Below, piece after piece: positions 1-64,000 of a stretch of 64,000 bases of DNA (position 1 is its first letter; every line of letters begins with the position of its first letter). The stretch is from Defluviitaleaceae bacterium (GTDB lineage Bacteria > Bacillota > Clostridia > Lachnospirales > WQUN01). A program made the translations under genes and the position numbers. The notes beneath the pieces are model-generated. The model made no database searches and had not been told where the DNA came from. It worked only from the letters and a program-made list of their open reading frames with translations. The DNA is taken from positions 1 through 64,000 of the forward strand of contig WQVF01000006.1 of the NCBI GenBank assembly GCA_009781725.1, read 5' to 3'.

Positions 1-53
1 CAACTTCCTTCCGTCATGTGGGCTTTTTTATCGTGTCTTCTTCTTTGTTACCA

Positions 54-899
54 TTATATCCCATGTGCGACCGCTTTTCTTTTCTGCTTTTCGCAATCAC
101 CTAATAAATGCTTAAGAGTATCAATACAAGCTTTATACTCTGCCGCAATAGCCACTGACTCTATAGAACGGAGCGCACCTTCCACACTTATTTTACCCCT
201 ATAACCCATGTCCTTTACCATCTTTACAAAGTCCGCATACAGGGACATGTCATCCTGTGGAGACGGTACCATCCTCCCCGTCGGGTATGCTGTGTGCAGG
301 TGCCCCAGGGACTTTGGATACATATACACATCGTCGTATGTTTGGCCATTGACGGCGGTATGGTAGCTGTCTATCATTGCGGTTACATGAACGAGGCCCT
401 CTGTAAGCCTTACAGCTTCACTATAGCTGGTTATCATATTGGTTTCAGTAGTATTGAGAGGCTCTACCGCAATAGTAATACCTTCTTTTTTTGCATGGAT
501 TTCCATTTCTTCTACTATTTTGCACAGGTCATCCCATATGGCCGTAGGGTCCTGTTCTTCCGGGATTCTTCTTGCGCCCCCATTGCCAAAGACCAAAGTT
601 TCCACGCTTAGGTCAGCTGCAAGGGGCAGCATACGCTCTAAGTAGGTGCGGATTCCCTTCATATCCATTTCGGGACCTACTAAAGTAAGTCCTGGTGGGA
701 AGAAGACATTACATGCCTTGCAGGGGATGACTTGTAGGGCATTTTTCAGCTTTTCAAGTTCATCATTTGTTAGCTGTGAAAGAGTGAAAAAAGGCAGTTC
801 TACATAGTCAAATCCAGCTTGGGCTAGGGTTTTGAAGAGGGATAAATACTTTTCTTCGGATTTAATAAAATCCGGATGGATACAGCAGCCATATTTCAT
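54..899 (-). CDS. sugar phosphate isomerase/epimerase-like TIM-barrel protein
   Basis: This 281-residue protein has the look of the xylose-isomerase-like TIM-barrel family (AP endonuclease 2 fold). An early FDYVELPFF strand is followed by VETLVFGNGG, a central ITIAVEPLN strand with a candidate metal-binding Glu, then MIDSYH and LGHLHTAYP, and a late ISVEGAL strand with another acidic ligand. These spaced E/D/H residues are the usual divalent metal ligands of the family. The start codon follows a TAGGAGG ribosome binding site. It probably isomerises or epimerises a sugar or polyol. The substrate cannot be told, and the next gene points away on the other strand. Confidence 0.8.
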   Translation of the reverse strand: MKYGCCIHPDFIKSEEKYLSLFKTLAQAGFDYVELPFFTLSQLTNDELEKLKNALQVIPCKACNVFFPPGLTLVGPEMDMKGIRTYLERMLPLAADLSVETLVFGNGGARRIPEEQDPTAIWDDLCKIVEEMEIHAKKEGITIAVEPLNTTETNMITSYSEAVRLTEGLVHVTAMIDSYHTAVNGQTYDDVYMYPKSLGHLHTAYPTGRMVPSPQDDMSLYADFVKMVKDMGYRGKISVEGALRSIESVAIAAEYKACIDTLKHLLGDCEKQKRKAVAHGI

Positions 900-1027
900 A
901 GGGAGCCTCCTAGATTTATTTTTCCCGCCCCTGTCAGAGGCAGCGGTGGGGATTTCTTGGTTTTTAGTAGTCTAAAGTCACTATTCTTTCCGTATAAATA
1001 TACTACTAAAACAATCGGAGGTAAATC

Positions 1028-1678
1028 ATGTCAAAAAGAATATCTGCACTGACACTAACATTAGTATTTATGTTTATACTCCTTGCCGCATGTAGAGGAG
1101 GAGGGCTCAGGGGACCGGGGAATGCCGCAGAAGTTTCCGCCTATGAGCAAATACATCGTATGCTTTTCGAGTTGCAATCATACAGGGCTATCGCTACCGT
1201 GGAATACCGCTCCAACCGTGGGGTAAATATCTATGAAACAGTGCAACACGCCCGTATAACCGGAGAGTATCGTATAGAGGTTACGGCTCCACCGGAAGTA
1301 GCTGGCTCGGTCACCACCAATAACGGACAGCAGATTTTGCAGTTTAATAACCGTATCAATGGCAGAGTCAGCTTGGCAGTTCAAGAGACGCCAGAGCGTA
1401 GCGAAATTTTTCTTACCAGCTTTATTCTCAACTACAAGGCCTGTAGTGAGGTAAGCGTAAGCGTTGCGGATATGGATGAGGGCGTGAGGACTGTATTGGA
1501 AGCAAATGTCCCCGGAAATCATCCATATTTATCCGTTGTCAGGTTGTGGGTAGACAACAGTACGCTGATTCCTGTAAAATTAGTAATCTTCGACGCAGAT
1601 GGGGCCGAAAGAGTAGTAGTCACATATCATGTTTTCGAGTATAATGTTGAACTGGAAGATGGATTGTTTACAGTATAG
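1028..1678 (+). CDS. LolA-like lipoprotein (YdcC type) upstream of alr
   Basis: This 216-residue lipoprotein has a hydrophobic signal segment ending in the lipobox LLAAC, with Cys22 as the lipidated residue. The mature part is rich in beta strands (YRAIATVEYRSN, GEYRIEVTAPPE, LFTV), as in the LolA/LppX/sporulation-lipoprotein fold. It begins after GGAGG and lies 52 bp upstream of alr. The same order (ydcC, alr, toxin gene) occurs in Bacillus subtilis. It is probably attached to the outer face of the membrane. Its molecular role is unknown; family members bind lipid or act around sporulation or germination. Confidence 0.75.
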   Translation: MSKRISALTLTLVFMFILLAACRGGGLRGPGNAAEVSAYEQIHRMLFELQSYRAIATVEYRSNRGVNIYETVQHARITGEYRIEVTAPPEVAGSVTTNNGQQILQFNNRINGRVSLAVQETPERSEIFLTSFILNYKACSEVSVSVADMDEGVRTVLEANVPGNHPYLSVVRLWVDNSTLIPVKLVIFDADGAERVVVTYHVFEYNVELEDGLFTV

Positions 1679-1730
1679 CCTATTGACGCATACATTGCCG
1701 AACCTAGCTGTACATAGGGAGTCGCACTAG

Positions 1731-2903
1731 ATGGTATACAAGAGAGCCTGGGCAGAAATAAGTCTGGATAATATGGCCCATAATATTGCTGTGATTCGCG
1801 GTTTGTTGCCGGCGGGCACGGATATGATGGGGATTGTAAAAGCCGACGCATATGGACATGGTGCTGTGGATATCGCCAGGGCTATGCTGTTTAATGGCGC
1901 GGATTCTCTTGGTGTTGCCATTTGCGAAGAGGGCGTTCAGCTTAGGCAAGGCGGGATAGAAGGGCCTGTTTTGGTAATGGGCTTTACCCCTGCGCCACTG
2001 TTGGACTCCGTGGTCAAACATAATCTTATCCAAACAGTTTTTTCTAAAGACGGAGCCAGGGCCTTGAGCGAGGCAGCTGCACGACATAATAAACGGGCTG
2101 TCATACATATTAAAATTGATACTGGCATGAGCCGCCTTGGGTTTTTGCCTAGGGCAGAGAGCATAAATGAAATTTGCGCGATTGCCCAAGATTCTAACCT
2201 GTTTGTACAAGGGATTTATACTCACTTGGCCACTTCTGACCAATTGGACCATGAGTTTGTGTTCGAACAGCAGGCCCGATTTGATTGGGTGCTTAAGGAA
2301 CTTCAGGGCCAAGGTTTGAATATAATGAAGCGGCACATAGCAAACTCCGGAGCCGTTGCTCAAATCGCACGGCTGGAACATACCAGCAATATTCCTCTTG
2401 TTGACAAAAATAGATTCATGGATATCGCTAGGGTGGGTATTTTGCTATACGGCTTGCCCCCCTCCGCAGAGATGGCTGAGACTTGCGCACCTTTGGGCCT
2501 TAAGCCTGTAATGCGCATAAAAGCACAGGTAAGCCAGGTAAAACGGCTGGCCCCAGGAGTAGGCATTAGCTATGGTCATATATACAAGACCAAGAGAGAA
2601 AGCACTATTGCCGTGCTACCCATAGGCTATGCCGACGGATATCCCCGACGTCTTTCCCATGGAGGGAAGGTATTGGTAAGGGGGCAGCTTGCCCCTGTTG
2701 CTGGCGCAATATGCATGGACCAGTGTATGATTGATGTAACGGATATCCCGGAAGTATCCCCAGGGGATCATGTGACCCTTCTTGGAAATAAAGAAGAAGG
2801 TATATCTGCCGACGACCTTGCAGATATTGTGGGAACAATAAGCTACGAGATAGTTTGTGGTATAGGAAAACGCGTACCAAGAGTTTATGTACATAATGTA
2901 TAG
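1731..2903 (+). CDS. alr: alanine racemase
   Basis: Alanine racemase is a PLP enzyme that interconverts L- and D-alanine for peptidoglycan. The PLP lysine is Lys37 in VKADAYGHG. The second catalytic base is the Tyr of GISYGH near residue 281. The motifs DTGMSRLGF, GAICMDQCMIDV and LPIGYADGYPR are all present. At 390 residues the length is normal for a fold-type III racemase. It follows the LolA-like lipoprotein gene and precedes mazF, a common Firmicute arrangement. Confidence 0.97.
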   Translation: MVYKRAWAEISLDNMAHNIAVIRGLLPAGTDMMGIVKADAYGHGAVDIARAMLFNGADSLGVAICEEGVQLRQGGIEGPVLVMGFTPAPLLDSVVKHNLIQTVFSKDGARALSEAAARHNKRAVIHIKIDTGMSRLGFLPRAESINEICAIAQDSNLFVQGIYTHLATSDQLDHEFVFEQQARFDWVLKELQGQGLNIMKRHIANSGAVAQIARLEHTSNIPLVDKNRFMDIARVGILLYGLPPSAEMAETCAPLGLKPVMRIKAQVSQVKRLAPGVGISYGHIYKTKRESTIAVLPIGYADGYPRRLSHGGKVLVRGQLAPVAGAICMDQCMIDVTDIPEVSPGDHVTLLGNKEEGISADDLADIVGTISYEIVCGIGKRVPRVYVHNV

Positions 2904-2963
2904 AACCGCATAATAAAGGTAACAATTTAGCCGGAGTTATTTTTTGGGAATTGAGGTGAAAGA

Positions 2964-3326
2964 ATGCAACAGGTCAGACGAGGCGACATCTTTTATGCGG
3001 ATCTAAGTCCCGTGATTGGGTCAGAACAGGGTGGTGTGCGCCCTGTGCTAATTATCCAAAACGATATCGGAAACAAATACAGCCCAACGGTAATATGCGC
3101 GGCTATCACGTCTCAGATAAACAAGGCTAAGTTACCTACTCACATCGAAATTGATTCTGTTTCATCTACGTTGGTAAAAGACTCAGTAATCTTACTAGAG
3201 CAAATAAGAACCATAGACAAGAAGAGATTAAGAGAAAAAATCTGTTGGCTGGACGAAGTACTAATGAAAAAAGCCGACAGGGCAATCATGATTAGCTTGG
3301 GGTTGATACATAACAACAACGGCTAA
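2964..3326 (+). CDS. mazF: MazF/PemK-family mRNA interferase (NdoA-like toxin)
   Basis: This 120-residue protein has the MazF core: [40 protein letters not shown], and the late strand [15 protein letters not shown]. The family cleaves single-stranded RNA, in Bacillus at UACAU. The Arg and Thr/Ser positions expected for catalysis (VRPVLI and AAITSQ) are present. The start follows GAGGTGAAAG. Between alr and this gene there are only 60 bp, so there is no room for the RHH-type antitoxin that normally sits there. The antitoxin must be encoded elsewhere, or the toxin is orphaned. Confidence 0.93.
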
Positions 3327-3431
3327 TAAGAAGGAACATGAATGAATGCGATACGCGCTCCATAAAATCTGGGGCGCGTTTTTGTTTGTAATGATATAAT
3401 CCTATAAATTTCTGAAAGACATGGGGGAACA

Positions 3432-4157
3432 ATGCGAAAAACAATTATCTTAGCCGGGATTATAACGGCAATTGCAGCTATCAGATCCGTATTTATCAGC
3501 GGCGCAACCAGCAACAACGCTCTATTCCTTGGGGGGATTACAGTAGCCTTGGGATTGTATGCCTGGTTTTTTGACCGACTAAAAAAAATGCGGTGGCTGA
3601 ACATAACCATCGCGATATTATTCGTTTTAATTTTAGGGTTTTCCGGGTTTCTGGCTGTTTATGGACAGCGGACTACCGCGGACTTTACCGAGGATGTTGT
3701 TATTGTGCTTGGTGCCGGTATCCTTGATGGTGAACCTCGCCCCACGTTACAAAGCAGACTGGACCAAGCAGTGGCTTACCATCAAAGCAATCCTGATGCA
3801 ATAATCATCGTAAGCGGCGGCTACGGCCATGGTCATGATATCTCAGAAGCCGAGGTTATGGCCCGGTACCTAGTCCGCCATGGTGTGCCCCCACAGCAGA
3901 TTATACTAGAAGACGCGGCCTATTCCACTTATACAAATATGTCTTTTTCCAATAGTCTGTTATATGAGGTCTTCGAAGGGCCTTTCAGGTCAGTAATAAT
4001 CACCAGTGATTTTCATATGTTCCGTTCGGGACGATTTGCACAGTACCAGGGAATCGAAGCAACTTATTACCCAGCCTCTACACCATGGACGAGTATACCT
4101 TTTTATTATGCCAGAGAAGTTGCCGCGATTATAAAGATGTGGATAATTGGACGGTAA
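3432..4157 (+). CDS. YdcF/SanA-family (DUF218) membrane protein
   Basis: This 241-residue protein has two or three N-terminal membrane spans (roughly residues 4-75) followed by a DUF218 domain. That domain opens with VVIVLGAGILDGEPRPTL and carries IIVSGGYGHG, SEAEVMARYLV, ILEDAAYSTYTN and VIITSDFHMFRS, which are all hallmark motifs. Relatives such as SanA and YdcF are linked to envelope integrity and vancomycin tolerance, and YdcF binds SAM; a biochemical role here is not established. Hairpin terminators follow directly. Confidence 0.85.
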   Translation: MRKTIILAGIITAIAAIRSVFISGATSNNALFLGGITVALGLYAWFFDRLKKMRWLNITIAILFVLILGFSGFLAVYGQRTTADFTEDVVIVLGAGILDGEPRPTLQSRLDQAVAYHQSNPDAIIIVSGGYGHGHDISEAEVMARYLVRHGVPPQQIILEDAAYSTYTNMSFSNSLLYEVFEGPFRSVIITSDFHMFRSGRFAQYQGIEATYYPASTPWTSIPFYYAREVAAIIKMWIIGR

Positions 4158-4160
4158 GAG

Positions 4161-4188
4161 AACAAAACGCGCAAAGTGCGCTTTTGTT
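4161..4188 (+). terminator. hairpin terminator after the YdcF-like gene
   Basis: An inverted repeat pairs AACAAAA-GCGC with GCGC-TTTTGTT with one bulged C and a five-base loop. The right arm supplies the T run. It begins 4 bp after the stop codon. Confidence 0.65.
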
Positions 4189-4236
4189 TCCGGCCGCACC
4201 AGCAGAAATTGCGAAGCAATTTCCTAGCATATAAAC

Positions 4237-4283
4237 AAAAACCCCGCTTCGGCCATCTTTCGATGAACCTTGCGGGGCTTTTA
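4237..4283. terminator. second hairpin, possibly bidirectional terminator
   Basis: AACCCCGC pairs with GCGGGGCTT around a 24-base loop region, followed by TTTTAAT. It lies between two convergent genes and could end transcription from either side. Confidence 0.5.
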
Positions 4284-4337
4284 ATATATCGATTCTCGGG
4301 GGGGTAACCCGGAACCGATAAGAGGAGGGGGGGCTAG

Positions 4338-5852
4338 TTAAGTGTTGCTTTGGTCTTCATTTTCCATTATATCTACTATCCGACTTTCACGGTTAAACCT
4401 GGTCACATCTGCTTGATATTGGCCTTGAGCATCCAGCTGCTTTCTTGCCAGCTTGGTTATTCCAAAGATTGCCGTCCCTGCCATTGCCATTACGCCGAAT
4501 ATCATAAAGCTTATACGCAGTGGGTTGGTTTGGGGGTTGGGTCTATGGCCTGTCTGGCCGCTTGGGGCCGGAGTTGAACTTGAACTCGGAGCTGGGGTTG
4601 AACTTGAGCTTGGGCTCGGAGTTGGGGAGCTTGATGCTCCTGGGGCCGGGTTCCAGATTGCTGTAAGGAGTGCATCTCCTACTATGGTCATCTGGCCGGA
4701 TAGGGTATTGCCATTTGGTAATCGCCAACCGCCAAAGGTGTAGCCGGTACGGGTTGGATTCCCAGGCATATTGGTTATCAAGTCGCCGGCATTACCTACT
4801 CGGATACCGGTTTCGTTAGAGTCAGTGAAACTACCAGGGGCAGGATTGAAGCCTACGGCGAATTGGCCGTATCCCTCATGTTGTGTTGTCCATATTGCGC
4901 GAAGTGCAAGGTCCCTGGTTACTGTAAGGGGTGGAGCTACAAATAGCCCGTCTATCTGCCATCCAAGGAACCTGTATCCTGTACGGGTCGGGGTGGGCAG
5001 AGGGTTGATTACATGGCCGTATGCCAATGATTGTACTGGGTTAACCCCTGATGGCATTGTTCCGTAATTAGGATAGAATACTACGGCAAAGTTTGCTTCT
5101 GAATAGCCATCCTCTGTGACGTTGGCAACTTCACTAGAATCAAATGCCAGCATAGTAAAGGCAAGTCGTCCATCAGCCATTATTGTAGGGCCATGTGTGA
5201 CATTCATATTCTGTGAGGTATTAAGTGATGTGGAAGAGTTGAAATATCTGCCTGCCGGAGGTGTAATCCTGTATTCTACTGTTGTACTCGTAGTAAAATA
5301 TTCATATTCTACGTTAGGGGTATGCCCTGGGATTCGGATGGACATAGTCCCTACGGAGTCTGCTATGGCGTTTATTGATGGGATATGAATATAATTGCTT
5401 GGTGGTGGGGTGTTTTCCGCCGCCCAGGGATGGTCGAATGTGGCCATTACATGGACGTCTTCTTCAACATAAAGGGTAAGGGATTGCGAGATGAGTCCCC
5501 GGTAAGGAAGTCCGTTTACACGCCATCCCAAGAATTCGAAGCCTACATCACCTGTGCCCTCTGCCGTAAAGGTAACAACAGCACCGGGATCCACTGTTGA
5601 GCCGTTTGTTAGTTGGCCCAGTATAGAATCGGAGGCACGAACAGTTCCATACCCATAGACAGAAAAGGTAATAACCGGGCTATCGTTACCGATAATGGTA
5701 ACGCCGTCTCTTATGTAGCTGATTTCACGGCTATGCCCTGTGGGATATTCCTCGTTACTGTCTTGACCTACAGATGCCCATATGGGTATTGCTACAATTG
5801 CTACAAACGCAATTGCTAATACAAACATCACAGCTACGCGTCTGGTTTTCAT
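4338..5852 (-). CDS. surface protein with InlB B-type (Listeria-Bacteroides) repeats and C-terminal anchor
   Basis: This 504-residue secreted protein has an N-terminal signal segment (MKTRRVAVMFVLAIAF) and several repeats of the beta-grasp InlB-B type: FEFLGWRVNGLPY, then TRTGYRFLGWQIDG, then TRTGYTFGGWRLPNG. A Ser/Pro/Thr linker of about 30 residues follows (SSPTPSPSSSSTPAPS). The C-terminus has one membrane helix (SFMIFGVMAMAGTAIFGI) and a 40-residue charged cytoplasmic tail. There is no LPXTG motif. The second Met (minus-strand codon at 5852) is preferred because GAGAGAGGG lies at proper spacing from it. It is probably displayed on the outer face as an adhesin or cell-wall protein. Confidence 0.82.
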   Translation of the reverse strand: MKTRRVAVMFVLAIAFVAIVAIPIWASVGQDSNEEYPTGHSREISYIRDGVTIIGNDSPVITFSVYGYGTVRASDSILGQLTNGSTVDPGAVVTFTAEGTGDVGFEFLGWRVNGLPYRGLISQSLTLYVEEDVHVMATFDHPWAAENTPPPSNYIHIPSINAIADSVGTMSIRIPGHTPNVEYEYFTTSTTVEYRITPPAGRYFNSSTSLNTSQNMNVTHGPTIMADGRLAFTMLAFDSSEVANVTEDGYSEANFAVVFYPNYGTMPSGVNPVQSLAYGHVINPLPTPTRTGYRFLGWQIDGLFVAPPLTVTRDLALRAIWTTQHEGYGQFAVGFNPAPGSFTDSNETGIRVGNAGDLITNMPGNPTRTGYTFGGWRLPNGNTLSGQMTIVGDALLTAIWNPAPGASSSPTPSPSSSSTPAPSSSSTPAPSGQTGHRPNPQTNPLRISFMIFGVMAMAGTAIFGITKLARKQLDAQGQYQADVTRFNRESRIVDIMENEDQSNT

Positions 5853-6197
5853 AATGTACATCCCTCTCTCGTGTTTCTTCTTTTGATTTGATGCGTCTAT
5901 TCTACAACGATTTCCTGTTGCGTGTAAAGTTAAGTGTTAATTACACGTTTATTGCATGTGAGTTACAGGCTATAGTATATCCATGAGTTACTGTTACTGC
6001 TATGTAATATTATTGGTATGGCTGGGATATTATACTTGACCTCTTCGGAAACCCACAAAAACAAACTTGAGCTTCAGCTTATTTTTGTGGGTCTCCGAGG
6101 AGGTCTACTGTTCAATTTTGAGAAATCTTAGTTTTTCTCTGCCTATGACTTTGAATTACCCGCTTATTATGGTAAAAAACCATTAGGAGTTGAGATT
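5853..6197. other. 345-bp divergent intergenic region
   Basis: It separates the divergent surface-protein and vanY genes. No coding sequence was seen. It holds an imperfect inverted repeat (CGTGTAA...TTACACG, near 5922-5948) and the long hairpin described separately. Promoters for both genes should lie here, but none is convincing. Confidence 0.6.
6038..6105. repeat. 68-bp near-perfect long hairpin
   Basis: Two 24-base arms (6038-6061 and 6082-6105) pair at 22 of 24 positions around a 20-base loop that itself contains a small AAGCTGAAGCTC-like dyad. It is much longer than an ordinary terminator, and no uninterrupted T run follows it on the plus strand. It may be a MITE-like element or a structured leader of vanY. 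Confidence 0.7.
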
Positions 6198-7190
6198 ATG
6201 AATCATGACAGATATTTGCAAAACCAAAAACGGCGGCCGGTAAAAAAAAATCGTAGGGGTTGCTCCCCCAGGCCATGGACCTTTGTTGTTTTAATTTTAG
6301 CGTTGGGGATTGGGATATATACAATTGTATCCGGCATGAATCAGCCGGAGTTTGCACCTGGGCCTATTCTCTCATCATATGAAGGTATTTCCGATACGCC
6401 GGAGGAAGATTATGACACTTCTGAAACAGAGACAGAGGAAGTTTACAATGAAGCTCCCCTACCCTTGCCCATGGTTTCCATATCCACTCGGGACATTTCC
6501 AATACCGGATACCTTATTCTTGTAAACCACCAGTACCCTGCCACTGGTAATCCTGATTCATCTTTGCTTACTGCCGCATGGCCTACAGTAGCGGTAAGCC
6601 GTGTTGATGATATGTATCTACACCATTCTGCACTAAGAGCCGTGTCGGAAATGTTTGCGTCAGCTCGGACTCAGGATGTGACAGGATTATTTGTATCAAG
6701 CGCATTCAGGGATTTTTATCGCCAGGCATATATATTCGGTGACGGCTCCAACAGCGCATATGTAATGCCACCGGGGCATAGCGAGCACCAAACCGGTCTG
6801 GCAGCAGATATCCTTATTGCAGATATCGGAATGGCAGAAATGGCCCACTCCCCTCAAGGACGTTGGATGGCAGATAATTCCTATCGATACGGGCTTATAT
6901 TACGTTATCCCCAAGGGATGGAGCACGTCACTGGTATAAACTTCGAGCCATGGCACTTTAGATATGTAGGACAGATTCATGCTTATTATATAATGAAACG
7001 TGGGTTTGTACTAGAGGAATATATTCGTTATATCCACAACCAAGGCCATTTTAGCTTTGAAAAAAACGACGAGACGCATCATATCATTTTTCAATTACCC
7101 CAAAACGGTATGATTTATGTGCCCTATGGACGGGACTTTACCATATCAGCCGATAATAAAGGAGGGTATATCATATGGACCACAGAATAA
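6198..7190 (+). CDS. vanY: VanY-family D-alanyl-D-alanine carboxypeptidase
   Basis: This 330-residue protein has an N-terminal membrane anchor (WTFVVLILALGIGIYTIV) and an acidic linker (about residues 55-85). A C-terminal LAS-family zinc peptidase domain follows. The zinc motif is SEHQTGLAADI (H and D ligands), with EPWHFRYVG giving the catalytic Glu and third ligand His. SSAFRDFYRQ matches the family's substrate-binding segment. It should trim the terminal D-Ala from peptidoglycan stems outside the membrane. The downstream response-regulator gene starts inside it, so the three genes form an operon. Confidence 0.9.
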   Translation: MNHDRYLQNQKRRPVKKNRRGCSPRPWTFVVLILALGIGIYTIVSGMNQPEFAPGPILSSYEGISDTPEEDYDTSETETEEVYNEAPLPLPMVSISTRDISNTGYLILVNHQYPATGNPDSSLLTAAWPTVAVSRVDDMYLHHSALRAVSEMFASARTQDVTGLFVSSAFRDFYRQAYIFGDGSNSAYVMPPGHSEHQTGLAADILIADIGMAEMAHSPQGRWMADNSYRYGLILRYPQGMEHVTGINFEPWHFRYVGQIHAYYIMKRGFVLEEYIRYIHNQGHFSFEKNDETHHIIFQLPQNGMIYVPYGRDFTISADNKGGYIIWTTE

Positions 7191-7888
7191 TGATTTGTGA
7201 TGATGATTCCGATATACTCAACGCTTTGGAGATTTATCTCAAGCAGGAAAAATACACTGTTATAAGGGCAATCAATGGAAGAGAAGCCATTAAAATAGTA
7301 CAGCAGGAAAATATCCATTTAATATTACTGGACATAATGATGCCAGACTTAGACGGTCTACAGGCTGCGGTAAAAATCCGTGAGTTTAGCAATGTGCCCA
7401 TTATTTTTCTGACTGCAAAATCCGAAGATACGGACCGCATTCTAGGGCTAAACATGGGAGGTGACGACTATGTAACCAAGCCATTTAACCCTGTAGAGCT
7501 CCTTGCAAGGGTCCGGGCAGCACTACGGCGCTATGCTTCCCTTGGGGGGATAGGAGGCATCGTACAAAACACCGCGGAAACAGGAGTATACACAACGGGA
7601 GGCTTGCTCCTGGATGATAATAAAAAGCTGGTACAGGCCGAAGGTGAAACTGTAAAGCTTACTTCCCTTGAATACAATATCCTGCATCTGCTAATGGCCT
7701 CACCAGACAGGGTATTTACATCGGACCAAATATATGAAGCCGTATGGAATGAACCAGCCTTTAATGTTTCCAAAACCATAAGCGTACACATACGTCATAT
7801 CCGGGAGAAAATCGAGATTAATCCTAAAGAGCCTCGGTATCTTAAAGTGATTTACGGCCTGGGATATAAGGTGGTGAAGCTACCGTGA
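7175..7888 (+). CDS. OmpR-family response regulator, VanR-like
   Basis: The 237-residue regulator has a receiver domain with acidic pocket D9-D10-D11, phosphoacceptor Asp53 in LLDIMMPDLDG, the Thr of FLTAKSED and Lys of DYVTKPF. It is joined to a winged-helix DNA-binding domain (LTSLEYNILHLLMASP, VSVHIRHIREKIE-like segment, YLKVIYGLGYKV). It starts 16 bp before the end of vanY, after AAAGGAGG. Its stop overlaps the GTG start of the kinase. It is probably the partner of that kinase and the controller of vanY. Confidence 0.93.
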   Translation: MDHRIMICDDDSDILNALEIYLKQEKYTVIRAINGREAIKIVQQENIHLILLDIMMPDLDGLQAAVKIREFSNVPIIFLTAKSEDTDRILGLNMGGDDYVTKPFNPVELLARVRAALRRYASLGGIGGIVQNTAETGVYTTGGLLLDDNKKLVQAEGETVKLTSLEYNILHLLMASPDRVFTSDQIYEAVWNEPAFNVSKTISVHIRHIREKIEINPKEPRYLKVIYGLGYKVVKLP

Positions 7889-9348
7889 AGATTAATGCCT
7901 TGTTACTGATATTTTTAAGGCTGGTTTCTGCTGTGGTTGGGTTTGGAGCGGCAGTGTCTTTTATGAGGGCACAGAGCAGTGCCTTTGACTTTTATTTCGG
8001 AAGACTTATGCGCATTGGTTTTAATATGGGAACTGGGTTTGATTCCAGACTGAGCTTTGACAACGGCTTAAATTTTGGTGCAGGGCCTTCGGCAGTGCTT
8101 TTGATAATTTGCCTTGCTGTATTCACCTTTTCGATTCTACTGCGTAAAGGAGCACAACCATATCCTGTGCGCAGAATTGACTATGGTTTCTTATTAATGG
8201 TGTGTGTTGCCGGTTTTTTAACCTGCTCACGTTTAGCATGGGCACCGTCATTTCCTGGGTGGCTGTGGGAAAATCCATTGCTTGTTATTGTCTTGGTTGT
8301 TCCTTTTATCGCTTATCTTTTCGCTTTGTTGGCTTTTGGAGAGTTAATTGCCCGTTTGCGAGATAGGACGCTTGCTACGACCTTGTACTGGGTTGGTTTC
8401 TTTAAGGTTTATTCTATTTGGAGGCCGGTAGGGTTATTGGCGTTTTTGCTATTGGCTGTCCAGATTGCTATGCTTATACTTTTTATCGGGATTCTCTCTA
8501 TTGTTGTGGTATCCTTGTTTATCCTTGGCTCCCTTACGTATTTTGCCGTGCATATGATTAATCTTGCTACTGAATATGATATCGCTGCCGCTGACAAAAT
8601 CCGTAGCGAACGATTTAAAAGCGAACTAATCACAAGCGTATCCCATGATATCAGAACCCCCCTGACTTCCATTATCAACTATGTAGACTTGTTAAATAAC
8701 GAGGGCCTCGAGGGGCAGCCAAAGGAATATGTACAGGTTCTTGCAAGAAAATCCACAAGGCTCAAGGTGCTTATAGATGACCTAATGGAGGCTTCCAAGG
8801 CGGGAACTGGGAACTTAAGTGTCGATATGCAAAAATTAAACCTGGCTGAAATTATCGGCCAGGTTGCAGGGGAATTTGAAGATAGCTTTGCAGAAAATAA
8901 TCTCACTCTTGTAATACGACAAATGGACGGGGCAATCTGGTACGGGGACACAAGACATGAGAATGCAGCGGGTCCAGAAGAGCATCTATTCCATCAAGAC
9001 CCCATATGGGTAAATGCAGACAGCCGACATCTATACCGCACATTAGAGAATCTATTTTCCAATACGGTAAAGTACAGCTTGAGCAACACCCGTGTCTTTA
9101 TTGAAACATCTCCACGGGAGGGCAAGGTACTATTCACATTACAAAACACCTCAGCCACCCCCATAGAAATGGCGGGGGAGGAATTGACGGAGCAATTTAT
9201 ACGGGGGGATAAGGCCCGTAACACAGAAGGAAGCGGCCTTGGACTGTATATCGCCAAAAGTCTGATTGAACTTATGGGCGGAGTTTTTAGGATTCATGCA
9301 ATTGGGGATTTGTTTCGGGTGGAAGTGGAGCTAACCATTGCACCTTAA
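7885..9348 (+). CDS. membrane sensor histidine kinase, VanS-like partner
   Basis: A 487-residue kinase with about six hydrophobic segments in residues 1-230. These are followed by the DHp domain (H-box VSHDIRTPLTSIINYVDLL, His254) and a HATPase domain with the N-box ENLFSNTVKYS and G-boxes near GDKARNTEGSGLGLYIAK. The start is GTG in the overlap GTGA with the response regulator. Multiple membrane spans without a large extracellular loop suggest that it senses an envelope or membrane signal; the ligand is unknown. The downstream galE remnant and repeat mark the end of the operon. Confidence 0.9.
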   Translation: MKINALLLIFLRLVSAVVGFGAAVSFMRAQSSAFDFYFGRLMRIGFNMGTGFDSRLSFDNGLNFGAGPSAVLLIICLAVFTFSILLRKGAQPYPVRRIDYGFLLMVCVAGFLTCSRLAWAPSFPGWLWENPLLVIVLVVPFIAYLFALLAFGELIARLRDRTLATTLYWVGFFKVYSIWRPVGLLAFLLLAVQIAMLILFIGILSIVVVSLFILGSLTYFAVHMINLATEYDIAAADKIRSERFKSELITSVSHDIRTPLTSIINYVDLLNNEGLEGQPKEYVQVLARKSTRLKVLIDDLMEASKAGTGNLSVDMQKLNLAEIIGQVAGEFEDSFAENNLTLVIRQMDGAIWYGDTRHENAAGPEEHLFHQDPIWVNADSRHLYRTLENLFSNTVKYSLSNTRVFIETSPREGKVLFTLQNTSATPIEMAGEELTEQFIRGDKARNTEGSGLGLYIAKSLIELMGGVFRIHAIGDLFRVEVELTIAP

Positions 9349-9470
9349 AAGTCGGTTTTGATGACGTTGATAAAAGCGATTTCCGGTTTTAATGGTGGCG
9401 ATAAAGGCTTAGTCCGTATATCCACCAACGCCTCTTCCAGTGATTTTTCCGTCTATTACCGCTATGTGCA
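9349..9470 (-). pseudogene. decayed 3' fragment of a galE-like gene
   Basis: On the minus strand, 9452-9414 reads TEKSLEEAL then V-D-I. This matches TEKSLEEAL-G-D-M of intact galE (16157-16119). The DNA is 31/39 identical and several differences are synonymous third-base changes, as expected of diverged coding sequence. Upstream codons are TAA and TAG, so nothing is translated. The remaining 5' part is missing; a palindromic repeat begins at 9471. The C-terminal frame runs on to a stop next to the kinase gene. The short match makes this likely rather than certain. Confidence 0.6.
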
Positions 9471-9574
9471 TATAGCGAATTAATTCGAAATCAGTCCTGA
9501 CCGAGCTGAAAATGCGTTGAATCGTTCGCGATTTTCGGCTCGGTCAAGACTGTTTCTCATTTAACTCGCTATAT
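9471..9574. repeat. palindromic repeat family A, copy 1 (104 bp)
   Basis: It starts TATAGCGAATTAATTCGAAA and ends in TTTAACTCGCTATA, so the ends are near-perfect inverted repeats. GACCGAGC...GCTCGGTC pairs inside. Copy 2 (27090-27193) has the same 104-bp length and the same ends. It looks like a MITE or large REP-type element with no coding capacity. Confidence 0.85.
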
Positions 9575-9973
9575 ATAACATCACAAAAATACCAAATTAT
9601 ACATGTGCGCATATGTAGCTTGCACAACAACATGCACAGAGGCATTATTCACTACATAATTCGGTCATAGCCCACAAGCCACTATTTCATTGAATTATAT
9701 GGGCACACCAACTAGTCATTGAAAATAGCTATTAATGTTGCATTATGTCAAATATACCAAAAAATCAACATGCACATTGTCGAATATGCCATATTCCTCA
9801 ATACATATTGACTTATAAAAAAAAAAAACCACTACAATTACACAAACAACGGAATGTATAAACGCATTAATATATAGGTTCAGAACAATTATGTCCTCGT
9901 TTGCCGATTGCCATGATTTTCATCCCAGCTGTAAATCGGTCAAATAAATTTCTACAAATAGGAGGTGAAAATA
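9575..9973 (+). other. AT-rich 399-bp leader of the RiPP island
   Basis: This stretch has no convincing gene and is much richer in A+T than the sequence to its left. It contains the candidate promoter at 9808-9838, a 12-A run, and an 18-codon ORF at 9891 without a ribosome binding site. It ends with the AGGAGGTG site of the precursor peptide. The composition change marks the beginning of the island. Confidence 0.7.
9808..9838 (+). promoter_or_regulatory. candidate promoter of the RiPP precursor
   Basis: TTGACT (9808-9813) and TACAAT (9833-9838) match the sigma-A -35 and -10 boxes, spaced 19 bp, slightly longer than the ideal 17. The spacer is a run of A. It lies 136 bp upstream of the precursor start. 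Confidence 0.5.
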
Positions 9974-10063
9974 ATGACACGTAAATGGATTAAGCCAGGA
10001 TTCAAGAAATACAGTAATCGTTGGCTTTGTTGGAGCAAGCAGTCTCCAGGTGGTGGTGTCTAG
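9974..10063 (+). CDS. 29-residue RiPP precursor peptide with PqqA-like leader
   Basis: A 29-residue peptide preceded by a perfect AGGAGGTG site at 9960-9967 with six-base spacing. The N-terminal half is basic and holds W5-I-K7-P8-G-F10, which resembles the W-x-K-P-x-[F/Y] leader motif of PqqA, the peptide bound by PqqD. The C-terminal half has W17-L-C19-W20-S-K22 followed by Q-S-P-G-G-G-V. Downstream come two SPASM radical SAM enzymes and a PqqD-like protein, which is the usual company of such peptides. Trp, Cys and Lys are known targets of radical SAM cross-linking. That it is a substrate is inferred from context; too short for standard gene callers. Confidence 0.8.
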   Translation: MTRKWIKPGFKKYSNRWLCWSKQSPGGGV

Positions 10064-10327
10064 TAATAATGCATCAAAAAAATGCAAGTTAGATTGAGGA
10101 CCTGTGGCCAACGCCTACAACGCTGCATGAAAATAACGGTTTTGTAGTTTATAGCGTATCTCACGATGTAGCTATGGTGGTCGTGAAGAGAGCCTCTAAG
10201 AACTGCATTCCTGATGGTGTTGGCCCCAGATTCTAGCCATAATGTTTCTTTATGTAAGTTCCGTCCTAATTGCTTTGTAAAGGGGCATTTTGTAATTTAA
10301 TGTTTTTAGCATGAGGAGCTGAGTAAT
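10064..10327 (+). other. 264-bp spacer between precursor and first radical SAM gene
   Basis: No intact gene is supported. One frame (10069-10236) is open for 55 codons except for a TAG at 10090, and reads protein-like with no ribosome binding site for the second part. A weak promoter-like pair, TTGCTT and TAATTT with a 17-bp spacer, lies near 10268-10296. The spacer may lower expression of enzymes relative to precursor. I saw no clear terminator hairpin. Confidence 0.45.
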
Positions 10328-11455
10328 ATGTTCACAGGACCACTACAAGTAGACTTTGATATAACATTGAAATGCATGTATAGGTGTAAACACTGCAATG
10401 TGGCAGCAGGAGACGCTCTAAATGATGAAATGACTTTTGAGCAAATAAAAGAAGTTCTTAATCAACTAGATGATGAGGGCGTTAGTGATGTTTCGATAAC
10501 AGGTGGCGAACCACTGCTACGGAAAGATTGTCTTGATATTTTAGAGTATGCTTCGACAAAGCGTGGGTTTTTCTTGACATTGAATACAAACGGCCTATTG
10601 CTTACTCCAGACATAATAAAATTTTTTGAGGAAAAGTGTCCTGATATACATGTATGTGTAAGTCTTGATGGATACACGCCAGAAACATATAGCATATTGA
10701 GACAAAGAAGAGTTGATGCGGACGATATATTATCAGATGAGTTCAATACGGTAGTACATGCTCTTAGGTTACTGGTGCGGAGCAAACTTAAGTGCAGTGT
10801 AAACTACACTATTACCAAAGCAACTTTGCCTTATATCTATGATACATATGATTTTATTAAGAGAATAGGCATTAAATCAATTTTAGCAATAAAGTTTTTC
10901 CCATATGGCTACGGGAGACAAGGCAGAGATGTACTTGAGTTAGACTATAACTTATGGTCTGATTTTTTAATGAATCTCACAGTTAAAAAAACCACTGACT
11001 TACATTATAGAGGAATCCAAGTTTCAGTGACATGCCCATGGGAAATGTATTTACCTTTGTTAGATAATGGGTTTACACGTGATGATATTAATGACCTTTA
11101 TAATTACAACTCACCACTTGAGAGTGAGTTATATAGAAGATTTCGCTCCTTGGGGTGTCACGCCGGTGTCACGAGTTGCGCCATCTCACCAAATGGTGAC
11201 CTTTATCCTTGTGGAACAATATCGGCAAAATTCCCGCCTTTCATATGTGGAAATCTGAAAACCGAAAGTCTTCATAAAATATGGAATCACTCACCTGTGC
11301 TCAAAAACCTAAGAAGCCTAGATATTTCGGAATTAAAAGGTAACTGCTCTAGATGTCGCTTGTCAAAGCTCTGTGGAGGTGGGTGCAGAGCGCGAGCTTA
11401 TGTAGAATATGGGGATTTATGTGCCAAAGATTACTTGTGTCCTATAGTTGACTAA
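10328..11455 (+). CDS. radical SAM/SPASM peptide-modifying enzyme 1
   Basis: This 375-residue enzyme has the radical SAM cluster motif C16-M-Y-R-C20-K-H-C23 near the N-terminus, SITGGEPLLR for SAM binding, and a C-terminal SPASM domain. The SPASM cysteines appear as GCHAGVTSCAISPNGDLYPCG (about residues 277-297), then CSRCRLSKLCGGGCRARAY and a final CAKDYLCP. Such enzymes carry two auxiliary 4Fe-4S clusters and modify ribosomal peptides, usually by forming C-C, C-O or C-S cross-links. The ribosome site is GAGGAG. It overlaps or abuts the PqqD-like gene, forming an operon. Closest functional models are PqqE and other SPASM maturases. The exact chemistry is unknown. Confidence 0.93.
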   Translation: MFTGPLQVDFDITLKCMYRCKHCNVAAGDALNDEMTFEQIKEVLNQLDDEGVSDVSITGGEPLLRKDCLDILEYASTKRGFFLTLNTNGLLLTPDIIKFFEEKCPDIHVCVSLDGYTPETYSILRQRRVDADDILSDEFNTVVHALRLLVRSKLKCSVNYTITKATLPYIYDTYDFIKRIGIKSILAIKFFPYGYGRQGRDVLELDYNLWSDFLMNLTVKKTTDLHYRGIQVSVTCPWEMYLPLLDNGFTRDDINDLYNYNSPLESELYRRFRSLGCHAGVTSCAISPNGDLYPCGTISAKFPPFICGNLKTESLHKIWNHSPVLKNLRSLDISELKGNCSRCRLSKLCGGGCRARAYVEYGDLCAKDYLCPIVD

Positions 11456-11468
11456 GGAGATGAAAAAT

Positions 11469-11777
11469 ATGTCTATATTCGTGATTTCTGACAATAGTGA
11501 AAGATATAGGGTTCGCAAAGAGGACTCGGGTTGCACTATATTTAGCACACGATGCTATTTGGAAGCAAATGACACGGTTTACGAAGTCTTGCGCTTAATT
11601 TCTGAAAAAGGCGTTAAAGGCTGTATTGACGAATTATATTCACTTTATCCAGATGAGTCTGATGAAATAACTAACGATTTGATTGAGCTGGCTGAAAATT
11701 TCACCCAAGAGGGTGTTTTCCTTGAGTTATCTAAGGAGCTAAAAACAGCTTTATATGCAGGAGAATGTGAATGTTGA
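11469..11777 (+). CDS. PqqD-like RiPP recognition element protein
   Basis: This 102-residue protein has the PqqD-type winged-helix pattern: an N-terminal beta region (YRVRKEDSGCTIFSTRCYLEAN), a helix TVYEVLRLISEKG, then IDELYSLYP and a helix pair ending EEGVFLEL-like (TQEGVFLELSKE). PqqD proteins bind the leader peptide and deliver it to the radical SAM enzyme. The ATG at 11469 is chosen because AAGGAG at 11453-11458 is well spaced for it; an upstream TTG at 11448 would overlap the previous gene. The stop overlaps the start of radical SAM gene 2 (ATGTTGA), implying translational coupling. Sequence similarity to PqqD is by pattern only. Confidence 0.75.
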   Translation: MSIFVISDNSERYRVRKEDSGCTIFSTRCYLEANDTVYEVLRLISEKGVKGCIDELYSLYPDESDEITNDLIELAENFTQEGVFLELSKELKTALYAGECEC

Positions 11778-12907
11778 TTCCAAATCAATGCTATATTGAA
11801 CTCAATCAAAAGTGTAACCTTACGTGCGCGCATTGCTTTGCAAACGGTTCACCAGATGCATCTCCTGAGCTAACATATGAAGATGTAGTCAGTATCTATA
11901 AGCAACTTGAAAAACTTCCTCCTGTTTATGTAAACTTATCCGGCGGTGAGCCTCTATTAAACAATGATTTCTTTAAAATTGTCGAATTTGCTGCGAATTA
12001 TCCGTATGCAACATGTATCTTAACCAATGGGATTGGATGGGATAAAAATACGATTGATGAGCTGGCGGACAGGGTTCCCAATAAAAATGTAAGAATACAG
12101 ATTAGTATGGATGGCCCTTACGAAGTAATGGCAAAACAGCGGAATATAAGCAAAGAGCAGTATGATAAAATAATAGATAATGCCAAATATTTCAATGAAT
12201 GTGGATTTTCCGTTTCTGCGTTAACTGTAATAGACAAAGTAACTGCTCCACATGCAATAACAACTGCTCATAAAATGTTAGAAGATAATATCTTTCGTGC
12301 AGTGCAACTTGTACCTCTTTTTCTTACAGGAAGAGCCCTTGAGAATTTAGAAATGCTTGAAGATTTTTGGGAAAGTTGGTCCGAAATCGTAGTAAGAGTA
12401 ACAAAGATTATTAAGCATAATCGGTGGGGCAATCTAAGCAATCGCATAAACATCGGTTTTTTTACACTTTATGAGCTCTTTGTTCCTCTAGAAGACAATG
12501 ACATGATTGATGATGTTCTTAATGTATGGGGGCTTGATATAGAAAACCTTAGCAACTTTCGACACCAAATCAGGCGTCCGTTTTACTGTGAGTGTGGGCA
12601 AAGCGAGTTAACAATTTCATCTGAGATGAAATTGTTCCCATGTGTAGCATCTATAAGAACAGGTTTAACATGTGGAAGCTTGCGAAAGTCTGCAATTGAA
12701 GATATATGGAAGAATAGTACGGTTCTTAATTATTTTAGGGAAGATGCGGTTTCAGTTCGCTTAAATGAACCATGTGTGAGTTGCAGGCTCAAGGATTTTT
12801 GTGGTGGAGGCTGCCGCTTGGTTCCGTTGTCCATGAATGGAGATATTAATGGGCTTGATATCCGGTGTCCATATGTAATAAGGTTTATTAATAGCCAAAA
12901 TAATTAG
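11771..12907 (+). CDS. radical SAM/SPASM peptide-modifying enzyme 2
   Basis: A 378-residue enzyme with C15-N-L-T-C19-A-H-C22, the motif VNLSGGEPLLNND, and a SPASM domain. The latter shows CECGQSELTISSEMKLFPC, then CGSLRKSAIEDIW, CVSCRLKDFCGGGCRLV and RCPY. It is related to enzyme 1 but clearly divergent in the middle. The start overlaps the end of the PqqD-like gene by 7 bp. Two different SPASM enzymes served by one PqqD-like protein suggest two successive modifications of the same precursor, or one enzyme acting on a second target not visible here. Confidence 0.93.
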   Translation: MLIPNQCYIELNQKCNLTCAHCFANGSPDASPELTYEDVVSIYKQLEKLPPVYVNLSGGEPLLNNDFFKIVEFAANYPYATCILTNGIGWDKNTIDELADRVPNKNVRIQISMDGPYEVMAKQRNISKEQYDKIIDNAKYFNECGFSVSALTVIDKVTAPHAITTAHKMLEDNIFRAVQLVPLFLTGRALENLEMLEDFWESWSEIVVRVTKIIKHNRWGNLSNRINIGFFTLYELFVPLEDNDMIDDVLNVWGLDIENLSNFRHQIRRPFYCECGQSELTISSEMKLFPCVASIRTGLTCGSLRKSAIEDIWKNSTVLNYFREDAVSVRLNEPCVSCRLKDFCGGGCRLVPLSMNGDINGLDIRCPYVIRFINSQNN

Positions 12908-13009
12908 CCTAATCAAATACAACTCATTTTAATGTTTATAATTGCTGCAATTATCGGACTCTTTTCCCGCAATACGTCAACTACAGGTCTCTATTTAAGG
13001 TGGTATTTT

Positions 13010-13717
13010 GTGGACATTAATTATGTAGATGGCAATTGTATTACGGAGCAAAGTATGGTTGTAGAAATTATGCTTGGCTTATGTTTGCCAAAAGCAGTTT
13101 ATATCTCAGATGAAAGCAGACGAACATGTGAGTGCATTATTTCTGAATGTATCGAGTTACTACGTTCACATTACTGCATCGACGCTTTTCATCCATCACG
13201 TATTATTATTCATTTCACTATGGATGAAAAGTTTCTTAAACTTAAGGCACCAATATTTGGAGCATCATGTTGTGTGGATAACCATCTGACTATTGTAATC
13301 GTATCTGGTATCCAAATGAGCTTGTTTCGAAGAGTTTTTATGCATGAGTATATACATATATGTAGGCTGAGCTTACGTAACATCATTACTCAAGCTGCGT
13401 ACTTAGAGCATATTAAGTGTTCGTTATCGGTCTTGTATGAAGAGATTGTAGCTATTTCATTTGAAAAATACCTGTTGAATTGCTCATGGAAAGAAGTATC
13501 AAACATTAGTTATAATAAAATTTGGGAGCAGTGGGATAGTTATGGCCTCTATAAATTATACAACAACGCTAATTACCTAAAGAAATTAGACTCCCCCTCA
13601 AAGATAGTTTACTTTGCGAATTATATTGCCAAAAGCTTCGTAAAAGAAGTCGACTTACTAAAGCTCTTTAACATGAATCATCTTGAAGGTCTCAGCTATC
13701 TTTACAAAAAGGCATAA
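13010..13717 (+). CDS. HExxH putative metallopeptidase of the RiPP island
   Basis: This 235-residue protein, not recognised as a named family, has the zinc motif H112-E-Y-I-H116. About 28 residues further there is LYEEIVAISFE, where Glu144 or Glu145 could be the third zinc ligand, as in gluzincins. There is no signal peptide from the chosen start. GTG at 13010 is preferred because AAGGTGG sits six bases upstream; the frame is open back to an ATG at 12932 with no ribosome site and an odd hydrophobic extension. Lying between the maturases and the exporter, it is a good candidate for leader removal. It could equally be a self-protection peptidase. Activity is inferred from the motif alone. Confidence 0.65.
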   Translation: MDINYVDGNCITEQSMVVEIMLGLCLPKAVYISDESRRTCECIISECIELLRSHYCIDAFHPSRIIIHFTMDEKFLKLKAPIFGASCCVDNHLTIVIVSGIQMSLFRRVFMHEYIHICRLSLRNIITQAAYLEHIKCSLSVLYEEIVAISFEKYLLNCSWKEVSNISYNKIWEQWDSYGLYKLYNNANYLKKLDSPSKIVYFANYIAKSFVKEVDLLKLFNMNHLEGLSYLYKKA

Positions 13718-13750
13718 CCGTTGCAATTGGAAATAGGAAGGGGCAAAGTC

Positions 13751-14917
13751 ATGTCTAGACTCCGCTTATTCATTATCGCAAATAAAGCTGTAACTGGCCT
13801 ATTAAGCGCGTTGTTTAATGGTATCTGTACTGCCTATTTAATTAGCAAGGGATTTGACTTGTTCGCAATTTCAAAGTATTTTAGTTTGTCTTTAATTATC
13901 TCACCACTCCTAAGAATTCCATTAGGCTATTTGGCAGATAGGGTTGGGCGAAAAAAAGTTTATAGCTGTGGTCTACTATTGCGAGCAATGCAGGGATTTA
14001 TACTTATTGCGGGACAAAGTATGTTTTCGCTTTATATGGCTGCTATTGCAGAGGCTGCCTATAGTGCATTAATTAGCGGCTCACTGGAAGCATGGCTAAA
14101 AGGCACAGTTCAACAACATGGTATATCAATTAATTACCCACGTTTATTTGGGATAAGCAAATTTGTTGGCTCATTGGTTTCCATAGTGACCATTTTTAGC
14201 ATTGGCTTTTTCCTTGATATTCAGCTTGAAGGGATTATACGAGTAATATCAATTATATACTTATCAGTTTCTATGTGTAATCTTCTAATTTACAAAGATC
14301 AAAAAGGTGAATCAGAGACAATTGCTATTGATATAAGAAGAATTATTTCTGCTGTGGCTAAAAATAAAAAGGTTCATTATTTATGTTTTATATTAACAAC
14401 AGGTTTCATACTCATTTCTGTATATATGCTTTATTTTCAAGCAAAAGCATTGGAAATAGGTGTGCTTGAATCTAGTCTATTGATTTTAGCTTCAATCGGA
14501 GCCCTCGGTAGCGGGATTTCTGCATTTGTCTATTCAAAGATTGGAAAAAAGGTAAATGTACGACAAATTATGCCTTTGTTGTTCATAGGTGTTCTCGCTA
14601 GCTTCATAATCATGAACTTTTCACATAACATAGTTATGCTTGGTGTTGGCAATTTCATGTATGGTATTAGTATGGGGCCTCTTATGCCAATCTTCTATTC
14701 ATGGGCACTTGACTCTATAAGCAACGACTATACCTCAACATTAATTTCATTTATGACAGCAGTTGCAACAGTTGCAGCCGCAGTTGCGACGATTGTCATT
14801 GGTTATCTTATTAATAACATGGGGTTAACATATGCAATTTATTCAGGTATAGTGCTTGGTGCTATAAGCATCACCTTCTTGTTGTATATGAATAAGGTAA
14901 TAAAAACTCAAAAATAA
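13751..14917 (+). CDS. MFS transporter, probable peptide exporter
   Basis: The 388-residue protein has about 12 hydrophobic spans and the MFS motif A, GYLADRVGRKKV, between the second and third spans, with a partial second copy near the middle. The ATG at 13751 follows AGGAAGGGG and is preferred over the upstream TTG at 13721. It probably exports the mature peptide or gives immunity; a single-component MFS pump instead of an ABC exporter suggests a small, cytoplasmically finished product. Codon use is AT-rich like the rest of the island. The substrate is inferred from context. Confidence 0.88.
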   Translation: MSRLRLFIIANKAVTGLLSALFNGICTAYLISKGFDLFAISKYFSLSLIISPLLRIPLGYLADRVGRKKVYSCGLLLRAMQGFILIAGQSMFSLYMAAIAEAAYSALISGSLEAWLKGTVQQHGISINYPRLFGISKFVGSLVSIVTIFSIGFFLDIQLEGIIRVISIIYLSVSMCNLLIYKDQKGESETIAIDIRRIISAVAKNKKVHYLCFILTTGFILISVYMLYFQAKALEIGVLESSLLILASIGALGSGISAFVYSKIGKKVNVRQIMPLLFIGVLASFIIMNFSHNIVMLGVGNFMYGISMGPLMPIFYSWALDSISNDYTSTLISFMTAVATVAAAVATIVIGYLINNMGLTYAIYSGIVLGAISITFLLYMNKVIKTQK

Positions 14918-14977
14918 ACAAATAAGCTAACACAACGCACTATAATTCTAGCACCCAATATAGAGGAGGACGATATT

Positions 14978-15958
14978 GTGACAGAGCATTATGCATTTGT
15001 TGAGGAGAATTACTTTCGAATCAAGAGTTGTGAGCTAGTAAGAAAGAATATTGGCATTTCCTATAAGGTTATTGATTTTTCTGATAATAAATATATATTA
15101 AAAATTAATCCATCTATCCATGAGTCATTAACTGGATTGCAATATTGCGTTGAGGGCATTAGCTCAGAAATCAAAATCATTAAAAGTATTCCAAACAATA
15201 AATGGTTTAATGTTCCTACACCAATTAAAAATAAAGATGGAAACTTCATATCATATTGCCATGATTCTTGCGGGAATTTATGCTCTGCATATTTATTAAA
15301 ATGGATAGATGGCGTAACACTGGAGAATTGTAATGGCGAAATGGATAAAACAATAAAGCAATTCGGTGTCAGCCTTAGCAGACTTCATAACATGATGAGT
15401 GAGGTCAGTGCAAATAAAGACCTCCAAAGACCGATATACAATATAGAGAAGTTTGAAATTATTATTTCTAAACTTCAAAAGGCGATAATTGATAACATTA
15501 TTACCGAAAGTAATTTCCAAATATTTTTGAATACTTTTAGACATGCCAAAGAGATAATAAGGACTTTACATAAAGACAGAAGCACTTATGGTCTCATTCA
15601 CGCTGACCTGCAAGGAAGCAATATAATTATTGGAGAGGAATGTAAAATTGGATTCATTGATTTTACTGCTTCAGGATATGGATTTTACTTGCATGACGTA
15701 GCTGATGCAATTGCTACTATGAACACGGAATCAAGGCCAGCCTTTTTATATGCTTATAATGACAATTGTGAGTATGATGCCCACAGCTTACATGTAATTA
15801 GCACATTTGCTATATTGACATATTTAAATGCATACAGTATGCATTTGAATAACAAAAATATGTCGAGGTGGATATCTGCTAATTCTGACTATCTTGCAAT
15901 ACAAATCTGCCCACGGTATTTGCGCGGAGAGAGTATCTGCTATGATATCCACATTTAG
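14978..15958 (+). CDS. APH/choline-kinase-fold phosphotransferase in the RiPP island
   Basis: This 326-residue protein has a protein-kinase-like (APH) fold. The catalytic loop is H208-A-D210-L-Q-G-S-N215 and the metal-binding Asp is D228 in GFIDFTASG, followed by HDVADAIATM. The N-lobe has YILKINPS, with a Lys where the ATP-binding Lys is expected. The GTG start follows GAGGAGGA. Members phosphorylate small molecules such as aminoglycosides, choline or homoserine. Here it may tailor the peptide or a cofactor, or inactivate the product for immunity. The real substrate is unknown. It is the last gene of the AT-rich island. Confidence 0.8.
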   Translation: MTEHYAFVEENYFRIKSCELVRKNIGISYKVIDFSDNKYILKINPSIHESLTGLQYCVEGISSEIKIIKSIPNNKWFNVPTPIKNKDGNFISYCHDSCGNLCSAYLLKWIDGVTLENCNGEMDKTIKQFGVSLSRLHNMMSEVSANKDLQRPIYNIEKFEIIISKLQKAIIDNIITESNFQIFLNTFRHAKEIIRTLHKDRSTYGLIHADLQGSNIIIGEECKIGFIDFTASGYGFYLHDVADAIATMNTESRPAFLYAYNDNCEYDAHSLHVISTFAILTYLNAYSMHLNNKNMSRWISANSDYLAIQICPRYLRGESICYDIHI

Positions 15959-16079
15959 TTCATAGCAAACAGTTCAGTCAAACACATTCATCATCGAATC
16001 GAGTATAGCTCATATAAAATCCCACAGACTCAAACACAACCGATAATACGATTCCAGTGTTGGTAACTAGCTCAAAGTC

Positions 16080-17093
16080 CTAACCTGTGTAACCATTAGG
16101 ATTATTTGTCTGCCAACGCCACATATCTCCCAAAGCCTCTTCCAAGGATTTTTCTGTCTGCCAATTAAGGAGCTTGGTGGCCTTGGATGGGTCGGCGAAG
16201 CTTACTGGCTGGTCTCCTGGGCGACGGTCAACTACTCTATAGGGTACTTTTACTCCATTGACCTTTTCAAATGCATGTATCATTTCAAATACACTTACGC
16301 CCTTGCCTGTGCCTAGATTAAAGGCATGGGCATTTTTATTTTTCTCGGCGAATTTTATTGCAGCTACATGGCCTGCGGCTAAGTCGGTTACATGGAGATA
16401 GTCCCTTATCCCTGTGCCGTCAGGGGTGTCATAGTCGGCACCGGTAACAGGGAGTTCGGGGAGTTTGCCTGCGGCGGCTTGGGTTATATAGGGCAAGAGA
16501 TTATTGGGGATACCAGCGGGGTCATCTCCTATCAGGCCGCTTTCGTGGGCACCTATGGGATTGAAGTAACGCAGGAGTACGGCTGAGGCATTTTCCTTTG
16601 CTGCCACCCAATCGCTGATTATCTGCTCACACATGTATTTTGTCCAGCCATAGGGGTTTATGCAACCTCTGTTGGAATCTTCGGTTAGAGGCATGGGGTT
16701 ATCGCCGCTGTAAACCGTGGCTGAGGATGAGAATACCATGTGGCGAATATCGTAGTCAGCCATTGTTTTGAGTAGATTCATAGTGGAGCATAGATTATTT
16801 TCGTAATATTCCAGGGGCTTTGCAACGGATTCCCCAACGGCTTTTAACCCTGCAAAGTGGACTATACAGTCTATCTTGTGAGCCTTACATACATTATCAA
16901 GAGCAGGGGCATCCAGTAGGTCCATATCATAGAATGGGAAGTCCACCCCTGTGATTTTCTTGACTCTTTCGACAGCCTTTGGGTGGCTGTTAACAAAGTT
17001 GTCTACTACTACGATTTCATAGCCGTTTTTTATGAGCTCAATACAGGTATGACTGCCTATATATCCTGCTCCGCCTGTAACCAGTACTTTCAT
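16080..17093 (-). CDS. galE: UDP-glucose 4-epimerase
   Basis: GalE interconverts UDP-glucose and UDP-galactose. The NAD-binding motif GGAGYIGSH is at residues 8-16 of the 337-residue protein. SSSATVYSG and the catalytic Y-x3-K in NPYGWTKY are intact, and the C-terminus ends in the usual W-R-W-Q-x-N-N-P-x-G-Y pattern. The Met at 17093 is chosen because TGGAGGC sits correctly upstream; an earlier in-frame ATG gives an atypical eight-residue extension. It lies next to a NahK-like kinase, as in hexosamine/galactose salvage. A decayed copy of its 3' end lies at 9414-9452. Confidence 0.96.
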   Translation of the reverse strand: MKVLVTGGAGYIGSHTCIELIKNGYEIVVVDNFVNSHPKAVERVKKITGVDFPFYDMDLLDAPALDNVCKAHKIDCIVHFAGLKAVGESVAKPLEYYENNLCSTMNLLKTMADYDIRHMVFSSSATVYSGDNPMPLTEDSNRGCINPYGWTKYMCEQIISDWVAAKENASAVLLRYFNPIGAHESGLIGDDPAGIPNNLLPYITQAAAGKLPELPVTGADYDTPDGTGIRDYLHVTDLAAGHVAAIKFAEKNKNAHAFNLGTGKGVSVFEMIHAFEKVNGVKVPYRVVDRRPGDQPVSFADPSKATKLLNWQTEKSLEEALGDMWRWQTNNPNGYTG

Positions 17094-17116
17094 GCTATGC
17101 CTCCATTCTACGCCCA

Positions 17117-17193
17117 TCCGTCACCCCGGGCTTGACCCGGTCCCTCTAGCCTATCGGCTAAGGTCAGGGAATCTCGGCTCAAGACCGGGATGA
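17117..17193. repeat. CGTCA-CCCGG palindromic repeat between galE and the kinase gene
   Basis: CGTCACCCCGGGCTTGACCCGG at the left pairs with a CCGGGATGACG-ended arm on the right around an inner dyad TAGCCTATCGGCTA. The same palindrome family recurs at 58614-58642. Its right arm overlaps the last codons and stop of the kinase gene. Confidence 0.75.
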
Positions 17194-18246
17194 CGAGAGT
17201 ATTATACTTTGCATCTCATCCCAATATTTTTCCATTTCCGCGACAAGCTTATACTGGGTACGACAGCGGTCTAGGTTATGCCCTTCCCGCTTTGTGGCAA
17301 AATATTTGTCGCCGCCCAGATAATCCGTAAGAAAGCGTGTGCCACATTCCAGAGTCATCATTTTGGCGCCGTCCCGTAGGTGATGCAACTCGCACTGAGT
17401 AAGGCTGTCCCGGCAGGCGGATAAAAACCCTGTGGCGTAGCTTTCTAATAAATCCAAAGATAGATTTATCTTGCTCAAGTCCACCTCATCCTCGGCACCG
17501 GTGGATGCACCAAAGCGAATGGAATCACCGAAATCATTGACAGAAAGCCCAGGCATTACCGTATCTAGGTCTATTACACATACGGCCTTTCGTGTGTCCC
17601 GGTCAAAGAGTACATTATTAAGCTTGGTGTCATTATGGGTTACCCTTAGGGGTAAATCCTTTGAGGCAAGGAGCCTCATTAATGTTCCGGCATATTCCTC
17701 ACGGGCTAGTGCAAATTCGATTTCCCTTGATACGTTTTTTGCCCGGCCCATGGGGTCGGCTTTCAAAGCCTCTTTAAAGAGCCGATACCTATCAGGGGTG
17801 TTATGGAAATTGGGGATAGTCTCATGAAGCTTCTCTGCGGGGAAGTCTGCCAGTTGCCGCTGAAAATATCCAAATGCAAAGCCGCTTTCTTGAAAATCAC
17901 GTGGGTCGGCTGCTTGATGGAGTACAATGCTGTCGGTGATGAAATAGTACATACGCCAATAATCTCCAGCCTCGTCTACCAGCCAATCCTCCCCTGACTT
18001 GGTAGGTACCAGGCAAAGGGCCTCCCTAAGCTTTTCTACTCTGCATCTAAGATAGGCTGTTACCGCATGGACATTTTCCATTACAGCTTTAGGGTTGCGA
18101 AAGACATTTTGGTTAATCTTTTGGATTACATACAACCGGCCGGTATCATCCAGTACCATGTAAGTGTCATTGATGTGACCGCCGCCGTACCGCATGTGGA
18201 AAACGGGGTTTGAATCTGTTTTAAACGAGTGAACTTGTTGTAACAT
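17179..18246 (-). CDS. NahK-like N-acetylhexosamine 1-kinase (APH fold)
   Basis: This 355-residue protein has GGHINDTYMV near the N-terminus, the catalytic loop THNDTKLNNVLF, and VIDLDTVMPGLSVNDFGDSIR with the metal-binding Asp. The pattern matches N-acetylhexosamine 1-kinase (LnpB/NahK), which phosphorylates GlcNAc or GalNAc at C1. It is placed just upstream of galE in one direction, consistent with the GNB/LNB sugar salvage route. The last residues, S-S-R-S and the TGA stop, lie inside a CGTCATCCCGG palindromic repeat, so its C-terminus has been altered by the repeat. Substrate choice is inferred from family resemblance. Confidence 0.8.
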   Translation of the reverse strand: MLQQVHSFKTDSNPVFHMRYGGGHINDTYMVLDDTGRLYVIQKINQNVFRNPKAVMENVHAVTAYLRCRVEKLREALCLVPTKSGEDWLVDEAGDYWRMYYFITDSIVLHQAADPRDFQESGFAFGYFQRQLADFPAEKLHETIPNFHNTPDRYRLFKEALKADPMGRAKNVSREIEFALAREEYAGTLMRLLASKDLPLRVTHNDTKLNNVLFDRDTRKAVCVIDLDTVMPGLSVNDFGDSIRFGASTGAEDEVDLSKINLSLDLLESYATGFLSACRDSLTQCELHHLRDGAKMMTLECGTRFLTDYLGGDKYFATKREGHNLDRCRTQYKLVAEMEKYWDEMQSIILSSSRS

Positions 18247-18362
18247 AGAATGCTCCTTAAATGAACCTCCTCCGATAATAGGGAAAACAAGATTGAAATG
18301 CAGCTTGTTTTGCCCTATTTCGGAAAATGTCTAATATAATATTTTCGACAAAATTATACCTG

Positions 18363-19343
18363 TTATAAATAATAGCGCAAGGATTCCTCGTAGTACTCGG
18401 CGTCCAATTCCGGGGAATTGCCTTCTTTGCACAACCAATGCCGGATATGGAAACAAAGTATGCATTTATCCGGATACCCTTCCGGCCTCGGAGTAAAGCC
18501 ACAACTTTGTGCATAGTCAAGGAGCACGGCAACACCTCCTGAGAGAAGTGCCTCGAAGACGGGATATTTATCAACTGGTATACCTTTTATTCCTTCTAGC
18601 AAAGGGATGGCAATACCTGTACATCCCGGGGGTATAAACCGCCCGTGCATATCCACATGAAAATGGTCTGTAGATAACAACCCTCGGCAGGGTTTATTGC
18701 TAATGATATCTTCCAGAGGCTTGTTGGGAGAATATTCCTCCGCGATATTGACAGCGCGGCCTCCATATCTAAGGCCATAGGCCTGGGCAGTTTCATAAAT
18801 AATTCCCCGGGAAATATTTTTCTCAAGCTCGGCCCGGTTATGGGTCTTTTCCGGATTCAATCCTCTCATCATGGACAGAAATCGCTCTTGCCATAAGAAA
18901 TATCCGAAACCTGCCTGGCGGCACCATTCCGCAAGGCGCAAGGGAGCGGCATATGGCACATATTCTGCATGGAAAGGATCTACTGAAATACAGAAGGTAT
19001 CCGCCCCGGCGTCAGCCAATGCTGCAAGACGGGATTTGACCATGCTCTTCTCCTTGGCCCAATAACCGTTTGTCTCAATATATTCTACATTGATACCGTG
19101 GGTGTCTGCGGTTTTCAGCAGCGCAAGTAGGCCGTCAAAATCCAGAAAAGGCTCACCGCCTCCAATGTGTACACTACGGCAGCCTCCTTCCCGTAAGGCT
19201 ACACAGGTAGCCTCCATGCTCTTGCGAGACATATATCCACCTGAACGGGTCATAGAGCAGGCATAAAGACAGTGTCTACAGGCGGCAGTGCATTTATAAT
19301 TGGGCATTATACCACCGTGGCTAAGTGAACCGAGTTTTATCAT
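18363..19343 (-). CDS. radical SAM protein of unknown substrate
   Basis: A 326-residue radical SAM protein with the cluster motif C-T-A-A-C-R-H-C near residue 20, SVHIGGGEPFLDF, and ETNGYW in the core. The C-terminal part has extra cysteines (PPGCTG, then SCGF and PDKCILCFHIRHWLC) that could bind one auxiliary cluster, but the full SPASM pattern is not evident. AGGAGGGG precedes the ATG at 19343; an earlier in-frame start is less likely. About 100 bp upstream on the same strand is a 42-codon Arg/His/aromatic peptide gene. A role in peptide modification is possible but unproven. Confidence 0.85.
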   Translation of the reverse strand: MIKLGSLSHGGIMPNYKCTAACRHCLYACSMTRSGGYMSRKSMEATCVALREGGCRSVHIGGGEPFLDFDGLLALLKTADTHGINVEYIETNGYWAKEKSMVKSRLAALADAGADTFCISVDPFHAEYVPYAAPLRLAEWCRQAGFGYFLWQERFLSMMRGLNPEKTHNRAELEKNISRGIIYETAQAYGLRYGGRAVNIAEEYSPNKPLEDIISNKPCRGLLSTDHFHVDMHGRFIPPGCTGIAIPLLEGIKGIPVDKYPVFEALLSGGVAVLLDYAQSCGFTPRPEGYPDKCILCFHIRHWLCKEGNSPELDAEYYEESLRYYL

Positions 19344-19375
19344 GGCTACCCCTCCTTGTCCCAGAGAATATACCA

Positions 19376-19415
19376 CAATAAAAATGGGACTGTCCCCTGT
19401 CAGAGAACAGCCCCC
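19376..19415 (-). terminator. terminator between small peptide and radical SAM genes
   Basis: On the minus strand GGGGGCTGTTCTCTGACAGG folds onto GGGGACAGTCCC and is followed by ATTTTTAT. It would end the small-peptide transcript, or allow limited readthrough into the radical SAM gene. Confidence 0.55.
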
Positions 19416-19444
19416 AAATTATTATAACGAATTAGTTCGCTATA

Positions 19445-19573
19445 TTACCAAAACAACTGACGCCGATGCCATGGAAAGAATCGATGGAAGCGGTGACGCA
19501 TCGGCCGTCGTGTAACGAATGGCCAACCGAATCGGCCGCCAAAGATATGGTGTCTACCCCAAGGTCCATGCAT
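19445..19573 (-). CDS. 42-residue cationic His/Arg/aromatic-rich peptide
   Basis: The ATG (19573-19571) follows AAAGGAGG with seven-base spacing, a strong site. The peptide begins M-H-G-P-W-G-R-H-H and ends P-W-H-R-R-Q-L-F-W. It has many Arg, His, Phe and Trp residues and no acidic ones at all. Aromatic-x-Arg triplets recur (W5-G-R7, F29-H-R31, W35-H-R37). The longer in-frame ORF upstream is ignored because the ribosome site decides the start. It could be a metal- or nucleic-acid-binding peptide, a membrane-active peptide, or a substrate of the adjacent radical SAM enzyme. I recognise no named family. Confidence 0.6.
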   Translation of the reverse strand: MHGPWGRHHIFGGRFGWPFVTRRPMRHRFHRFFPWHRRQLFW

Positions 19574-19681
19574 GGTATGTCCTCCTTTGCCTGGGAAATT
19601 ATTATGCCAGGCTTGTATTATGGTACATACTATGCTGATTTTGGACAAAGGGTGAAGGATGATACTTTGGTAGAAGTACAT

Positions 19682-19713
19682 AAAAAATCCATATGATATC
19701 ATATGGATTTTTT
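19682..19713. terminator. bidirectional terminator after the LysM/kinase operon
   Basis: AAAAAATCCATATGAT pairs perfectly with ATCATATGGATTTTTT. It lies 10 bp after the stop codon of the kinase gene on the minus strand and also faces away from the peptide gene. Confidence 0.8.
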
Positions 19714-19722
19714 ATGGAAAAC

Positions 19723-20358
19723 TTACAAAATAGGAAGACTAACCCGAGCTTCGCAGCCGGGAATAGGTAACTCATTGAACTCAAGATATCCCCCGATACG
19801 AGCCAGCAACCAACGGCAAATGGGTAAGCCTAGCCCGCTTGGGTGGGGTTTTAGGCTTGAGCCGCTTGCGCCGCTATCTCGGACTGATACAAGGGCATAA
19901 TCCTTGGATTTTTCTAGCCGGATAGTTATGGTACCCGCTGAGCCTACTGCTTCTACTGCGTTTTTCATCAGATTGGAGAATATCATTTTGACGAAGGTCT
20001 CCTCGCCATAATACATAAGGCCTAGGTCATTATCAGACCTATCCAAGGAAAAGACAATTTGGGGCCAAGCTGATTGGTATGCCTCCAGCATATCCAATAA
20101 CATATCCTCAAGGTCAAATTCATAAGCCGGGGCTGTGCCATAGGTAACCAGCAGCATCTCCTGGACCAAATGGCAGATATGCTCCAAAGCTTCTTCTATA
20201 TGGTCGCAGGTATCCCCTACTCCCCGCAAATCAAAGCGTTTGCGTAGCTGAGCAATATGAGCCAGGGCTACGGCGGCAGGGTTCTTTATTTCATGTGCCA
20301 ATGCGGCAGCCAAGGTGCTAAGAACCTCTGGGTCCGTCCCTGTTAGCGGTACGGTCAT
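19723..20358 (-). CDS. small soluble histidine kinase (sporulation-kinase-like core)
   Basis: This 211-residue protein consists only of a DHp domain with H-box AHEIKNPAAVALAHIAQL and a HATPase domain with the N-box FSNLMKNAVEAVG and G-boxes SVRDSG and PSGLGLPICRWLL. The HEIKNP form is typical of NtrB/Kin-type sporulation kinases. It has no sensor or membrane segment. The start ATG overlaps the stop of the upstream LysM/MPN-domain gene (ATGA), so sensing may be supplied by that membrane protein. No response regulator is adjacent; Spo0F/Spo0A is a conceivable target but is inference. Confidence 0.82.
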   Translation of the reverse strand: MTVPLTGTDPEVLSTLAAALAHEIKNPAAVALAHIAQLRKRFDLRGVGDTCDHIEEALEHICHLVQEMLLVTYGTAPAYEFDLEDMLLDMLEAYQSAWPQIVFSLDRSDNDLGLMYYGEETFVKMIFSNLMKNAVEAVGSAGTITIRLEKSKDYALVSVRDSGASGSSLKPHPSGLGLPICRWLLARIGGYLEFNELPIPGCEARVSLPIL

Positions 20359-21659
20359 CTTCTTGGCAGAGCAATGGTACGCCCTGCTACAATGTGGTCA
20401 GCATCTTCTATTCCGTTAAGAATCATTATTTCTCCCACCATATCTGCATCACCAAAAAAACGGGTGCTAATCGAAATCAGGCTGTCACCGTATTGGATGG
20501 TATATGTTTCTGGGATTTGTGCGAAAGCCTCAGTTATGTTTCCCTCTTCTCCGGTTTCCCCTGTTTCTACTCCGGAGTCATCCGCTGTTGGAGGCGGCGT
20601 CGCAGGAGGGTCAGGGGTAGGCTCTGTTGTGGGGAGCTCTGTATAGTCTACCGGGGGAGCTTCCGGCTGTGTGGGAGGGTCTTGCTCTGCGAAGGCCGGA
20701 GCAAGTGGATTCTCGTCAGTTGGGGCATTTTGGGCAAGGACATTGCGCATTCCTATATTAAGGAGGCGGATTTCCTCCTCCAAGGTGTCAATTCGGTCTT
20801 GGGAACGGATAAACCCAACACCCAAGATAAAGCTTACAATAAATAGCACCGCGCATAAGCTAGCCACCATGTTAAGGGCCCTTTTTTGCTCCACTACAGG
20901 GGCTTTGCGTCTGGCCTTATCCGCTTGATGACGGCGGATAATTTCTTCCGGTTCTATTTGGCGGCTGCCATATCCAGTGTAGGGGTCATCGCTGTCTTTT
21001 TCCTGGTGGAAGGCCTCCCCCTCATCTTCCTCGGCATAGGTCATCAAGGGCTTTTCTACCAATGTGGGTTTCTTGGGAGTATACTCCACAACTTTATTGG
21101 CTAGCATGTATTCGTGCATATTTACGTTTTTTTCGTAATAAATAAAGTATCCGCTGACCTCAGACATCCGCTCCGAAGGGGTCATTGCATCCGGGTCTGG
21201 CGCATAGAAAGCATTGCATCGCTCGATAGGATCCAGCACAAACATAACCTGGTAGGCCTTGCGGAATTGGCGCAGATGATACGTAGCGTAATGTTGATTC
21301 AAATATGTGCCGTAACTAGGCTGGGATTGCATCCAGCCTACGATTTCCATCATAGGGAAATGCTCCTCCAGCATGGACTCGGCATAGTCCCGGCTCTTCT
21401 CTGAAAAGCGTAAGAAGCCCTCGTATTCCTCGGTATACTTACCGTGGATTGCACCTGAAATAAACAGAATAGGCTGGCCATCGATTACAAGGTGACGCCC
21501 AACAAGAAATGCCAATCGCTCACCATATCCTCCTGCTTCTGCATACTGATGCAAAAACGTACAGACATAGTCCTCCACATAAATTCGTAGCCCATCACCA
21601 ATGCTGCCAATTTGCTTTATATTGGTAGGCAATGTAAAATCGCTCACAAGTATCCCCAT
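20355..21659 (-). CDS. degenerate JAMM/MPN-domain membrane protein with extracellular LysM
   Basis: The 434-residue protein has three parts. Residues about 1-170 resemble a JAMM/MPN domain: ERLAFLVGRHL, ILFISGAIHGKY, EIVGWMQSQPSYGTYL and VMFVLDP. Canonical active JAMM proteins have HSHP where this one has QSQP, so the zinc site looks lost. A charged linker follows, then a membrane helix (MVASLCAVLFIVSFILGVGF), a short coiled coil, a Pro/Thr-rich stalk, and a C-terminal LysM (YTIQYGDSLISISTRFFGD...). Start is uncertain: the frame also opens at 21701; 21659 is preferred for its GAGAG upstream. It is coupled to a histidine kinase. Confidence 0.7.
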   Translation of the reverse strand: MGILVSDFTLPTNIKQIGSIGDGLRIYVEDYVCTFLHQYAEAGGYGERLAFLVGRHLVIDGQPILFISGAIHGKYTEEYEGFLRFSEKSRDYAESMLEEHFPMMEIVGWMQSQPSYGTYLNQHYATYHLRQFRKAYQVMFVLDPIERCNAFYAPDPDAMTPSERMSEVSGYFIYYEKNVNMHEYMLANKVVEYTPKKPTLVEKPLMTYAEEDEGEAFHQEKDSDDPYTGYGSRQIEPEEIIRRHQADKARRKAPVVEQKRALNMVASLCAVLFIVSFILGVGFIRSQDRIDTLEEEIRLLNIGMRNVLAQNAPTDENPLAPAFAEQDPPTQPEAPPVDYTELPTTEPTPDPPATPPPTADDSGVETGETGEEGNITEAFAQIPETYTIQYGDSLISISTRFFGDADMVGEIMILNGIEDADHIVAGRTIALPRR

Positions 21660-21747
21660 CCTTTTCTCTCTGATTTGTGAGTACAAGCCTAACATGGACA
21701 AATGGTAGTTATTGGCAAATTAATGAAGTTGTGTTACATTTTTTAAC

Positions 21748-22021
21748 GTCAAACTAAGCCTTGTTGCGACAAAGTAAATAAGACTACCTCCCCCCGCCTC
21801 CCGGAGGGGGAAGGCATAACAGGTTTTGGTGCCAAACTATGCCTTGTTGCAACAAAGGAAATAAGACTGCCTCTCCCCCGCCTCCCGGCGAGGGGAGGCA
21901 TAACAGGTTTTGGTGTCAAACTATGCCTTGTTGCAACAAAGGAAATAAGACTGCCTCTCCCCCGCCTCCCGGCGGGGGGAGGCATAACAGGTTTTGGTGT
22001 CAAACTATGCCTTGTTGCAGG
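21748..22021. repeat. 84-bp tandem repeat, about 3.3 copies
   Basis: Units are 21748-21830 (83 bp), 21831-21914 (84 bp), 21915-21998 (84 bp) and a 23-bp partial. Each reads GTCAAACTATGCCTTGTTGC, then a CCTCCC/GGGGAGG GC-rich hairpin, then GGCATAACAGGTTTTGGT. TATGCCT...AGGCATA pairs at the ends of each unit. Units 2 and 3 differ by about two bases, so the expansion is recent. It fills most of the 386-bp gap (21660-22045) between divergent genes. Copy number may vary between strains. Confidence 0.9.
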
Positions 22022-22045
22022 TATATATAGATTGGAGTGAATCCC

Positions 22046-23104
22046 ATGCGTAAATTCTTCGAAGACCACAAGCAGCTTATAGACCGGGCTGCTTTTTTTG
22101 CGCTTATTACTTTTGTGGTGTGGCTTTTTTTTACTCAGCTCTTTACTTTTCTCGCACCTTTCTTCTTCGGCCTTCTGATTGCACTCATAATGGAGCCTCT
22201 AATTCGGGTGATGGTCAACCGGTTTAAGTGGAAACGCTGGCTCGCAGCCTGTTTATGTTTGATTATCTTTATTGCTGTCATGAGCAGTCTTGGTGTTTGG
22301 ATAATCAGTACCTTAGCGCGCCAGATTGCGACCTTTGTATCAGTAGAAAACATTGAAGAAATTGCCGCTCGTATAAACGAAAGTGCTGCCGTATGGATTA
22401 GTCGGATTGAAGAAATTCTCCCAGAAGGATGGAATCTACCGGATGTACAAGAGGTACTGCTTCCAGCGGCAACCACTTTATTTGGCGGAGATTTCTTGGA
22501 CCAGGCCATGAATTTCACTGCAGCTGTGCCCAATTTTCTAATAGGATTTATTTTGGCATTGGTCAGTGCATACTTTTTCATGGCTGACCGCAAGCTTATC
22601 TTTGAAACCGTGCGCAATACCCTGCCCCCATGGCTGGTAAACCACATGCGCCAAACCAGAGTGGGCCTAAGTCGTGCCGTAGGAGGATATTTCCGAGCCC
22701 AGTACATTCTCATGACTATGGTGGGGATAATAAGCATTATCGGCCTTTTGATACTGCGGAGTCCCCATGCTCTGCTTCTCGGGCTTTTGCTTGCGGCTTT
22801 GGATTTTTTACCTGTCTTAGGCCCCGCCCTGATTATGGTGCCTTGGGGATTGATTTCATTGATGACAGGGGATATCCGCATGGCTATCGGTCTTGCCATT
22901 ATTTATGGCATTATCACGATTACCCGGCAAGTGCTGCAACCCAAAATTCTTGGTGACCAAATGGGAGCCCATCCCCTTGCCAGCCTAATGTCGATTTTTA
23001 TAGGTTTTAGGGTTTTTGGACTCCTAGGCTTAATAATAGGCCCTTCCCTTTTAATGATTTTTATCGCGGTAAGAGAACGGGGCTTGGAAGAACCCACCGG
23101 ATAA
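22046..23104 (+). CDS. AI-2E family / YtvI-like permease
   Basis: This 352-residue membrane protein shows the AI-2E transporter-family layout. Hydrophobic pairs lie at residues 15-60 and 65-95, a long soluble segment at about 100-160, and a C-terminal block of spans including LLAALDFLPVLGPALIMVPWG and GDQMGAHPLASLMSIFIGFRVFGLLGLIIGP, which are family signatures. The ATG at 22046 follows TTGGAGTG. Members include sporulation protein YtvI and TqsA-like exporters; no substrate can be assigned. The tandem repeats sit directly upstream. Confidence 0.88.
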   Translation: MRKFFEDHKQLIDRAAFFALITFVVWLFFTQLFTFLAPFFFGLLIALIMEPLIRVMVNRFKWKRWLAACLCLIIFIAVMSSLGVWIISTLARQIATFVSVENIEEIAARINESAAVWISRIEEILPEGWNLPDVQEVLLPAATTLFGGDFLDQAMNFTAAVPNFLIGFILALVSAYFFMADRKLIFETVRNTLPPWLVNHMRQTRVGLSRAVGGYFRAQYILMTMVGIISIIGLLILRSPHALLLGLLLAALDFLPVLGPALIMVPWGLISLMTGDIRMAIGLAIIYGIITITRQVLQPKILGDQMGAHPLASLMSIFIGFRVFGLLGLIIGPSLLMIFIAVRERGLEEPTG

Positions 23105-23487
23105 TATGTCGGCATTTTGACCATAGAAAAAATGCAGTAATATACCGGCATCTGGTAATGCCAATGCGTTTTTGCCAAAATTAGGGTATGTAGAAAATTA
23201 ATGATTGTATAATTAAAGGAAAAATGCACAAATTATGGCAGCAAAAGGAGGAGATTGCTGGGTATAAGTTGGGGTAACAGGATACTTTTATCGGCATTTT
23301 GAGACTTGCATGAATCAACATTAAGTGTATAATAAGACAATGTCCAAGATTATAGCTTGGCTAAAAAAAGCTACTTTTGAGCAGAGTATTACTTTCGGAG
23401 GAGGTTCTATGTACGATTGTGCATAGGCCGACCCGCCTCTGTGGCGGGGGGATGGGGCTTTTGCCCCTGTATTTAGGAGGCGATACG
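23105..23487 (+). other. 383-bp intergenic region with promoter and mini-ORF
   Basis: A good sigma-A promoter is present: TTGCAT (23306-23311), 16 bp, TATAAT (23328-23333). Downstream a five-codon ORF, M-Y-D-C-A, starts after CGGAGGAGG near 23409. Then come GC-rich hairpins (CCGCC...GGCGG and GGGGCTTTTGCCCC) just before the ribosome site of the next gene. This layout could be a translational or transcriptional attenuator. No other gene is seen. Confidence 0.55.
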
Positions 23488-23814
23488 ATGCGTAATTGCA
23501 ATAATGTTATTGCAATCGCCCAGGCAACCATCCAACCGGATGGTGGAGAGCAAGTGGCGTTAGGGTATTTTTTGTGTCAACACACAGGACCTGAAGGCGA
23601 GATTCTGTATGGCCTAAGGGTAGACAAGCGTCACCTTGAGGGAGGATTAATAGAAAGAGAAGAGACACCCCCCTTAACAGGATCCCTGGCAGATGCAACA
23701 GCCATGGCTGAAGCATTTGCCAAAGGAACAGTACCACCTTGTGTTTTGTTGGAGATGGTAGATGAGTGGTATTCACAGTTTTTCCCATCTGGCATACATG
23801 CCGCAGGGGAGTAG
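23488..23814 (+). CDS. small conserved-looking cytoplasmic protein, function unknown
   Basis: This 108-residue protein starts at ATG 23488 after TAGGAGGCG; a longer open frame upstream lacks a ribosome site. It has no signal or membrane segment. A beta-rich first half (ALGYFLCQHTGPEGEILYGLRVDKR) is followed by a helical half (LADATAMAEAFAKGTVPPCVLLEMVDEW). The pattern recalls small clostridial proteins of the DUF6514 type, which is a weak guess. The last 42 bp overlap the 3' end of the convergent methyltransferase gene. The upstream leader suggests regulated expression. Confidence 0.7.
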   Translation: MRNCNNVIAIAQATIQPDGGEQVALGYFLCQHTGPEGEILYGLRVDKRHLEGGLIEREETPPLTGSLADATAMAEAFAKGTVPPCVLLEMVDEWYSQFFPSGIHAAGE

Positions 23815-24630
23815 GATATCGTTGCGAGCCTGTAACCCAACTTCCCCAAACATAGTTTTACCGGGATGTTTGGTCATCACCATTGAAAGAATATTACCGT
23901 ACACGGCCGGGGATAACCCGGCCGTGTACGCGTTTATAAGAAAAAATAACGGGTCATCTTCAAGGATTGACATGGCGGCGGTTACCAGCTCATGGAGCTT
24001 ATCTTCCAATTTCCAAAGCTCACCTTTGGGCCCCCTGCCAAAGACAGGCGGGTCCATTATTATGCCATGGTAGCGGTTGCCCCTGCGCCCCTCCCGCTGT
24101 ACAAATTTAAGCACATCATCGGCCATGATGCGATGTTTTGTGTCTCCCAAGCCAGACAGGGTAATATTGTCCTTAGCCCAGGCATTCATGCCCTTGGCGG
24201 CGTCTATGTGGACAACAGAGGCCCCGGCACTAAGACAGGCCACAGTTGCGCCTCCTGTATATGCAAAAAGATTTAAGACTTTTATGGGCTGTGCTGCGGT
24301 TTCTATTTTCTCTATCATCCATTGCCAATTTACAGCCTGCTCAGGAAAAAGGCCCATATGCTTAAATCCTGTGGGTCGTATATGAAAACGCAGGTCACAA
24401 TAGGAAATATCCCAGGCTTCTGGTGTAGGACGCATGATTTCCCATCTGCCCCCGCCGGATTTGCTGCGATGGTAGTACATATGAGGGGTTTTCCATGCAT
24501 CAGGGGTGATGCGGGGCCAGATGGCTTGAGGGTCAGGACGGATTGTTATTATCTCCCCCCATTTTTCCAATTTTTCGCCGTCACCGACGTCTAGTAAAGT
24601 GTAATCTTTCCAGTCTTGGGGGGTTAGCAT
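23773..24630 (-). CDS. RlmI/RlmK-like class I SAM methyltransferase
   Basis: The 285-residue enzyme carries the SAM-binding motif KVLNLFAYTGGATVACLSAGASVVHIDAAKGM, and IIMDPPVFGRGPKGELWKLE with the DPP(V/S)F motif of the 23S rRNA cytosine-C5 methyltransferase group (RlmI/RlmK). It lacks the N-terminal PUA domain of RlmI; about 100 N-terminal residues (WGEIITIRPDPQAIWP...) replace it. It likely methylates rRNA. The start overlaps the end of the HAD phosphatase gene by 7 bp, so the two are co-transcribed. Confidence 0.85.
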   Translation of the reverse strand: MLTPQDWKDYTLLDVGDGEKLEKWGEIITIRPDPQAIWPRITPDAWKTPHMYYHRSKSGGGRWEIMRPTPEAWDISYCDLRFHIRPTGFKHMGLFPEQAVNWQWMIEKIETAAQPIKVLNLFAYTGGATVACLSAGASVVHIDAAKGMNAWAKDNITLSGLGDTKHRIMADDVLKFVQREGRRGNRYHGIIMDPPVFGRGPKGELWKLEDKLHELVTAAMSILEDDPLFFLINAYTAGLSPAVYGNILSMVMTKHPGKTMFGEVGLQARNDILLPCGMYARWEKL

Positions 24631-25274
24631 ACTATTAACTCCTTAACTTGGTGGAAATGGGTTATTACATGGTTGGCATGAGTAAAATCCTGACCATGGG
24701 TGGAGGGGTTTACATATGCAATACAGGTAAAGCCTGCGTTCTTTGCGGCCAATATGCCAATGAGTGAGTCCTCAACGGCTATGCACTCCTCAGGGGGCAG
24801 ACCAAAGGATTTTGCCGCCGCAAGATAAATATCCGGTGCGGGTTTCCCCTTCTTAAAATCTTCTCCGGAAATGAAATGGGTAAAATACTGCCGTGTCTTG
24901 ATTTTTTCCAAGACCATGTCTATTAACTCATGGGATGAAGATGAGGCTATTGCAGTGGGAATATTTTTTTCTCGTAAGAATCTAAGCAAGTCTACGATGC
25001 CATCCGTTGGCATTAAGTTTGTATTATTGAAAATTTCTGTCATATAGTAGTTTGAAAGTGCTATCAGCTCATCTACAGATTGGGCCAGGCCCAGAGATTC
25101 TTTGTAGCGAGGCCAGCGGTCAGGGGTGGAGATGCCGGTATATGGGGTTACGGTATCAAGAGTGGCGGAATAGTTGCATTTTTTTAACACTGCCATGTCG
25201 ATTTCATAGTGCAGGGGCTGGCTATCTATTAGTACGCCGTCCATGTCAAATGCGATTGCTTTGTGATTTTTCAT
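24624..25274 (-). CDS. HAD-family hydrolase, beta-phosphoglucomutase-like
   Basis: A 216-residue HAD phosphatase: motif I is AFDMDGVLIDSQPLHYEID, motif II is IASSSSHELI, the motif III Lys is in KKGKPAPDIYLAAA, and motif IV is CIAVEDSLIGILAAKNAGF. The helical cap lies between residues 15 and 85. This is the subfamily with beta-phosphoglucomutase and phosphoglycolate-type phosphatases; the substrate cannot be told. It starts after AGGAGGC and reads into the methyltransferase gene. Confidence 0.9.
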   Translation of the reverse strand: MKNHKAIAFDMDGVLIDSQPLHYEIDMAVLKKCNYSATLDTVTPYTGISTPDRWPRYKESLGLAQSVDELIALSNYYMTEIFNNTNLMPTDGIVDLLRFLREKNIPTAIASSSSHELIDMVLEKIKTRQYFTHFISGEDFKKGKPAPDIYLAAAKSFGLPPEECIAVEDSLIGILAAKNAGFTCIAYVNPSTHGQDFTHANHVITHFHQVKELIVC

Positions 25275-25322
25275 ATGAGCCTCCTTTTAAGACTGCTATT
25301 GTACAAGCTTTCCGGTTTTCAA

Positions 25323-25355
25323 GCAAAAGCCGCGGATTGACCACGGCTTTTTTGC
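25323..25355. terminator. terminator-like hairpin in a divergent promoter region
   Basis: GCAAAAGCCGCGG pairs with CCACGGCTTTTTTGC around ATTGA. It lies between divergent genes at 25274 and 25413, where no gene needs a terminator. It may attenuate transcription towards the downstream plus-strand gene. Confidence 0.5.
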
Positions 25356-25412
25356 ATAATCCTTAGATTCCTCTCATACATTAATGTAAGTTTATGGGAG
25401 AGAGGATGCACT

Positions 25413-25880
25413 ATGATGGGTGGTACAAGGATTTTTGTACTTAAGTTGAAGGACCTAATAAGAATCGGGATATTTGTACTGTTGGGGCTGGCTCTAATTA
25501 TTTTGCTGTTGGTACTATTGGTGCCGCGAGGCCGGGGAGCCGGGGCAGAACCGGAAGCCGAATATCCTAGCGGGCGATTTATACCGGGTACATATGTATC
25601 TACGATTGTTCTTAATGATGGGCCGGTACAAGTCAGGGTTACGGTATCTGAAAATGAAATCCTGATGATTTACCTAACAGGAATGGACGATGTCCAGCGG
25701 ACATTTTATCCACTGTTTGAGCCCACGATGAGGGATTTAGCGGAGGAAGTGTTGCGGCATCAGTCGGCGTATATTGAGCCCCAGACGGATTATCCTGTAA
25801 CCACGGGGATTTTGCAGGATGCAGTTATCGCGGCACTAAGGCTTGCTTATTCGGATTGCTGTTGTAATACGCTGGAATAA
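25413..25880 (+). CDS. membrane-anchored FMN-binding-domain-like protein
   Basis: This 155-residue protein has one N-terminal membrane anchor (IGIFVLLGLALIILLLVLLV) and a small extracytoplasmic domain. The domain follows the layout of FMN-binding (NosX/RnfG) domains: GTYVSTIVLNDGPVQVRVTVSENEILMIYL, then a helix and YPVTTGILQDAVIAALRLA where FMN-bind proteins have S-G-A-T-x-T-S. The flavin-attachment Thr context is altered, so flavin binding is doubtful. It ends in a Cys-rich S-D-C-C-C-N tail. The ribosome site is GAGAGAGG. Function unknown. Confidence 0.6.
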   Translation: MMGGTRIFVLKLKDLIRIGIFVLLGLALIILLLVLLVPRGRGAGAEPEAEYPSGRFIPGTYVSTIVLNDGPVQVRVTVSENEILMIYLTGMDDVQRTFYPLFEPTMRDLAEEVLRHQSAYIEPQTDYPVTTGILQDAVIAALRLAYSDCCCNTLE

Positions 25881-25922
25881 TAAACACGCGGCTACGCCGC
25901 CTTGATTCTTTGCATAAATAAC

Positions 25923-25962
25923 CGCGAAAGACGCGAAATGATTTTCCCGTCTTTCGCGCTTT
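25923..25962. terminator. terminator between convergent genes
   Basis: CGCGAAAGACG (25923-25933) pairs perfectly with CGTCTTTCGCG (25948-25958), followed by CTTTT. It separates convergent genes and may serve both. Confidence 0.8.
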
Positions 25963-25974
25963 TAGCGGTAAAAT

Positions 25975-26142
25975 CTACTTGAATAGCTCCGAAAGCAGCG
26001 GCGTAATTTTCTTTTCAATCTGGCGGTCTATTTCTGTCAGCGTTTCGCTTACTTGTGTGGAGATGAGTGAGCTTTGTTTACGCCTTGGGCGGTATATTAG
26101 CTGACGGATTTTATTACGTATGCGTATACGATATTGATACAT
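25975..26142 (-). CDS. 55-residue basic hypothetical protein
   Basis: A short ORF starting ATG at 26142. The first 22 residues are strongly basic (MYQYRIRIRNKIRQLIYRPR), the rest is an amphipathic helix-like segment (VSETLTEIDRQIEKKITPLL). The upstream GTAGGGGG is a weak but correctly placed ribosome site. It ends just before a shared bidirectional terminator. No family is recognised. It could be a small nucleic-acid- or membrane-associated protein; being a chance ORF is not excluded. Confidence 0.5.
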   Translation of the reverse strand: MYQYRIRIRNKIRQLIYRPRRKQSSLISTQVSETLTEIDRQIEKKITPLLSELFK

Positions 26143-26151
26143 TGTCGCCCC

Positions 26152-26229
26152 CTACTAGAAAATTTATTTCTGCGATGCTTCTACGCAGAAATAAATTTTC
26201 GGTTTTTGCCATAGGCAAAAAAGTTTCAT
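26152..26229. repeat. palindromic repeat family C, copy 1 (78 bp)
   Basis: CTACTAG is followed by a hairpin AAAATTTATTTCTGCG/CGCAGAAATAAATTTT and then TTTTTGCC-ATA-GGCAAAAA. Copy 2 is at 28305-28382 and is near-identical, including the loop GATGCTTCTA. The second hairpin could act as a terminator. Confidence 0.85.
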
Positions 26230-26238
26230 TTATATCAG

Positions 26239-26889
26239 TTATTCTATGATATGCCTCGGGGACGGCGATGCTTCCAATCTATAAATTGGGAAGCCTTTCC
26301 CAGAGAATTTTTCTTCATATTCCGTCATGATATTATCCTCCATGCCACTGGCGTGGAGGTCTAGTGATACGTCTTTAATCAGCCAATAATTTGCGCTGAA
26401 GCTTTCTATTGAAAATTCGAATAGTGGGCGATTATCGGTTTTGAAATGAAGCTCAGGGATTTTCAAGGTTTCATACATAGTCAGATATTTTTCATGGGTC
26501 AGGCGTCGCTTGGCCCGTTTTTTTTTGCCGGGCCATGGGTCGCAGAAATTAATGTATAGTCGTTGGATATCCCCAGGCTTGAAATAATCCAACAGCACAT
26601 CGGCGTCTAGCAATAAAAAAGCCAGGGCATTGGCCCCAATCGCTTCAGCTTGCCTTGCGGCGGCGGCTAAAATCACAGGCTCACGCTCCATGGCAATATA
26701 ATTAATATCCGGATTGCGGCGGGAGGACTCTGCCGCAAAGCGGCCCTTGCCGCAGCCTATTTCCAGGTGTATGGGGTTGGGATTAGTAAAATATTCAGGC
26801 AGATGCATGGCATGGGCCTCTGCATCACGGATTATTCGTGGATTATTGGCCAGCTCTCCCGGGGCCCATTTCTTCTTTCGTGCACGCAT
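26239..26889 (-). CDS. trmB: tRNA (guanine-N7-)-methyltransferase
   Basis: TrmB makes m7G46 in tRNA. The 216-residue protein shows MRARKKKWAPGELANNPRII at the start, HLEIGCGKGRFAAESSRRNPDINYIAMERE for SAM binding, LYINFCDPWPGKKKRAKRRLTH (the family signature D-P-W-P-K-x2-H-x2-R-R region) and FKTDNRPLFEFSIE. The Met at 26889 follows TCGGAGG and aligns with the family start; an upstream in-frame Met is ignored. Confidence 0.96.
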   Translation of the reverse strand: MRARKKKWAPGELANNPRIIRDAEAHAMHLPEYFTNPNPIHLEIGCGKGRFAAESSRRNPDINYIAMEREPVILAAAARQAEAIGANALAFLLLDADVLLDYFKPGDIQRLYINFCDPWPGKKKRAKRRLTHEKYLTMYETLKIPELHFKTDNRPLFEFSIESFSANYWLIKDVSLDLHASGMEDNIMTEYEEKFSGKGFPIYRLEASPSPRHIIE

Positions 26890-26933
26890 ATTTATCCTCC
26901 GATTGGTTTTGTTGTGAGTATAGCATATTCGCA

Positions 26934-26966
26934 CAAAAAAACCCGTATGGCACCATACGGATTTTT
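26934..26966. terminator. terminator downstream of the PE-repeat protein gene
   Basis: AAAAACCCGTATGG pairs with CCATACGGATTTTT around CA. It sits upstream of trmB and 180 bp after the stop of the minus-strand gene at 27149-28288, with two palindromic repeats between. This suggests that the repeats were inserted between the gene and its terminator. Confidence 0.75.
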
Positions 26967-26980
26967 ATGCATATCTACAA

Positions 26981-27086
26981 GCGAACGACATTGAGAAACG
27001 CGATTAAAGTAGGGCTGCCAAAACACGCACTTGGCGTTTTTGGCTGATTTCGCCCAACGCGCAATCACGATTTCGAAAGATGTTCG
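26981..27086. repeat. palindromic repeat family B, copy 1
   Basis: It begins GCGAACGACATTGAGAAACG and ends GATTTCGAAAGATGTTCGC, giving partly inverted ends; GCCAAAA...TTTTTGGC pairs in the centre. Copy 2 is at 35281-35391. The left end, read in reverse, resembles the right end of family A, so A and B are related. Confidence 0.8.
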
Positions 27087-27089
27087 CTA

Positions 27090-27193
27090 TATAGCGAATT
27101 AATTCGAAATCAGTCCAGCCTGTCGCCGAAAAAGCGTTGAGACGTCCGCTATTTTCGGCTCGGTCTGGACTGTTTCTCATTTAATTCGCTATA
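27090..27193. repeat. palindromic repeat family A, copy 2 (104 bp)
   Basis: Same length and ends as copy 1 at 9471: TATAGCGAATTAATTCGAAATC to TTTAATTCGCTATA. The inner arms differ, with TCGCCGAAAAAGCG in place of TGACCGAGCTGAAAATGCG. It abuts family B copy 1. It covers the last 15 codons of the minus-strand gene at 27149. Confidence 0.85.
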
Positions 27194-28288
27194 ACAAACC
27201 GTGGTAAACATTAACCAGTATCCTGCCTCCCCCCAGGTCGGGTATATATCCTTATTACACTTAAATTGTGCAAAGCCAAGCTGCCTTGCCTTTTGCCTTG
27301 AGGCTTGGTCATATACCCCAGGCACCCCGATAATATAACGCTTAGGGCCTTGGTCTGTAGTCAGGCCGAGGATTAGATACTTATGCTCTGTCAAGGCGGC
27401 TTGCACAAAAGGATCGTCGAAAAGCTTAGGTTTGTTGGTAGGGGGAGGGACGGGGTCTGATAGGTCGAATTGTATCCATTTGGCCTTACGGGCTTGCTTT
27501 TCAAAGGGCGACACATGTTCTCTGGCATCAAATAGTGCCTGAACATCAGGCTTTGGCTCGCAAACTTCTTGGCTTTGGCCAGTATCAGTGTGAAGCTTAT
27601 CTACCGCGTCTCGGAACGCATTGGCCATTTCTCCTTGGGGTAGGCTTTTGGCCCAATCCATGGTTAGCTGCTCCTCCGCGAGGGATGGGATTTCTGATTC
27701 TAGTTCAAGCTCTGGCTCCGGTGCATGAACCGGTTCTGGTTCCGGCTCTGGCTCCGGTGTAAGAGCTGGTTCTGGTTCCGGCGCAGGTTCTGGCTCAGGT
27801 TCTGGTTCTGGCTCAGGTTCTGGTTCCGGCTCTGGTGGAACAACTAGCTCAGGTTCAGGGGGCGGAACAGATTTATGCTCTGGCTCTACATATTCAAAGA
27901 AACCATGTCGCCAAGGCACCGGCTCTCCCTTATATCCACAAAGAGGACTTATAATCCCGCTGCTTGCGTTTACAGTTACCGCCACCGCGAGTATATCCGA
28001 CAGTGCAAACTCTCCAAGCACCTCAAGGTCAAGCTCTTTTCGTAGCTCCCCTTTGCCCTTGTCATCTACGGGCAGTTTTCCTACCCTAATCCCTGGGAAG
28101 CCCCTATCATCCTTAAATAACAGATATATTCCATACAAAGTCTGAGGCCGAAGATCCTGTGCCCAAACTGTAAGCTTAAAGCCACTTCCTCGGTTTTCAA
28201 GGATGCTGCGCCCTGCAGACTGACGGTTTTTATAGCCATAACCTGCGACCTCACTAATCATGGGGAAAAAATAGCGTATGTAAGACAT
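27149..28288 (-). CDS. hypothetical protein with Pro-Glu repeat linker; C-terminus from a repeat
   Basis: A 379-residue protein with two folded parts and a linker. Residues 1-130 are beta-rich ([23 protein letters not shown]...). Residues 140-205 are (Pro-Glu)n with Ala/Leu breaks. The C-terminal domain, about 285-360, has [32 protein letters not shown] and a GEAGYWLMF ending, similar to clostridial proteins of unknown function (DUF6128/DUF7922-like). The final residues [13 protein letters not shown] and the stop are encoded by repeat A copy 2. The original end was lost or replaced. No signal peptide. Confidence 0.78.
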
Positions 28289-28304
28289 GAGTCAATCACC
28301 TCCA

Positions 28305-28382
28305 CTACTAGTAAAGTTATTTTTGCGATGCTTCTACGCTGAAATAACTTTGCGGTTTTTGCCATAGGCAAAAAAGTTTCAT
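28305..28382. repeat. palindromic repeat family C, copy 2 (78 bp)
   Basis: Near-identical to copy 1 at 26152. The first stem has compensating changes (AAAGTTATTTTTGCG/CGCTGAAATAACTTT), which argues for a conserved RNA or DNA hairpin. Confidence 0.85.
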
Positions 28383-28459
28383 CGCATATAGTCTATGCGC
28401 GTATATGCGGTTATATGGTACAATGCACGAGGAATTTCAAAAGAAAAGGGGAAAGATAT

Positions 28460-29227
28460 ATGTACGAAGCATTTGTAAAGGGGAAGAACCTATCCGAGGC
28501 ATACCACAATGCCCTTATGGAGCTTGATAAAAACGGTGAAGTCACAACCTGCAACGCATACAATCAGCTTCAAAAGGAGCTGGCAATGACCTTTATCGCA
28601 GATGACCCCTTGGCAGAACCCATGGTCAGCCGCCTGATAATCGGCGGATTTTACGAGCTGCAGCAATATATAATGGAAGTACTTGACGGTATCCTGGACT
28701 TTAAAATCGGCGCAAGCGAAAACGCCTGGGAATACACCTACCATGACCGGATAACCAACTACGGCGGGGAGCTAAATCAGCTCCAGTTCGTAATAGATGA
28801 GCTGAAGCGCAGCCCGGATAGCCGCCGAGCGGTCATTGATATCCGGGATAACAAGGTAGACCCATTTAATTCCCATCCTGCCTGTTTACAGCATATGCAA
28901 TTTCTCATCCGGGGAGGCAAACTCCATATGAAGGTGCTGATGCGCTCCAACGACGGAGTAGAAGCCACTTTCATGAATGCCTTCGCCTTTGTAATGATAC
29001 AGAAAAAAGTTGCCGACGCCCTAGACCTGCCCATAGGCACCTATACCCATAGAGCCAACAGCTTCCACTGCTACGAAAAGGATTTTGGCCTGCTGGACCA
29101 ATATATCACCGGAATCAAAACCAAGCCCATAGATGAAATTACCTACGAATACAACGGCTTTTTCCAAGACCTAATGAAAGAAGCTATCCCAAATATCGAA
29201 AAGGCAGTAAAGGTTTTACGAAATTAA
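28460..29227 (+). CDS. thyA: thymidylate synthase, divergent
   Basis: The 255-residue enzyme has the thymidylate synthase motifs in order: [10 protein letters not shown], the nucleophile Cys in [31 protein letters not shown] for the phosphate and pyrimidine contacts, and [15 protein letters not shown]. It makes dTMP from dUMP with methylene-THF. The active-site region is recognisable but shorter than E. coli ThyA, and the family's usual D-x-H-I-Y is N-S-F-H-C-Y, so it may be a ThyA-like pyrimidine methylase with another substrate. The ATG at 28460 follows AAAAGGGGAAAG. It runs directly into lepA. Confidence 0.8.
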
Positions 29228-29243
29228 GGAGGCATCAACTAAA

Positions 29244-31052
29244 ATGCACAACATGAACCAAATACGTAACTTCTGCATAATCGCCCATATAGACCACGGC
29301 AAATCCACCCTGGCGGACCGGCTGATAGAGCTGGCCGGTACCCTAACCCAGCGGGAAATGCAAAACCAGGTCCTTGACAATATGGATTTAGAGCGGGAAC
29401 GAGGCATTACCATCAAAGCCCAAAGCGTGCGCCTAGTATACGCCGCCCCAGATGGCCAGGAATATATCTTGAATCTTATAGATACCCCAGGGCATGTGGA
29501 CTTTACCTACGAGGTAAGCCGCTCCCTTGCCGCCTGTGAGGGCGCACTTCTGGTGGTGGACGCCGCCCAGGGCATAGAGGCCCAAACTTTGGCCAATGTA
29601 TACCTGGCACTGGATAACCGATTAGAAATAGTGCCGGTAATCAATAAAATCGATCTGGTAGCCGCCGATCCAGACCGCACCAAGAGCGATATAGAAAATA
29701 TTATCGGACTGGATGCCGCAAATGCCCCGCTTATTTCCGCAAAAAATTCCCTTAACATCCAAGATGTATTTGCTAGTATAGTGGCATCTATTCCGCCCCC
29801 TAAAGGTAATCCGGAAGCCCCCCTCAAGGCTCTGATTTTCGATTCCCTTTACGACCCATACAAAGGGGTAATTGTATTTATCCGGGTGCTAGACGGTTCA
29901 ATAAAAAAAGGCACAAAGGCCCTGTTTATGGCCACAGGCAAGGAATTTGACATAGTGGAAACGGGTTACTTCGGCCCCGGCAAATTTGTCCCAAGTCCAG
30001 AGCTTAGAGCCGGCGAGGTGGGTTATATAACCGCCAGCATAAAAAATGTCCGTGATACCACAATCGGCGACACTGTCACAGAAGTAAGCCGCCAAACGGC
30101 AGAGCCCTTTCCGGGATATAAGCAGGTCAATTCCATGGTGTTCTGCGGTGTTTTCCCCGCAGATGGAGCCAAGTATCAGGACCTTCGGGATTCCTTGGAT
30201 AAACTGCAACTCAATGATGCCGCTTTGCAATTTGAACCGGAAACATCGGTAGCCCTTGGCTTTGGCTTCCGATGTGGATTCCTTGGGCTACTCCACCTGG
30301 AAATTATCCAAGAAAGACTAGAGCGGGAGTATAACCTGGACCTAATCACGACGGCTCCAAGTGTAATATACAAGGTCCACAAAACCGACGGGGAGGTAAT
30401 TAACCTCTCTAATCCATCGGATATGCCAGACCCATCCCGGATAGACTTTATGGAAGAGCCCATAGTCAAAGCCGAAATCATGGTACCGGCTGACTATATC
30501 GGTCCAATAATGGAGCTTTGCCAAGAGCGTCGTGGCATCTATATAGATATGGAATATATGGATGCAACCCGTGCAATACTCCGCTATGAGCTGCCTCTTA
30601 ACGAGATTATCTATGACTTTTTCGATACCCTTAAATCTCGTAGTAAGGGCTATGCATCATTTGACTATGAACTCATCGGCTACAAGCGTTCCGACCTGGT
30701 AAAACTGGATATATTGGTTCATCACGAGCCCGTAGATGCTCTATCCTTTATTGTATATGCCAAAACCGCCGCTGAGCGGGGTCGCCGCATGGCAGAAAAG
30801 CTGAAAAAAGAAATCCCGAGACATCAATTTGAGGTGCCAATACAAGCGGCAATTGGCAGCAAGGTAGTTGCTCGTGAGACAATAGGAGCACTCAGAAAAG
30901 ATGTAACCGCCAAGTGTTATGGCGGGGACATTACCCGTAAGAAAAAACTTTTAGAGAAGCAAAAAGAAGGTAAGAAGCGAATGCGCTCAATTGGGGTAGT
31001 AGAAGTACCCCAGCAGGCGTTTATGAATGTACTGAAGCTGGATGAAGACTAA
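29244..31052 (+). CDS. lepA: elongation factor 4 (LepA)
   Basis: LepA is a translational GTPase that back-translocates stalled ribosomes. The 602-residue protein has the P-loop AHIDHGKST, switch motif [18 protein letters not shown] and NKIDL, then the LepA-specific C-terminal domain ending [29 protein letters not shown], a family hallmark. An AAGGAGG site lies upstream of tandem ATGs (29244 and 29253); either could start it. It is followed by hemW, the common Firmicute order. Confidence 0.98.
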
Positions 31053-31110
31053 ACCCAGAAACCACGGTTCTCCGCACGAAGCGCGAGGAACCGAAATTTC
31101 TGGTTTTGGG
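31053..31110 (+). repeat. hairpin between lepA and hemW
   Basis: CAGAAA-CCA-CGGTTC pairs with GAACCG-AAA-TTTCTG around an 18-base loop rich in CG. It starts at the lepA stop and ends just before the hemW start Met. No T run follows, so it is not an ordinary terminator. It might slow ribosomes or be a processed mRNA element. Confidence 0.55.
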
Positions 31111-32196
31111 ATGGGGCTTTATATCCACATCCCTTTTTGTGTGTCAAAATGCAGTTACTGCGATTTTTTATCCTTTGAAGGGGCAAAATGCCAGCAGCAA
31201 TATGTTGATGCATTGCTTGCAGAAATGAACACCGCCCATGAAATCGACACAGTATATATAGGGGGAGGCACGCCGACAGCACTGCCTACCCCTTTATTAT
31301 GTAAAGTTCTGAAAAAAATCCAAACATTCAACATTATCAGGGACATAGAAGTCACCGTAGAAATGAACCCAATCACAAACGCTCATTCACTACTGCCGGA
31401 ACTAAAGGCTCATGGTGTAAACCGGCTGAGCATAGGCCTGCAAGCTTGGCAGGATGATTTACTTGCAAAAGTAAAACGAGCCCACACCTCAAGGGATTTT
31501 ACGGAAACCATACAAGCCGCTCATGCAGCCGGTATTGATAATATCAATGTAGACCTGATGTTCGGTCTACCTGGCCAGACCATGGAAGATTGGCTGGAAA
31601 GCATAGCTCAAGTAATATCCCATGCCCCTCAGCATATATCAGCCTACAGCCTAACCCCCGCAGAAAATACCCATCTGTGGAATACATTGAAATCAGGGGA
31701 AATCATTATCCCTGATGATGAGACTGACCGGGCTATGTACCACGAGGTCATTCGTCAGTTGGCTGCGTCTGGATACCGCCATTACGAGCTATCCAATTTT
31801 GCAAAACCCGGCTTTGAGGGCCGCCACAATGCCAACTGTTGGACAAGAAGGCCGTACCTTGGCTTTGGATTGGGGGCTCATTCATTTGATGGGTCTGTCC
31901 GGTGGCATAATACAGAGGATATGAAGCTATATCTTGAAGGAAGTATCCAAGAGGGGTTCCAACATCTATCAACTCAAGACGCAATGTCGGAATTCATGTT
32001 CCTGGGACTGCGCATGACCGATGGCATAAACCCCCATGATTTCCAATCACAATTTGGTACAAACCTATCCGACTGCTACGGCTCAATTATCAATGAATTA
32101 ATCGTAAAGGGCCTATTGGAGTACAAGGACGGCAAACTTGCTTTGACCTCTCTCGGCCTGGACCTAGCCAATCAGGTTTTCGAATCCTTCATATGA
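31111..32196 (+). CDS. hemW: radical SAM heme chaperone HemW
   Basis: HemW binds haem and is related to HemN. The cluster motif is C-V-S-K-C-S-Y-C-D-F after MGLYIHIPF, as in the family, and the core has IGGGTPTALP, LSIGLQAWQDD and LMFGLPGQT. The 361-residue length from the Met at 31111 matches the family; the frame stays open back to an ATG at 31042 overlapping lepA, but the extra residues are encoded by a hairpin and look unconserved. Neither start has a strong ribosome site, so the start is uncertain. Its 3' end overlaps the convergent gene by 25 bp. Confidence 0.9.
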   Translation: MGLYIHIPFCVSKCSYCDFLSFEGAKCQQQYVDALLAEMNTAHEIDTVYIGGGTPTALPTPLLCKVLKKIQTFNIIRDIEVTVEMNPITNAHSLLPELKAHGVNRLSIGLQAWQDDLLAKVKRAHTSRDFTETIQAAHAAGIDNINVDLMFGLPGQTMEDWLESIAQVISHAPQHISAYSLTPAENTHLWNTLKSGEIIIPDDETDRAMYHEVIRQLAASGYRHYELSNFAKPGFEGRHNANCWTRRPYLGFGLGAHSFDGSVRWHNTEDMKLYLEGSIQEGFQHLSTQDAMSEFMFLGLRMTDGINPHDFQSQFGTNLSDCYGSIINELIVKGLLEYKDGKLALTSLGLDLANQVFESFI

Positions 32197-32804
32197 ATAT
32201 TAAGCTTCCCCGCGGTATCTACATATCCAAGTAAAATATCCTTGTAATCTACAACACCTTGGCTTGCCAGCCAGAGCTTGTTTAGGTTTATCGCAGCAAG
32301 ATTTTCTTCGATTATTTCCCCATCTATTATTACATTGGTGCAAAGTCCTTGTGATTTGGGTAGCACGCTTAGTCTGCCACTGGTCTCTAATATGGCAAAC
32401 TCAATCTCACCTATATCAAAAATATCCTTTTGTCGGCATTCCTCCAACAAGTCATTGATTGTCAACTTTGCATTTCTTAGGTTGGATTCAACGATTTTTC
32501 CATTTTTGATAAGGAAAATCGGAGTACCATCCAATATTTTTCTTCCCCGCAAACTCTTCACGCTTATAAACGAAAAGATAAGAGAAAACAGGGTAAAGAC
32601 CACAAGTGCCGTGAGCCCTTCTGCCAAATGAATAGACCGTACCACAGCATATTCCGATGCTATAGATCCAATAGAGATCCCTACTACATAGTCAAAAAAA
32701 TTGAGCTGCGCCATTTGCTTTTTGCCCATAATTCGGGTAAGAGCAAATAATGCGATTATTGCTATGGCTGAAGCAATGGCAGTTTGATATATTTTTATGA
32801 ACAT
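32172..32804 (-). CDS. YetF/DUF421 membrane protein
   Basis: A 210-residue protein with three N-terminal membrane spans (YQTAIASAIAIIALFALTRI; FFDYVVGISIGSIASEYA; LTALVVFTLFSLIFSF) and a DUF421/YetF-type soluble domain (LDGTPIFLIKNGKIVESNLRNAKLTINDLLEECRQKDIFDIGEIEFAILETSGRLSVLPKS). YetF-like proteins are linked to spore germination or membrane stress; no activity is known. The Met at 32804 is chosen because the longer frame overlaps the glmM start region on the other strand; the ribosome site is weak. Confidence 0.85.
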   Translation of the reverse strand: MFIKIYQTAIASAIAIIALFALTRIMGKKQMAQLNFFDYVVGISIGSIASEYAVVRSIHLAEGLTALVVFTLFSLIFSFISVKSLRGRKILDGTPIFLIKNGKIVESNLRNAKLTINDLLEECRQKDIFDIGEIEFAILETSGRLSVLPKSQGLCTNVIIDGEIIEENLAAINLNKLWLASQGVVDYKDILLGYVDTAGKLNIHMKDSKT

Positions 32805-32877
32805 GATGTGCAGTATTCCCCATATGATAAAATATATAAATATTGATAATAATACTCGTAACAGAATGGAGGCAAGT

Positions 32878-34224
32878 ATGGGAAAATATTTCGGAACCGA
32901 TGGCGTACGTGGTGTTGCCAATAGTGAGCTTACACCTGAGCTAGCTATGAAACTAGGTAAAGCCGGTGCATATGTACTTACGAAAACATCAAGCACTCCA
33001 AAGATATTGGTAGCAGTAGATTCCCGCCGCTCTGGCGATATGCTGGCAGCGGCCCTATCTGCGGGGCTGTGCTCTGTTGGCACAAATGTATGCCTAGCAG
33101 GGATTGTGCCCACCCCAGCAGTGGCCTACCTGGTGCGGCATTATGGGTTTGATGCCGGGGTAATGATATCAGCGTCTCATAACCCTATGGCGGACAATGG
33201 AATAAAGTTTTTCAACCATTTAGGATTCAAACTTCCCGATGCATTGGAAAATGAAATCGAAAGCTGTATGGAAAACCAAGCAAAGCCGCCCTGCCCGATA
33301 GGACAGGATGTAGGCATCACTCTGCCCTGCCCCACCGCCGAGAAGGATTACCTGACCTACCTACTATCCACAGTAGAAGGGCTTAATCTTAAAGGCATGA
33401 AAATAGCCCTAGATTGCGCCAATGGTGCAACAAGTTATATCGCTCCAAAGGTATTTTCGGCTCTTGGGGCAGATGTACACAATCTTTCTAATACCCCAAA
33501 TGGAATAAACATAAACGAAAACTGCGGCTCAACCCATATGGAAGCCTTGGCTCAATACGTAAAAGACAACGCCCTAGAAATAGGCATTGCTTTCGACGGT
33601 GACGGCGATAGGATGCTGGCAGTAGATGGTAATGGCATTTCGGTACAGGGAGACGAAATCCTAGCTATAATCGGCACAGACCTAAAAGAACGTGGCCTTC
33701 TCACCAAGAACACCATCGTTGCTACAACCATGAGCAACCAGGGCCTGGAGGTAATGTGCAAGCAACATGGCATCATCCTACATCGCGCAGATGTAGGTGA
33801 CAGATATGTACTTGAAAAGATGCTGGACAATGACTTATCCCTAGGGGGTGAGCAATCCGGACATGTAATTTTCCGGGACTACAGCACCACCGGCGACGGG
33901 ATATTAACCGCCCTTAAGCTGGTGGAGGTAATATCAAATAAAGGCAAGCCTCTGGAAGAGCTTAAAACGGTAATGGAAAACTTCCCACAAGTGCTGGTGA
34001 ATGTAATCATCTCCAATGATAAAAAACGCCAGTGGTGCGACAACCCCATAATTATGAGCCATTATAATGAACTCCAAGGAAGGCTAGCAGGGGAAGGCCG
34101 GATACTAGTACGGCCTTCCGGGACAGAGCCTTTGGTACGGGTTATGATTGAGGGCCGGGATGATGGTGAGATACAGGTAATGGCAGATAGTTTAGCAGCG
34201 ACTATTCGGGACACATTGGTATAA
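32878..34224 (+). CDS. glmM: phosphoglucosamine mutase
   Basis: GlmM converts glucosamine-6-P to glucosamine-1-P for UDP-GlcNAc synthesis. The 448-residue enzyme has GKYFGTDGVRGVAN at the start, the phosphoserine loop ISASHNPMADNGIKFF, the metal loop FDGDGDR, GEQSGH and the C-terminal phosphate loop RPSGTEPLVRVMIEG. The start follows TGGAGGC; the longer upstream frame is ignored. A terminator follows at 34257. Confidence 0.97.
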   Translation: MGKYFGTDGVRGVANSELTPELAMKLGKAGAYVLTKTSSTPKILVAVDSRRSGDMLAAALSAGLCSVGTNVCLAGIVPTPAVAYLVRHYGFDAGVMISASHNPMADNGIKFFNHLGFKLPDALENEIESCMENQAKPPCPIGQDVGITLPCPTAEKDYLTYLLSTVEGLNLKGMKIALDCANGATSYIAPKVFSALGADVHNLSNTPNGININENCGSTHMEALAQYVKDNALEIGIAFDGDGDRMLAVDGNGISVQGDEILAIIGTDLKERGLLTKNTIVATTMSNQGLEVMCKQHGIILHRADVGDRYVLEKMLDNDLSLGGEQSGHVIFRDYSTTGDGILTALKLVEVISNKGKPLEELKTVMENFPQVLVNVIISNDKKRQWCDNPIIMSHYNELQGRLAGEGRILVRPSGTEPLVRVMIEGRDDGEIQVMADSLAATIRDTLV

Positions 34225-34256
34225 GTATAATGAATTAATTCACTATAATAAAAGCA

Positions 34257-34293
34257 AACAACCTCGGTGATTACAAAGCCTGAGGTTGTTTTT
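34257..34293 (+). terminator. terminator after glmM
   Basis: AACAACCTC pairs with GAGGTTGTT and is followed by TTT. A partial family-A-like end (AATGAATTAATTCACTATA) lies just upstream near 34229. Confidence 0.75.
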
Positions 34294-34400
34294 CTGTGCA
34301 TATTCAACTTAACGTTGTTTTTTTCAAAAAAACCTACATTGATACAACCTGATTATTGCGATACTCTATTTATACAACCCATGAGAGAGGGAGACACAAC

Positions 34401-35294
34401 ATGCACAACCATAACATAGGTCAAAACATCGCCCAGCTACGTAAAGAAAAGGGCATAACCCAAGAAACCCTGGCCGAAGCCGTTGGCATCACCCCCCAAT
34501 CCGTATCAAAATGGGAGGTGGGAGGCAGTCCGGATGCGATGTTGCTGCCAACAATCGCGGATTACTTTGGAGTATCCATAGACCGGCTATTCGGGCGGAA
34601 GTGCCGAAACTTGAATGACTTGTCGGCAGATTTATTGGATGGCATTGCCTCCTTGCCAGAAGATAAACGTATGAATAAGGTACACGAATATTGCTGGCAA
34701 TTCATTTTTGGCTTCACCGGGGGGATGCTTACCCGGGAGATGTTTGACCATATCCTCAAAGAGGGCCAAGCCCAGGCAAAAGCAGAAGACAAAGACGCCG
34801 AGATAAGTTATGGCCGCGTCGAAAATAAAGAAGGTGCCATGCTCATTGGTCTTAACGAAGCTCTGCCTTACTTCTTGGTTATACCCGAACCAGAAAAAGG
34901 CTGGGCTCAGGAGTTATATTTTAAGGATGAACATGTACAGATGTTCAAGCTTTTTAGCGATCCAGATGCCCTTCGGTTAATGTTTTTCCTGTATCAGCGG
35001 GAAGGGAGGGCCGCGTTTACGCCAAAACTTGTAAGCAAAAAACTCGGCATGACTGTAGAGAGAGCTGAGGAGATGCTCAAGACATTTTCCAAATATAAAT
35101 ATGTAGATTCCAGCGATGTAGAAATGGATGACGCAATGATAGCCGCATATCATGCAAGGCCGTATATATCCTTCATCCCGTTTTTGATTTTTGCGAATGA
35201 TATATGTAGACGGCCAAAGATGGAATTTCAGTTTGTATCTGATAACAGAGAGAAGCCATATTTGTGGCAGAGCAAGCATAGCGAACGACATTGA
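34401..35294 (+). CDS. XRE-family transcriptional regulator with a large C-terminal domain
   Basis: The 297-residue protein opens with an HTH domain, IGQNIAQLRKEKGITQETLAEAVGITPQSVSKWEVGGSPDAMLLPTIADYFGVSIDRLFG. The remaining 220 residues form a helical domain with a second winged-helix-like stretch (FFLYQREGRAAFTPKLVSKKLGMTVERAEEMLKTF). ATG 34401 follows GAGAGGGAGA. The last residues S-K-H-S-E-R-H and TGA are at the start of family B repeat copy 2, so the protein tail comes from the repeat. It precedes an ABC exporter pair and may control it. Confidence 0.85.
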   Translation: MHNHNIGQNIAQLRKEKGITQETLAEAVGITPQSVSKWEVGGSPDAMLLPTIADYFGVSIDRLFGRKCRNLNDLSADLLDGIASLPEDKRMNKVHEYCWQFIFGFTGGMLTREMFDHILKEGQAQAKAEDKDAEISYGRVENKEGAMLIGLNEALPYFLVIPEPEKGWAQELYFKDEHVQMFKLFSDPDALRLMFFLYQREGRAAFTPKLVSKKLGMTVERAEEMLKTFSKYKYVDSSDVEMDDAMIAAYHARPYISFIPFLIFANDICRRPKMEFQFVSDNREKPYLWQSKHSERH

Positions 35295-35391
35295 GAAACG
35301 CGATTGAGGAGAACTGCCAAAAATACGAACCTAGCTTTTTTAATCGATTCAGTCCGACGCGCAATCACGATTTTGAAAGTCTTTCCTTATA
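35281..35391. repeat. palindromic repeat family B, copy 2
   Basis: GCGAACGACATTGAGAAACG is identical to the start of copy 1, and GCGCAATCACGATTT near the right end is shared. The middle differs. The stop codon of the XRE gene lies at its left edge. Confidence 0.8.
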
Positions 35392-35455
35392 GCACAAATC
35401 TGGTTTTGATGATTTGGTACAAACCAGAAAAGTAGCACATTGGGAGGAACCTTAA

Positions 35456-37237
35456 TTGAAAACAATGCTAACAACCATGAAAAAAACCGGGATGCGGTTC
35501 AAAGGCTTTATGCTGCTGTATGCCATACTGGCTACAGTTACCGCTGTGGGTATCATAGCGGTCAACCGCCTTACTGGGGAAATCAGCCAGGCGGCAGTGG
35601 ATGGTAATACAGATATTATTCTGCGGCTTTTTGTGTTTGTTACCGGGGTCACTGCCCTTAGAGCCATATGTGCCGCTATCAATACCGTGATGCTGGCACG
35701 GATTTCTGCCGGTGCCGGATATAAACTCCGGCAGCATTTCGTTAATTATTTTCTACGGGTGCCTTTTGCTGCGGTAGAAAAGGCCGGCAGCGGGGAAAGT
35801 CTTTCGATTTACTCCAACGATATCCCAAATGCGGAGTCTCTTATCACTGGGGGGATTTTAGCAGCCTTCGAAGATTTTATTGCCTTTGTCTCGGCATTTA
35901 TTTTTATGCTACTCCTTAGCCCGGCATTTACTGGCATTTTATTCATTGCTGCTGTTGTGATGCTGGTTATACAGATTTTGCTCTCTCGACCGCTACAGAA
36001 AATGTCGGTAAAAACCTCAGAACGGCAGGCGGAGTTTAACGCAGTGGTCAACGATTCCCTACAAAACTTGACCACCATTCATGCCTATTCCTTGGATGAA
36101 GTGCTGGAAGAACGGTATATGAAGGCATATAACAATTATTTTTCCCTTATGAAAAGAGTCGCCTGGCTTATTGCATTTCTTATTGGGGCTATGATGGCGG
36201 TTATGCTTAGTCCTTTGATTGTAGTCTTTGTTGTACTTGCGGGAGGGGTTATTGGCGGTACGCTTAACTTGGCAGAGTTTGTAGCCTTTGTTACAACGAT
36301 AATGATTGCCACCGGTGGGGTTATGCAACTAGGGCAGAATGTGTCCCAGATTGCACGGCTTGTGGCTGGGGCTAAGAGGCTTAATGATAATACTGCGGAG
36401 GGGTTTGAGTGCGATGACTTTGATGGGGAGATTCCGGCTCAAGGCCAACGCTGGTCGCAAACAAAGAACATGTTTGCTGCTCACCCATGCAACCAGGATA
36501 ACGGGACAAATATCGTTTTCGAAAATATCACCTTTGCATATGGTGAAACCCCTGTTCTTGAGGATGTTAGTTTCCACATAGAATCTGGTAAAAAAATCGC
36601 TATTGTTGGTGGCTCTGGTTCCGGTAAATCTACGATTCTTAAGCTGTTGCTGGGCCTGTATGAACCCACATCCGGTGAAATTCGTATAGGAGAAAGAAAC
36701 TCCACAAGTTACACAAAATCCAGCTTGCGAAACAACTTCGCTTATGCCTCCCAGGACTCTTTCCTTTTTTCTGAAAGCATTGGTTACAATATTACGTTAA
36801 ATACAAAAAAAGATGAAAATATTTTTTTGTTAAGAAAAGCCTGCAATGATGCGGGAGTTCTGGATTTCATCGAAAGCCTACCAAATCAATTCGACAGCAT
36901 ACTATCCGAAGCCGCCGACAATATCTCCGGTGGCCAGCGTCAGCGCGTTGCTATGGCCAGAGCCTTTTATAAAAACGCCCCGATAATCCTTTTCGACGAG
37001 GCAACATCGGCCCTGGACCCTGCCACGGAGGAAGCCATTCTTGCCAGCTTTGATAATGTCGTCGCAGGGAAAACCGTTATTATGGTAGCTCACAGGGCCA
37101 AAGCCATAGCTACCTGCGATGAAATCATCGTAATGGATAAGGGAAAAATCGCCTCCATAGGCAATCATTCTCACCTTATTGAAAATTGCGAAATATACCG
37201 TGGTCTATACCTTAAAAACGAAAGAGAGGTGGCATAA
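35456..37237 (+). CDS. ABC exporter subunit 1 (permease-ATPase)
   Basis: The 593-residue half transporter has six membrane spans (about residues 15-290) and an ATPase domain with Walker A VGGSGSGKST, signature ISGGQRQRVAMARAF and Walker B ILFDEATSALD. The TTG start at 35456 follows GGGAGG at eight-base spacing; an ATG nine bases on is badly spaced. Its stop overlaps the start of the next half transporter (TAATG), so they form a heterodimeric exporter. Substrate unknown; multidrug or peptide export is typical. Confidence 0.92.
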   Translation: MKTMLTTMKKTGMRFKGFMLLYAILATVTAVGIIAVNRLTGEISQAAVDGNTDIILRLFVFVTGVTALRAICAAINTVMLARISAGAGYKLRQHFVNYFLRVPFAAVEKAGSGESLSIYSNDIPNAESLITGGILAAFEDFIAFVSAFIFMLLLSPAFTGILFIAAVVMLVIQILLSRPLQKMSVKTSERQAEFNAVVNDSLQNLTTIHAYSLDEVLEERYMKAYNNYFSLMKRVAWLIAFLIGAMMAVMLSPLIVVFVVLAGGVIGGTLNLAEFVAFVTTIMIATGGVMQLGQNVSQIARLVAGAKRLNDNTAEGFECDDFDGEIPAQGQRWSQTKNMFAAHPCNQDNGTNIVFENITFAYGETPVLEDVSFHIESGKKIAIVGGSGSGKSTILKLLLGLYEPTSGEIRIGERNSTSYTKSSLRNNFAYASQDSFLFSESIGYNITLNTKKDENIFLLRKACNDAGVLDFIESLPNQFDSILSEAADNISGGQRQRVAMARAFYKNAPIILFDEATSALDPATEEAILASFDNVVAGKTVIMVAHRAKAIATCDEIIVMDKGKIASIGNHSHLIENCEIYRGLYLKNEREVA

Positions 37238-38991
37238 TGGCTACCATAAAAGCCAAGCTTACTCAGGACGATAATATATATTTCTTTAAAATGTTTAGGT
37301 TTATGCGGCCATACAGCATCAGATATGCCATCACTCAATTTATCTATAGCTCCCAGGGCTTTGCTTTTCCGTTTATACTTTCGATTTTCTCTGGGAATAT
37401 TATCGCAGCAATTTTGAGCAACGACTCCGATGCAATAATAATAGCCGGGGTACTCCTTGCCACAATGATATTTGGATATTTGCTGATTTTCCTAGTGGGC
37501 GTTGCCATCAATATACTTACAATTGAGCGGGCTGTTTCGGATATGAAACAGACGCTATTTCGTACCTTTGTGCGCACAGGTCTGGAAGACTCCCGGCATA
37601 GCGGCGAGGGCATTGCTGCAATCAATACCGACAGCGACACCGCAGCCGAGGTGTTTCAGGGGCCGCTGATGTTTTTTCTTCGCAATATAATTTCCATTAT
37701 AGGGGCGGCTATTACTATTTTTGTAATCGATTGGCGGCTGGGCCTTGCCTCAGCCACGGTAGGTGTTATAGGTTTCCTTATGCAAAAACGCTTTACAGAG
37801 CCATTAGCCAGGGTAGGCAAAGAACGCCTTGAAGCCAATGCAGACGCATTAAAAACTGCAAGTAATGTTTTCTCCGGGGGTATTGCAATACGGGCATACA
37901 ATCTGCAAAGTCAGGCACTAATAACCTTTGATAGAGACAATAGCCGTCTCAAAATCCTGAATATCCGCCAAGGCCTTATACAAATGGGTCAGCAGTTTTT
38001 TGGAACAGTGCGGGGCTGGCTCAACCTAGTCGTAGTTTTTGGCTTCGGAGGATGGCTTGCAGCGATGGGACTGGTGGACTTTCCCATGATAGCTGTGGTA
38101 TTTGGAATGAGTGCCACCCTATCCTCGGCTATCAGTGATATGGGGGCGGTTTATGCCGGATTGCAGCCTCCTATTGCAGGTGCCAAGCGGGTATTCTCAA
38201 TAATCGAAAGCAGAGGCGCGCATTACGCACCGGCAGAAAGCAAACAATTATCCAATGGCCCCAATCCCGACTACGATATCACAGTCAAAGACCTAAACTT
38301 CCGCTATCTGGACGCCGAGGAAAACACCCTTCAGGATATAAATCTCAAAATAGCTGAAAATAAAATGGTAGCCCTAGTAGGAGAATCCGGCAGCGGTAAG
38401 TCTACCTTGCTCAAGGTCATAATAGGCATGTATGAACGAGAAAGCCTGGGCCTGGGCCTAGGAGGACTAGGCTACAACGACTCAAGCCTAAAAAACTGGC
38501 GAAATAACTTCGCCTATGTAGACCAAAGTTACACCCTTTTCGATATGAGCATAAAAGAAAACATAGCAATGGGCAAAGGCGGCAACGCCACCGACGACGA
38601 AATAACAGCCGCAGCAAAGCAAGCTGCCGCCCATGATTTCATAGCAGACTTAGAAGACGGGTACGACGCCAATGCCGGCGAAAAAGGTGGAAGCCTATCT
38701 GGAGGCCAAAAGCAAAGAATCGCAATAGCCAGAGCCCTAGTAAAAAAAGCCCCGATTCTGGTATTCGACGAAGCCACTAGTGCACTAGATAAAGAATCCG
38801 AAAGCAATATCATGGAGACAATACAAAGTCTACGCCACAATCATACAATTCTAATAACCACCCATAGCTTAGAGAATATCCTTACAGCCGATACAATTGT
38901 TGTAATGGATAATGGCCGCATCGCAGAGATGGGCACCCATGAAGAACTTATGGCTAAAGGTGGACTGTATAGCAGCCTTGTGGCCGCATAA
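37237..38991 (+). CDS. ABC exporter subunit 2 (permease-ATPase)
   Basis: A 584-residue partner of the preceding gene, with six spans, Walker A VGESGSGKST, signature LSGGQKQRIAIARAL and Walker B ILVFDEATSALDKES. Both ATPase halves keep the catalytic Glu after the Walker B Asp, so neither site is obviously degenerate, unlike many heterodimeric exporters. Start ATG overlaps the preceding TAA. A rightward terminator was not found before the next gene. Confidence 0.92.
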   Translation: MATIKAKLTQDDNIYFFKMFRFMRPYSIRYAITQFIYSSQGFAFPFILSIFSGNIIAAILSNDSDAIIIAGVLLATMIFGYLLIFLVGVAINILTIERAVSDMKQTLFRTFVRTGLEDSRHSGEGIAAINTDSDTAAEVFQGPLMFFLRNIISIIGAAITIFVIDWRLGLASATVGVIGFLMQKRFTEPLARVGKERLEANADALKTASNVFSGGIAIRAYNLQSQALITFDRDNSRLKILNIRQGLIQMGQQFFGTVRGWLNLVVVFGFGGWLAAMGLVDFPMIAVVFGMSATLSSAISDMGAVYAGLQPPIAGAKRVFSIIESRGAHYAPAESKQLSNGPNPDYDITVKDLNFRYLDAEENTLQDINLKIAENKMVALVGESGSGKSTLLKVIIGMYERESLGLGLGGLGYNDSSLKNWRNNFAYVDQSYTLFDMSIKENIAMGKGGNATDDEITAAAKQAAAHDFIADLEDGYDANAGEKGGSLSGGQKQRIAIARALVKKAPILVFDEATSALDKESESNIMETIQSLRHNHTILITTHSLENILTADTIVVMDNGRIAEMGTHEELMAKGGLYSSLVAA

Positions 38992-39080
38992 GGCCAGTAT
39001 AATCAAGTTTTATCTTGTTGTCACATGTATTACAAGCTATACTCCGCCTGATGCAATCAAATATGCGAAGGAGATATGAG

Positions 39081-39902
39081 ATGGAATACATTGTTAACGA
39101 TTTGCCAATCTATTATGAAGAGCGTGGTCAAGGAAAGCCGATATTATGTCTGCATGGTTTTACCGAAGACCATATGTCTATGACAGGCTGCCTCGAACCA
39201 TTTTTCAAAAATGCCCAGGGATATCGCAGAATATATATTGATATGCCGGGCATGGGTAAAACACCCTCCGCAAGCTGGATTAAGAATGCCGACATTATGC
39301 TTGATGTACTCAAAAAGTTTATCAAGGGAGTAATCGGCGACGAAGGTATCTTGCTGGTCGGCACCTCATATGGCGGATATATGTCACTGGGACTGGCAGC
39401 CAATGGCGATATTGAAATCGATGGCATGTTTCTATTTGGGCCATGTATTGTTGCAGACGATGATGCGCGTAAACTACCTGATGTGGAAGATGACGAGTTA
39501 TTTATCGAAGATGGCCTTGAGGATGCCTTCGAGAACGACGAAGACTTTGACGATTTCCTAAATATAGCCGTTGTTGCAACAAAGGCAAATTGGGATAGAT
39601 ACGCAAATGAAATTTTGCCCGCATACAAAATCGTTGATGCTGACTTCACCGAGGAATATCGCGCAAATGGCTATGCTCTGTCATGGGAAAATAAGTTTGA
39701 CAGTATGCAATATGCAAATCCGATTACAATTATGGTAGGGCGGCAAGATGAAAGTGTGGGATATGAAGATGCATGGGATAAGCTTAAGCACTTGCCAAAG
39801 CTGACATATATAGCATTAAACGGTGTGGGCCATCTGATGCAAATAGAAAACCCGGAGGCATTTAACTTCCATTTGAAGGATTGGCTTAGAAAAATAGGAT
39901 AG
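39081..39902 (+). CDS. alpha/beta hydrolase
   Basis: This 273-residue protein has the alpha/beta-hydrolase order: oxyanion strand ILCLHGFTEDH, nucleophile Ser in GTSYGGYMSLG, acid in MVGRQDESVG, and catalytic His in GVGHLMQIENPE. A long acidic cap (DVEDDELFIEDGLEDAFENDED) is unusual. ATG 39081 follows AAGGAGATATGAG. The substrate is unknown; esterase or haloperoxidase-like chemistry is possible. Confidence 0.88.
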   Translation: MEYIVNDLPIYYEERGQGKPILCLHGFTEDHMSMTGCLEPFFKNAQGYRRIYIDMPGMGKTPSASWIKNADIMLDVLKKFIKGVIGDEGILLVGTSYGGYMSLGLAANGDIEIDGMFLFGPCIVADDDARKLPDVEDDELFIEDGLEDAFENDEDFDDFLNIAVVATKANWDRYANEILPAYKIVDADFTEEYRANGYALSWENKFDSMQYANPITIMVGRQDESVGYEDAWDKLKHLPKLTYIALNGVGHLMQIENPEAFNFHLKDWLRKIG

Positions 39903-39920
39903 ACGCGTTTAAAGCATAAG

Positions 39921-39952
39921 AAAGGGCTGTCCTTTACAGGACAACCCCTTTT
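39921..39952. terminator. terminator between convergent genes
   Basis: AAAGGG-CTGTCCT pairs with AGGACAA-CCCCTTTT around TTAC. It serves the hydrolase gene and probably the opposing gene. Confidence 0.8.
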
Positions 39953-39967
39953 GCATACATATGAATT

Positions 39968-40633
39968 TTATCGTCCGCCTAATCTACGTCTGATATACAG
40001 ATTAAGCTCCTTGAAGGCAGAGCGTGGGTTAATTTCATCCAATGCCTCCATCAGCGCGTTGGTCTCTTCATCGGAAAGATGCTCACGCTTATTAGCAAGG
40101 AATGCCGCACGATTTTTAAGTATAAATAAGCGGATGTCTTTTTCTGATTCCCTTCGGCCCACCATTTCGCTTACCACCTTGCTGGTTTGGGCGAACTGCA
40201 TGAATTGCTTATTCATTAGTGCGTAATTGAGCTTGCCGTTTTCGTCGCTAAAGCGGTCTACTATTGATTTGAACTCAGGGCTTTCTATCATTTGAGCCGC
40301 ATAAGGCAAATCACAGCCGACTTGGGCGTCAGCACATACTTCCTCCTCTTCCACATCATCGGAAATCATTATTTTTACTTTGCCTCTTGCAGAATAGGGC
40401 AACCCAGCTAGCTGTTCCATTGCTTCGTCGAAAGCGGCATATGGGAAAACCTCTTGATCTACTCTACCGTCAATAATGACATCACCAGTGCGCGTACTTA
40501 CTTCGACAAAAACTGTTGCTTCTTGGTCGGTACGGTGCATTTTTATGCCACTGCCGCCATGCCTTAGCTTGATTTTGTAGGCCACTACAGGGGCTACCTC
40601 TAGTTCTACTACTTTTGTGCGGATAATATTCAT
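39968..40633 (-). CDS. hypothetical cytoplasmic protein, unrecognised
   Basis: This 221-residue protein is not recognised. Residues 1-110 are predicted beta-rich (VAYKIKLRHGG, ATVFVEVSTRTGDVIIDG, KVKIMISDD), residues 115-220 are helical and charged. There are no signal or membrane segments. A CADAQVGC pair of Cys is present. It follows the nucleotidyltransferase gene with 15 bp between and is likely the last gene of the run that begins with secA and prfB. Confidence 0.75.
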   Translation of the reverse strand: MNIIRTKVVELEVAPVVAYKIKLRHGGSGIKMHRTDQEATVFVEVSTRTGDVIIDGRVDQEVFPYAAFDEAMEQLAGLPYSARGKVKIMISDDVEEEEVCADAQVGCDLPYAAQMIESPEFKSIVDRFSDENGKLNYALMNKQFMQFAQTSKVVSEMVGRRESEKDIRLFILKNRAAFLANKREHLSDEETNALMEALDEINPRSAFKELNLYIRRRLGGR

Positions 40634-40648
40634 CTGGTTACCTTCTTT

Positions 40649-41473
40649 CTATATATTTGCGTACCTACCGGTCGCTTCTATTTTTCGTATTGCAGAGATA
40701 ACGATGTCTTTGTCCTCGGGATTGGTTATACCATGCCATAAATCAGCGGAAGAAAGCACCTTCATTTTGATTTTACCCTCTTTGATACGTTTGTCTATCT
40801 CCCGGGGTAGTAGGTATTCATCCTTGTTAATATCAGCGGTTTTTTTGAATTCTTCAAAGCCTTCCTCAAGCAGGGGAAATATCTCAGGATGCAAACCGAA
40901 AAAGTTCATGGAGACGACCGTATCATCTGGATAATCATTATCTTTGGGGATGGCCAGTTGTTCATCTACTTCTTGCAGATACCCCTTACTGTCCACGGTG
41001 CAGATGCCCCTGGCCACCGTTCCGCTGTCTGAGAGGGTATTTTTGAGATAATACGCAACCATTGCACTGTCTTTGGAGGTGGAGAGGTGCTCCTGCATTT
41101 TCACATATGCTTCCTGCCCATAAAAATCATCGGCGTTGATTACAGCAAAGGGGGTTTTGACCGCATCTTTGCAGCATAGAATAGCCTCGGCGGTGCCATA
41201 GGGCTTTCTTCTATGGGATGGGAGCTGTTGGAATACATAGGTTGTATTGATTTTATTCTCAATTCGGTTGCCGATTATACGCTTGAAGTCCTCTTCATTT
41301 TCTTTTTTGATAATGATTACGGCTTTGGTAAACCCAGCGTGGACTGCGTCATGGATTGCGTAATCCATAAAGACCTCACCATTTGTACCTATGGCTTCAA
41401 GTTGCTTGAGGCCGCCATAGCGGCTCCCCATACCTGCTGCCATTATTACTAAAGTTGTTTCCTTGGGTTGCAT
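40649..41473 (-). CDS. NDP-sugar nucleotidyltransferase
   Basis: The 274-residue enzyme has the NTP-transferase fold: VIMAAGMGSRYGGLKQLEAIG for nucleotide binding, FMDYAIHDAVHAGF, the PYGTAEAILCC uridyl-binding type loop, and VINADDFYGQEAY with the metal Asp. The family activates sugars or choline as NDP/CDP forms. The acceptor sugar cannot be told. Its start overlaps the end of the RluA-family gene. Confidence 0.85.
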   Translation of the reverse strand: MQPKETTLVIMAAGMGSRYGGLKQLEAIGTNGEVFMDYAIHDAVHAGFTKAVIIIKKENEEDFKRIIGNRIENKINTTYVFQQLPSHRRKPYGTAEAILCCKDAVKTPFAVINADDFYGQEAYVKMQEHLSTSKDSAMVAYYLKNTLSDSGTVARGICTVDSKGYLQEVDEQLAIPKDNDYPDDTVVSMNFFGLHPEIFPLLEEGFEEFKKTADINKDEYLLPREIDKRIKEGKIKMKVLSSADLWHGITNPEDKDIVISAIRKIEATGRYANI

Positions 41474-42405
41474 AGATTCAGCTCCTTAATTATTTGTATG
41501 AAATTTTCCGGCGGTTCTGCTGTCCATGTTGTATCGGTAGGGTAGTTTATAAAAGGTTTCGTAAGTTTTAGCTGATAGCAGTGCAACAGTTGACCTGAAT
41601 TGTAAGGCACCGCCTTGCCGCCATATTTTTTATCTCCCATTAACGGATGCCCAATTGTCGCCATATGCGCGCGGATTTGATGACTGCGACCGGTTACTGG
41701 GTTTATTTGTACCAAAGATTGACCTTGAGATATTGATATAGATTTGTATACGGTTATCGCACGTGGGCTGTCTGGGTGATTGCTGATTCGGGCTGTGTTG
41801 GTTGAGGTGTCTTTTTGGTAATGTCCTTCTAGTGTTGCGCTGCCATGAAGTTCGCCTTGAACTATCGCTAGATAAAATTTATCAATGCTGCCTTTATTTG
41901 CGAAAGCGGCATTGACTGCCCGTATAGCTTGATAATTTTTCCCGCATATTACAAGCCCACTGGTGTTAACATCCAAGCGATTGCACAGTGCCGGTGTAAA
42001 TGTAGCATCGTGGGGATATGCACCGGTTTTCCGCAGATAGTAAAGCACCCGCGCCAACAGATGTGCATCCTTACCTTTCATGCCGCCATGGGATGGTATA
42101 CCAATAGGCTTATTGACTATCAACAGGTGTTCATCTTCGAAAACAATGTCCAATTCCCTTTGTGAGGGCAAACTGTGCTCGCCCGCTTTTCGTAGCTCGG
42201 AAATCGTCTCTTGGGAAAGATACATCCCAATAGTATCCCCATCCGCAAGCAACTCTCCACCTGACGCCCGCTTGCCGTTAAGCTTAATCCGCTTCTTTCG
42301 CAGCAATTTATACACCAAAGAACTAGGCGCATTTTTCATATACATAAAAAGAAATTTATCCAACCGCCGGTTAGCATCCACGACAGTAATCCTAACCTCA
42401 TACAC
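41449..42405 (-). CDS. RluA-family pseudouridine synthase
   Basis: The family modifies uridine in rRNA or tRNA. The catalytic Asp is in the motif NRLDVNTSGLVICGK; an S4-like domain with RLDKFL and LRKKRIKLNGKRA precedes it; ITGRSHQIRAHMATIGHPLMGDKKYGG follows. The exact target (RluD, RluC or YlyB type) cannot be decided. The GTG at 42405 is chosen since the upstream open frame overlaps prfB; another GTG at about 42381 with GAGGTTAGG upstream is possible, so the start is uncertain. Confidence 0.87.
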   Translation of the reverse strand: MYEVRITVVDANRRLDKFLFMYMKNAPSSLVYKLLRKKRIKLNGKRASGGELLADGDTIGMYLSQETISELRKAGEHSLPSQRELDIVFEDEHLLIVNKPIGIPSHGGMKGKDAHLLARVLYYLRKTGAYPHDATFTPALCNRLDVNTSGLVICGKNYQAIRAVNAAFANKGSIDKFYLAIVQGELHGSATLEGHYQKDTSTNTARISNHPDSPRAITVYKSISISQGQSLVQINPVTGRSHQIRAHMATIGHPLMGDKKYGGKAVPYNSGQLLHCYQLKLTKPFINYPTDTTWTAEPPENFIQIIKELNLCNPRKQL

Positions 42406-43511
42406 GGCCTTTATGATCCCAAACCAAGTATGCATTCATAAAGGGGTCAAGCTGTCCGTCCATTACCGCTTGCACATTCCCGGTCTCTTCATCGGTGCGA
42501 TGGTCCTTGACCATACTATATGGATGGAACACATATGACCGGATTTGACTACCCCAGGCATTATCCATCTTGGCACCTCGGATACGGTCTAAATTCTCCA
42601 ACTCATCTTCCTTTTGCTTAAGGTATAACTTAGCCTTAAGCACTTTCATGGCTCGGTCACGGTTTTGGATTTGGCTGCGCTCGTTCTGGCATTGAACTAT
42701 TATTCCACTGGGGATATGAGTTATACGAATGGCGGATTCTGTCTTGTTAACATGCTGCCCGCCTGCGCCACCGCTACGATAGGTGTCGATTTTCAAATCC
42801 TCAGGGTTAATCTCTATGGAGTCCGCCTCTGTAAGCTCAGGCATTACATCACAGGATGCAAAGGATGTGTGACGTCGTCCACTGGAGTCGAATGGTGATA
42901 TCCTCACCAATCGGTGGATACCTTTCTCACTGCGCAGATACCCAAAGGCATTATCCCCGGATATCTGAAAAGTGGCGGATTTTACCCCTGCTTCTTCTCC
43001 ATCAAGATAATCCAAGAGCTCAAACTTGAAGCCCCTGCGGTCAGCCCATCGGCTATACATACGAAGCAGCATCCCCACCCAATCGCAGGACTCTGTGCCC
43101 CCTGCCCCTGGGTGTAGGCTCACCACTGCGTTATAGGCGTCATATTCGCCACTGAGTAGGGTTTCTACTCGCAGCCGGTCATAGTTCTGGACAAAACTTT
43201 CCGCCATGTCTTCCGCTTCGGATACCAATGACAAGTCCTGCTCTTCTATGGCTATTTCGCAGATGGTAAGAGCATCGTCATAAGCAGATTGCAGGTTTTC
43301 GAAGGATGTGACTTTGTAGCGTAGGATTTTAAGTTCCTTGAGAACCTCCTGAGAGTAGTCTGTATACGTCCAAAAGGCGGGATCTACTGTTTTTTCTTCT
43401 AAGGATTCGATTTCTACTTTGGCCTTGGCCAGGTCAAAGTGAATCCCCCATTTCGATTAGCTTGGCTTTGTATGGCGCAAGCTTGCGTGTGATTTCTTCT
43501 ATTGCCAGCAT
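42398..43511 (-). CDS. prfB: peptide chain release factor 2 with programmed +1 frameshift
   Basis: RF2 ends translation at UGA and UAA. Translation starts at ATG 43511 after AAGGAG and reads 25 codons to TGA at 43436-43434. The slip site reads CTT-TGA-C with GGGGG upstream, the classic RF2 frameshift signal. After +1 slipping it continues in another frame to 42398, giving about 370 residues. The peptide anticodon S-P-F and GGQ motif (GGAGGQHVNKTE) are intact. The frameshift senses RF2 abundance and self-regulates the level. The second frame alone would look like a truncated gene. Confidence 0.96.
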
Positions 43512-43548
43512 TTTTTCAACTCCTTTTTGTATATCGACGATGAGCAGA

Positions 43549-43797
43549 TTAATCGAAATCTATACTTTTCAGTACTTCTTCTCGGTTTTTACGGGTCAAT
43601 TTTATGCCGTATTCGCATACGGGGCAGATTATTATTTGTTTTCGCCAGTATGGAAATATTGGGATGAAAAATAGGGTGAACCAGCTCCATATGTTGGTTT
43701 GCTCCCAATAGGTACTGTTGTGACAGTGGTTGCAGTATATTGGCTGAGTTGAGGTTGCTTTTTTGAATCTAAAATGTCTTGTTCCATAAATAATCAT
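43549..43797 (-). CDS. zinc-ribbon protein with membrane segment
   Basis: An 82-residue protein with two Cys pairs, YCNHCHN and ICPVCEYG, flanking a hydrophobic stretch (WSWFTLFFIPIFPYW). The CxxC...CxxC pattern suggests one zinc ribbon interrupted by a membrane or hydrophobic hairpin, as in zinc-ribbon_15-type proteins. Function unknown. It lies in the secA-prfB run on the minus strand. Confidence 0.8.
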   Translation of the reverse strand: MIIYGTRHFRFKKATSTQPIYCNHCHNSTYWEQTNIWSWFTLFFIPIFPYWRKQIIICPVCEYGIKLTRKNREEVLKSIDFD

Positions 43798-43842
43798 GCC
43801 TTGTTCTCCTTGTCATTTGCCTCGCTATAGCGGAGAAACTCT

Positions 43843-44121
43843 CTACTTATTTCTGCTTAGAGCCACAGCCCGACCAATCAATATTGCAGCACCGATTAGT
43901 GTCACTTGCAAGACATAATCTCTTGCAAAAATAAACATCAAGGAGATTAACGTCCCGTATAGAAAAATACGCTTCCATTCCCTTACAAGAAGCCTGCGAA
44001 TACGCTGGCTGTGTTTTTGCATATTCCCATCAGGAAAAAGGCTACCGATAATCCATGCCAAAGGTATTGGCACGATTATTAGCACCAGCATGATTATTAT
44101 AGTGATTTGTATCCAGCTCAT
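43843..44121 (-). CDS. small membrane protein downstream of secA
   Basis: This 92-residue protein has three hydrophobic segments (IQITIIIMLVLIIVPIPLAWIIG; FLYGTLISLMFIF; VLQVTLIGAAILIG) separated by a basic loop (KHSQRIRRLLVREWKR). Its ATG overlaps the stop TAA of secA (TAATG), which implies translational coupling. No family recognised. It may be an accessory factor of secretion, but only the coupling supports that. Confidence 0.7.
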   Translation of the reverse strand: MSWIQITIIIMLVLIIVPIPLAWIIGSLFPDGNMQKHSQRIRRLLVREWKRIFLYGTLISLMFIFARDYVLQVTLIGAAILIGRAVALSRNK

Positions 44122-46706
44122 TATCCAACCTTGTTTTTACAGCAGACCTTATATTTCTTCCCACTGCCACAGGGGCAGGGGGCGTTTACTCCGATTTTGG
44201 GAGTGGCGCGTTTTGCCGGTTTTTTTACTGCTGTATTATCTTGGTGGGTGAATTGATCTTCTTTTTTGACTAGCTGAACCATTTTTGGCTTTTTGTCTCC
44301 TGTTTGCAGGTGGACATTGAATAGCTTCCAGATAGTGTCTTGCTGGATGTTATTATTCATGTCTTCGAACATTTCAAAGCCTAGGTGCTGATATTCCACC
44401 AATGGGTCACGCTGGGCATAGCTGCGTAGTGAGATACCTTGGCGCATCTGGTCCATTTCGTCTATATGAGTCATCCATCTGGCATCTACGGAGCCCATCA
44501 GGAATGACCGCTCCCAGTTGCGCATCATTTCCGGGGTTACTTTTTCCTCCAGTTGAGAGTATAGCTCTACAGCCTCGTCATATAGGCGGTCTTTGATTTC
44601 CTGTTTTGTTATGGTGTCTAGCTCATTGCTGATATCCACAGCGGGCTTGTGGAAGATTATCATCAGCTCTTTGTTAAGCTCTGGGATTTTCCATTCATCG
44701 GGTTCGTCAGATTCGGCGGTGTGGCTGTCTACCGCCCGATCCAATACATTCCTGAGCATTCTCACAATGCCCTCTTGGAGGTCTTCTCCATCGATGATTT
44801 TATTCCGCTCGGTATAGATAACTTCCCGTTGGGTGTTCATTACTTTATCGTATTGGAGTAGGTGCTTACGGATACCGAAGTTATTGCCCTCTACTTTCTT
44901 CTGAGCACCTTCGATGGCTTTGCTAAGCATTCCATGCTCAATTACATCGTCTTCCTTCATGCCCAGTGTGTCTACTATCCGGGCCATACGGTCACCGCCA
45001 AAAAGGCGTATAAGCTCATCTTCCATAGAAATAAAGAACTGAGACTCCCCTGGGTCACCTTGACGTCCTGCACGGCCACGGAGCTGGTTGTCTATACGTC
45101 TGGCTTCATGCCGCTCGGTGCCTATTACCTTAAGGCCACCAAGCCCCCGAACCCCTTCCCCTAGCATAATGTCCGTACCACGGCCTGCCATGTTAGTTGC
45201 AATGGTAATATGTCCAGCTTGGCCTGCCAGGGCTATAATATCCGCTTCCCGTTCATGATGCTTGGCGTTAAGGACCTCGTGTTTGATGCCTTTGCGGCGC
45301 AGGAGGCCGCTTACCAACTCGGATTTTTCTATTGAAACGGTACCAACAAGTACGGGCTGGCGTTTTTTATGGGCTTCTTCTATTGATGCGACTATTGCAC
45401 GGTACTTTGCTGCTTCCGTGCGATAGACCACATCGGGCTTGTCGTTACGAACCATTGGCATATTGGTGGGGATTGCAACTACGTCCATGCCGTAGATTTC
45501 CCGGAACTCACCGTCTTCTGTGAGAGCGGTACCGGTCATTCCTGCTTTTTTGGTGTACTTGTTGAAGAAATTCTGGAAGGTAACAGTAGCTAGCGTCCGG
45601 CTTTCACGTTGGACTTTTACTCCTTCCTTAGCCTCGATTGCTTGATGCAGGCCGTCAGAATAACGGCGGCCTGGCATTAGACGGCCTGTAAATTCGTCTA
45701 CGATTACAATGCCGTCGTCTTTGACTACATAGTCTACGTCACGGTGCATACCGTAGTTGGCTTTGAGGGCGTTGTTTATAAAGTGCATGATTTCTACATT
45801 GTCCGGGTCGGATAGGTTTTCCAGACGGAAATATCGTTCCGCGGCTTCTATACCTTGCTGAGTCAGGGAGACTGTCTTTTTCTTTTCGTCAACGACAAAA
45901 TCCCCTTCCTCTTGTAGCTCCTGCCTGAGAATGGGGTTGAGAGCGTCTTCTTCGTTGACAATACGGCCTTTTTTCAGATTCTTTGCCAGATTGTCGGCTG
46001 CGCGGTATAGCTCGTTGGCTTTGCCACCGGGACCTGAGATTATAAGGGGGGTACGAGCTTCGTCTATGAGAATCGAGTCAACCTCATCTATGATGGCAAA
46101 GTGAAGGCCACGCTGTACCCGGTTTTCATCTACTACGACCATGTTGTCACGGAGATAGTCGAAGCCCAATTCGTTGTTAGTAGAATAGGTGATGTCACAG
46201 GCATATTGGGCCCTTCGCTCCGACGGCTCCTGACCATGTAGGATACAGCCTGTGGTCATACCCAGGAAGCCGAAAATCTGGCCCATAAGACCTGCGTGAT
46301 AGTTTGCCAGATATTCGTTAACCGTTACCAAGTGTGCGCCTTTGCCTGCAAGGGCATTGAGATATAGAGGCGGTGCGGCGGTTTGGGTTTTACCTTCACC
46401 GGTACGCATTTCGGATATACGGCCCTGGTGTAGTACAATACCGCCCATCATCTGAACATTGAAGTGGCGTTTACCTGTAAGGCGAGTGGTGGCTTCCCGA
46501 ACCAAGGCAAACGCTTCCGGCAGGATATTATCCAGCGTTTCCCCTGATGCTAAGCGGTCTTTGAACTTCTGGGTCATGCCCCTCACTTCGCAGCCAGTTA
46601 GTTTTTGCATTTCCGGCTCCAGGGCTTCTATGCGATTAACAATCGGAGTTATGCGTTTGATTTCCTTTTCGGAATAGTTGCCAAAGATTTTTTCTAGTAT
46701 TCCCAT
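44121..46706 (-). CDS. secA: preprotein translocase ATPase SecA
   Basis: SecA is the motor of the Sec export pathway. The 861-residue protein has Walker A GEGKTQTA, DEVDS for the DEAD box, the arginine finger motif QLRGRAGRQGD, and the C-terminal zinc-binding PCPCGSGKKYKVCC that contacts SecB/ribosome. ATG 46706 follows GAGGTG; a four-residue longer ORF start is not used. A perfect hairpin lies in the 5' leader. Only one secA is in this window. Confidence 0.98.
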   Translation of the reverse strand: MGILEKIFGNYSEKEIKRITPIVNRIEALEPEMQKLTGCEVRGMTQKFKDRLASGETLDNILPEAFALVREATTRLTGKRHFNVQMMGGIVLHQGRISEMRTGEGKTQTAAPPLYLNALAGKGAHLVTVNEYLANYHAGLMGQIFGFLGMTTGCILHGQEPSERRAQYACDITYSTNNELGFDYLRDNMVVVDENRVQRGLHFAIIDEVDSILIDEARTPLIISGPGGKANELYRAADNLAKNLKKGRIVNEEDALNPILRQELQEEGDFVVDEKKKTVSLTQQGIEAAERYFRLENLSDPDNVEIMHFINNALKANYGMHRDVDYVVKDDGIVIVDEFTGRLMPGRRYSDGLHQAIEAKEGVKVQRESRTLATVTFQNFFNKYTKKAGMTGTALTEDGEFREIYGMDVVAIPTNMPMVRNDKPDVVYRTEAAKYRAIVASIEEAHKKRQPVLVGTVSIEKSELVSGLLRRKGIKHEVLNAKHHEREADIIALAGQAGHITIATNMAGRGTDIMLGEGVRGLGGLKVIGTERHEARRIDNQLRGRAGRQGDPGESQFFISMEDELIRLFGGDRMARIVDTLGMKEDDVIEHGMLSKAIEGAQKKVEGNNFGIRKHLLQYDKVMNTQREVIYTERNKIIDGEDLQEGIVRMLRNVLDRAVDSHTAESDEPDEWKIPELNKELMIIFHKPAVDISNELDTITKQEIKDRLYDEAVELYSQLEEKVTPEMMRNWERSFLMGSVDARWMTHIDEMDQMRQGISLRSYAQRDPLVEYQHLGFEMFEDMNNNIQQDTIWKLFNVHLQTGDKKPKMVQLVKKEDQFTHQDNTAVKKPAKRATPKIGVNAPCPCGSGKKYKVCCKNKVG

Positions 46707-46735
46707 TAGGCACCTCATTTGTATAAAATCCAGGA

Positions 46736-46766
46736 CTCTCCCTCCCGCAAGAGTCAGGAGGGAGAG
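46736..46766 (-). promoter_or_regulatory. perfect 10-bp hairpin in the secA leader
   Basis: CTCTCCCTCC (46736-46745) pairs exactly with GGAGGGAGAG (46757-46766) around an 11-base loop, about 20 bases upstream of the secA ribosome site. No T run follows. The right arm contains a GGAGG-like sequence, so it could affect initiation. Confidence 0.5.
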
Positions 46767-46848
46767 AATCCCATCTATCAGTCTATGAATATAGCAGTGA
46801 AATGGAGCTGGTGCAAGGGGGATTGACTCTCGGGTAAAATTACATAAT

Positions 46849-46878
46849 AAAACCGTATGGTGCCATACGGTTTTTTTA
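46849..46878. terminator. terminator after the kinase gene
   Basis: AAAACCGTATGG pairs with CCATACGGTTTT around TG, followed by TTT on the plus strand and preceded by a run of A. It lies two bases beyond the kinase stop and reads as a bidirectional terminator. A very similar hairpin is at 26934. Confidence 0.75.
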
Positions 46879-46879
46879 T

Positions 46880-47701
46880 TTAAATTGCATAAAATTTAAG
46901 GGTAAGCTTAGCCCCGCTTTTTCCTCCGCCTCCATCCACCTCCAAATCCCCGTTCTGCCCCTGCATGATGGCAAGAGCTAGAGGCAGACCTATCCCAGTA
47001 CCCTGCTTTGTTCCTCCATATCGCTTGAACAAATTTTTAATCTCCTGTGAAGGGATGCCTTTGCCCATATCCTCCACGGCAATCCAGCTTGCAATGGGGT
47101 TGGAACCGGATGTTACCTCTATTACGCTGCCTTGAGGAGAATGCTCCGAGGCATTCTTAATAATATTGGTAAGCACTTCCGCTGTCCAATTTTTATCGCA
47201 ATAAAAAACTATGTCCCCTTCCAGTTTTACATGCTGGTCTTTGATATCAAGGAGGATTCTAAGGGGCTGTAAGGCTAAATCCAGCAGCTCCCTTGCCGTT
47301 ATTATTGATTTTGAGAAATTAACGCTTCCCGATTCTAGCTTTGCCATTTTTAACAAGGCACTTACCAGCCAACCGGTTTGTGCAAGTCCCTGTTTTATGT
47401 TTCTTATGAACTCTGCGGCTTTGTCGGGAGGGGCGTTTTCCAACAGTTCTGTCATTACCATCATGGCTGTTAGTGGGGTTTTGAGCTGATGAGATATATC
47501 AGCAAGGGCATCTGCCAGATTTATTTTTTCTTTTTTCAAGTTCAAGGCCTGTTCGTTAAGACGGCCGGCTAGGGTATGGATATCATTTTTGAGAATAGAA
47601 AGCCGCCCCTCCAGATTATCCCTGAGGTCATGGGCATGGCCGTCTATTATTCGACGGATATCGGCGGAAAGCCCTTCGATTTCTTTGCGTTTAATTATCA
47701 T
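46880..47701 (-). CDS. histidine kinase without membrane segments
   Basis: The 273-residue kinase has a coiled N-terminal region, then the DHp H-box DISHQLKTPLTAMMVMTELL (His71) and a HATPase domain with N-box TNIIKNASEHS, VEDMGKGIP and TGIGLPLALAIMQ. No transmembrane segment or sensor domain is present from the chosen start. The ATG at 47701 overlaps the end of the response regulator. HAMP/PAS-less forms like this are uncommon; it may sense an intracellular signal or a partner protein. Confidence 0.85.
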   Translation of the reverse strand: MIIKRKEIEGLSADIRRIIDGHAHDLRDNLEGRLSILKNDIHTLAGRLNEQALNLKKEKINLADALADISHQLKTPLTAMMVMTELLENAPPDKAAEFIRNIKQGLAQTGWLVSALLKMAKLESGSVNFSKSIITARELLDLALQPLRILLDIKDQHVKLEGDIVFYCDKNWTAEVLTNIIKNASEHSPQGSVIEVTSGSNPIASWIAVEDMGKGIPSQEIKNLFKRYGGTKQGTGIGLPLALAIMQGQNGDLEVDGGGGKSGAKLTLKFYAI

Positions 47702-48353
47702 TGGCTCGATACCCCATTCCTCTAACAGTCTCAATGCCTACAGATGAACCCAGCTTCTCCCGCAGTCGCTTGATATACACCGTTAGGGTATTGTCTTCCA
47801 CAAAAACCCCTTCTGAATCCCATAAAAGATTTAATATCTGCATACGGCTTAGCATCTGACCTTTATGGTTGGCAAATGTTAAAAGAAGTCGATATTCTAA
47901 CGCGGTAAGATCCAAAGCTTCGCCGCCTACATATACCCTTCCCTCATTAAGATTAATTGTCACACCACCCAAAGTGGTTGTATTACCCTGACCACTGCGA
48001 CGGCGCAATGCCGCTTTAATCCTAGCCATCAACTCCCCAAGTCGAAAGGGCTTGGTTACATAATCCTCAGCTCCCCCCTCAAGGGCTCTGATTATATTGC
48101 CCTCATCGTCTACAGCTGTCAGAAAAATAACGGAAGTACTTGTAGCATTCAAAGCCTTCACAAGCTCAAAGCCCGTGCCATCCGGTAAAGATATATCCAG
48201 TATTGCCAAATCGAATTTTCTCTCTTCAACCACTTTTTGGCCGGAGGACACGTCTTTTGCATGGGTGACGCTAAACCCTTCACTTTCGAGAGCATATATC
48301 AGACCTGAGGCAATAACAGCATCGTCCTCCACAAAAAGCAAATGATTATTCAT
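47691..48353 (-). CDS. OmpR-family response regulator
   Basis: A 220-residue regulator with acidic pocket E9-D10-D11, phosphoacceptor Asp53 in LAILDISLPDGTG, FLTAVDDEG and YVTKPF. The C-terminal winged helix has LTALEYRLLLTFANHKGQMLSRMQIL and EDNTLTVYIKRLREKLG. It is coupled to the kinase downstream. Divergent from lexA. The target genes are not visible. Confidence 0.92.
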   Translation of the reverse strand: MNNHLLFVEDDAVIASGLIYALESEGFSVTHAKDVSSGQKVVEERKFDLAILDISLPDGTGFELVKALNATSTSVIFLTAVDDEGNIIRALEGGAEDYVTKPFRLGELMARIKAALRRRSGQGNTTTLGGVTINLNEGRVYVGGEALDLTALEYRLLLTFANHKGQMLSRMQILNLLWDSEGVFVEDNTLTVYIKRLREKLGSSVGIETVRGMGYRANDN

Positions 48354-48445
48354 ATACCTGCTACCCCTTTCACGTTTTGTACCGACTATAACATACTGTG
48401 ATTACTTCGCCCATGTCACCATATGGAGTATTCTTGAAATTAATT

Positions 48446-48484
48446 GAACAAATGTTTGCATTCAGAACAAATATATGCTATTAT
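48446..48484 (+). promoter_or_regulatory. lexA promoter with LexA (SOS) box
   Basis: GAACAAATGTTT at 48446-48457 is a Bacillus-type SOS box (consensus GAAC-N4-GTTC) with one half imperfect. It overlaps the -35 TTGCAT (48456-48461); a 17-bp spacer leads to the -10 TATTAT (48479-48484). A second half-site GAACAAAT is at 48465. This arrangement predicts autorepression of lexA. Confidence 0.75.
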
Positions 48485-48515
48485 CCCGGTAATTCTTATG
48501 AAAGGGGAGAACATT

Positions 48516-49127
48516 ATGGCAGGCAGCCTTACAGCAAAACAGCAAATGATTCTCAATTTCTTGAAAACCGAAATCCGGCAAAACGGCTACGGCCCCACTG
48601 TACGGGAGATTTGCGATGCCGTTGGCCTAAGCTCCACATCCACAGTTCACGCCCATCTGGAAACCCTGGAGAGAAAGGGCTATATCCGCCGCACCGCAAC
48701 AAAGAACCGCTCCACTCAAATCCTGGAAGAGGATTTCTACGGCAACACCCGGGAACTTGTAAACGTACCCATAGTAGGCCGTGTAGCGGCAGGGGTACCC
48801 ATCCTTGCCGAAGAAAATATCGAGGACACATTCCCCATTCCCATAGACTATGTTAAGAACGACACCTGCTATATGCTCCATGTAAAGGGCGACAGCATGA
48901 TAGACGAAGGCATATTCGATGGGGACTTAGTGCTGGTAAAACAGCAACAAGACGCCACCGACGGGGATATCGTAATAGCACTGATGGAAGACTCTGCAAC
49001 AGTAAAGACCTTCTTTAGAGACGGTGAATTTATCCGCCTAGACCCAGCCAATAGCGATTTCGAACCCATTATTACCAAGGAATGTGATATACTTGGGAAG
49101 GTTATTGGACTTTATCGGCGGTATTAA
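48516..49127 (+). CDS. lexA: LexA SOS repressor
   Basis: The 203-residue repressor has a winged helix (LTAKQQMILNFLKTEIRQNGYGPTVREICDAVGLSSTSTVHAHL) and a self-cleaving peptidase domain. The cleavage site Ala-Gly is in GRVAAGVPI; catalytic Ser is in VKGDSMIDEGI and Lys in ATVKTFFR. ATG 48516 follows AAAGGGGAG. Its promoter carries a LexA box. Confidence 0.97.
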   Translation: MAGSLTAKQQMILNFLKTEIRQNGYGPTVREICDAVGLSSTSTVHAHLETLERKGYIRRTATKNRSTQILEEDFYGNTRELVNVPIVGRVAAGVPILAEENIEDTFPIPIDYVKNDTCYMLHVKGDSMIDEGIFDGDLVLVKQQQDATDGDIVIALMEDSATVKTFFRDGEFIRLDPANSDFEPIITKECDILGKVIGLYRRY

Positions 49128-49147
49128 TGTCTGAAAGGGGCATAGCC

Positions 49148-49570
49148 ATGAATAACGAAGAAAAAATTCTATCTTTACTGGAGTCAATGGCAAAGGAGCA
49201 ACAGGAAACTAACCATCGACTTGGAGGGCTCGAAACCCGGTTTGATAAGCTCGAGGCTAAAGTTGATGTCCTTCAAAACGATATCTTTGGTATAAAAGAA
49301 GACATCTGTGTCATGAAAGAAGATATCTGTGTCATGAAAGAAGACATCGCTCATCTCAAGCGTGAGCAGTCCGATACCAAGGATATCATCATTGATATTG
49401 TCAATGATATTCAAGACCTTAAGATGGATGTAAAAGACATCAAGCGCGAACAAGCCGAAACCAAAAACATTATTATTGATATAGCCGATGGAGTCCAAAA
49501 GCTAAGCGACAGACAAGCCGCAAAGCATCGAATTTATGATGAAAAGTTTGATAAGTTAAAGGCACTGTAA
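49148..49570 (+). CDS. small coiled-coil protein downstream of lexA
   Basis: This 140-residue protein is a single long coiled coil with near-regular heptads (LGGLETRFDKLEAKVDVLQNDI). A seven-residue unit, E-D-I-C-V-M-K, is repeated in tandem (49300-49341), followed by a further E-D-I. It lies 20 bp after lexA, with AAAGGGGC upstream, so it may share the SOS promoter. No enzymatic motif. Function unknown; oligomerisation or structural role is likely. Confidence 0.8.
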   Translation: MNNEEKILSLLESMAKEQQETNHRLGGLETRFDKLEAKVDVLQNDIFGIKEDICVMKEDICVMKEDIAHLKREQSDTKDIIIDIVNDIQDLKMDVKDIKREQAETKNIIIDIADGVQKLSDRQAAKHRIYDEKFDKLKAL

Positions 49571-49588
49571 CTCTCATACATTTATTAT

Positions 49589-49625
49589 GAAACCGCACAG
49601 GTATAAAAGCCTTTGCGGTTTTTTT
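49589..49625 (+). terminator. terminator after the lexA operon
   Basis: AAACCGCA...AGG pairs with CCT...TGCGGTTT and is followed by TTTTT. Confidence 0.8.
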
Positions 49626-49700
49626 GTGTCAAAAGTTCCTATTACCATAAAACCCTGGTAGAATATAAAAAATCATTTGCTAAGCAAAAGGAGGGCTATC

Positions 49701-51101
49701 TTGCTAGACAAACAATTAGTTTATGATGTCTTGACCGCTGCTCTTGCCACCGGTGGCGACCTGGCGGAAATCTTCATGGAAAACACCGCGAAAAACAATA
49801 TCGTCATGACCAACGGCCAAATAGAAAAGGCCAATTGGGGTATAGACTATGGCTTAGGACTACGTATTATCCTGGGTACCAATGCAATTTATGCCTACAC
49901 CAACAACACCAGCCGTGACAGCTTGCTAAAGCTTGCAAAGGATTCGGCTCAGGCAGTAAAAGCCAGCCTCAAGGAAGACCCAACCATTAAGAGTGTAATA
50001 GTGCTAGACCGTAGCGAAAGGGCGGTTTTCGCCGACACAGTGCAAATACCGGTTAAAGATGTAGCCAAATCAGATATCGTGGATAGGCTTCGCATTGCAT
50101 CCCAAGCTGCCTATGCCTATGACCCCTTGGTCACCCAGACATCCAACACTTTTTTATCCGTAGTGCAAGATGTTTTAATCGTAAACTCCAATGGTGTATG
50201 GGCAGAGGACCGAAGAGCCCGTACTCGCGTCGTCGTTACTTCTGTAGCCTCTGAAGGCAATGAGAAGCAAACCGGTACCGAAAGCCCTGGCACCAAAGGG
50301 GGCATAGAGTTCCTTAACTCATTGGATATGGAAAAGATGGGCCGGGATTCCGCACGTGTAGCCGTTACTATGCTAAAGGCCGACCTCTGCCCCAGTGGTC
50401 GTATGCCGGTCATTATTGATAATGCTTTTGGCGGGGTAATCTTTCACGAAGCCTGCGGCCATAGTTTGGAAGCTACCGGGGTTGCGAAGGGCGCCTCTGT
50501 TTTTGCAGATAAATTAGGCAAGGCCATTGCTTCACCAATAGTCAACGCTGTAGACGACGGAACCCTAACCGGAGAATGGGGCACTCTTAATGTGGATGAT
50601 GAAGGTGCCACTACCCGTCGCAATGTTCTGATAGAAGACGGAGTGCTTAAATCCTTCCTCGTGGATTATCTGGGAGGGTTGAGAATGGGTACCCCATCCA
50701 CCGGCAGCGGAAGGCGTGAGTCCTATCGTTTTGCCCCTACCAGCCGCATGACCAACACCTATATCCTCCCTGGTAAGGATACGCCAGAAGAAATTATCGC
50801 CGATACAGAATACGGCCTCTATGCCAAGCAAATGGGTGGCGGCTCTGTAAGTCCGGCTGAGGGTGACTTTAACTTTGCCGTGCTGGAAGCCTATATTGTC
50901 CGTGACGGAAAAATTGCCGAGCCTGTACGAGGTGCTACTTTGATAGGAAAAGGCCACGAGGTTCTTATGGATATAGACAAGGTAGGCAATAATTTCGAAG
51001 CAGCCCAGGGCAATTGTGGCTCTTTAAGTGGCTCAGTACCTACCAATGTAGGCCAGCCCATGGTCAGAGTCAAAGAAATGATTGTAGGGGGGAGGAAATA
51101 A
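49701..51101 (+). CDS. tldD: metalloprotease TldD
   Basis: TldD pairs with TldE to form a zinc protease that cleaves unstructured peptides, including the microcin B17 leader in E. coli. The 466-residue protein has the family motif HEACGHSLEATG (HExxxH) and downstream DEGATTRRNVLIEDGVLKSFLVD with the extra Cys/zinc-site region. The TTG at 49701 is used since AAGGAGG is six bases upstream. tldE follows two bases after the stop. Confidence 0.95.
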   Translation: MLDKQLVYDVLTAALATGGDLAEIFMENTAKNNIVMTNGQIEKANWGIDYGLGLRIILGTNAIYAYTNNTSRDSLLKLAKDSAQAVKASLKEDPTIKSVIVLDRSERAVFADTVQIPVKDVAKSDIVDRLRIASQAAYAYDPLVTQTSNTFLSVVQDVLIVNSNGVWAEDRRARTRVVVTSVASEGNEKQTGTESPGTKGGIEFLNSLDMEKMGRDSARVAVTMLKADLCPSGRMPVIIDNAFGGVIFHEACGHSLEATGVAKGASVFADKLGKAIASPIVNAVDDGTLTGEWGTLNVDDEGATTRRNVLIEDGVLKSFLVDYLGGLRMGTPSTGSGRRESYRFAPTSRMTNTYILPGKDTPEEIIADTEYGLYAKQMGGGSVSPAEGDFNFAVLEAYIVRDGKIAEPVRGATLIGKGHEVLMDIDKVGNNFEAAQGNCGSLSGSVPTNVGQPMVRVKEMIVGGRK

Positions 51102-51102
51102 C

Positions 51103-52458
51103 ATGACTTTCCAAGAATTCAAAAAGGAACTATTTGCCCAAGCCGAAGCTAATGGCTTTTCAGATTATGAAATTCTCTTCCTAGGCAGCGACGGCTTTTC
51201 TGTCCGAGTGCTTAATGGGGAAATAACCGAATATAAATCCACCGCCAGTCAAGGTGTAGGCTTTAGAGGCACCATTGGCGGAAAAATGGGTTATGCCTCC
51301 AGCGAAAAAATGGATGCCTCCGTTATTGGCCAGATGCTGGAAAACGCCGCCACTAATGCAAGTATTATCGAGGAAGAAGAAATCGAAAAACTCTACCATG
51401 GCGACAAAAGTTACCCTGAGGTAAACGCTTATAATCCGGCCCTTAACGAAGTAAGTGCCTCAGATAAAATCAAATGGGCACTGGAAATGGAAAGCTATGC
51501 CAAAAGCCTAGACCCTAGGGTAAAAATGGCGGACTTCTGCACAATCGGCAATGCAGAAAGCGAAATGTTAATGGCCAACTCATATGGCTTAAATCTTAGC
51601 CAAAAGCGCAACATGGCAAGTGCAACAATATTTGCCCGTGTAGCAGAAAACGGCATTATGAAATCCTCAATGGAATATTGGACAGGCCGTGACTTTGGAG
51701 AATTTGACTATAAGGCATTGGCTGAAAAAGCCGTTGAAGACGCCCTAAGCTATCTTGGCGCGGAATCAATCCCAACCGGCGCATATACAATCGCCTTTGA
51801 CAATGACTCCGCAAAGGATTTATTTGCCGTATTCTCCGGTATATTTATGGCGGAGAACGCGCAAAAAGGCTTCTCCTTACTCAGCAACGATAAAGTGGGT
51901 ACAGAAATTGCCGTACCTCATATTACCTTGCGAGATGACGGGGTATGCAAAAAAAGCCTAGGCAGCATAGCCTTTGATGCAGAAGGTGTTGCCACTCAGC
52001 AAAAAGCCATTATCGAAAACGGCGTTCTCAAGACCTTGCTGTATAATCTTAAGTCTGCGGCAAAAGATGGAGTAAAATCCACAGGCAATGCTTCCAAGGC
52101 TGGCCTTGGCGGAGCAATCGGGACATCCTGCACAAATTACTATCTTGTGCCCTCGGAGACATCATTTGATGAAATGATATCAGGAGTAGAAAAAGGTGTT
52201 ATTATAACCGGTATGGCAGGCTTACATTCCGGTATTAACCCGGTTTCCGGTGATTTTTCTGTTTCCGCTGATGGATTTCTAATCGAAAATGGCAAGAAAA
52301 CCAAGCCTGTGGAGCAGATAACGATAGCAGGTAATTTCTATGATGTGCTAAAAAATATCACGGCAGTAGGCTCTGACCTGCGATTCCATTCCATGGGCCA
52401 AGGAGGCATAGGCATGCCTTCGATTTTGGTTGAAGGGATTAGGGTTTCAGGATTATAA
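51103..52458 (+). CDS. tldE: TldE/PmbA partner protein
   Basis: A 451-residue TldE/PmbA-family protein. It has the same fold as TldD but without HExxxH, as usual for this non-catalytic partner; GYASSEKMDA, TGNASKAGLGGAIGTSCTNYYL and GMAGLHSGINPVSGDFSVSADGFLIENG are typical segments. The start follows GGGGGGAGG. It should form a heterodimer with TldD. Confidence 0.93.
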   Translation: MTFQEFKKELFAQAEANGFSDYEILFLGSDGFSVRVLNGEITEYKSTASQGVGFRGTIGGKMGYASSEKMDASVIGQMLENAATNASIIEEEEIEKLYHGDKSYPEVNAYNPALNEVSASDKIKWALEMESYAKSLDPRVKMADFCTIGNAESEMLMANSYGLNLSQKRNMASATIFARVAENGIMKSSMEYWTGRDFGEFDYKALAEKAVEDALSYLGAESIPTGAYTIAFDNDSAKDLFAVFSGIFMAENAQKGFSLLSNDKVGTEIAVPHITLRDDGVCKKSLGSIAFDAEGVATQQKAIIENGVLKTLLYNLKSAAKDGVKSTGNASKAGLGGAIGTSCTNYYLVPSETSFDEMISGVEKGVIITGMAGLHSGINPVSGDFSVSADGFLIENGKKTKPVEQITIAGNFYDVLKNITAVGSDLRFHSMGQGGIGMPSILVEGIRVSGL

Positions 52459-52508
52459 AAGCCTTTACCCAAAATGACAAAACAAACTAATAGCCATGGA
52501 GGCGCATT

Positions 52509-52991
52509 ATGATTAGAGTGGCTTATGATTCCCCTCTGGGGCCTTTGTTGGTTGCAGCTGATGACGATTATATTTTGGAGATTTCCTTTGCAGAGGCGGA
52601 TACTCGTCCAGAGTTTCACAGCACCGCAAAGAATAATGCTCTAGACAATGCTATTATCAAAGCTTGCATCAATGAGCTTGATGCATACTTTGCTGGCACG
52701 TTAAAAGAATTCACTGTCCCAATAAAGCTCACCGGTACTGACTTCCGTATGAAAGTCTGGGCGGCACTTATGGCCATCCCATACGGCCAAACCATCAACT
52801 ACAAGGAACTGGCAGAGCGCATAGGCCAACCTACCGCCGTCCGGGCCGTGGGGGGAGCCAATCATCACAACCCCATAAGTATAATAGTACCCTGCCACAG
52901 GGTTATCGGCGCGGACGGGACCCTCACTGGCTATGGCGGGGGCCTGGGCAACAAGGAGTTTTTATTAAATCTTGAGAGGCAGAGTTCATGA
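52509..52991 (+). CDS. ogt: methylated-DNA-protein-cysteine methyltransferase
   Basis: This 160-residue repair protein removes alkyl groups from O6-guanine. The acceptor Cys is in IIVPCHRVIGADGTLTGYGGGLGNKEFLLNLE, the universally conserved P-C-H-R-V motif. The HTH-like YGQTINYKELAERIGQPTAVRAVGGANHHN precedes it. It overlaps the permease gene by 4 bp (ATGA). Confidence 0.95.
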   Translation: MIRVAYDSPLGPLLVAADDDYILEISFAEADTRPEFHSTAKNNALDNAIIKACINELDAYFAGTLKEFTVPIKLTGTDFRMKVWAALMAIPYGQTINYKELAERIGQPTAVRAVGGANHHNPISIIVPCHRVIGADGTLTGYGGGLGNKEFLLNLERQSS

Positions 52992-53713
52992 GTAATCCAT
53001 ATTTCTGGGATGAGCTGGCCCAATCCTGGTCCAACGGCGCATCCCGTACTTTTGAAGCGTATAGGCAACATATATGGCGGATAATGTCCTCAGGCACTAG
53101 GGAAACGGTATATATGGTGGGACTTGCCTCTCTTTTTGCTATTTTGCTGGGGCTTTTTTTGGGAGTGATTTTGTATGTCACCCAAAAAGACGGTATTTAT
53201 CCAGTGCCGATTCTTAACCGTATCCTAGGCACCATTGTCAATATAGGCCGTAGCATCCCTTTTGTTGTTCTTATAATGCTGGTGTTTCCATTGTCCCGGA
53301 TAATAGTTGGCTCATCAGTGGGCTCAACCGCAGCAATAGTGCCACTTTCAATCGCGGCAATTCCTTTTATGTCACGGGTAGTGGAATCCACCCTTAATGA
53401 GTTGGGCAAGGGCATAATCGAAGCCGCAATTGCCGCAGGAGCAACCCCGATGCAGATTATCTTCCGGGTGCTTTTGCCGGAAACCGCACCGGGACTTGTA
53501 TCTGGGTTTACTTTACTGGTAATCAACCTGATAACATTCTCCGCCATGGCGGGACTGGTAGGAGGGGGAGGCCTTGGACAAGTGGCGCAAAGCTACGGTC
53601 TTTTTCGGCATCGCCAGGATATTATGATATACACCGTTATTTTAATGGTAATTTTGGTGCAAATTGTGCAAATACTGGGCCAGCTTATTGCCAAAAAACT
53701 AGATAAACGATAG
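52988..53713 (+). CDS. MetI-family ABC permease (orphan)
   Basis: A 241-residue permease with about five or six membrane spans and the binding-protein-dependent transport motif EAAIAAGATPMQIIFRVLLPE (EAA loop) near residue 155. It resembles MetI, the methionine ABC permease. No ATPase or substrate-binding gene is beside it, so it must use subunits encoded elsewhere. The N-terminal 30 residues are unusually long and hydrophilic. The start overlaps the end of ogt. Confidence 0.85.
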   Translation: MSNPYFWDELAQSWSNGASRTFEAYRQHIWRIMSSGTRETVYMVGLASLFAILLGLFLGVILYVTQKDGIYPVPILNRILGTIVNIGRSIPFVVLIMLVFPLSRIIVGSSVGSTAAIVPLSIAAIPFMSRVVESTLNELGKGIIEAAIAAGATPMQIIFRVLLPETAPGLVSGFTLLVINLITFSAMAGLVGGGGLGQVAQSYGLFRHRQDIMIYTVILMVILVQIVQILGQLIAKKLDKR

Positions 53714-53721
53714 AGGTAAAC

Positions 53722-54366
53722 ATGACAAAGATAAGCCATCTACGTAATCGCATGAAGAACGAATACGTTAGCCGCAATCTAAACGAAGCCGCTGCCCTGG
53801 GTGAGGCACTTATTAAAGAGCAAATTTCCCAAACCCCGGGCCCCGGCTTTTCTAACGACCTTTTTAACTTAGGCCTAGTTTATGACGAGCAAAATCGGCT
53901 AGAAAAGGCCGCGGCACTATACACGAAGTCTTTACACCATGCGGGGGCAAGGGACTATGAGGCTTTGGCAACGCGTTCTGTTAACCTTGCCGGGGTATTT
54001 GCCCGGATGGAATTTTTTGAACCGGCCCTTCATTTTTACATACAGGCACGGGAAATAAGCAAGCGGCATTTAGGGGAAGAACACCCTATTTATGCAGATA
54101 CCTTGTACAACCTGGCAAACCTAATTACCGACACCGACCAAGATGAAGCCGCCATAAGCCTTCATGAGGAGGCACTAGCTATCCGGGAAAAAACAGGATT
54201 ACCTGATGATATCCTCCACAGCCTGCACTCTCTTGCATCGTTACATGGAGAGGCGGGTGATTATGAAAAAGCCCTGGCGTACTACTCCAAGGCTCTGGAT
54301 AAAACATTCTCAATTGAAAGCCAGAACAATGATGTTCTGCTAAGTAAGATAGTTATAGACGATTAG
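53722..54366 (+). CDS. tetratricopeptide-repeat protein
   Basis: The 214-residue protein holds about four TPR-type helical hairpins: FSNDLFNLGLVYDEQNRLEKAAALYTKSL, ATRSVNLAGVFARMEFFEPALHFYIQA, ADTLYNLANLITDTDQDEAAISLHEEAL and HSLHSLASLHGEAGDYEKALAYYSKAL. It has no signal peptide, so it is cytoplasmic and probably a protein-binding scaffold. It follows the permease gene closely (8 bp). Function unknown. Confidence 0.88.
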   Translation: MTKISHLRNRMKNEYVSRNLNEAAALGEALIKEQISQTPGPGFSNDLFNLGLVYDEQNRLEKAAALYTKSLHHAGARDYEALATRSVNLAGVFARMEFFEPALHFYIQAREISKRHLGEEHPIYADTLYNLANLITDTDQDEAAISLHEEALAIREKTGLPDDILHSLHSLASLHGEAGDYEKALAYYSKALDKTFSIESQNNDVLLSKIVIDD

Positions 54367-54371
54367 TGGCT

Positions 54372-54608
54372 TTACTTAAGCCCCTTAAGGGCTGTCGCCA
54401 ACTGGTCCGGGCAGGATGTGGCTTTATTATGGCATAGTATGCCGCTACATATTTGAATTACCTCCGCCGGGCTTTTGCCTTTGGCAAATTGGGCAATGCC
54501 TTTGAGACTGCCGTTGCAGCCAGACATAAAGGCCACGTCTTTGATTAAGCCGTCCTCAATTTCTATGTGGATTTCTTTACTGCATACGCCTTCTGTTTTG
54601 TATACCAT
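54372..54608 (-). CDS. TSCPD-domain protein (TIGR03905 type)
   Basis: A 78-residue protein ending with KATSCPDQLATAL, the TSCPD motif. Other conserved Cys (GVCSKE, SGCNGSL, GILCHN) suggest metal binding. The same domain occurs at the end of some ribonucleotide reductases. Function unknown. Convergent with the TPR gene; only 5 bp separate the two stops. Confidence 0.88.
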   Translation of the reverse strand: MVYKTEGVCSKEIHIEIEDGLIKDVAFMSGCNGSLKGIAQFAKGKSPAEVIQICSGILCHNKATSCPDQLATALKGLK

Positions 54609-54697
54609 CTAAACCTCCATACAGTCGCCCCCGCTGAGGGCGGCAAAAATTGTTTTAGTATATAATGCTTAGGATTATATCATAACTGAGGTGAAAG

Positions 54698-55738
54698 ATG
54701 CGCTATCATGAAAAAACCACTCAGGAAAATATCATAAAGCTGCGAGCCTTGCAAAAGGAGCTCCCCCCATTTTTACGAGACTATTTCAATAGCATGAACG
54801 ACCAAACCTCTGCCCTGACCCGCTTGGGTTATGCATTGGATATTAAAATCTTCTTAGGATACCTGGCGGAAGAACATCTGGATAGTAAACCAATCCAAGA
54901 TATTACCATTTCCGAACTAGCAAGCCTTAACGCTACTGACATACAATCTTTTATGGAATATCTTTCGTATTATGTCCCCCAAGGGGATCCTGACGGCTCT
55001 ATCACCAATGAATCCAAAGGCAAGTCACGAAAGCTAGCGGCAGTGCGGGGCTTATTTCGTTATTTATATCGTAAGGAAAAAATATCAGCCAACCCTGCAG
55101 AGCTTGTAGGCTTTCCAAAAATTCATGAAAAACCCATAACAACCCTGGAACCGGGTGAAGTCGCTCGTTTATTGGATGAAGTGGATAACGGTGAAAACCT
55201 AACCCCAAAACAAAAAAGTTACCATGCCCAAACCAAGCTCAGAGACGCTGCACTAATTACCCTGATGCTGGGTACAGGAATACGCATATCCGAATGTGTA
55301 GGACTGGACTTGGATCATCTGGACTTTGAAACCAACAGCATCCGGGTTACCCGTAAGGGGGGAGATGAAATGATACTTTATTTTGGAGACGAGGTAGAAG
55401 CTGCACTTAAGGCATATTTGGAAGTGCGCAAGGAAGCAGAAGCTCAGGCAGGCCATGAAGCGGCTCTATTCCTATCACTACAAAACCGCCGCCTCAGCAC
55501 CAGAGCAATACAGGATTTAGTGAAAAAATACTCTTCCCTAGTGACAAAGCTTAAAAATATTTCGCCTCATAAGCTACGCAGCACCTTCGGGACCCAGCTC
55601 TATGCCGAAACCAGCGATATCTACCTGGTGGCTAATGTGTTGGGCCATGCAGATGTAAATACAACTCGCAAGCATTATGCCAAAATGGACGACTCCCGCC
55701 GTAGAAGAGCGGCTAATGCGGTGCGGCTAAGGGAGTAA
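54698..55738 (+). CDS. tyrosine recombinase (XerC/XerD family)
   Basis: A 346-residue site-specific recombinase with an N-terminal core-binding domain (about residues 15-130). Its catalytic residues are Arg in LGTGIRISECVGLD, Lys in VTRKGG, H-x-x-R in SPHKLRSTF, His in LGHADVNTT and the Tyr nucleophile in RKHYAKM. It could be the dif/XerC-type chromosome resolvase or a mobile-element integrase. No element ends are visible around it, and a stand-alone housekeeping-type role is more likely. Confidence 0.92.
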   Translation: MRYHEKTTQENIIKLRALQKELPPFLRDYFNSMNDQTSALTRLGYALDIKIFLGYLAEEHLDSKPIQDITISELASLNATDIQSFMEYLSYYVPQGDPDGSITNESKGKSRKLAAVRGLFRYLYRKEKISANPAELVGFPKIHEKPITTLEPGEVARLLDEVDNGENLTPKQKSYHAQTKLRDAALITLMLGTGIRISECVGLDLDHLDFETNSIRVTRKGGDEMILYFGDEVEAALKAYLEVRKEAEAQAGHEAALFLSLQNRRLSTRAIQDLVKKYSSLVTKLKNISPHKLRSTFGTQLYAETSDIYLVANVLGHADVNTTRKHYAKMDDSRRRRAANAVRLRE

Positions 55739-55834
55739 TTCCTGTAACATGACTGTAAACATCTCATGTTTGCCATTTTCAATTACACATGGTAGTATCA
55801 TAATGTAGAATTTACAGCGAAAGGAGTATGCCCC

Positions 55835-57043
55835 TTGGATCAATTTACTTATGTAAAGCGCGGGTATGACCCGGAGGAAGTTGACAAGTATATATCCACC
55901 CTGGAACAGGTCATTAAAAGTTACAAAGACAAGGACAATGCTATCAAAAACGCAATAATAAGTGCCCAGGTGGCAGCAGATAATGTCATGCGCAATGCTC
56001 AAATGAATGCCGATGCATACAAAGCACAAATAGGCGAGCAGCTGGTAGAAATACGAGGGACTCTAGACAGACAAAGAATGGCCCTTCAATCTTTCCAGGA
56101 AGCCTATGCTAATATGGTAAGGAAAAGCATACAGGAGCTGGAGCAATCCACCACTATGACCGACCTGTTTTCAAGGTTGGAAGAAGCCGAAAGGGCCATA
56201 TCTGAATTGGAAGGCCTGGAAGCCGTGTCTGGACCAACAGCGGCACCTGCTGCTCATATGCCGCCCCCGGTAGTAGATGACAGAAGCTGGGATGCACAGT
56301 ATGACCAGAGCCGGGAAGCAAGGCCTGCCATACGTGATTTCGAGCAACCCAGAGAATATGGCCGAGAAACCCCGCCTCCTCGCCGGGATATGCGTGATGT
56401 AACCCGTGAGGATATAAGGGATGTAATGCGCCCCGACCGTCGCGAGCCTATGCAAGCCCCCCTCCATGAGACTCTGTTCGACACAGACAGGGATATACGT
56501 CCCCCCTCAAGGGAATATGACCCACACCGGGAAAATGTACGCAGCCAAAGCCGGGATGCATACGCTCCTGAAACCATGCACAGCCCAGAAAGAGATATGA
56601 GAAGCCATGGCCGTGATGCCTATGCCCCTGAACCACGTGAGATGACTCGGTCTCAAAGTCGGGATAATATGTATCATCCCCCCCAGGAGCCCATGCACAG
56701 GGAAATCCCTCAAGATGTTCTCCCCCATGGAGCACAACCTCAGTATGATACCAGAGACTACGGGCAGCAATGGGATAATGCCGGTAGGGATTATATGGCC
56801 GATAGCCGTGATATGAGAAGAGACGTCCCAAGGGAAGCAAGACGAGACATGGGCCGTGATTCAAGAGAAATGGGCCGAGACGTAAGAAGGGAACCAAACC
56901 GGGATATGATACGTACCCCGCCTCCCATGCGCCAGGAACCTAATCAGCCCATGCGTGACCTAAACCGGCCCTACATGCCTGACGCCCACGATTACCCTGA
57001 CAATGAGCAAAATCTGCTTCCTCCGGTAGCATCTCTTATGTAA
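55835..57043 (+). CDS. DivIVA-family protein with a long Arg/Asp-rich tail
   Basis: The 402-residue protein begins with a DivIVA lipid-binding domain (FTYVKRGYDPEEVDKYISTLEQVIKSYKD) and a coiled coil to about residue 135. The remaining 260 residues are low complexity, rich in R-D, D-R, S-R-D, R-E-M and Pro, with repeats such as SRDAYAPE and RDMRR. The TTG start follows AAAGGAG at eight-base spacing. DivIVA marks curved membrane and directs cell division, growth or sporulation. The tail probably is disordered and could form a scaffold or condensate; no partner can be named. Confidence 0.9.
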   Translation: MDQFTYVKRGYDPEEVDKYISTLEQVIKSYKDKDNAIKNAIISAQVAADNVMRNAQMNADAYKAQIGEQLVEIRGTLDRQRMALQSFQEAYANMVRKSIQELEQSTTMTDLFSRLEEAERAISELEGLEAVSGPTAAPAAHMPPPVVDDRSWDAQYDQSREARPAIRDFEQPREYGRETPPPRRDMRDVTREDIRDVMRPDRREPMQAPLHETLFDTDRDIRPPSREYDPHRENVRSQSRDAYAPETMHSPERDMRSHGRDAYAPEPREMTRSQSRDNMYHPPQEPMHREIPQDVLPHGAQPQYDTRDYGQQWDNAGRDYMADSRDMRRDVPREARRDMGRDSREMGRDVRREPNRDMIRTPPPMRQEPNQPMRDLNRPYMPDAHDYPDNEQNLLPPVASLM

Positions 57044-57086
57044 GTTTCATGTAAGATTTTTGTAAGCATAATGTAAACAAAAAATG

Positions 57087-57129
57087 AACCCCCATATGGT
57101 ATATTGTCATAAAACCACATGGGGGTTTT
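57087..57129. terminator. terminator after the DivIVA gene
   Basis: AACCCCCATATGG pairs with CCACATGGGGGTT around a 15-base loop and is followed by TTTTC. Confidence 0.75.
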
Positions 57130-57223
57130 CTATATCATTTTCTTACATATCTGCGGAACTACTGCAGATACTATACGTTAACAGTTATAAGAATAAAACC
57201 CATGATTTTTCAAGGAGGACAAT

Positions 57224-58588
57224 ATGAGAAAAAATTTAGCAAAATTTACAGCAGTAATTATGGCATTTGCAATGCTACTTGCATTGCTTCCCTCTGGGGC
57301 GGTTGAAGCCCAGGCTGCCAGCTCCAGTACACCGATAAGGGTTACCGTAAATGGGCGGTGGGTACATTTCCCCGACCAGCAACCCGTTATGGTGCAAAAT
57401 CGCCTGCTGGTACCTGTAGGCGGCGTATTCCAGGAAATGGGCTTCACTCCCTACTGGGATTCTGTAACCCGTATTGCAACCCTTACCCGTAGCGATATTA
57501 ATATTATTATCCCTGCCGGTTCCAATTCCTTTGCGGCCAATCATGTAATCATCACCCCTCCTGTCCCACAAAGGATGATTAATAACAGAATGATGCTGCC
57601 CCTTAGGGCAATAACAGATGCGGTAGGCGGCACAGCAATTTGGGATTCCGTACACAGGATAGCCCATATTACTGTAGCAATACCACACCAACCCACCCCG
57701 ACCCCAACTCCTTCTGCTACACCAACACCTACCCCCACACCTCAAGCCACTCCGGTGCCTCTTCGCACCGCGGCACCTCAGTTTGAAGGAAATCCCGCAA
57801 ACTTTGCTTTAGGCGGCGTTGCGTATATGCTGGGCGTCCGCTATACAGACGCGATTTGGGGAGTACACGGAACTACAGGTTGGTCGCGTCATAATCTTGA
57901 CAGACGATTCAATCATCTCAATATAACAATCGGCCGTCTGGATGGCTCAGGCAATGAAGCAAGAGCGGTACGGTTCTTTGGGGATCATAATCAGATTCTG
58001 GCAACTGTGCTTGTTACAGGCCCGACCTTCCACCCAGTCAATGTAACTGTCCCAACAGCTGGTGTTTCCATTCTACGAATTGAAATAGAAGACCCGGGCC
58101 CAAGCGCGGCAGGTGCCGTTGTAGTACTTGGCAATGCCATGCTCCACCCTACCGCACCCGGCCATACCCCGGCACCTACCCCAACACCGTCTCCGGTACC
58201 GTTTTTATCCACAGTGCCTCAATTTGAAGGCTCTCCTGGCTTTGCCTCAGGTGGTAACGCATATATGTTAGGCATTCGCCATTCTAATTCGGTATGGGGA
58301 ATCAATGTTCCTGGCGGCGTAGCTTGGTCAAATCATAACCTCGGTGGACGCTTTACCACCGTAACCGCTACAGTAGGACGGTTTGATGGCACAGGTACAG
58401 CAAGGAGATATATACGGTTCATTGGCGATAATAATCGGTTGATAGCATCCTTTGCCGTGGAAGGCATAAACTTCCAGCCTGTGAATATAACATTTAATGT
58501 TCAGTCTGTCTCAATTTTGAGAATAGAAATTGACGAGCCTGGTACCCACGGTGCCGCTGTTGTACTAAGTAATGTAATGATTCATTAA
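57224..58588 (+). CDS. secreted stalk-domain protein with two C-terminal repeats
   Basis: The 454-residue protein has a signal peptide (MRKNLAKFTAVIMAFAMLLALLPSGAVEAQA). A copper-amine-oxidase-N-type stalk domain follows: VTVNGRWVHFPDQQPVMVQNRLLVPVGGVFQEMGFTPYWD and NRMMLPLRAITDAVGG. After a Thr/Pro linker there are two related domains of about 130 residues (QFEGNPANFALGGVAYMLGVRYTDAIWGV and QFEGSPGFASGGNAYMLGIRHSNSVWGI), with an NPCBM-like look. Ribosome site AAGGAGG. It is probably a cell-surface or carbohydrate-binding protein. The copy at 58680 shares the stalk domain. Confidence 0.83.
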   Translation: MRKNLAKFTAVIMAFAMLLALLPSGAVEAQAASSSTPIRVTVNGRWVHFPDQQPVMVQNRLLVPVGGVFQEMGFTPYWDSVTRIATLTRSDINIIIPAGSNSFAANHVIITPPVPQRMINNRMMLPLRAITDAVGGTAIWDSVHRIAHITVAIPHQPTPTPTPSATPTPTPTPQATPVPLRTAAPQFEGNPANFALGGVAYMLGVRYTDAIWGVHGTTGWSRHNLDRRFNHLNITIGRLDGSGNEARAVRFFGDHNQILATVLVTGPTFHPVNVTVPTAGVSILRIEIEDPGPSAAGAVVVLGNAMLHPTAPGHTPAPTPTPSPVPFLSTVPQFEGSPGFASGGNAYMLGIRHSNSVWGINVPGGVAWSNHNLGGRFTTVTATVGRFDGTGTARRYIRFIGDNNRLIASFAVEGINFQPVNITFNVQSVSILRIEIDEPGTHGAAVVLSNVMIH

Positions 58589-58613
58589 ATAAAGCATAAT
58601 CGGACACAATGCC

Positions 58614-58642
58614 CGTCATCCCGGCACAAGGCCGGGATGACG
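58614..58642. repeat. perfect CGTCATCCCGGC palindrome
   Basis: CGTCATCCCGGC (58614-58625) and GCCGGGATGACG (58631-58642) form a 12-bp perfect stem with the loop ACAAG. It is of the same family as the element at 17117-17193, and lies between the two stalk-domain genes. Confidence 0.8.
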
Positions 58643-58679
58643 AAGCTGAATACGTAAGAGGAATTAACGGAGGTGTATC

Positions 58680-59900
58680 TTGAGAATTTTTGCAACTAAA
58701 CACAAAAACAAATTAATGTCTATGGGAGTAGCCCTTGTAATGGCACTGGCGCTGATTATTGCACCACTAGGGGGCTCATACTCAGAGGCGCAAGCCAACA
58801 CGCCCCCTAATGTAACCGTAGACGGTCACTTAGTATCTTTTCCGGATCAGCGTCCTATAATTGTGGGCAACCGGGTACTTGTTCCCGTCCGGGGAGTATT
58901 CGAACGGATGGGCTTTACCGTAACCTGGGATTCGCCCAACCGTATTGCACGCCTGGAGCGGGCTGATACATTGGTAATCATCCCAGCGGATATGTCTGCC
59001 TTTGTAGTCAATGCCCAGATTGTGACCCCGGATGTGCCTCAGAGGATTGTAAATAACCGACTGATGCTGCCCCTAAGATATGTGGCGGAGGCAGTAGGAG
59101 GCACAGCCTATTGGGACCAGACAAACAGGGTGGCCATTATTACAACCGCCGCAACACCGACACCGACTCCAGCGCCGACTGCCACTCCATCACCCACGCC
59201 ATCACCCACTCCATCACCATCACCACCTGCGGCATCAGTTACAATAACCTTTAATCCAGCCCCTGGTCAGCTTCCATACGGCGTTGTCAATACATTTCAG
59301 CACCCAACAGGTACTCAGCTGACTTCACTACCAACACCGACTCGTGATGGGTATACTTTTGCAGGTTGGACAGCAAACGGACAACTCATCAATCTTCCTC
59401 ATACTTTTAACACAAACACGACGCTATATGCCTCTTGGACACCCCAAGGCGCGGCTACACCAACACCAACTCCATCTCCCCGTCCATTGAGCACTTTCCC
59501 CCAAAGCAATGTGCATAATATTCGATGGGGCAGCGCACCTGTCCAGGGTCCTAATCGTAACGGCTTGATTCGGGCCGTTGGGGGTGAGTATACTGAGCAA
59601 CGGGAATCCTATTCAAGGATGGATATTAACTTGGACGGCCAAAATGCCAGAAGATTAACCGGATATGTAGGCCGAACCGGTGCTGCAGCATATGTTGCGG
59701 ATGCCGCACCACGCAGAGCGACAATATATGGCGACGGTTATGTCCTTGACTACTTCGATATAGGAGGTAATACAGCTGCTATACCCTTTGACATCGATAT
59801 CAGCGGTGTAAGGACCTTGCGAGTTCATTTCGATGCTATCGGCCCTATAGAAGAACGGGGCGTCAGCCTGATTATGTTTGATTTACGGGTTAACTGGTAG
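58680..59900 (+). CDS. secreted stalk-domain and InlB-repeat protein
   Basis: A 406-residue protein starting at TTG 58680 after GGAGGTG. The signal peptide ends near AQANTPP. A stalk domain (VTVDGHLVSFPDQRPIIVGNRVLVPVRGVFERMGF...) is followed by a Thr/Pro linker, one InlB-B type repeat (FNPAPGQLPYGVVN...TRDGYTFAGWTANG) and a C-terminal NPCBM-like beta domain (SRMDINLDGQNARRLTGYVGR...ATIYGDGYVLDYFDIGG). The InlB repeat is like that of the protein at 4338. It is most likely displayed or secreted and part of the cell envelope. Confidence 0.83.
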   Translation: MRIFATKHKNKLMSMGVALVMALALIIAPLGGSYSEAQANTPPNVTVDGHLVSFPDQRPIIVGNRVLVPVRGVFERMGFTVTWDSPNRIARLERADTLVIIPADMSAFVVNAQIVTPDVPQRIVNNRLMLPLRYVAEAVGGTAYWDQTNRVAIITTAATPTPTPAPTATPSPTPSPTPSPSPPAASVTITFNPAPGQLPYGVVNTFQHPTGTQLTSLPTPTRDGYTFAGWTANGQLINLPHTFNTNTTLYASWTPQGAATPTPTPSPRPLSTFPQSNVHNIRWGSAPVQGPNRNGLIRAVGGEYTEQRESYSRMDINLDGQNARRLTGYVGRTGAAAYVADAAPRRATIYGDGYVLDYFDIGGNTAAIPFDIDISGVRTLRVHFDAIGPIEERGVSLIMFDLRVNW

Positions 59901-59923
59901 GACAATAAAATAGCAAACTAGGC

Positions 59924-59960
59924 AGCCCCCATCTTGGCAAAACCGAGATGGGGGCTTTTT
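59924..59960 (+). terminator. terminator after the stalk-domain genes
   Basis: GCCCCCATCTTGG pairs with CCGAGATGGGGGC around a short A-rich loop, followed by TTTTTC. Confidence 0.8.
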
Positions 59961-59993
59961 CTTATACAACAACTGTAATATACTACGTACATT

Positions 59994-61613
59994 ATGACGA
60001 AGCTAATCAAGGCCACAAAAAAACCTAAAATCCGCACAAAGTTGATTATTATCTACTTGGTGGCAGGCATATTGCCGTGTTTGCTAATCAGCGGGCTGAT
60101 GATACGTAATGCCCGCACCTCCCTCCTTGAGCAGCGTACCGAGATACTGCGGCTGGATAACCAGCGGGTACGCAGTGCCATGTTTTCAATTTTGTATCAA
60201 AGCACCAGGATATCCGACACTATTTTCTTTGACGAGCAAACCCGGCAGCTAGTGACCCATATATATGCATCACCCCAGGATGTATCCGCCATGTACCGAG
60301 ACTATACTCTCACCCAAAACTTGATATCTCTGACCCCTGCAATCTCAGGCATTCGTATCTTTGTAACCAATGACAGCATGATATCCAGGGGACCTTTTGT
60401 GGTTGTGGATGAGACAGTGCTATCGGCGGATTGGTTTAACCGGGCAATACATACACGAGGCGAAATTACTTGGATATACGATACAGACATAGACAACTTA
60501 GGCGGCCTCAGACTAGTGCGCAATATTCCTTTACCACATGACGAACAATTTGCGGTCATGGTTATTACCATCAGCAATAACTACCTCGCCCTATCAATAG
60601 AAGGCGGGGATTTATTATATGTCTTATATCTCAACGAGGCTCAGCTATTTTACCGTTCCCATAGCATTACTGGACGGCTTGAAGCTAATGATATTTTTAA
60701 CAGGCCATTCAGCATCTTTGATATAGAGTTGGGGGGGCAGACCGCGTTGGGATATGCCGGGCGGGTAGTGCCTTTTCATAGCAATGATGCCTTTCAGATA
60801 CTTGCCTTTGATGCTACCGTATACCGGGATATAGCAAGTTCATTTAATATGACTTTGGCAATGGTTGTCGGAGTGCTTATTATTCCATTACTGCTCATAA
60901 TGTGGTTTACCTCCAACCTTAGCGAGGAAATAAACAGGAAAGAATTAGACCAGCAAAAGCTTATTAACTATCAACAGGAAATGGAATTCAAGATGCTTTC
61001 AAGTCAGATAAATCCCCATTTCCTGTTCAATGCCCTGGAAACCATTAGGATGAAAGCCGTTGTGGATAGCCAAGCCGAGATTGCATATATCATAAAACGC
61101 CTGGGCTCACTAATGCGCCATATGATTAAGGCCAAAGACCATATGATTACCCTCCATTCCGAGCTGGAGAATATCCATAGTTATTTGATTATCCAACGCT
61201 TTCGTTTCGGGGAAAGATTCAACTATGAAATTACTGTATCCCCGGAGATTGATACACAAAACTATATGATTCTCCCATTGCTGGTTCAACCAATCGTAGA
61301 AAATGCATTAATACATGGCTTGGAAAACCGGCTGGAAGACGGATGGATAAAAATCGATGTTTTTCGGGAGGACCAATTCCTAATGATACGAGTAGAGGAC
61401 AATGGCACCGGATTTGATGAGGATATAAAGGCAGAACTTAAAAAACGGATGGAAAATCCAAAGGAAACCCCTCAAGATGCAGGCATCGGCCTATCCAATA
61501 CACATCAGCGGATACGCATGTTTTATGGAAATGATTACGGTGTTGAAATAAACAGCAAAAAAAATGAAGGCACTGTATCCCTTTCCAGGTTGCCTTGGGA
61601 GGTGAACCAGTGA
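59994..61613 (+). CDS. YesM-type sensor histidine kinase
   Basis: The 539-residue kinase has an N-terminal membrane span, an extracellular sensor of about 240 residues (to about 275), a second span (MTLAMVVGVLIIPLLLIMWF), and the His_kinase domain. The phospho-His is in SSQINPHFLFNALETIRMKAV (about residue 342), then PLLVQPIVENALIHGLE and GIGLSNTHQRIRMFYG. This is the HPK7/YesM class, usually paired with AraC-type regulators to control sugar uptake. Its stop overlaps the GTG of the next gene. Confidence 0.93.
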   Translation: MTKLIKATKKPKIRTKLIIIYLVAGILPCLLISGLMIRNARTSLLEQRTEILRLDNQRVRSAMFSILYQSTRISDTIFFDEQTRQLVTHIYASPQDVSAMYRDYTLTQNLISLTPAISGIRIFVTNDSMISRGPFVVVDETVLSADWFNRAIHTRGEITWIYDTDIDNLGGLRLVRNIPLPHDEQFAVMVITISNNYLALSIEGGDLLYVLYLNEAQLFYRSHSITGRLEANDIFNRPFSIFDIELGGQTALGYAGRVVPFHSNDAFQILAFDATVYRDIASSFNMTLAMVVGVLIIPLLLIMWFTSNLSEEINRKELDQQKLINYQQEMEFKMLSSQINPHFLFNALETIRMKAVVDSQAEIAYIIKRLGSLMRHMIKAKDHMITLHSELENIHSYLIIQRFRFGERFNYEITVSPEIDTQNYMILPLLVQPIVENALIHGLENRLEDGWIKIDVFREDQFLMIRVEDNGTGFDEDIKAELKKRMENPKETPQDAGIGLSNTHQRIRMFYGNDYGVEINSKKNEGTVSLSRLPWEVNQ

Positions 61614-63043
61614 AGCTGCTAATAATTGACGACGAGCCCCTGGTACGCCAGGGACTAAAAAAATTGATTCCGTGGAAAAAACATGGCATCGAGATATGTG
61701 GAGAAGCTGCGAACGGCATACAAGGCTTACAGTTAATAATGGAGATAACACCTGATATTGTGCTACTGGATATACGTATGCCCGGCATGGACGGCCTTGA
61801 GACAGCAAAAAAAGCCCGAGAGGGTGGCTATACAGGGAAGTTCATTATTCTAAGCGGATACACGGATTTTGAATACGCAAAAAAGGCCATCGCATTAGGG
61901 GTTAGTGATTTTTTGGTAAAACCTGTAGATGAAGACGAGCTTCTCGCCGCCATGGAAAAAGCAGTCAAGGACTTAGAAAACGATAGAATTATGTTGGCAT
62001 ATAAAACCGATGATATCTTAGAGCTAAAGCGGAAGATATTTGGGGATTTATGCGAGGGCAAGCTTAAATGGAATCCAAGCATTGGGCAAATAACCGGTAT
62101 AGCAAGTGACAAAGGCCATTACGAACTTGTACTAATACAAGGGAATACAGGAAAGTTGTATCAAGAAATAATGACCACGGTGGACAGTTGCGATGTTACG
62201 TTGATTCAGGGTAAGCAAAGCATAATGAAATTCCATAGAGAATTGGGAAAACATCATGACGAAGACAAAACTGCTTTGTTCTTTTTAAGTGGAATACGGG
62301 ATGTTTTCAGCGACAGAATGATTAACGAGCTATATTCCCAAGCAAGGGCCACCTGGCGCAAACTTTTTCAATTGCGCACTCCCGGCAGATATGTTTACCA
62401 ACACACTCACAACCAGAAAACCAATCTGCCGGATACAAAAGAATCCAGTCATATGATTTGTGTTTGCATAAAAAACGGGGACAACATTAAATCCCCAATG
62501 ACAGCACTTGCAACCCAATTATGTGACGCAGATGCAAACAAAGATGAAATTGTAGGCATCCTGCAAGAAATTTATATCAATGTGGTTTCCTATTTTACCA
62601 AAGAGCAAAAAATCAAAGTAAGTGGCCCACTACTAAACTTGCCCCATTCGGATTCGCTGTCGGAATACTGTACCAACATGGAAGATGAATTTACCAAGAT
62701 TATGGCAGCATTACATGACCGGCCGTTTGAAGACATTGCTACACAGATATGTAAAATAATAGAAGCTGAGTTCCACCAGCCTTTAAAGCTCAAGACGCTA
62801 GCAGAAAAACTAGGTTATAACCCTGCATACCTGGGCAAGGTGTTAAAACAGGCTACTGGCCTCACATTCAATGAGTATCTTGATAAAACCAGGATTGCAC
62901 ATGCCAAGGTATTACTTGAGAATAATATCTCCATAACCAGTGTCGCAAAAAAATGCGGGTATCAATCATTGGATTACTTCACCAGTGTATATAAGAAGCA
63001 TGAGGGATGTACCCCTTCGGCTTACAGGAATCGATTACACTAA
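61610..63043 (+). CDS. YesN/AraC-type response regulator
   Basis: A 477-residue regulator with a receiver domain (LIIDDEPLVRQGL; phosphoacceptor Asp in IVLLDIRMPGMDG; FLVKPVDEDEL) and a C-terminal AraC HTH pair (LGYNPAYLGKVLKQATGLTFNEYLDKTRIAHAKVLLENNISITSVAKKCGYQSLDYFTSVYKKHEGCTPSAYRN). The middle 230 residues are a variable linker domain. GTG 61610 overlaps the kinase stop, after GGGAGGTGAA. It probably controls the following carbohydrate gene. Confidence 0.93.
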   Translation: MKLLIIDDEPLVRQGLKKLIPWKKHGIEICGEAANGIQGLQLIMEITPDIVLLDIRMPGMDGLETAKKAREGGYTGKFIILSGYTDFEYAKKAIALGVSDFLVKPVDEDELLAAMEKAVKDLENDRIMLAYKTDDILELKRKIFGDLCEGKLKWNPSIGQITGIASDKGHYELVLIQGNTGKLYQEIMTTVDSCDVTLIQGKQSIMKFHRELGKHHDEDKTALFFLSGIRDVFSDRMINELYSQARATWRKLFQLRTPGRYVYQHTHNQKTNLPDTKESSHMICVCIKNGDNIKSPMTALATQLCDADANKDEIVGILQEIYINVVSYFTKEQKIKVSGPLLNLPHSDSLSEYCTNMEDEFTKIMAALHDRPFEDIATQICKIIEAEFHQPLKLKTLAEKLGYNPAYLGKVLKQATGLTFNEYLDKTRIAHAKVLLENNISITSVAKKCGYQSLDYFTSVYKKHEGCTPSAYRNRLH

Positions 63044-63104
63044 TTATTAAAGGTAAATTCCCTGTTTTGCCGGGTACACATATTTTTTTTGGTCAACAAT
63101 AATT

Positions 63105-63129
63105 AGGTTGCTTCCCATGGAGGCAACTT
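63105..63129. terminator. hairpin upstream of the partial gene
   Basis: AGGTTGCTTCC pairs with GGAGGCAACTT around CATG-type loop. It follows the regulator gene by about 60 bp and is followed by TTATTTTATTT. It may be the regulator's terminator. Confidence 0.5.
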
Positions 63130-63150
63130 ATTTTATTTGGAGGCGATTTC

Positions 63151-64000
63151 ATGAATTGTGAGTACAGAGCAGGAGATTATGTTCTGGAGTTTGACAATAA
63201 CACAGGCCGGTGGGTTTCTTTAGCTTACAAAGGAAAGCAAATTCTATCCGGCGGAAATATGCTTTCGAATGTTGCGTTGAAAATTGACGGTGTCACTACC
63301 CTCACCCGCACCCAATACCATATGCATAATGTGTTTGACTCTACTTCCATAGCGCAGGACCTAAAACCAGTATCCATTGCGGGTGGAGAATCTTCATTCA
63401 TAATAGAACTGGAGGGCACCGGCTGGAAGGTTATTGAAAAATTTTCTTATAATGTCGCCGCCGATAGACTAGAACGCCGATTCACCATTACAAACAACAC
63501 AAAAAAAACCGCCCTGCTGCGCAATATTACTATCCGTACTCCAGTTATGGCTGATATGAATAACGGCATAATCGAAATGCCTGGTTATCCAGATATCCTA
63601 GGCCTAAAATGCACAAAAATCCCCATGGGACGTTACGAGGCTCTGCCCCTTACCGCCGAAACTCAGGAACCATCCTGGCGGCCCGGCCTCCTTGGAGCTG
63701 TACTACCCCATGTGCATATGAGCGCATGGGCTTTTGCGGAACTGCCTACTTTTTGGCAGATACTCAAAGGAGATAAAGGGGTATGGTTTGAGCATTTATG
63801 GGAATGCCCTGCCAGACTTCATGAGGGCGAAGCCTTAGAGCTTGGGACCCAGTACTTCAAATGTGGCACAGAGGAGTTTAAAGAAAGTCTTGGGTCTATG
63901 CATGATTTTTGGGATGAGGTAGGAGTTGTAACAAATACCCCTACACCCACTTGGGCAAAAGAGGCAACTATTTATGAGGTGCTAATCGGTGCAAAGCATT
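63151..64000 (+). CDS. probable carbohydrate-active enzyme, partial
   Basis: An open frame starts at ATG 63151 after TGGAGGCG and runs 283 codons to the window edge without a stop. The visible part is beta-rich, as in an N-terminal beta-sandwich of glycoside hydrolases (WVSLAYKGKQILSGG, FIIELEGTGWKVIEKFSY, LERRFTITNNTKKTALLRNITIRTPV). Near residue 270 it has PTWAKEATIYEVLIG, reminiscent of the start of amylase-type catalytic barrels. No catalytic residues are visible. YesM/YesN immediately upstream supports a sugar-linked role. Confidence 0.75.
   Translation, partial: MNCEYRAGDYVLEFDNNTGRWVSLAYKGKQILSGGNMLSNVALKIDGVTTLTRTQYHMHNVFDSTSIAQDLKPVSIAGGESSFIIELEGTGWKVIEKFSYNVAADRLERRFTITNNTKKTALLRNITIRTPVMADMNNGIIEMPGYPDILGLKCTKIPMGRYEALPLTAETQEPSWRPGLLGAVLPHVHMSAWAFAELPTFWQILKGDKGVWFEHLWECPARLHEGEALELGTQYFKCGTEEFKESLGSMHDFWDEVGVVTNTPTPTWAKEATIYEVLIGAKH

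Follow-up and report, generated by a model that had tools for sequence, protein, structure and literature searches.

A cassette of seven genes lies on the forward strand of the 64,000 nt stretch of DNA analysed here (the window), in the order precursor peptide, radical SAM/SPASM maturase (rSAM1), predicted leader-binding protein (RRE), second radical SAM/SPASM maturase (rSAM2), HExxH protein, MFS exporter and APH-fold kinase, and it probably represents a full RiPP gene set (Table 1). All of the genes named in the original prediction were found in the order and on the single strand that it gave. Its description of them as AT-rich was also borne out, with the GC content of the cassette lower than that of the flanks and a third-position GC of 0.30-0.35 in the cassette compared with 0.41-0.50 in neighbouring genes, and the overlap that it noted between the PqqD-type gene and that of the second enzyme amounts to 7 nt. 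The start that it had set for the cassette, position 9575, takes in approximately 400 bp of non-coding DNA. Elsewhere in the window we noted, on the reverse strand, a radical SAM gene without a SPASM match (18363-19376), for which the nearest family was the YydG peptide epimerases (1.6e-15, below the cut-off), and close to it a short His/Arg/Trp-rich ORF (MHGPWGRHHIFGGRFGW...; 19445-19702, reverse strand).

Table 1. Features of the candidate RiPP cassette in the window.
Feature	Position	Strand	Evidence
Shine-Dalgarno sequence of precursor gene, AGGAGGTGA	9960..9968	+	Sequence match
Precursor gene, 29 aa, MTRKWIKPGFKKYSNRWLCWSKQSPGGGV, start ATG 9974	9974..10063	+	Gap-free conservation in L032 and L057
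Invariant core R16-W17-L18-C19-W20-S21-K22 (RWLxWxK)	10019..10039	+	Proposed modification sites, inferred
rSAM1, radical SAM/SPASM maturase, 375 aa	10328..11455	+	Pfam Radical_SAM 1.9e-20, SPASM 5.5e-11; best NCBIfam model WgkB 3.4e-52, below cut-off
RRE, PqqD-type leader-binding protein (predicted), 102 aa	11469..11777	+	Pfam PqqD 9e-4; L057 ortholog 2e-11; model pLDDT 90.5
rSAM2, second radical SAM/SPASM maturase, 378 aa	11771..12907	+	Pfam Radical_SAM 3.4e-19, SPASM 4.6e-6; orthologs in L057 and L032
HExxH protein (HEYIH, then YEEIVAISFE), putative gluzincin-like metallopeptidase, accessory	13010..13717	+	Motif only; likely start GTG 13010
MFS exporter (predicted)	13751..14917	+	Pfam MFS_1 3.9e-25; likely start ATG 13751, alternative TTG 13721
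APH-fold kinase, accessory	14978..15958	+	Pfam APH 9.9e-13

The perfect ribosome site claimed for the 29-codon gene proved to be the strongest Shine-Dalgarno sequence among the short ORFs tested on either strand between 9350 and 16080. A second precursor in the interval 10064-10327 was rejected, as no other short ORF there has a good ribosome site; this interval is single-copy in the genome and folds no better than shuffled sequences (z -1.2). Two further loci were recovered, one (L032) in a Bacillota MAG when a genome collection was scanned with rSAM1 together with two relatives from plasmids, the other (L057, in genome G624) by a phylum-wide search. In each, rSAM1 is preceded by a short ORF that has a good ribosome site and encodes MWSKPKVKITAGRWLKWGKEGLT in L032 and MKKWIVPKADFVSGRWLKWDKDSVVEE in L057. 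The three precursors align without gaps (WIKPGFKKYSNRWLCWSK, WSKPKVKITAGRWLKWGK and WIVPKADFVSGRWLKWDK) and share, from the first Trp onwards, the pattern W-x-x-P-x8-R-W-L-x-W-x-K with no change in length. Each of the three genomes has the invariant core RWLxWxK upstream of rSAM1. When the corresponding upstream regions were Markov-shuffled 3000 times each, the core arose in 0, 1 and 0 of the shuffles, and it occurs nowhere else in 596 kb of loci. Although 29-codon ORFs are common, and one could lie by chance beside radical SAM genes that make no RiPP, the region's best Shine-Dalgarno sequence together with a gap-free motif in three genomes that shuffling hardly ever reproduces leaves this reading extremely improbable. 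Strong hairpins of 16 and 13 bp separate the precursor gene from rSAM1 in the two related loci (L032:571-616 and L057:6275-6304), where they are possibly partial terminators yielding more precursor than enzyme; none comparable was seen between the two genes in the window.

The gene order precursor-rSAM1-RRE-rSAM2 is identical in the three loci, with amino acid identities of 45-46% between rSAM1 and its L032 and L057 orthologs, 33-37% among the RRE orthologs and 34% between rSAM2 and its L057 ortholog; the rSAM2 proteins form one clade (support 100/100). To judge from these sequences, the precursor, the RRE-fold protein and the two SPASM enzymes are a conserved four-gene core of three distant genomes. 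The original prediction of a RiPP pathway had been made dependent on the short peptide being conserved beside homologous enzyme pairs in other genomes, and both are present in L032 and L057; that prediction is supported by the conservation of the precursor, by the RRE and by the pair of SPASM maturases, and we hold with high confidence that the cassette is a RiPP pathway. Downstream of rSAM2 the loci diverge, with a B12-binding radical SAM gene in L032 and L057 and the HExxH, MFS and kinase genes in its place in the window. An MFS gene is also found downstream in L057 (24% identity to the window protein), no counterpart of the kinase was found in L032 or L057, and the HExxH protein has none in the other clusters; the genes for the B12-radical-SAM enzyme, the HExxH protein and the kinase are accessories that vary between clusters. 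The L032 copy is decayed or misassembled, because its rSAM1 lacks the N-terminus carrying CxxxCxxC and its rSAM2 is frameshifted. Near-identical 76-codon frames lie on the same strand on either side of the L057 cluster (L057:4333-4563 and 12771-13001), and are perhaps a direct repeat from a mobile element.

The Radical_SAM and SPASM domains score above the Pfam cut-offs in both rSAM1 and rSAM2, and no radical SAM or SPASM cysteine is missing from rSAM1. WgkB was the top-scoring NCBIfam model for both window enzymes, for both L057 enzymes and for three of the four rSAM1 relatives scanned from the wider family, but at 177.6 and 124.5 bits the window enzymes fall far short of its family cut-off (NF050035, 650 bits) and by this measure are WgkB relatives rather than members. 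The model for the dynobactin maturase DynA scored below WgkB, and the ScmE and ScmF models of SynChlorMet (cut-off 400) gave 90.8 and 101.7 for rSAM1 and, for ScmE, 65.4 for rSAM2. The original label of the precursor as PqqA-like did not hold, and PqqA identity was rejected: the peptide contains no Glu, and hence no PQQ-making Glu-Tyr pair, and the two enzymes reach only 80.9 and 98 bits against the PqqE equivalog cut-off of 381.35. Their scores against the mycofactocin MftC equivalog were 111.4 and 81.1 (cut-off 265). A precursor, a PqqD-type protein, a SPASM enzyme and an HExxH protein do recall PQQ and mycofactocin operons, and the mycofactocin and PqqE models give scores as high as 111 and 98 bits; the peptide might on this basis become a redox cofactor or small molecule, like PqqA and MftA, rather than a secreted peptide. 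With the Glu/Tyr pair absent, both cut-offs missed, an exporter present, no cofactor-using dehydrogenase beside the cassette, and a cassette that is rare and foreign-looking, we consider that fate very unlikely.

The 102-aa protein is a predicted RRE of the PqqD type. Its Pfam PqqD match lies below threshold and its structure model consists of beta strands followed by three helices. VIA-align placed the TbiB1-leader complex (Z 8.6), lasso B1 (8.0) and PqqD (6.8) all within the first five entries, Z values near the level possible by chance, and Foldseek with the same model gave no significant match, so the prediction is carried by the L057 ortholog and its sequence match to PqqD. The HExxH protein had no Pfam match, no convincing NCBIfam match and no relatives in plasmids or phages, and its single-sequence structure model (pLDDT 37) was unusable.

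Searches also recovered more distant relatives of rSAM1 (33-38% identity), from Shouchella, Alkalihalophilus and Mesorhizobium and, on plasmids, from Deinococcus and Streptomyces; the peptides encoded upstream of them are FKPAFEATQVTSMQWNRT, FKPAFEATQVSSMQWNRT, SMHWNRT, SMQWNRT and FAPSFEAPVGTDAMRWPRH. Of the two core Trp residues these precursors retain the second (QWNR or RWPR) but not the one three positions before it, the motif being W-N-R in Shouchella, Alkalihalophilus, Mesorhizobium and D. radiodurans and W-P-R in Streptomyces. In Shouchella and Alkalihalophilus the spacing is P-x11-W-x-[K/R], which places Pro and Trp 12 residues apart, as are P8 and W20 in the window; in Streptomyces the distance is one residue longer. 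The W-N-R and W-P-R clusters resemble the window cluster in their homologous rSAM1 and, in Shouchella, Alkalihalophilus and Deinococcus, in a PqqD-like protein, but differ in having one SPASM enzyme with reduced SPASM cysteines and no first Trp, and the Bacillaceae W-N-R precursors in a tail of approximately 35 aa. A second, B12-type radical SAM enzyme, a carbamoyltransferase and in some cases a P450 are added in the W-N-R clusters.

Several features of these relatives are recorded here in their own right. The W-N-R loci L033, L034, L035 and L036 (Shouchella clausii and others) encode a SPASM radical SAM enzyme, a B12-type radical SAM enzyme and a carbamoyltransferase, with a PqqD-like protein in Bacillaceae and a P450 in Shouchella, and several SPASM cysteines of the window rSAM1 are missing from the W-N-R rSAM1; a partial literature search found no published description of a W-N-R RiPP family. 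The cluster on plasmid CP1 of D. radiodurans R1 (L028:4788-5990) is probably broken, because its precursor is apparently divided over two frames and is separated from the radical SAM gene by an ISDra5 transposase gene; the same IS occupies this position in the BRD125 plasmid (L030). On the Streptomyces jietaisiensis plasmid a short peptide, METFAPSFEAPVGTDAMRWPRHTS, is encoded upstream of the rSAM1 relative (L029:7789-7863), and prolyl oligopeptidase, methyltransferase, MFS and FMN monooxygenase genes follow downstream.

We propose, as a reasonably probable reading, that the cassette makes and exports a RaS-RiPP modified at W20-K22 by rSAM1 and at W17 by rSAM2. The RRE would bind the N-terminal W..P leader and hand the peptide to both enzymes, rSAM1 would form a carbon-carbon link between Trp20 and Lys22 (W20-S21-K22), the counterpart of the WgkB reaction on W-G-K in tryglysin, and rSAM2 would modify W17 together with R16, L18 or residue 19. 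Next, the leader may be cut off, at a guess by the HExxH protein, the doubly modified peptide would be exported by the MFS protein, and the APH-fold kinase might, again as a guess, tailor the product or protect the producer. This division of labour is suggested because the single-SPASM relatives keep only the second Trp, while rSAM2 is found only where the extra Trp occurs. Action of rSAM1 on W20-x-K22 is moderately likely; that of rSAM2 on W17, which draws on co-occurrence in few lineages of shared ancestry (three known members of the two-SPASM family), is evenly balanced. The bond type is not transferable from WgkB, whose cut-off lies far above the scores of both enzymes, and it is doubtful that the exact bond is a WgkB-type benzindole. 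Only tentatively do we suggest that two related SPASM enzymes served by one RRE place two different linkages on the neighbouring Trp residues of RWLxWxK to give an undescribed bicyclic Trp-Lys peptide.

Rather than a second crosslink, rSAM2 might carry out an epimerisation, a dehydrogenation or the formation of a thioether at Cys19. Thioether formation is common for SPASM enzymes and residue 19 of the window peptide is Cys, but the residue is Lys in both L032 and L057 and a Cys thioether therefore cannot be the conserved reaction; we regard these other activities of rSAM2 as unlikely. It is similarly unlikely that the two Trp residues and Lys form two fused rings (Trp-Trp and Trp-Lys) as in daropeptides, with two enzymes doing the work of DarE. 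The darobactin core is WNWSKSF, so that W-S-K is common to both cores, and the two Trp residues always occur together in the window, L032 and L057; yet the spacing here is W-x-x-W as opposed to W-x-W, the cluster has an RRE and a second SPASM enzyme, and WgkB outscores DynA. In darobactin itself the links are an ether between the Trp residues and a C-C bond between Lys and Trp (PMC9055067).

The cluster is very rare, with one further genome in approximately 1,000 screened and one more from the collection scan. A further rSAM1 ortholog was present in one of 398 genomes of the phylum (G624) and in none of 391 genomes of the class, 392 of the order or 150 relatives of G624, these samples overlapping, and no close relatives were found in viral contigs. 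Two genus mates keep the left neighbours of the cassette (peptidase-like, response regulator and histidine kinase genes); the cassette is absent from the stretches examined in them and an rSAM1 ortholog from both genomes. The cassette was probably acquired horizontally and recently.

On its sequence features the window cluster is a RaS-RiPP cluster, because it combines a short precursor, a SPASM enzyme, an RRE and an exporter: the Radical_SAM and SPASM domains carry CxxxCxxC and the SPASM cysteines, a conserved short precursor lies beside the maturase, and there is an RRE, as in many though not all members. Clark and Seyedsayamdost reportedly presented an atlas of RaS-RiPPs in 2022, and the RWLxWxK family may have been listed earlier; our partial literature search found no description of a two-SPASM family on this core. 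Precedents for a RiPP operon with two radical SAM enzymes are ruminococcin C (PMC8188230) and streptococcal RaS-RiPPs (PMC13361665). The window cluster shares with SynChlorMet (ScmD/E/F) and ruminococcin C (RumMC1/RumMC2) the presence of two radical SAM/SPASM enzymes, although RumC is a multi-Cys sactipeptide, and with PQQ (PqqA/D/E) and mycofactocin a PqqD-type protein and a SPASM enzyme, but with no Glu in the peptide, scores below the cut-offs and an exporter. Darobactin has W-S-K with a second Trp shortly before it, but one enzyme (DarE) and a different Trp spacing.

Tryglysins with a single W-G-K link stopped the growth of several streptococci at 100 nM (PMC13361665), and a related two-Trp, two-enzyme family is a lead toward an antibacterial peptide. 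The family also offers a small test case (a 29-residue substrate and three genes) of how two SPASM enzymes work with a single RRE and of the identity of each bond, and the wider W-x-[K/R] family (Shouchella, Deinococcus, Streptomyces) allows enzymes and motifs to be compared across phyla. The tryglysin/WGK operon wgkABCD occurs in Streptococcus mutans and S. ferus, and mature tryglysin B is VNCWGKH (PMC8092268), to which LCWSKQ in the window and LKWGKE in L032 are close; the tryglysin motif is W-G-K, whereas here it is W-S-K in the window, W-D-K in L057 and W-G-K in L032 only. As in tryglysin, a short precursor with W-x-K near its C-terminus is encoded in one operon with a SPASM maturase, an RRE and a transporter. 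No Rgg/SHP regulator like that of tryglysin operons was seen at the cassette, and unlike tryglysin, which has one SPASM enzyme, the cluster has two, an extra invariant RWL three residues before and a C-terminal tail past the core. The original view that the cluster matches no described RiPP class was therefore overstated, in that WgkB is the best named model and W-S-K is placed like the W-G-K of tryglysin; judged on sequence, the cluster most resembles tryglysin, to which it adds a further Trp and a further radical enzyme.

Follow-up and report, generated by a model that had tools for sequence, protein, structure and literature searches.

The precursor gene and its operon

The window, a 64,000-nucleotide stretch of Defluviitaleaceae bacterium DNA, carries a genuine RiPP gene cluster on its forward strand. 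The first gene, at 9974-10063, encodes a 29-aa RiPP precursor, MTRKWIKPGFKKYSNRWLCWSKQSPGGGV, read from ATG 9974 to a TAG at 10061-10063, and a strong AGGAGG ribosome-binding site (AGGAGGTG) lies 6 nt 5' of the ATG. An earlier note had picked out W17-L-C19-W20-S-K22-Q-S-P-G-G-G-V as the C-terminal half of this peptide; the segment is indeed in frame with ATG 9974, W17 starting at 10022 and the stop codon closing it at 10063. The peptide can be divided into a putative leader, K4-W-I-K-P-G-F-K-K-Y13 (9983-10012), a core, R16-W17-L18-C19-W20-S21-K22 (10019-10039), and a tail, QSPGGGV (10040-10060). The leader segment is likely to bind an RRE. Pfam and NCBIfam models gave no match to the 29-aa precursor, and the codons of the core motif have a single readable occurrence in the window's 3.35 Mb genome.

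The precursor opens an operon that continues on the same strand with two SPASM enzyme genes, in agreement with the earlier note, and with genes for accessory proteins. Radical SAM/SPASM enzymes 1 (10328-11455) and 2 (11771-12907) both pass the cut-offs of the Pfam domains Radical_SAM and SPASM, and for both the best NCBIfam profile is NF050035 (WgkB), at 178 and 125 bits, respectively, far short of its cut-off of 650 bits. Between them, at 11469-11777, sequence and structure model identify a predicted stand-alone, PqqD-like RRE. The protein matches Pfam PqqD at E 8.7e-4, under the cut-off of that family, and its model (pLDDT 91) has PqqD 5sxy as top fold match, with a weak Foldseek E-value of 0.8. 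Downstream lie an HExxH protein with the motif HEYIH (12932-13717), a putative leader protease whose structure model was unusable (pLDDT 37), and an MFS transporter (13751-14917; Pfam MFS_1), a putative product exporter. An APH/choline-kinase-like protein (14978-15958; Pfam APH, 48.8 bits) is possibly encoded by the last gene of the operon and possibly serves in tailoring or self-protection; its membership is uncertain, since such a gene was seen in none of the other clusters described below.

The region directly upstream (6198-9348) encodes a VanY-like D-Ala-D-Ala carboxypeptidase, an OmpR-type response regulator and a VanS-like histidine kinase, the last scoring far under the VanS cut-off. 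Between the kinase gene and the precursor, at 9471-9575, lies a 105-bp palindromic element, MITE- or REP-like, which recurs at 27089-27193 and in at least about 40 copies of 85-90% identity in the window's genome, and which gave spurious matches to plant and animal microRNAs. In the 265-nt gap 3' of the precursor, conserved RNA structure scored no better than in shuffled sequences, and no credible Rfam match was found.

Other loci of the same genome also contain radical SAM genes. On contigs C19 and C3 (L043:3033-6013 and L042:1289-3592), such enzymes adjoin proteins with repeated GG-[AS]-G-x-x-PFYVV-like motifs following 'KLPSRWQKNA', possibly a further class of radical SAM substrates, one that contains repeats. 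On contig C21 (L045:3392-6431), an HTH/repeat-containing regulator is divergent from a SPASM-type protein and is adjoined by a 60-aa ORF and a subtilase-like gene, a possible further RiPP locus. An ordinary SCIFF-like precursor/maturase pair is present on contig C19 (L044:4800-6256).

Two orthologous clusters and the conserved core

A scan of species genomes revealed one close SPASM 1, with 64% identity, which belongs to Anaerocolumna sp. MB42-C2 (locus L007). Gene order there matches the window: a small precursor ORF, MKKYYTPSFKVYNNRWLCWGKKVVTD (L007:7672-7752; core ...NNRWLCWGKK...), SPASM 1, an RRE-sized gene, SPASM 2 (50% identical) and an HExxH protein (L007:10745-11491; 32% identical to that of the window and sharing a conserved LYEEI); genes for an MFS protein and a B12-type radical SAM enzyme lie on the upstream side. 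It is this HExxH relative that brings in a likeness to the predicted Zn proteases of Pfam DUF2268, its score of 23.4 bits lying just under the cut-off of 23.6. An RNPP-type regulator 5' of the Anaerocolumna cluster (L007:2140-4011) is a hint of quorum regulation by a peptide, of the kind seen in the RaS-RiPPs of streptococci. When 398 genomes of the phylum were searched with a profile, a third member came up, G910 (locus L055), which encodes the precursor MKKWIVPKADFVSGRWLKWDKDSVVEE (L055:9684-9767; core ...SGRWLKWDKD...), SPASM 1 (47%), a PqqD protein, SPASM 2 (33%), a B12 radical SAM enzyme and an MFS protein. Its RRE orthologue scores 44.5 bits with Pfam PqqD, over the cut-off. In both genomes, the small ORF 5' of SPASM 1 has a strong ribosome-binding site, and strong hairpins lie directly 3' of it.

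The order precursor, SPASM 1, RRE, SPASM 2 is kept in all three clusters. Both SPASM enzymes retain, in every member, the expected Fe-S cysteines of the CxxxCxxC motif and the auxiliary cluster, so that the elements by which radical SAM/SPASM RiPP systems are generally recognized (precursor, RRE, and SPASM enzyme with these cysteines) are all found. WgkB is the best profile throughout, at 160-190 bits for SPASM 1 and 125-133 bits for SPASM 2, and in a tree the three SPASM 2 proteins group in a separate clade with support of 98/92.

Alignment of the three precursors showed K4, P8 and R16-W17-L18-x-W20-x-K22 to be invariant, while the remaining leader and the tail drift. Residue 19 is Cys in the window and in Anaerocolumna and Lys in G910, and the W-x-K step reads WSK, WGK and WDK, respectively, and is not strictly W-G-K. 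When the residues of the three peptides were shuffled 20,000 times, none of the shuffles reached the observed five identical columns in a seven-residue window, the maximum being four. Synonymous codon differences within the shared core (AAT/AAC, CTT/TTA, CGT/AGA) indicate constraint at the protein level. The shared RWLxWxK core is more than chance. The GGGV tail that the earlier note had singled out fails as a signature, since it is missing from both orthologues, which end in the unrelated KVVTD and DSVVEE.

The system is rare, and three true members were found. A scan of 392 genomes of the window's taxonomic order (single-protein query, E 1e-45) was positive for the window's own genome alone, and a scan of 391 genomes of its class returned the window itself and one distant relative. 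Protein scans of viral contigs gave remote SPASM proteins or none, and tblastn against plasmids with the precursor alone gave no match. Seven DNA-pattern matches in viral contigs were attributed to chance, a SPASM gene being absent from the one examined in full, and a match in G1391 (L073) belongs to a separate SPASM/ABC system. Scanning 299 genomes of the phylum with NF050035 at E 1e-60 gave no match and was uninformative, because the window's own enzyme would not have passed so strict a threshold.

Distant relatives of SPASM enzyme 1

Searching plasmids by tblastn uncovered SPASM 1 relatives in Deinococcus radiodurans CP1 and on a Streptomyces plasmid, at 37-38% identity, and the class scan led to the clostridial genome G504, with a near-identical cluster in G1277 of the same order. 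Their precursors carry the motifs QWNRTSPF (G504 and G1277), QWNRTAPTSGR (D. radiodurans) and MRWPRHTS (Streptomyces), in terminal or internal position. Counting those distant relatives whose precursors were readable, W-x-[K/R] is common to six precursors (composition shuffle, p ~4e-4 for the joint event). The D. radiodurans precursor ORF is intact in 14 of 15 records, two of which annotate it as a hypothetical protein; NC_000959.1 differs by one base. A copy of ISDra5 sits between this precursor and SPASM 1.

Like the window, the D. radiodurans CP1 and G504/G1277 clusters contain a SPASM 1 homologue (33-38%), an RRE-sized gene, an MFS gene and a W-x-R precursor; unlike it, they include a carbamoyltransferase and TldD. 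The loci concerned (L008/L010 in D. radiodurans CP1; L041/L072) combine SPASM, the RRE-sized gene, a B12 radical SAM enzyme, carbamoyltransferase, TldD and MFS with the QWNRT precursor, an arrangement common to Deinococcus and clostridial genomes that had no match in the open-access papers searched. The B12-binding radical SAM enzyme, present in some relatives, is absent from the window operon, and products may differ accordingly.

None of the distant SPASM 1 clusters contains SPASM 2 or RWL, and the second conserved Trp was seen only in clusters with SPASM 2. From this we infer that SPASM 1 would act on W20-x-K22 and SPASM 2 on the Arg16-Trp17-Leu18 side, a division of labour that is drawn from presence and absence in few clusters.

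A proposed maturation pathway and its alternatives

We propose, with a probability of roughly 0.7, that the cluster is a RiPP system related to tryglysin (WGK) in which two SPASM enzymes act on one R-W-L-x-W-x-K core. The PqqD-like RRE would bind the short leader K-W-I-K-P-G-F and deliver the peptide to both enzymes. SPASM 1, WgkB-like, would then form one or two C-C bonds from Trp20 to Lys22, and SPASM 2 would modify the Arg16-Trp17-Leu18 side, so that the core would end up bicyclic or doubly modified. The HExxH protein would trim the leader, and the MFS protein, which is homologous to those of the Anaerocolumna, G910 and L041 clusters, would export the product, perhaps an antimicrobial or a signal.

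The first cross-link is the firmer part of this proposal. That W-x-K is a cross-linking site, as the earlier note had suggested, is likely, given the invariance of W20-x-K22 in three of three precursors, the W-x-[K/R] motif of distant relatives and the WgkB profile. One link per enzyme, a possibility raised in the earlier note, is plausible, as is a second modification at the second Trp, for which the odds are about even. The candidate chemistries are a loss of 2 or 4 Da and a bridge between the two Trp. WgkB joins Trp and Lys of W-G-K by two C-C bonds into a tetrahydro[5,6]benzindole (PMC8326336, PMC8092268), a change of -4 Da and not the 2 Da per cross-link that had been expected beforehand.

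In triceptides, Trp is linked to Arg, Asn or Asp at i+2 (PMC11002830), and the core could by analogy carry three-residue cyclophanes, each with a single C-C bond from an indole carbon to the C-beta of the i+2 residue (-2 Da). The proposed link likewise runs from an aromatic residue to i+2, Arg is among the acceptors, and SPASM 1 relatives are accompanied by both W-x-K and W-x-R precursors. However, among NCBIfam profiles both enzymes match WgkB, maker of a two-bond link, best, and the 25 top matches include none that is described as a triceptide maturase, so this chemistry, though a serious candidate, is doubtful.

We consider it unlikely that one or both enzymes build a bicycle like that of darobactin, joining Trp17 to Trp20 by an ether or C-C bond and Trp20 to Lys22. 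In darobactin (WNWSKSF), the single enzyme DarE makes a Trp-Trp ether and a Trp-x-Lys C-C bond, and Arg may replace Lys in relatives (PMC9055067). The window's core shares the two Trp and the W-S-K step, and both Trp and the Lys are invariant in the three precursors. Its spacing is W-x-x-W-x-K (W-L-C-W-S-K) rather than W-x-W-x-K, however, two enzymes stand in place of one, and the nearest profile is WgkB; the separate RRE protein and the clostridial host further distinguish the system from daropeptides.

That the peptide is a mere carrier, whose cross-linked residues are excised as a small molecule in the manner of PQQ, is decidedly unlikely. The leader motif W-x-K-P, which we take to resemble PqqA, the RRE, the putative protease and the MFS exporter would all suit such a role, as would the carbamoyltransferase, TldD and B12 radical SAM genes added in distant clusters. 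Yet tryglysin, which among characterized products is the nearest when enzyme profiles are compared, is a 7-mer peptide, and the window operon is without small-molecule tailoring genes, bar a possible kinase. The Cys19 thioether (sacti- or ranthipeptide) raised in the earlier note is highly improbable as a family feature: SPASM enzymes make such bonds and Cys19 occurs in two of three members, but Lys replaces it in G910, where both enzymes and the rest of the core are retained, and tryglysin forms the same Trp-Lys ring whether Ser or Cys directly precedes W-G-K.

Returning to two tryglysin-like enzymes on one core, we tentatively suggest, at somewhat less than even odds, a class of bicyclic R-W-L-x-W-x-K lytreptides. 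Here a paralogous WgkB-like SPASM pair would act on two Trp, the second cross-link (e.g. Trp17-Arg16 or Trp17-Trp20) being so far undescribed, within a wider rule pairing SPASM 1 with W-x-[K/R] in Bacillota, Deinococcota and Actinomycetota.

Relation to tryglysins and other known RiPPs

At nanomolar doses, tryglysins keep other streptococci from growing (PMC8092268, PMC13361665). The window and its orthologues suggest that W-x-K maturation logic extends outside streptococci, in combination with another SPASM enzyme and another Trp, and the distant clusters suggest W-x-R relatives of W-x-K systems in Deinococcus radiodurans and Streptomyces. The three small, easily expressed precursor/enzyme sets offer a means of asking how work on one core is divided between two related SPASM enzymes. 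The window group is a probable tryglysin relative with one more conserved Trp and one more radical enzyme. The literature searched consisted of open-access papers, and the group may be described in a subscription journal, for example in the radical SAM RiPP atlas of Clark and Seyedsayamdost.

Streptide, a KxxxW lytreptide, resembles the proposal in having a Trp-Lys C-C cross-link made by a SPASM enzyme, in its case from the Lys C-beta to Trp C7. The earlier note had assigned W-G-K to streptide, mistakenly: W-G-K belongs to tryglysin, and in streptide Lys precedes Trp, whereas it follows Trp in the window's core. The KxxxW motif is absent from the precursor.

The streptococcal wgk operon (wgkABCD) consists of a 21-aa precursor, a SPASM enzyme, a stand-alone RRE and a transporter, the core of tryglysin B being VNCWGKH (PMC8326336, PMC8092268). 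The window shares with it a very short precursor, C-W-[G/S]-K near the C-terminus, a SPASM enzyme, a counterpart of the RRE WgkC at 11469-11777 and the presence of a transporter gene (WgkD in WGK). In contrast with tryglysin, it has a second conserved Trp in the upstream R-W-L, a second SPASM enzyme, an HExxH protein and a longer tail after Lys, and no Rgg/SHP quorum-sensing regulator adjoins the operon, whose upstream neighbors are the VanY-like, response regulator and histidine kinase genes. Given the scores below the WgkB cut-off, the lack of an adjoining Rgg/SHP pair, and the extra enzyme and Trp, the operon is not a strict member of the WGK family, but it probably works like a WGK system.
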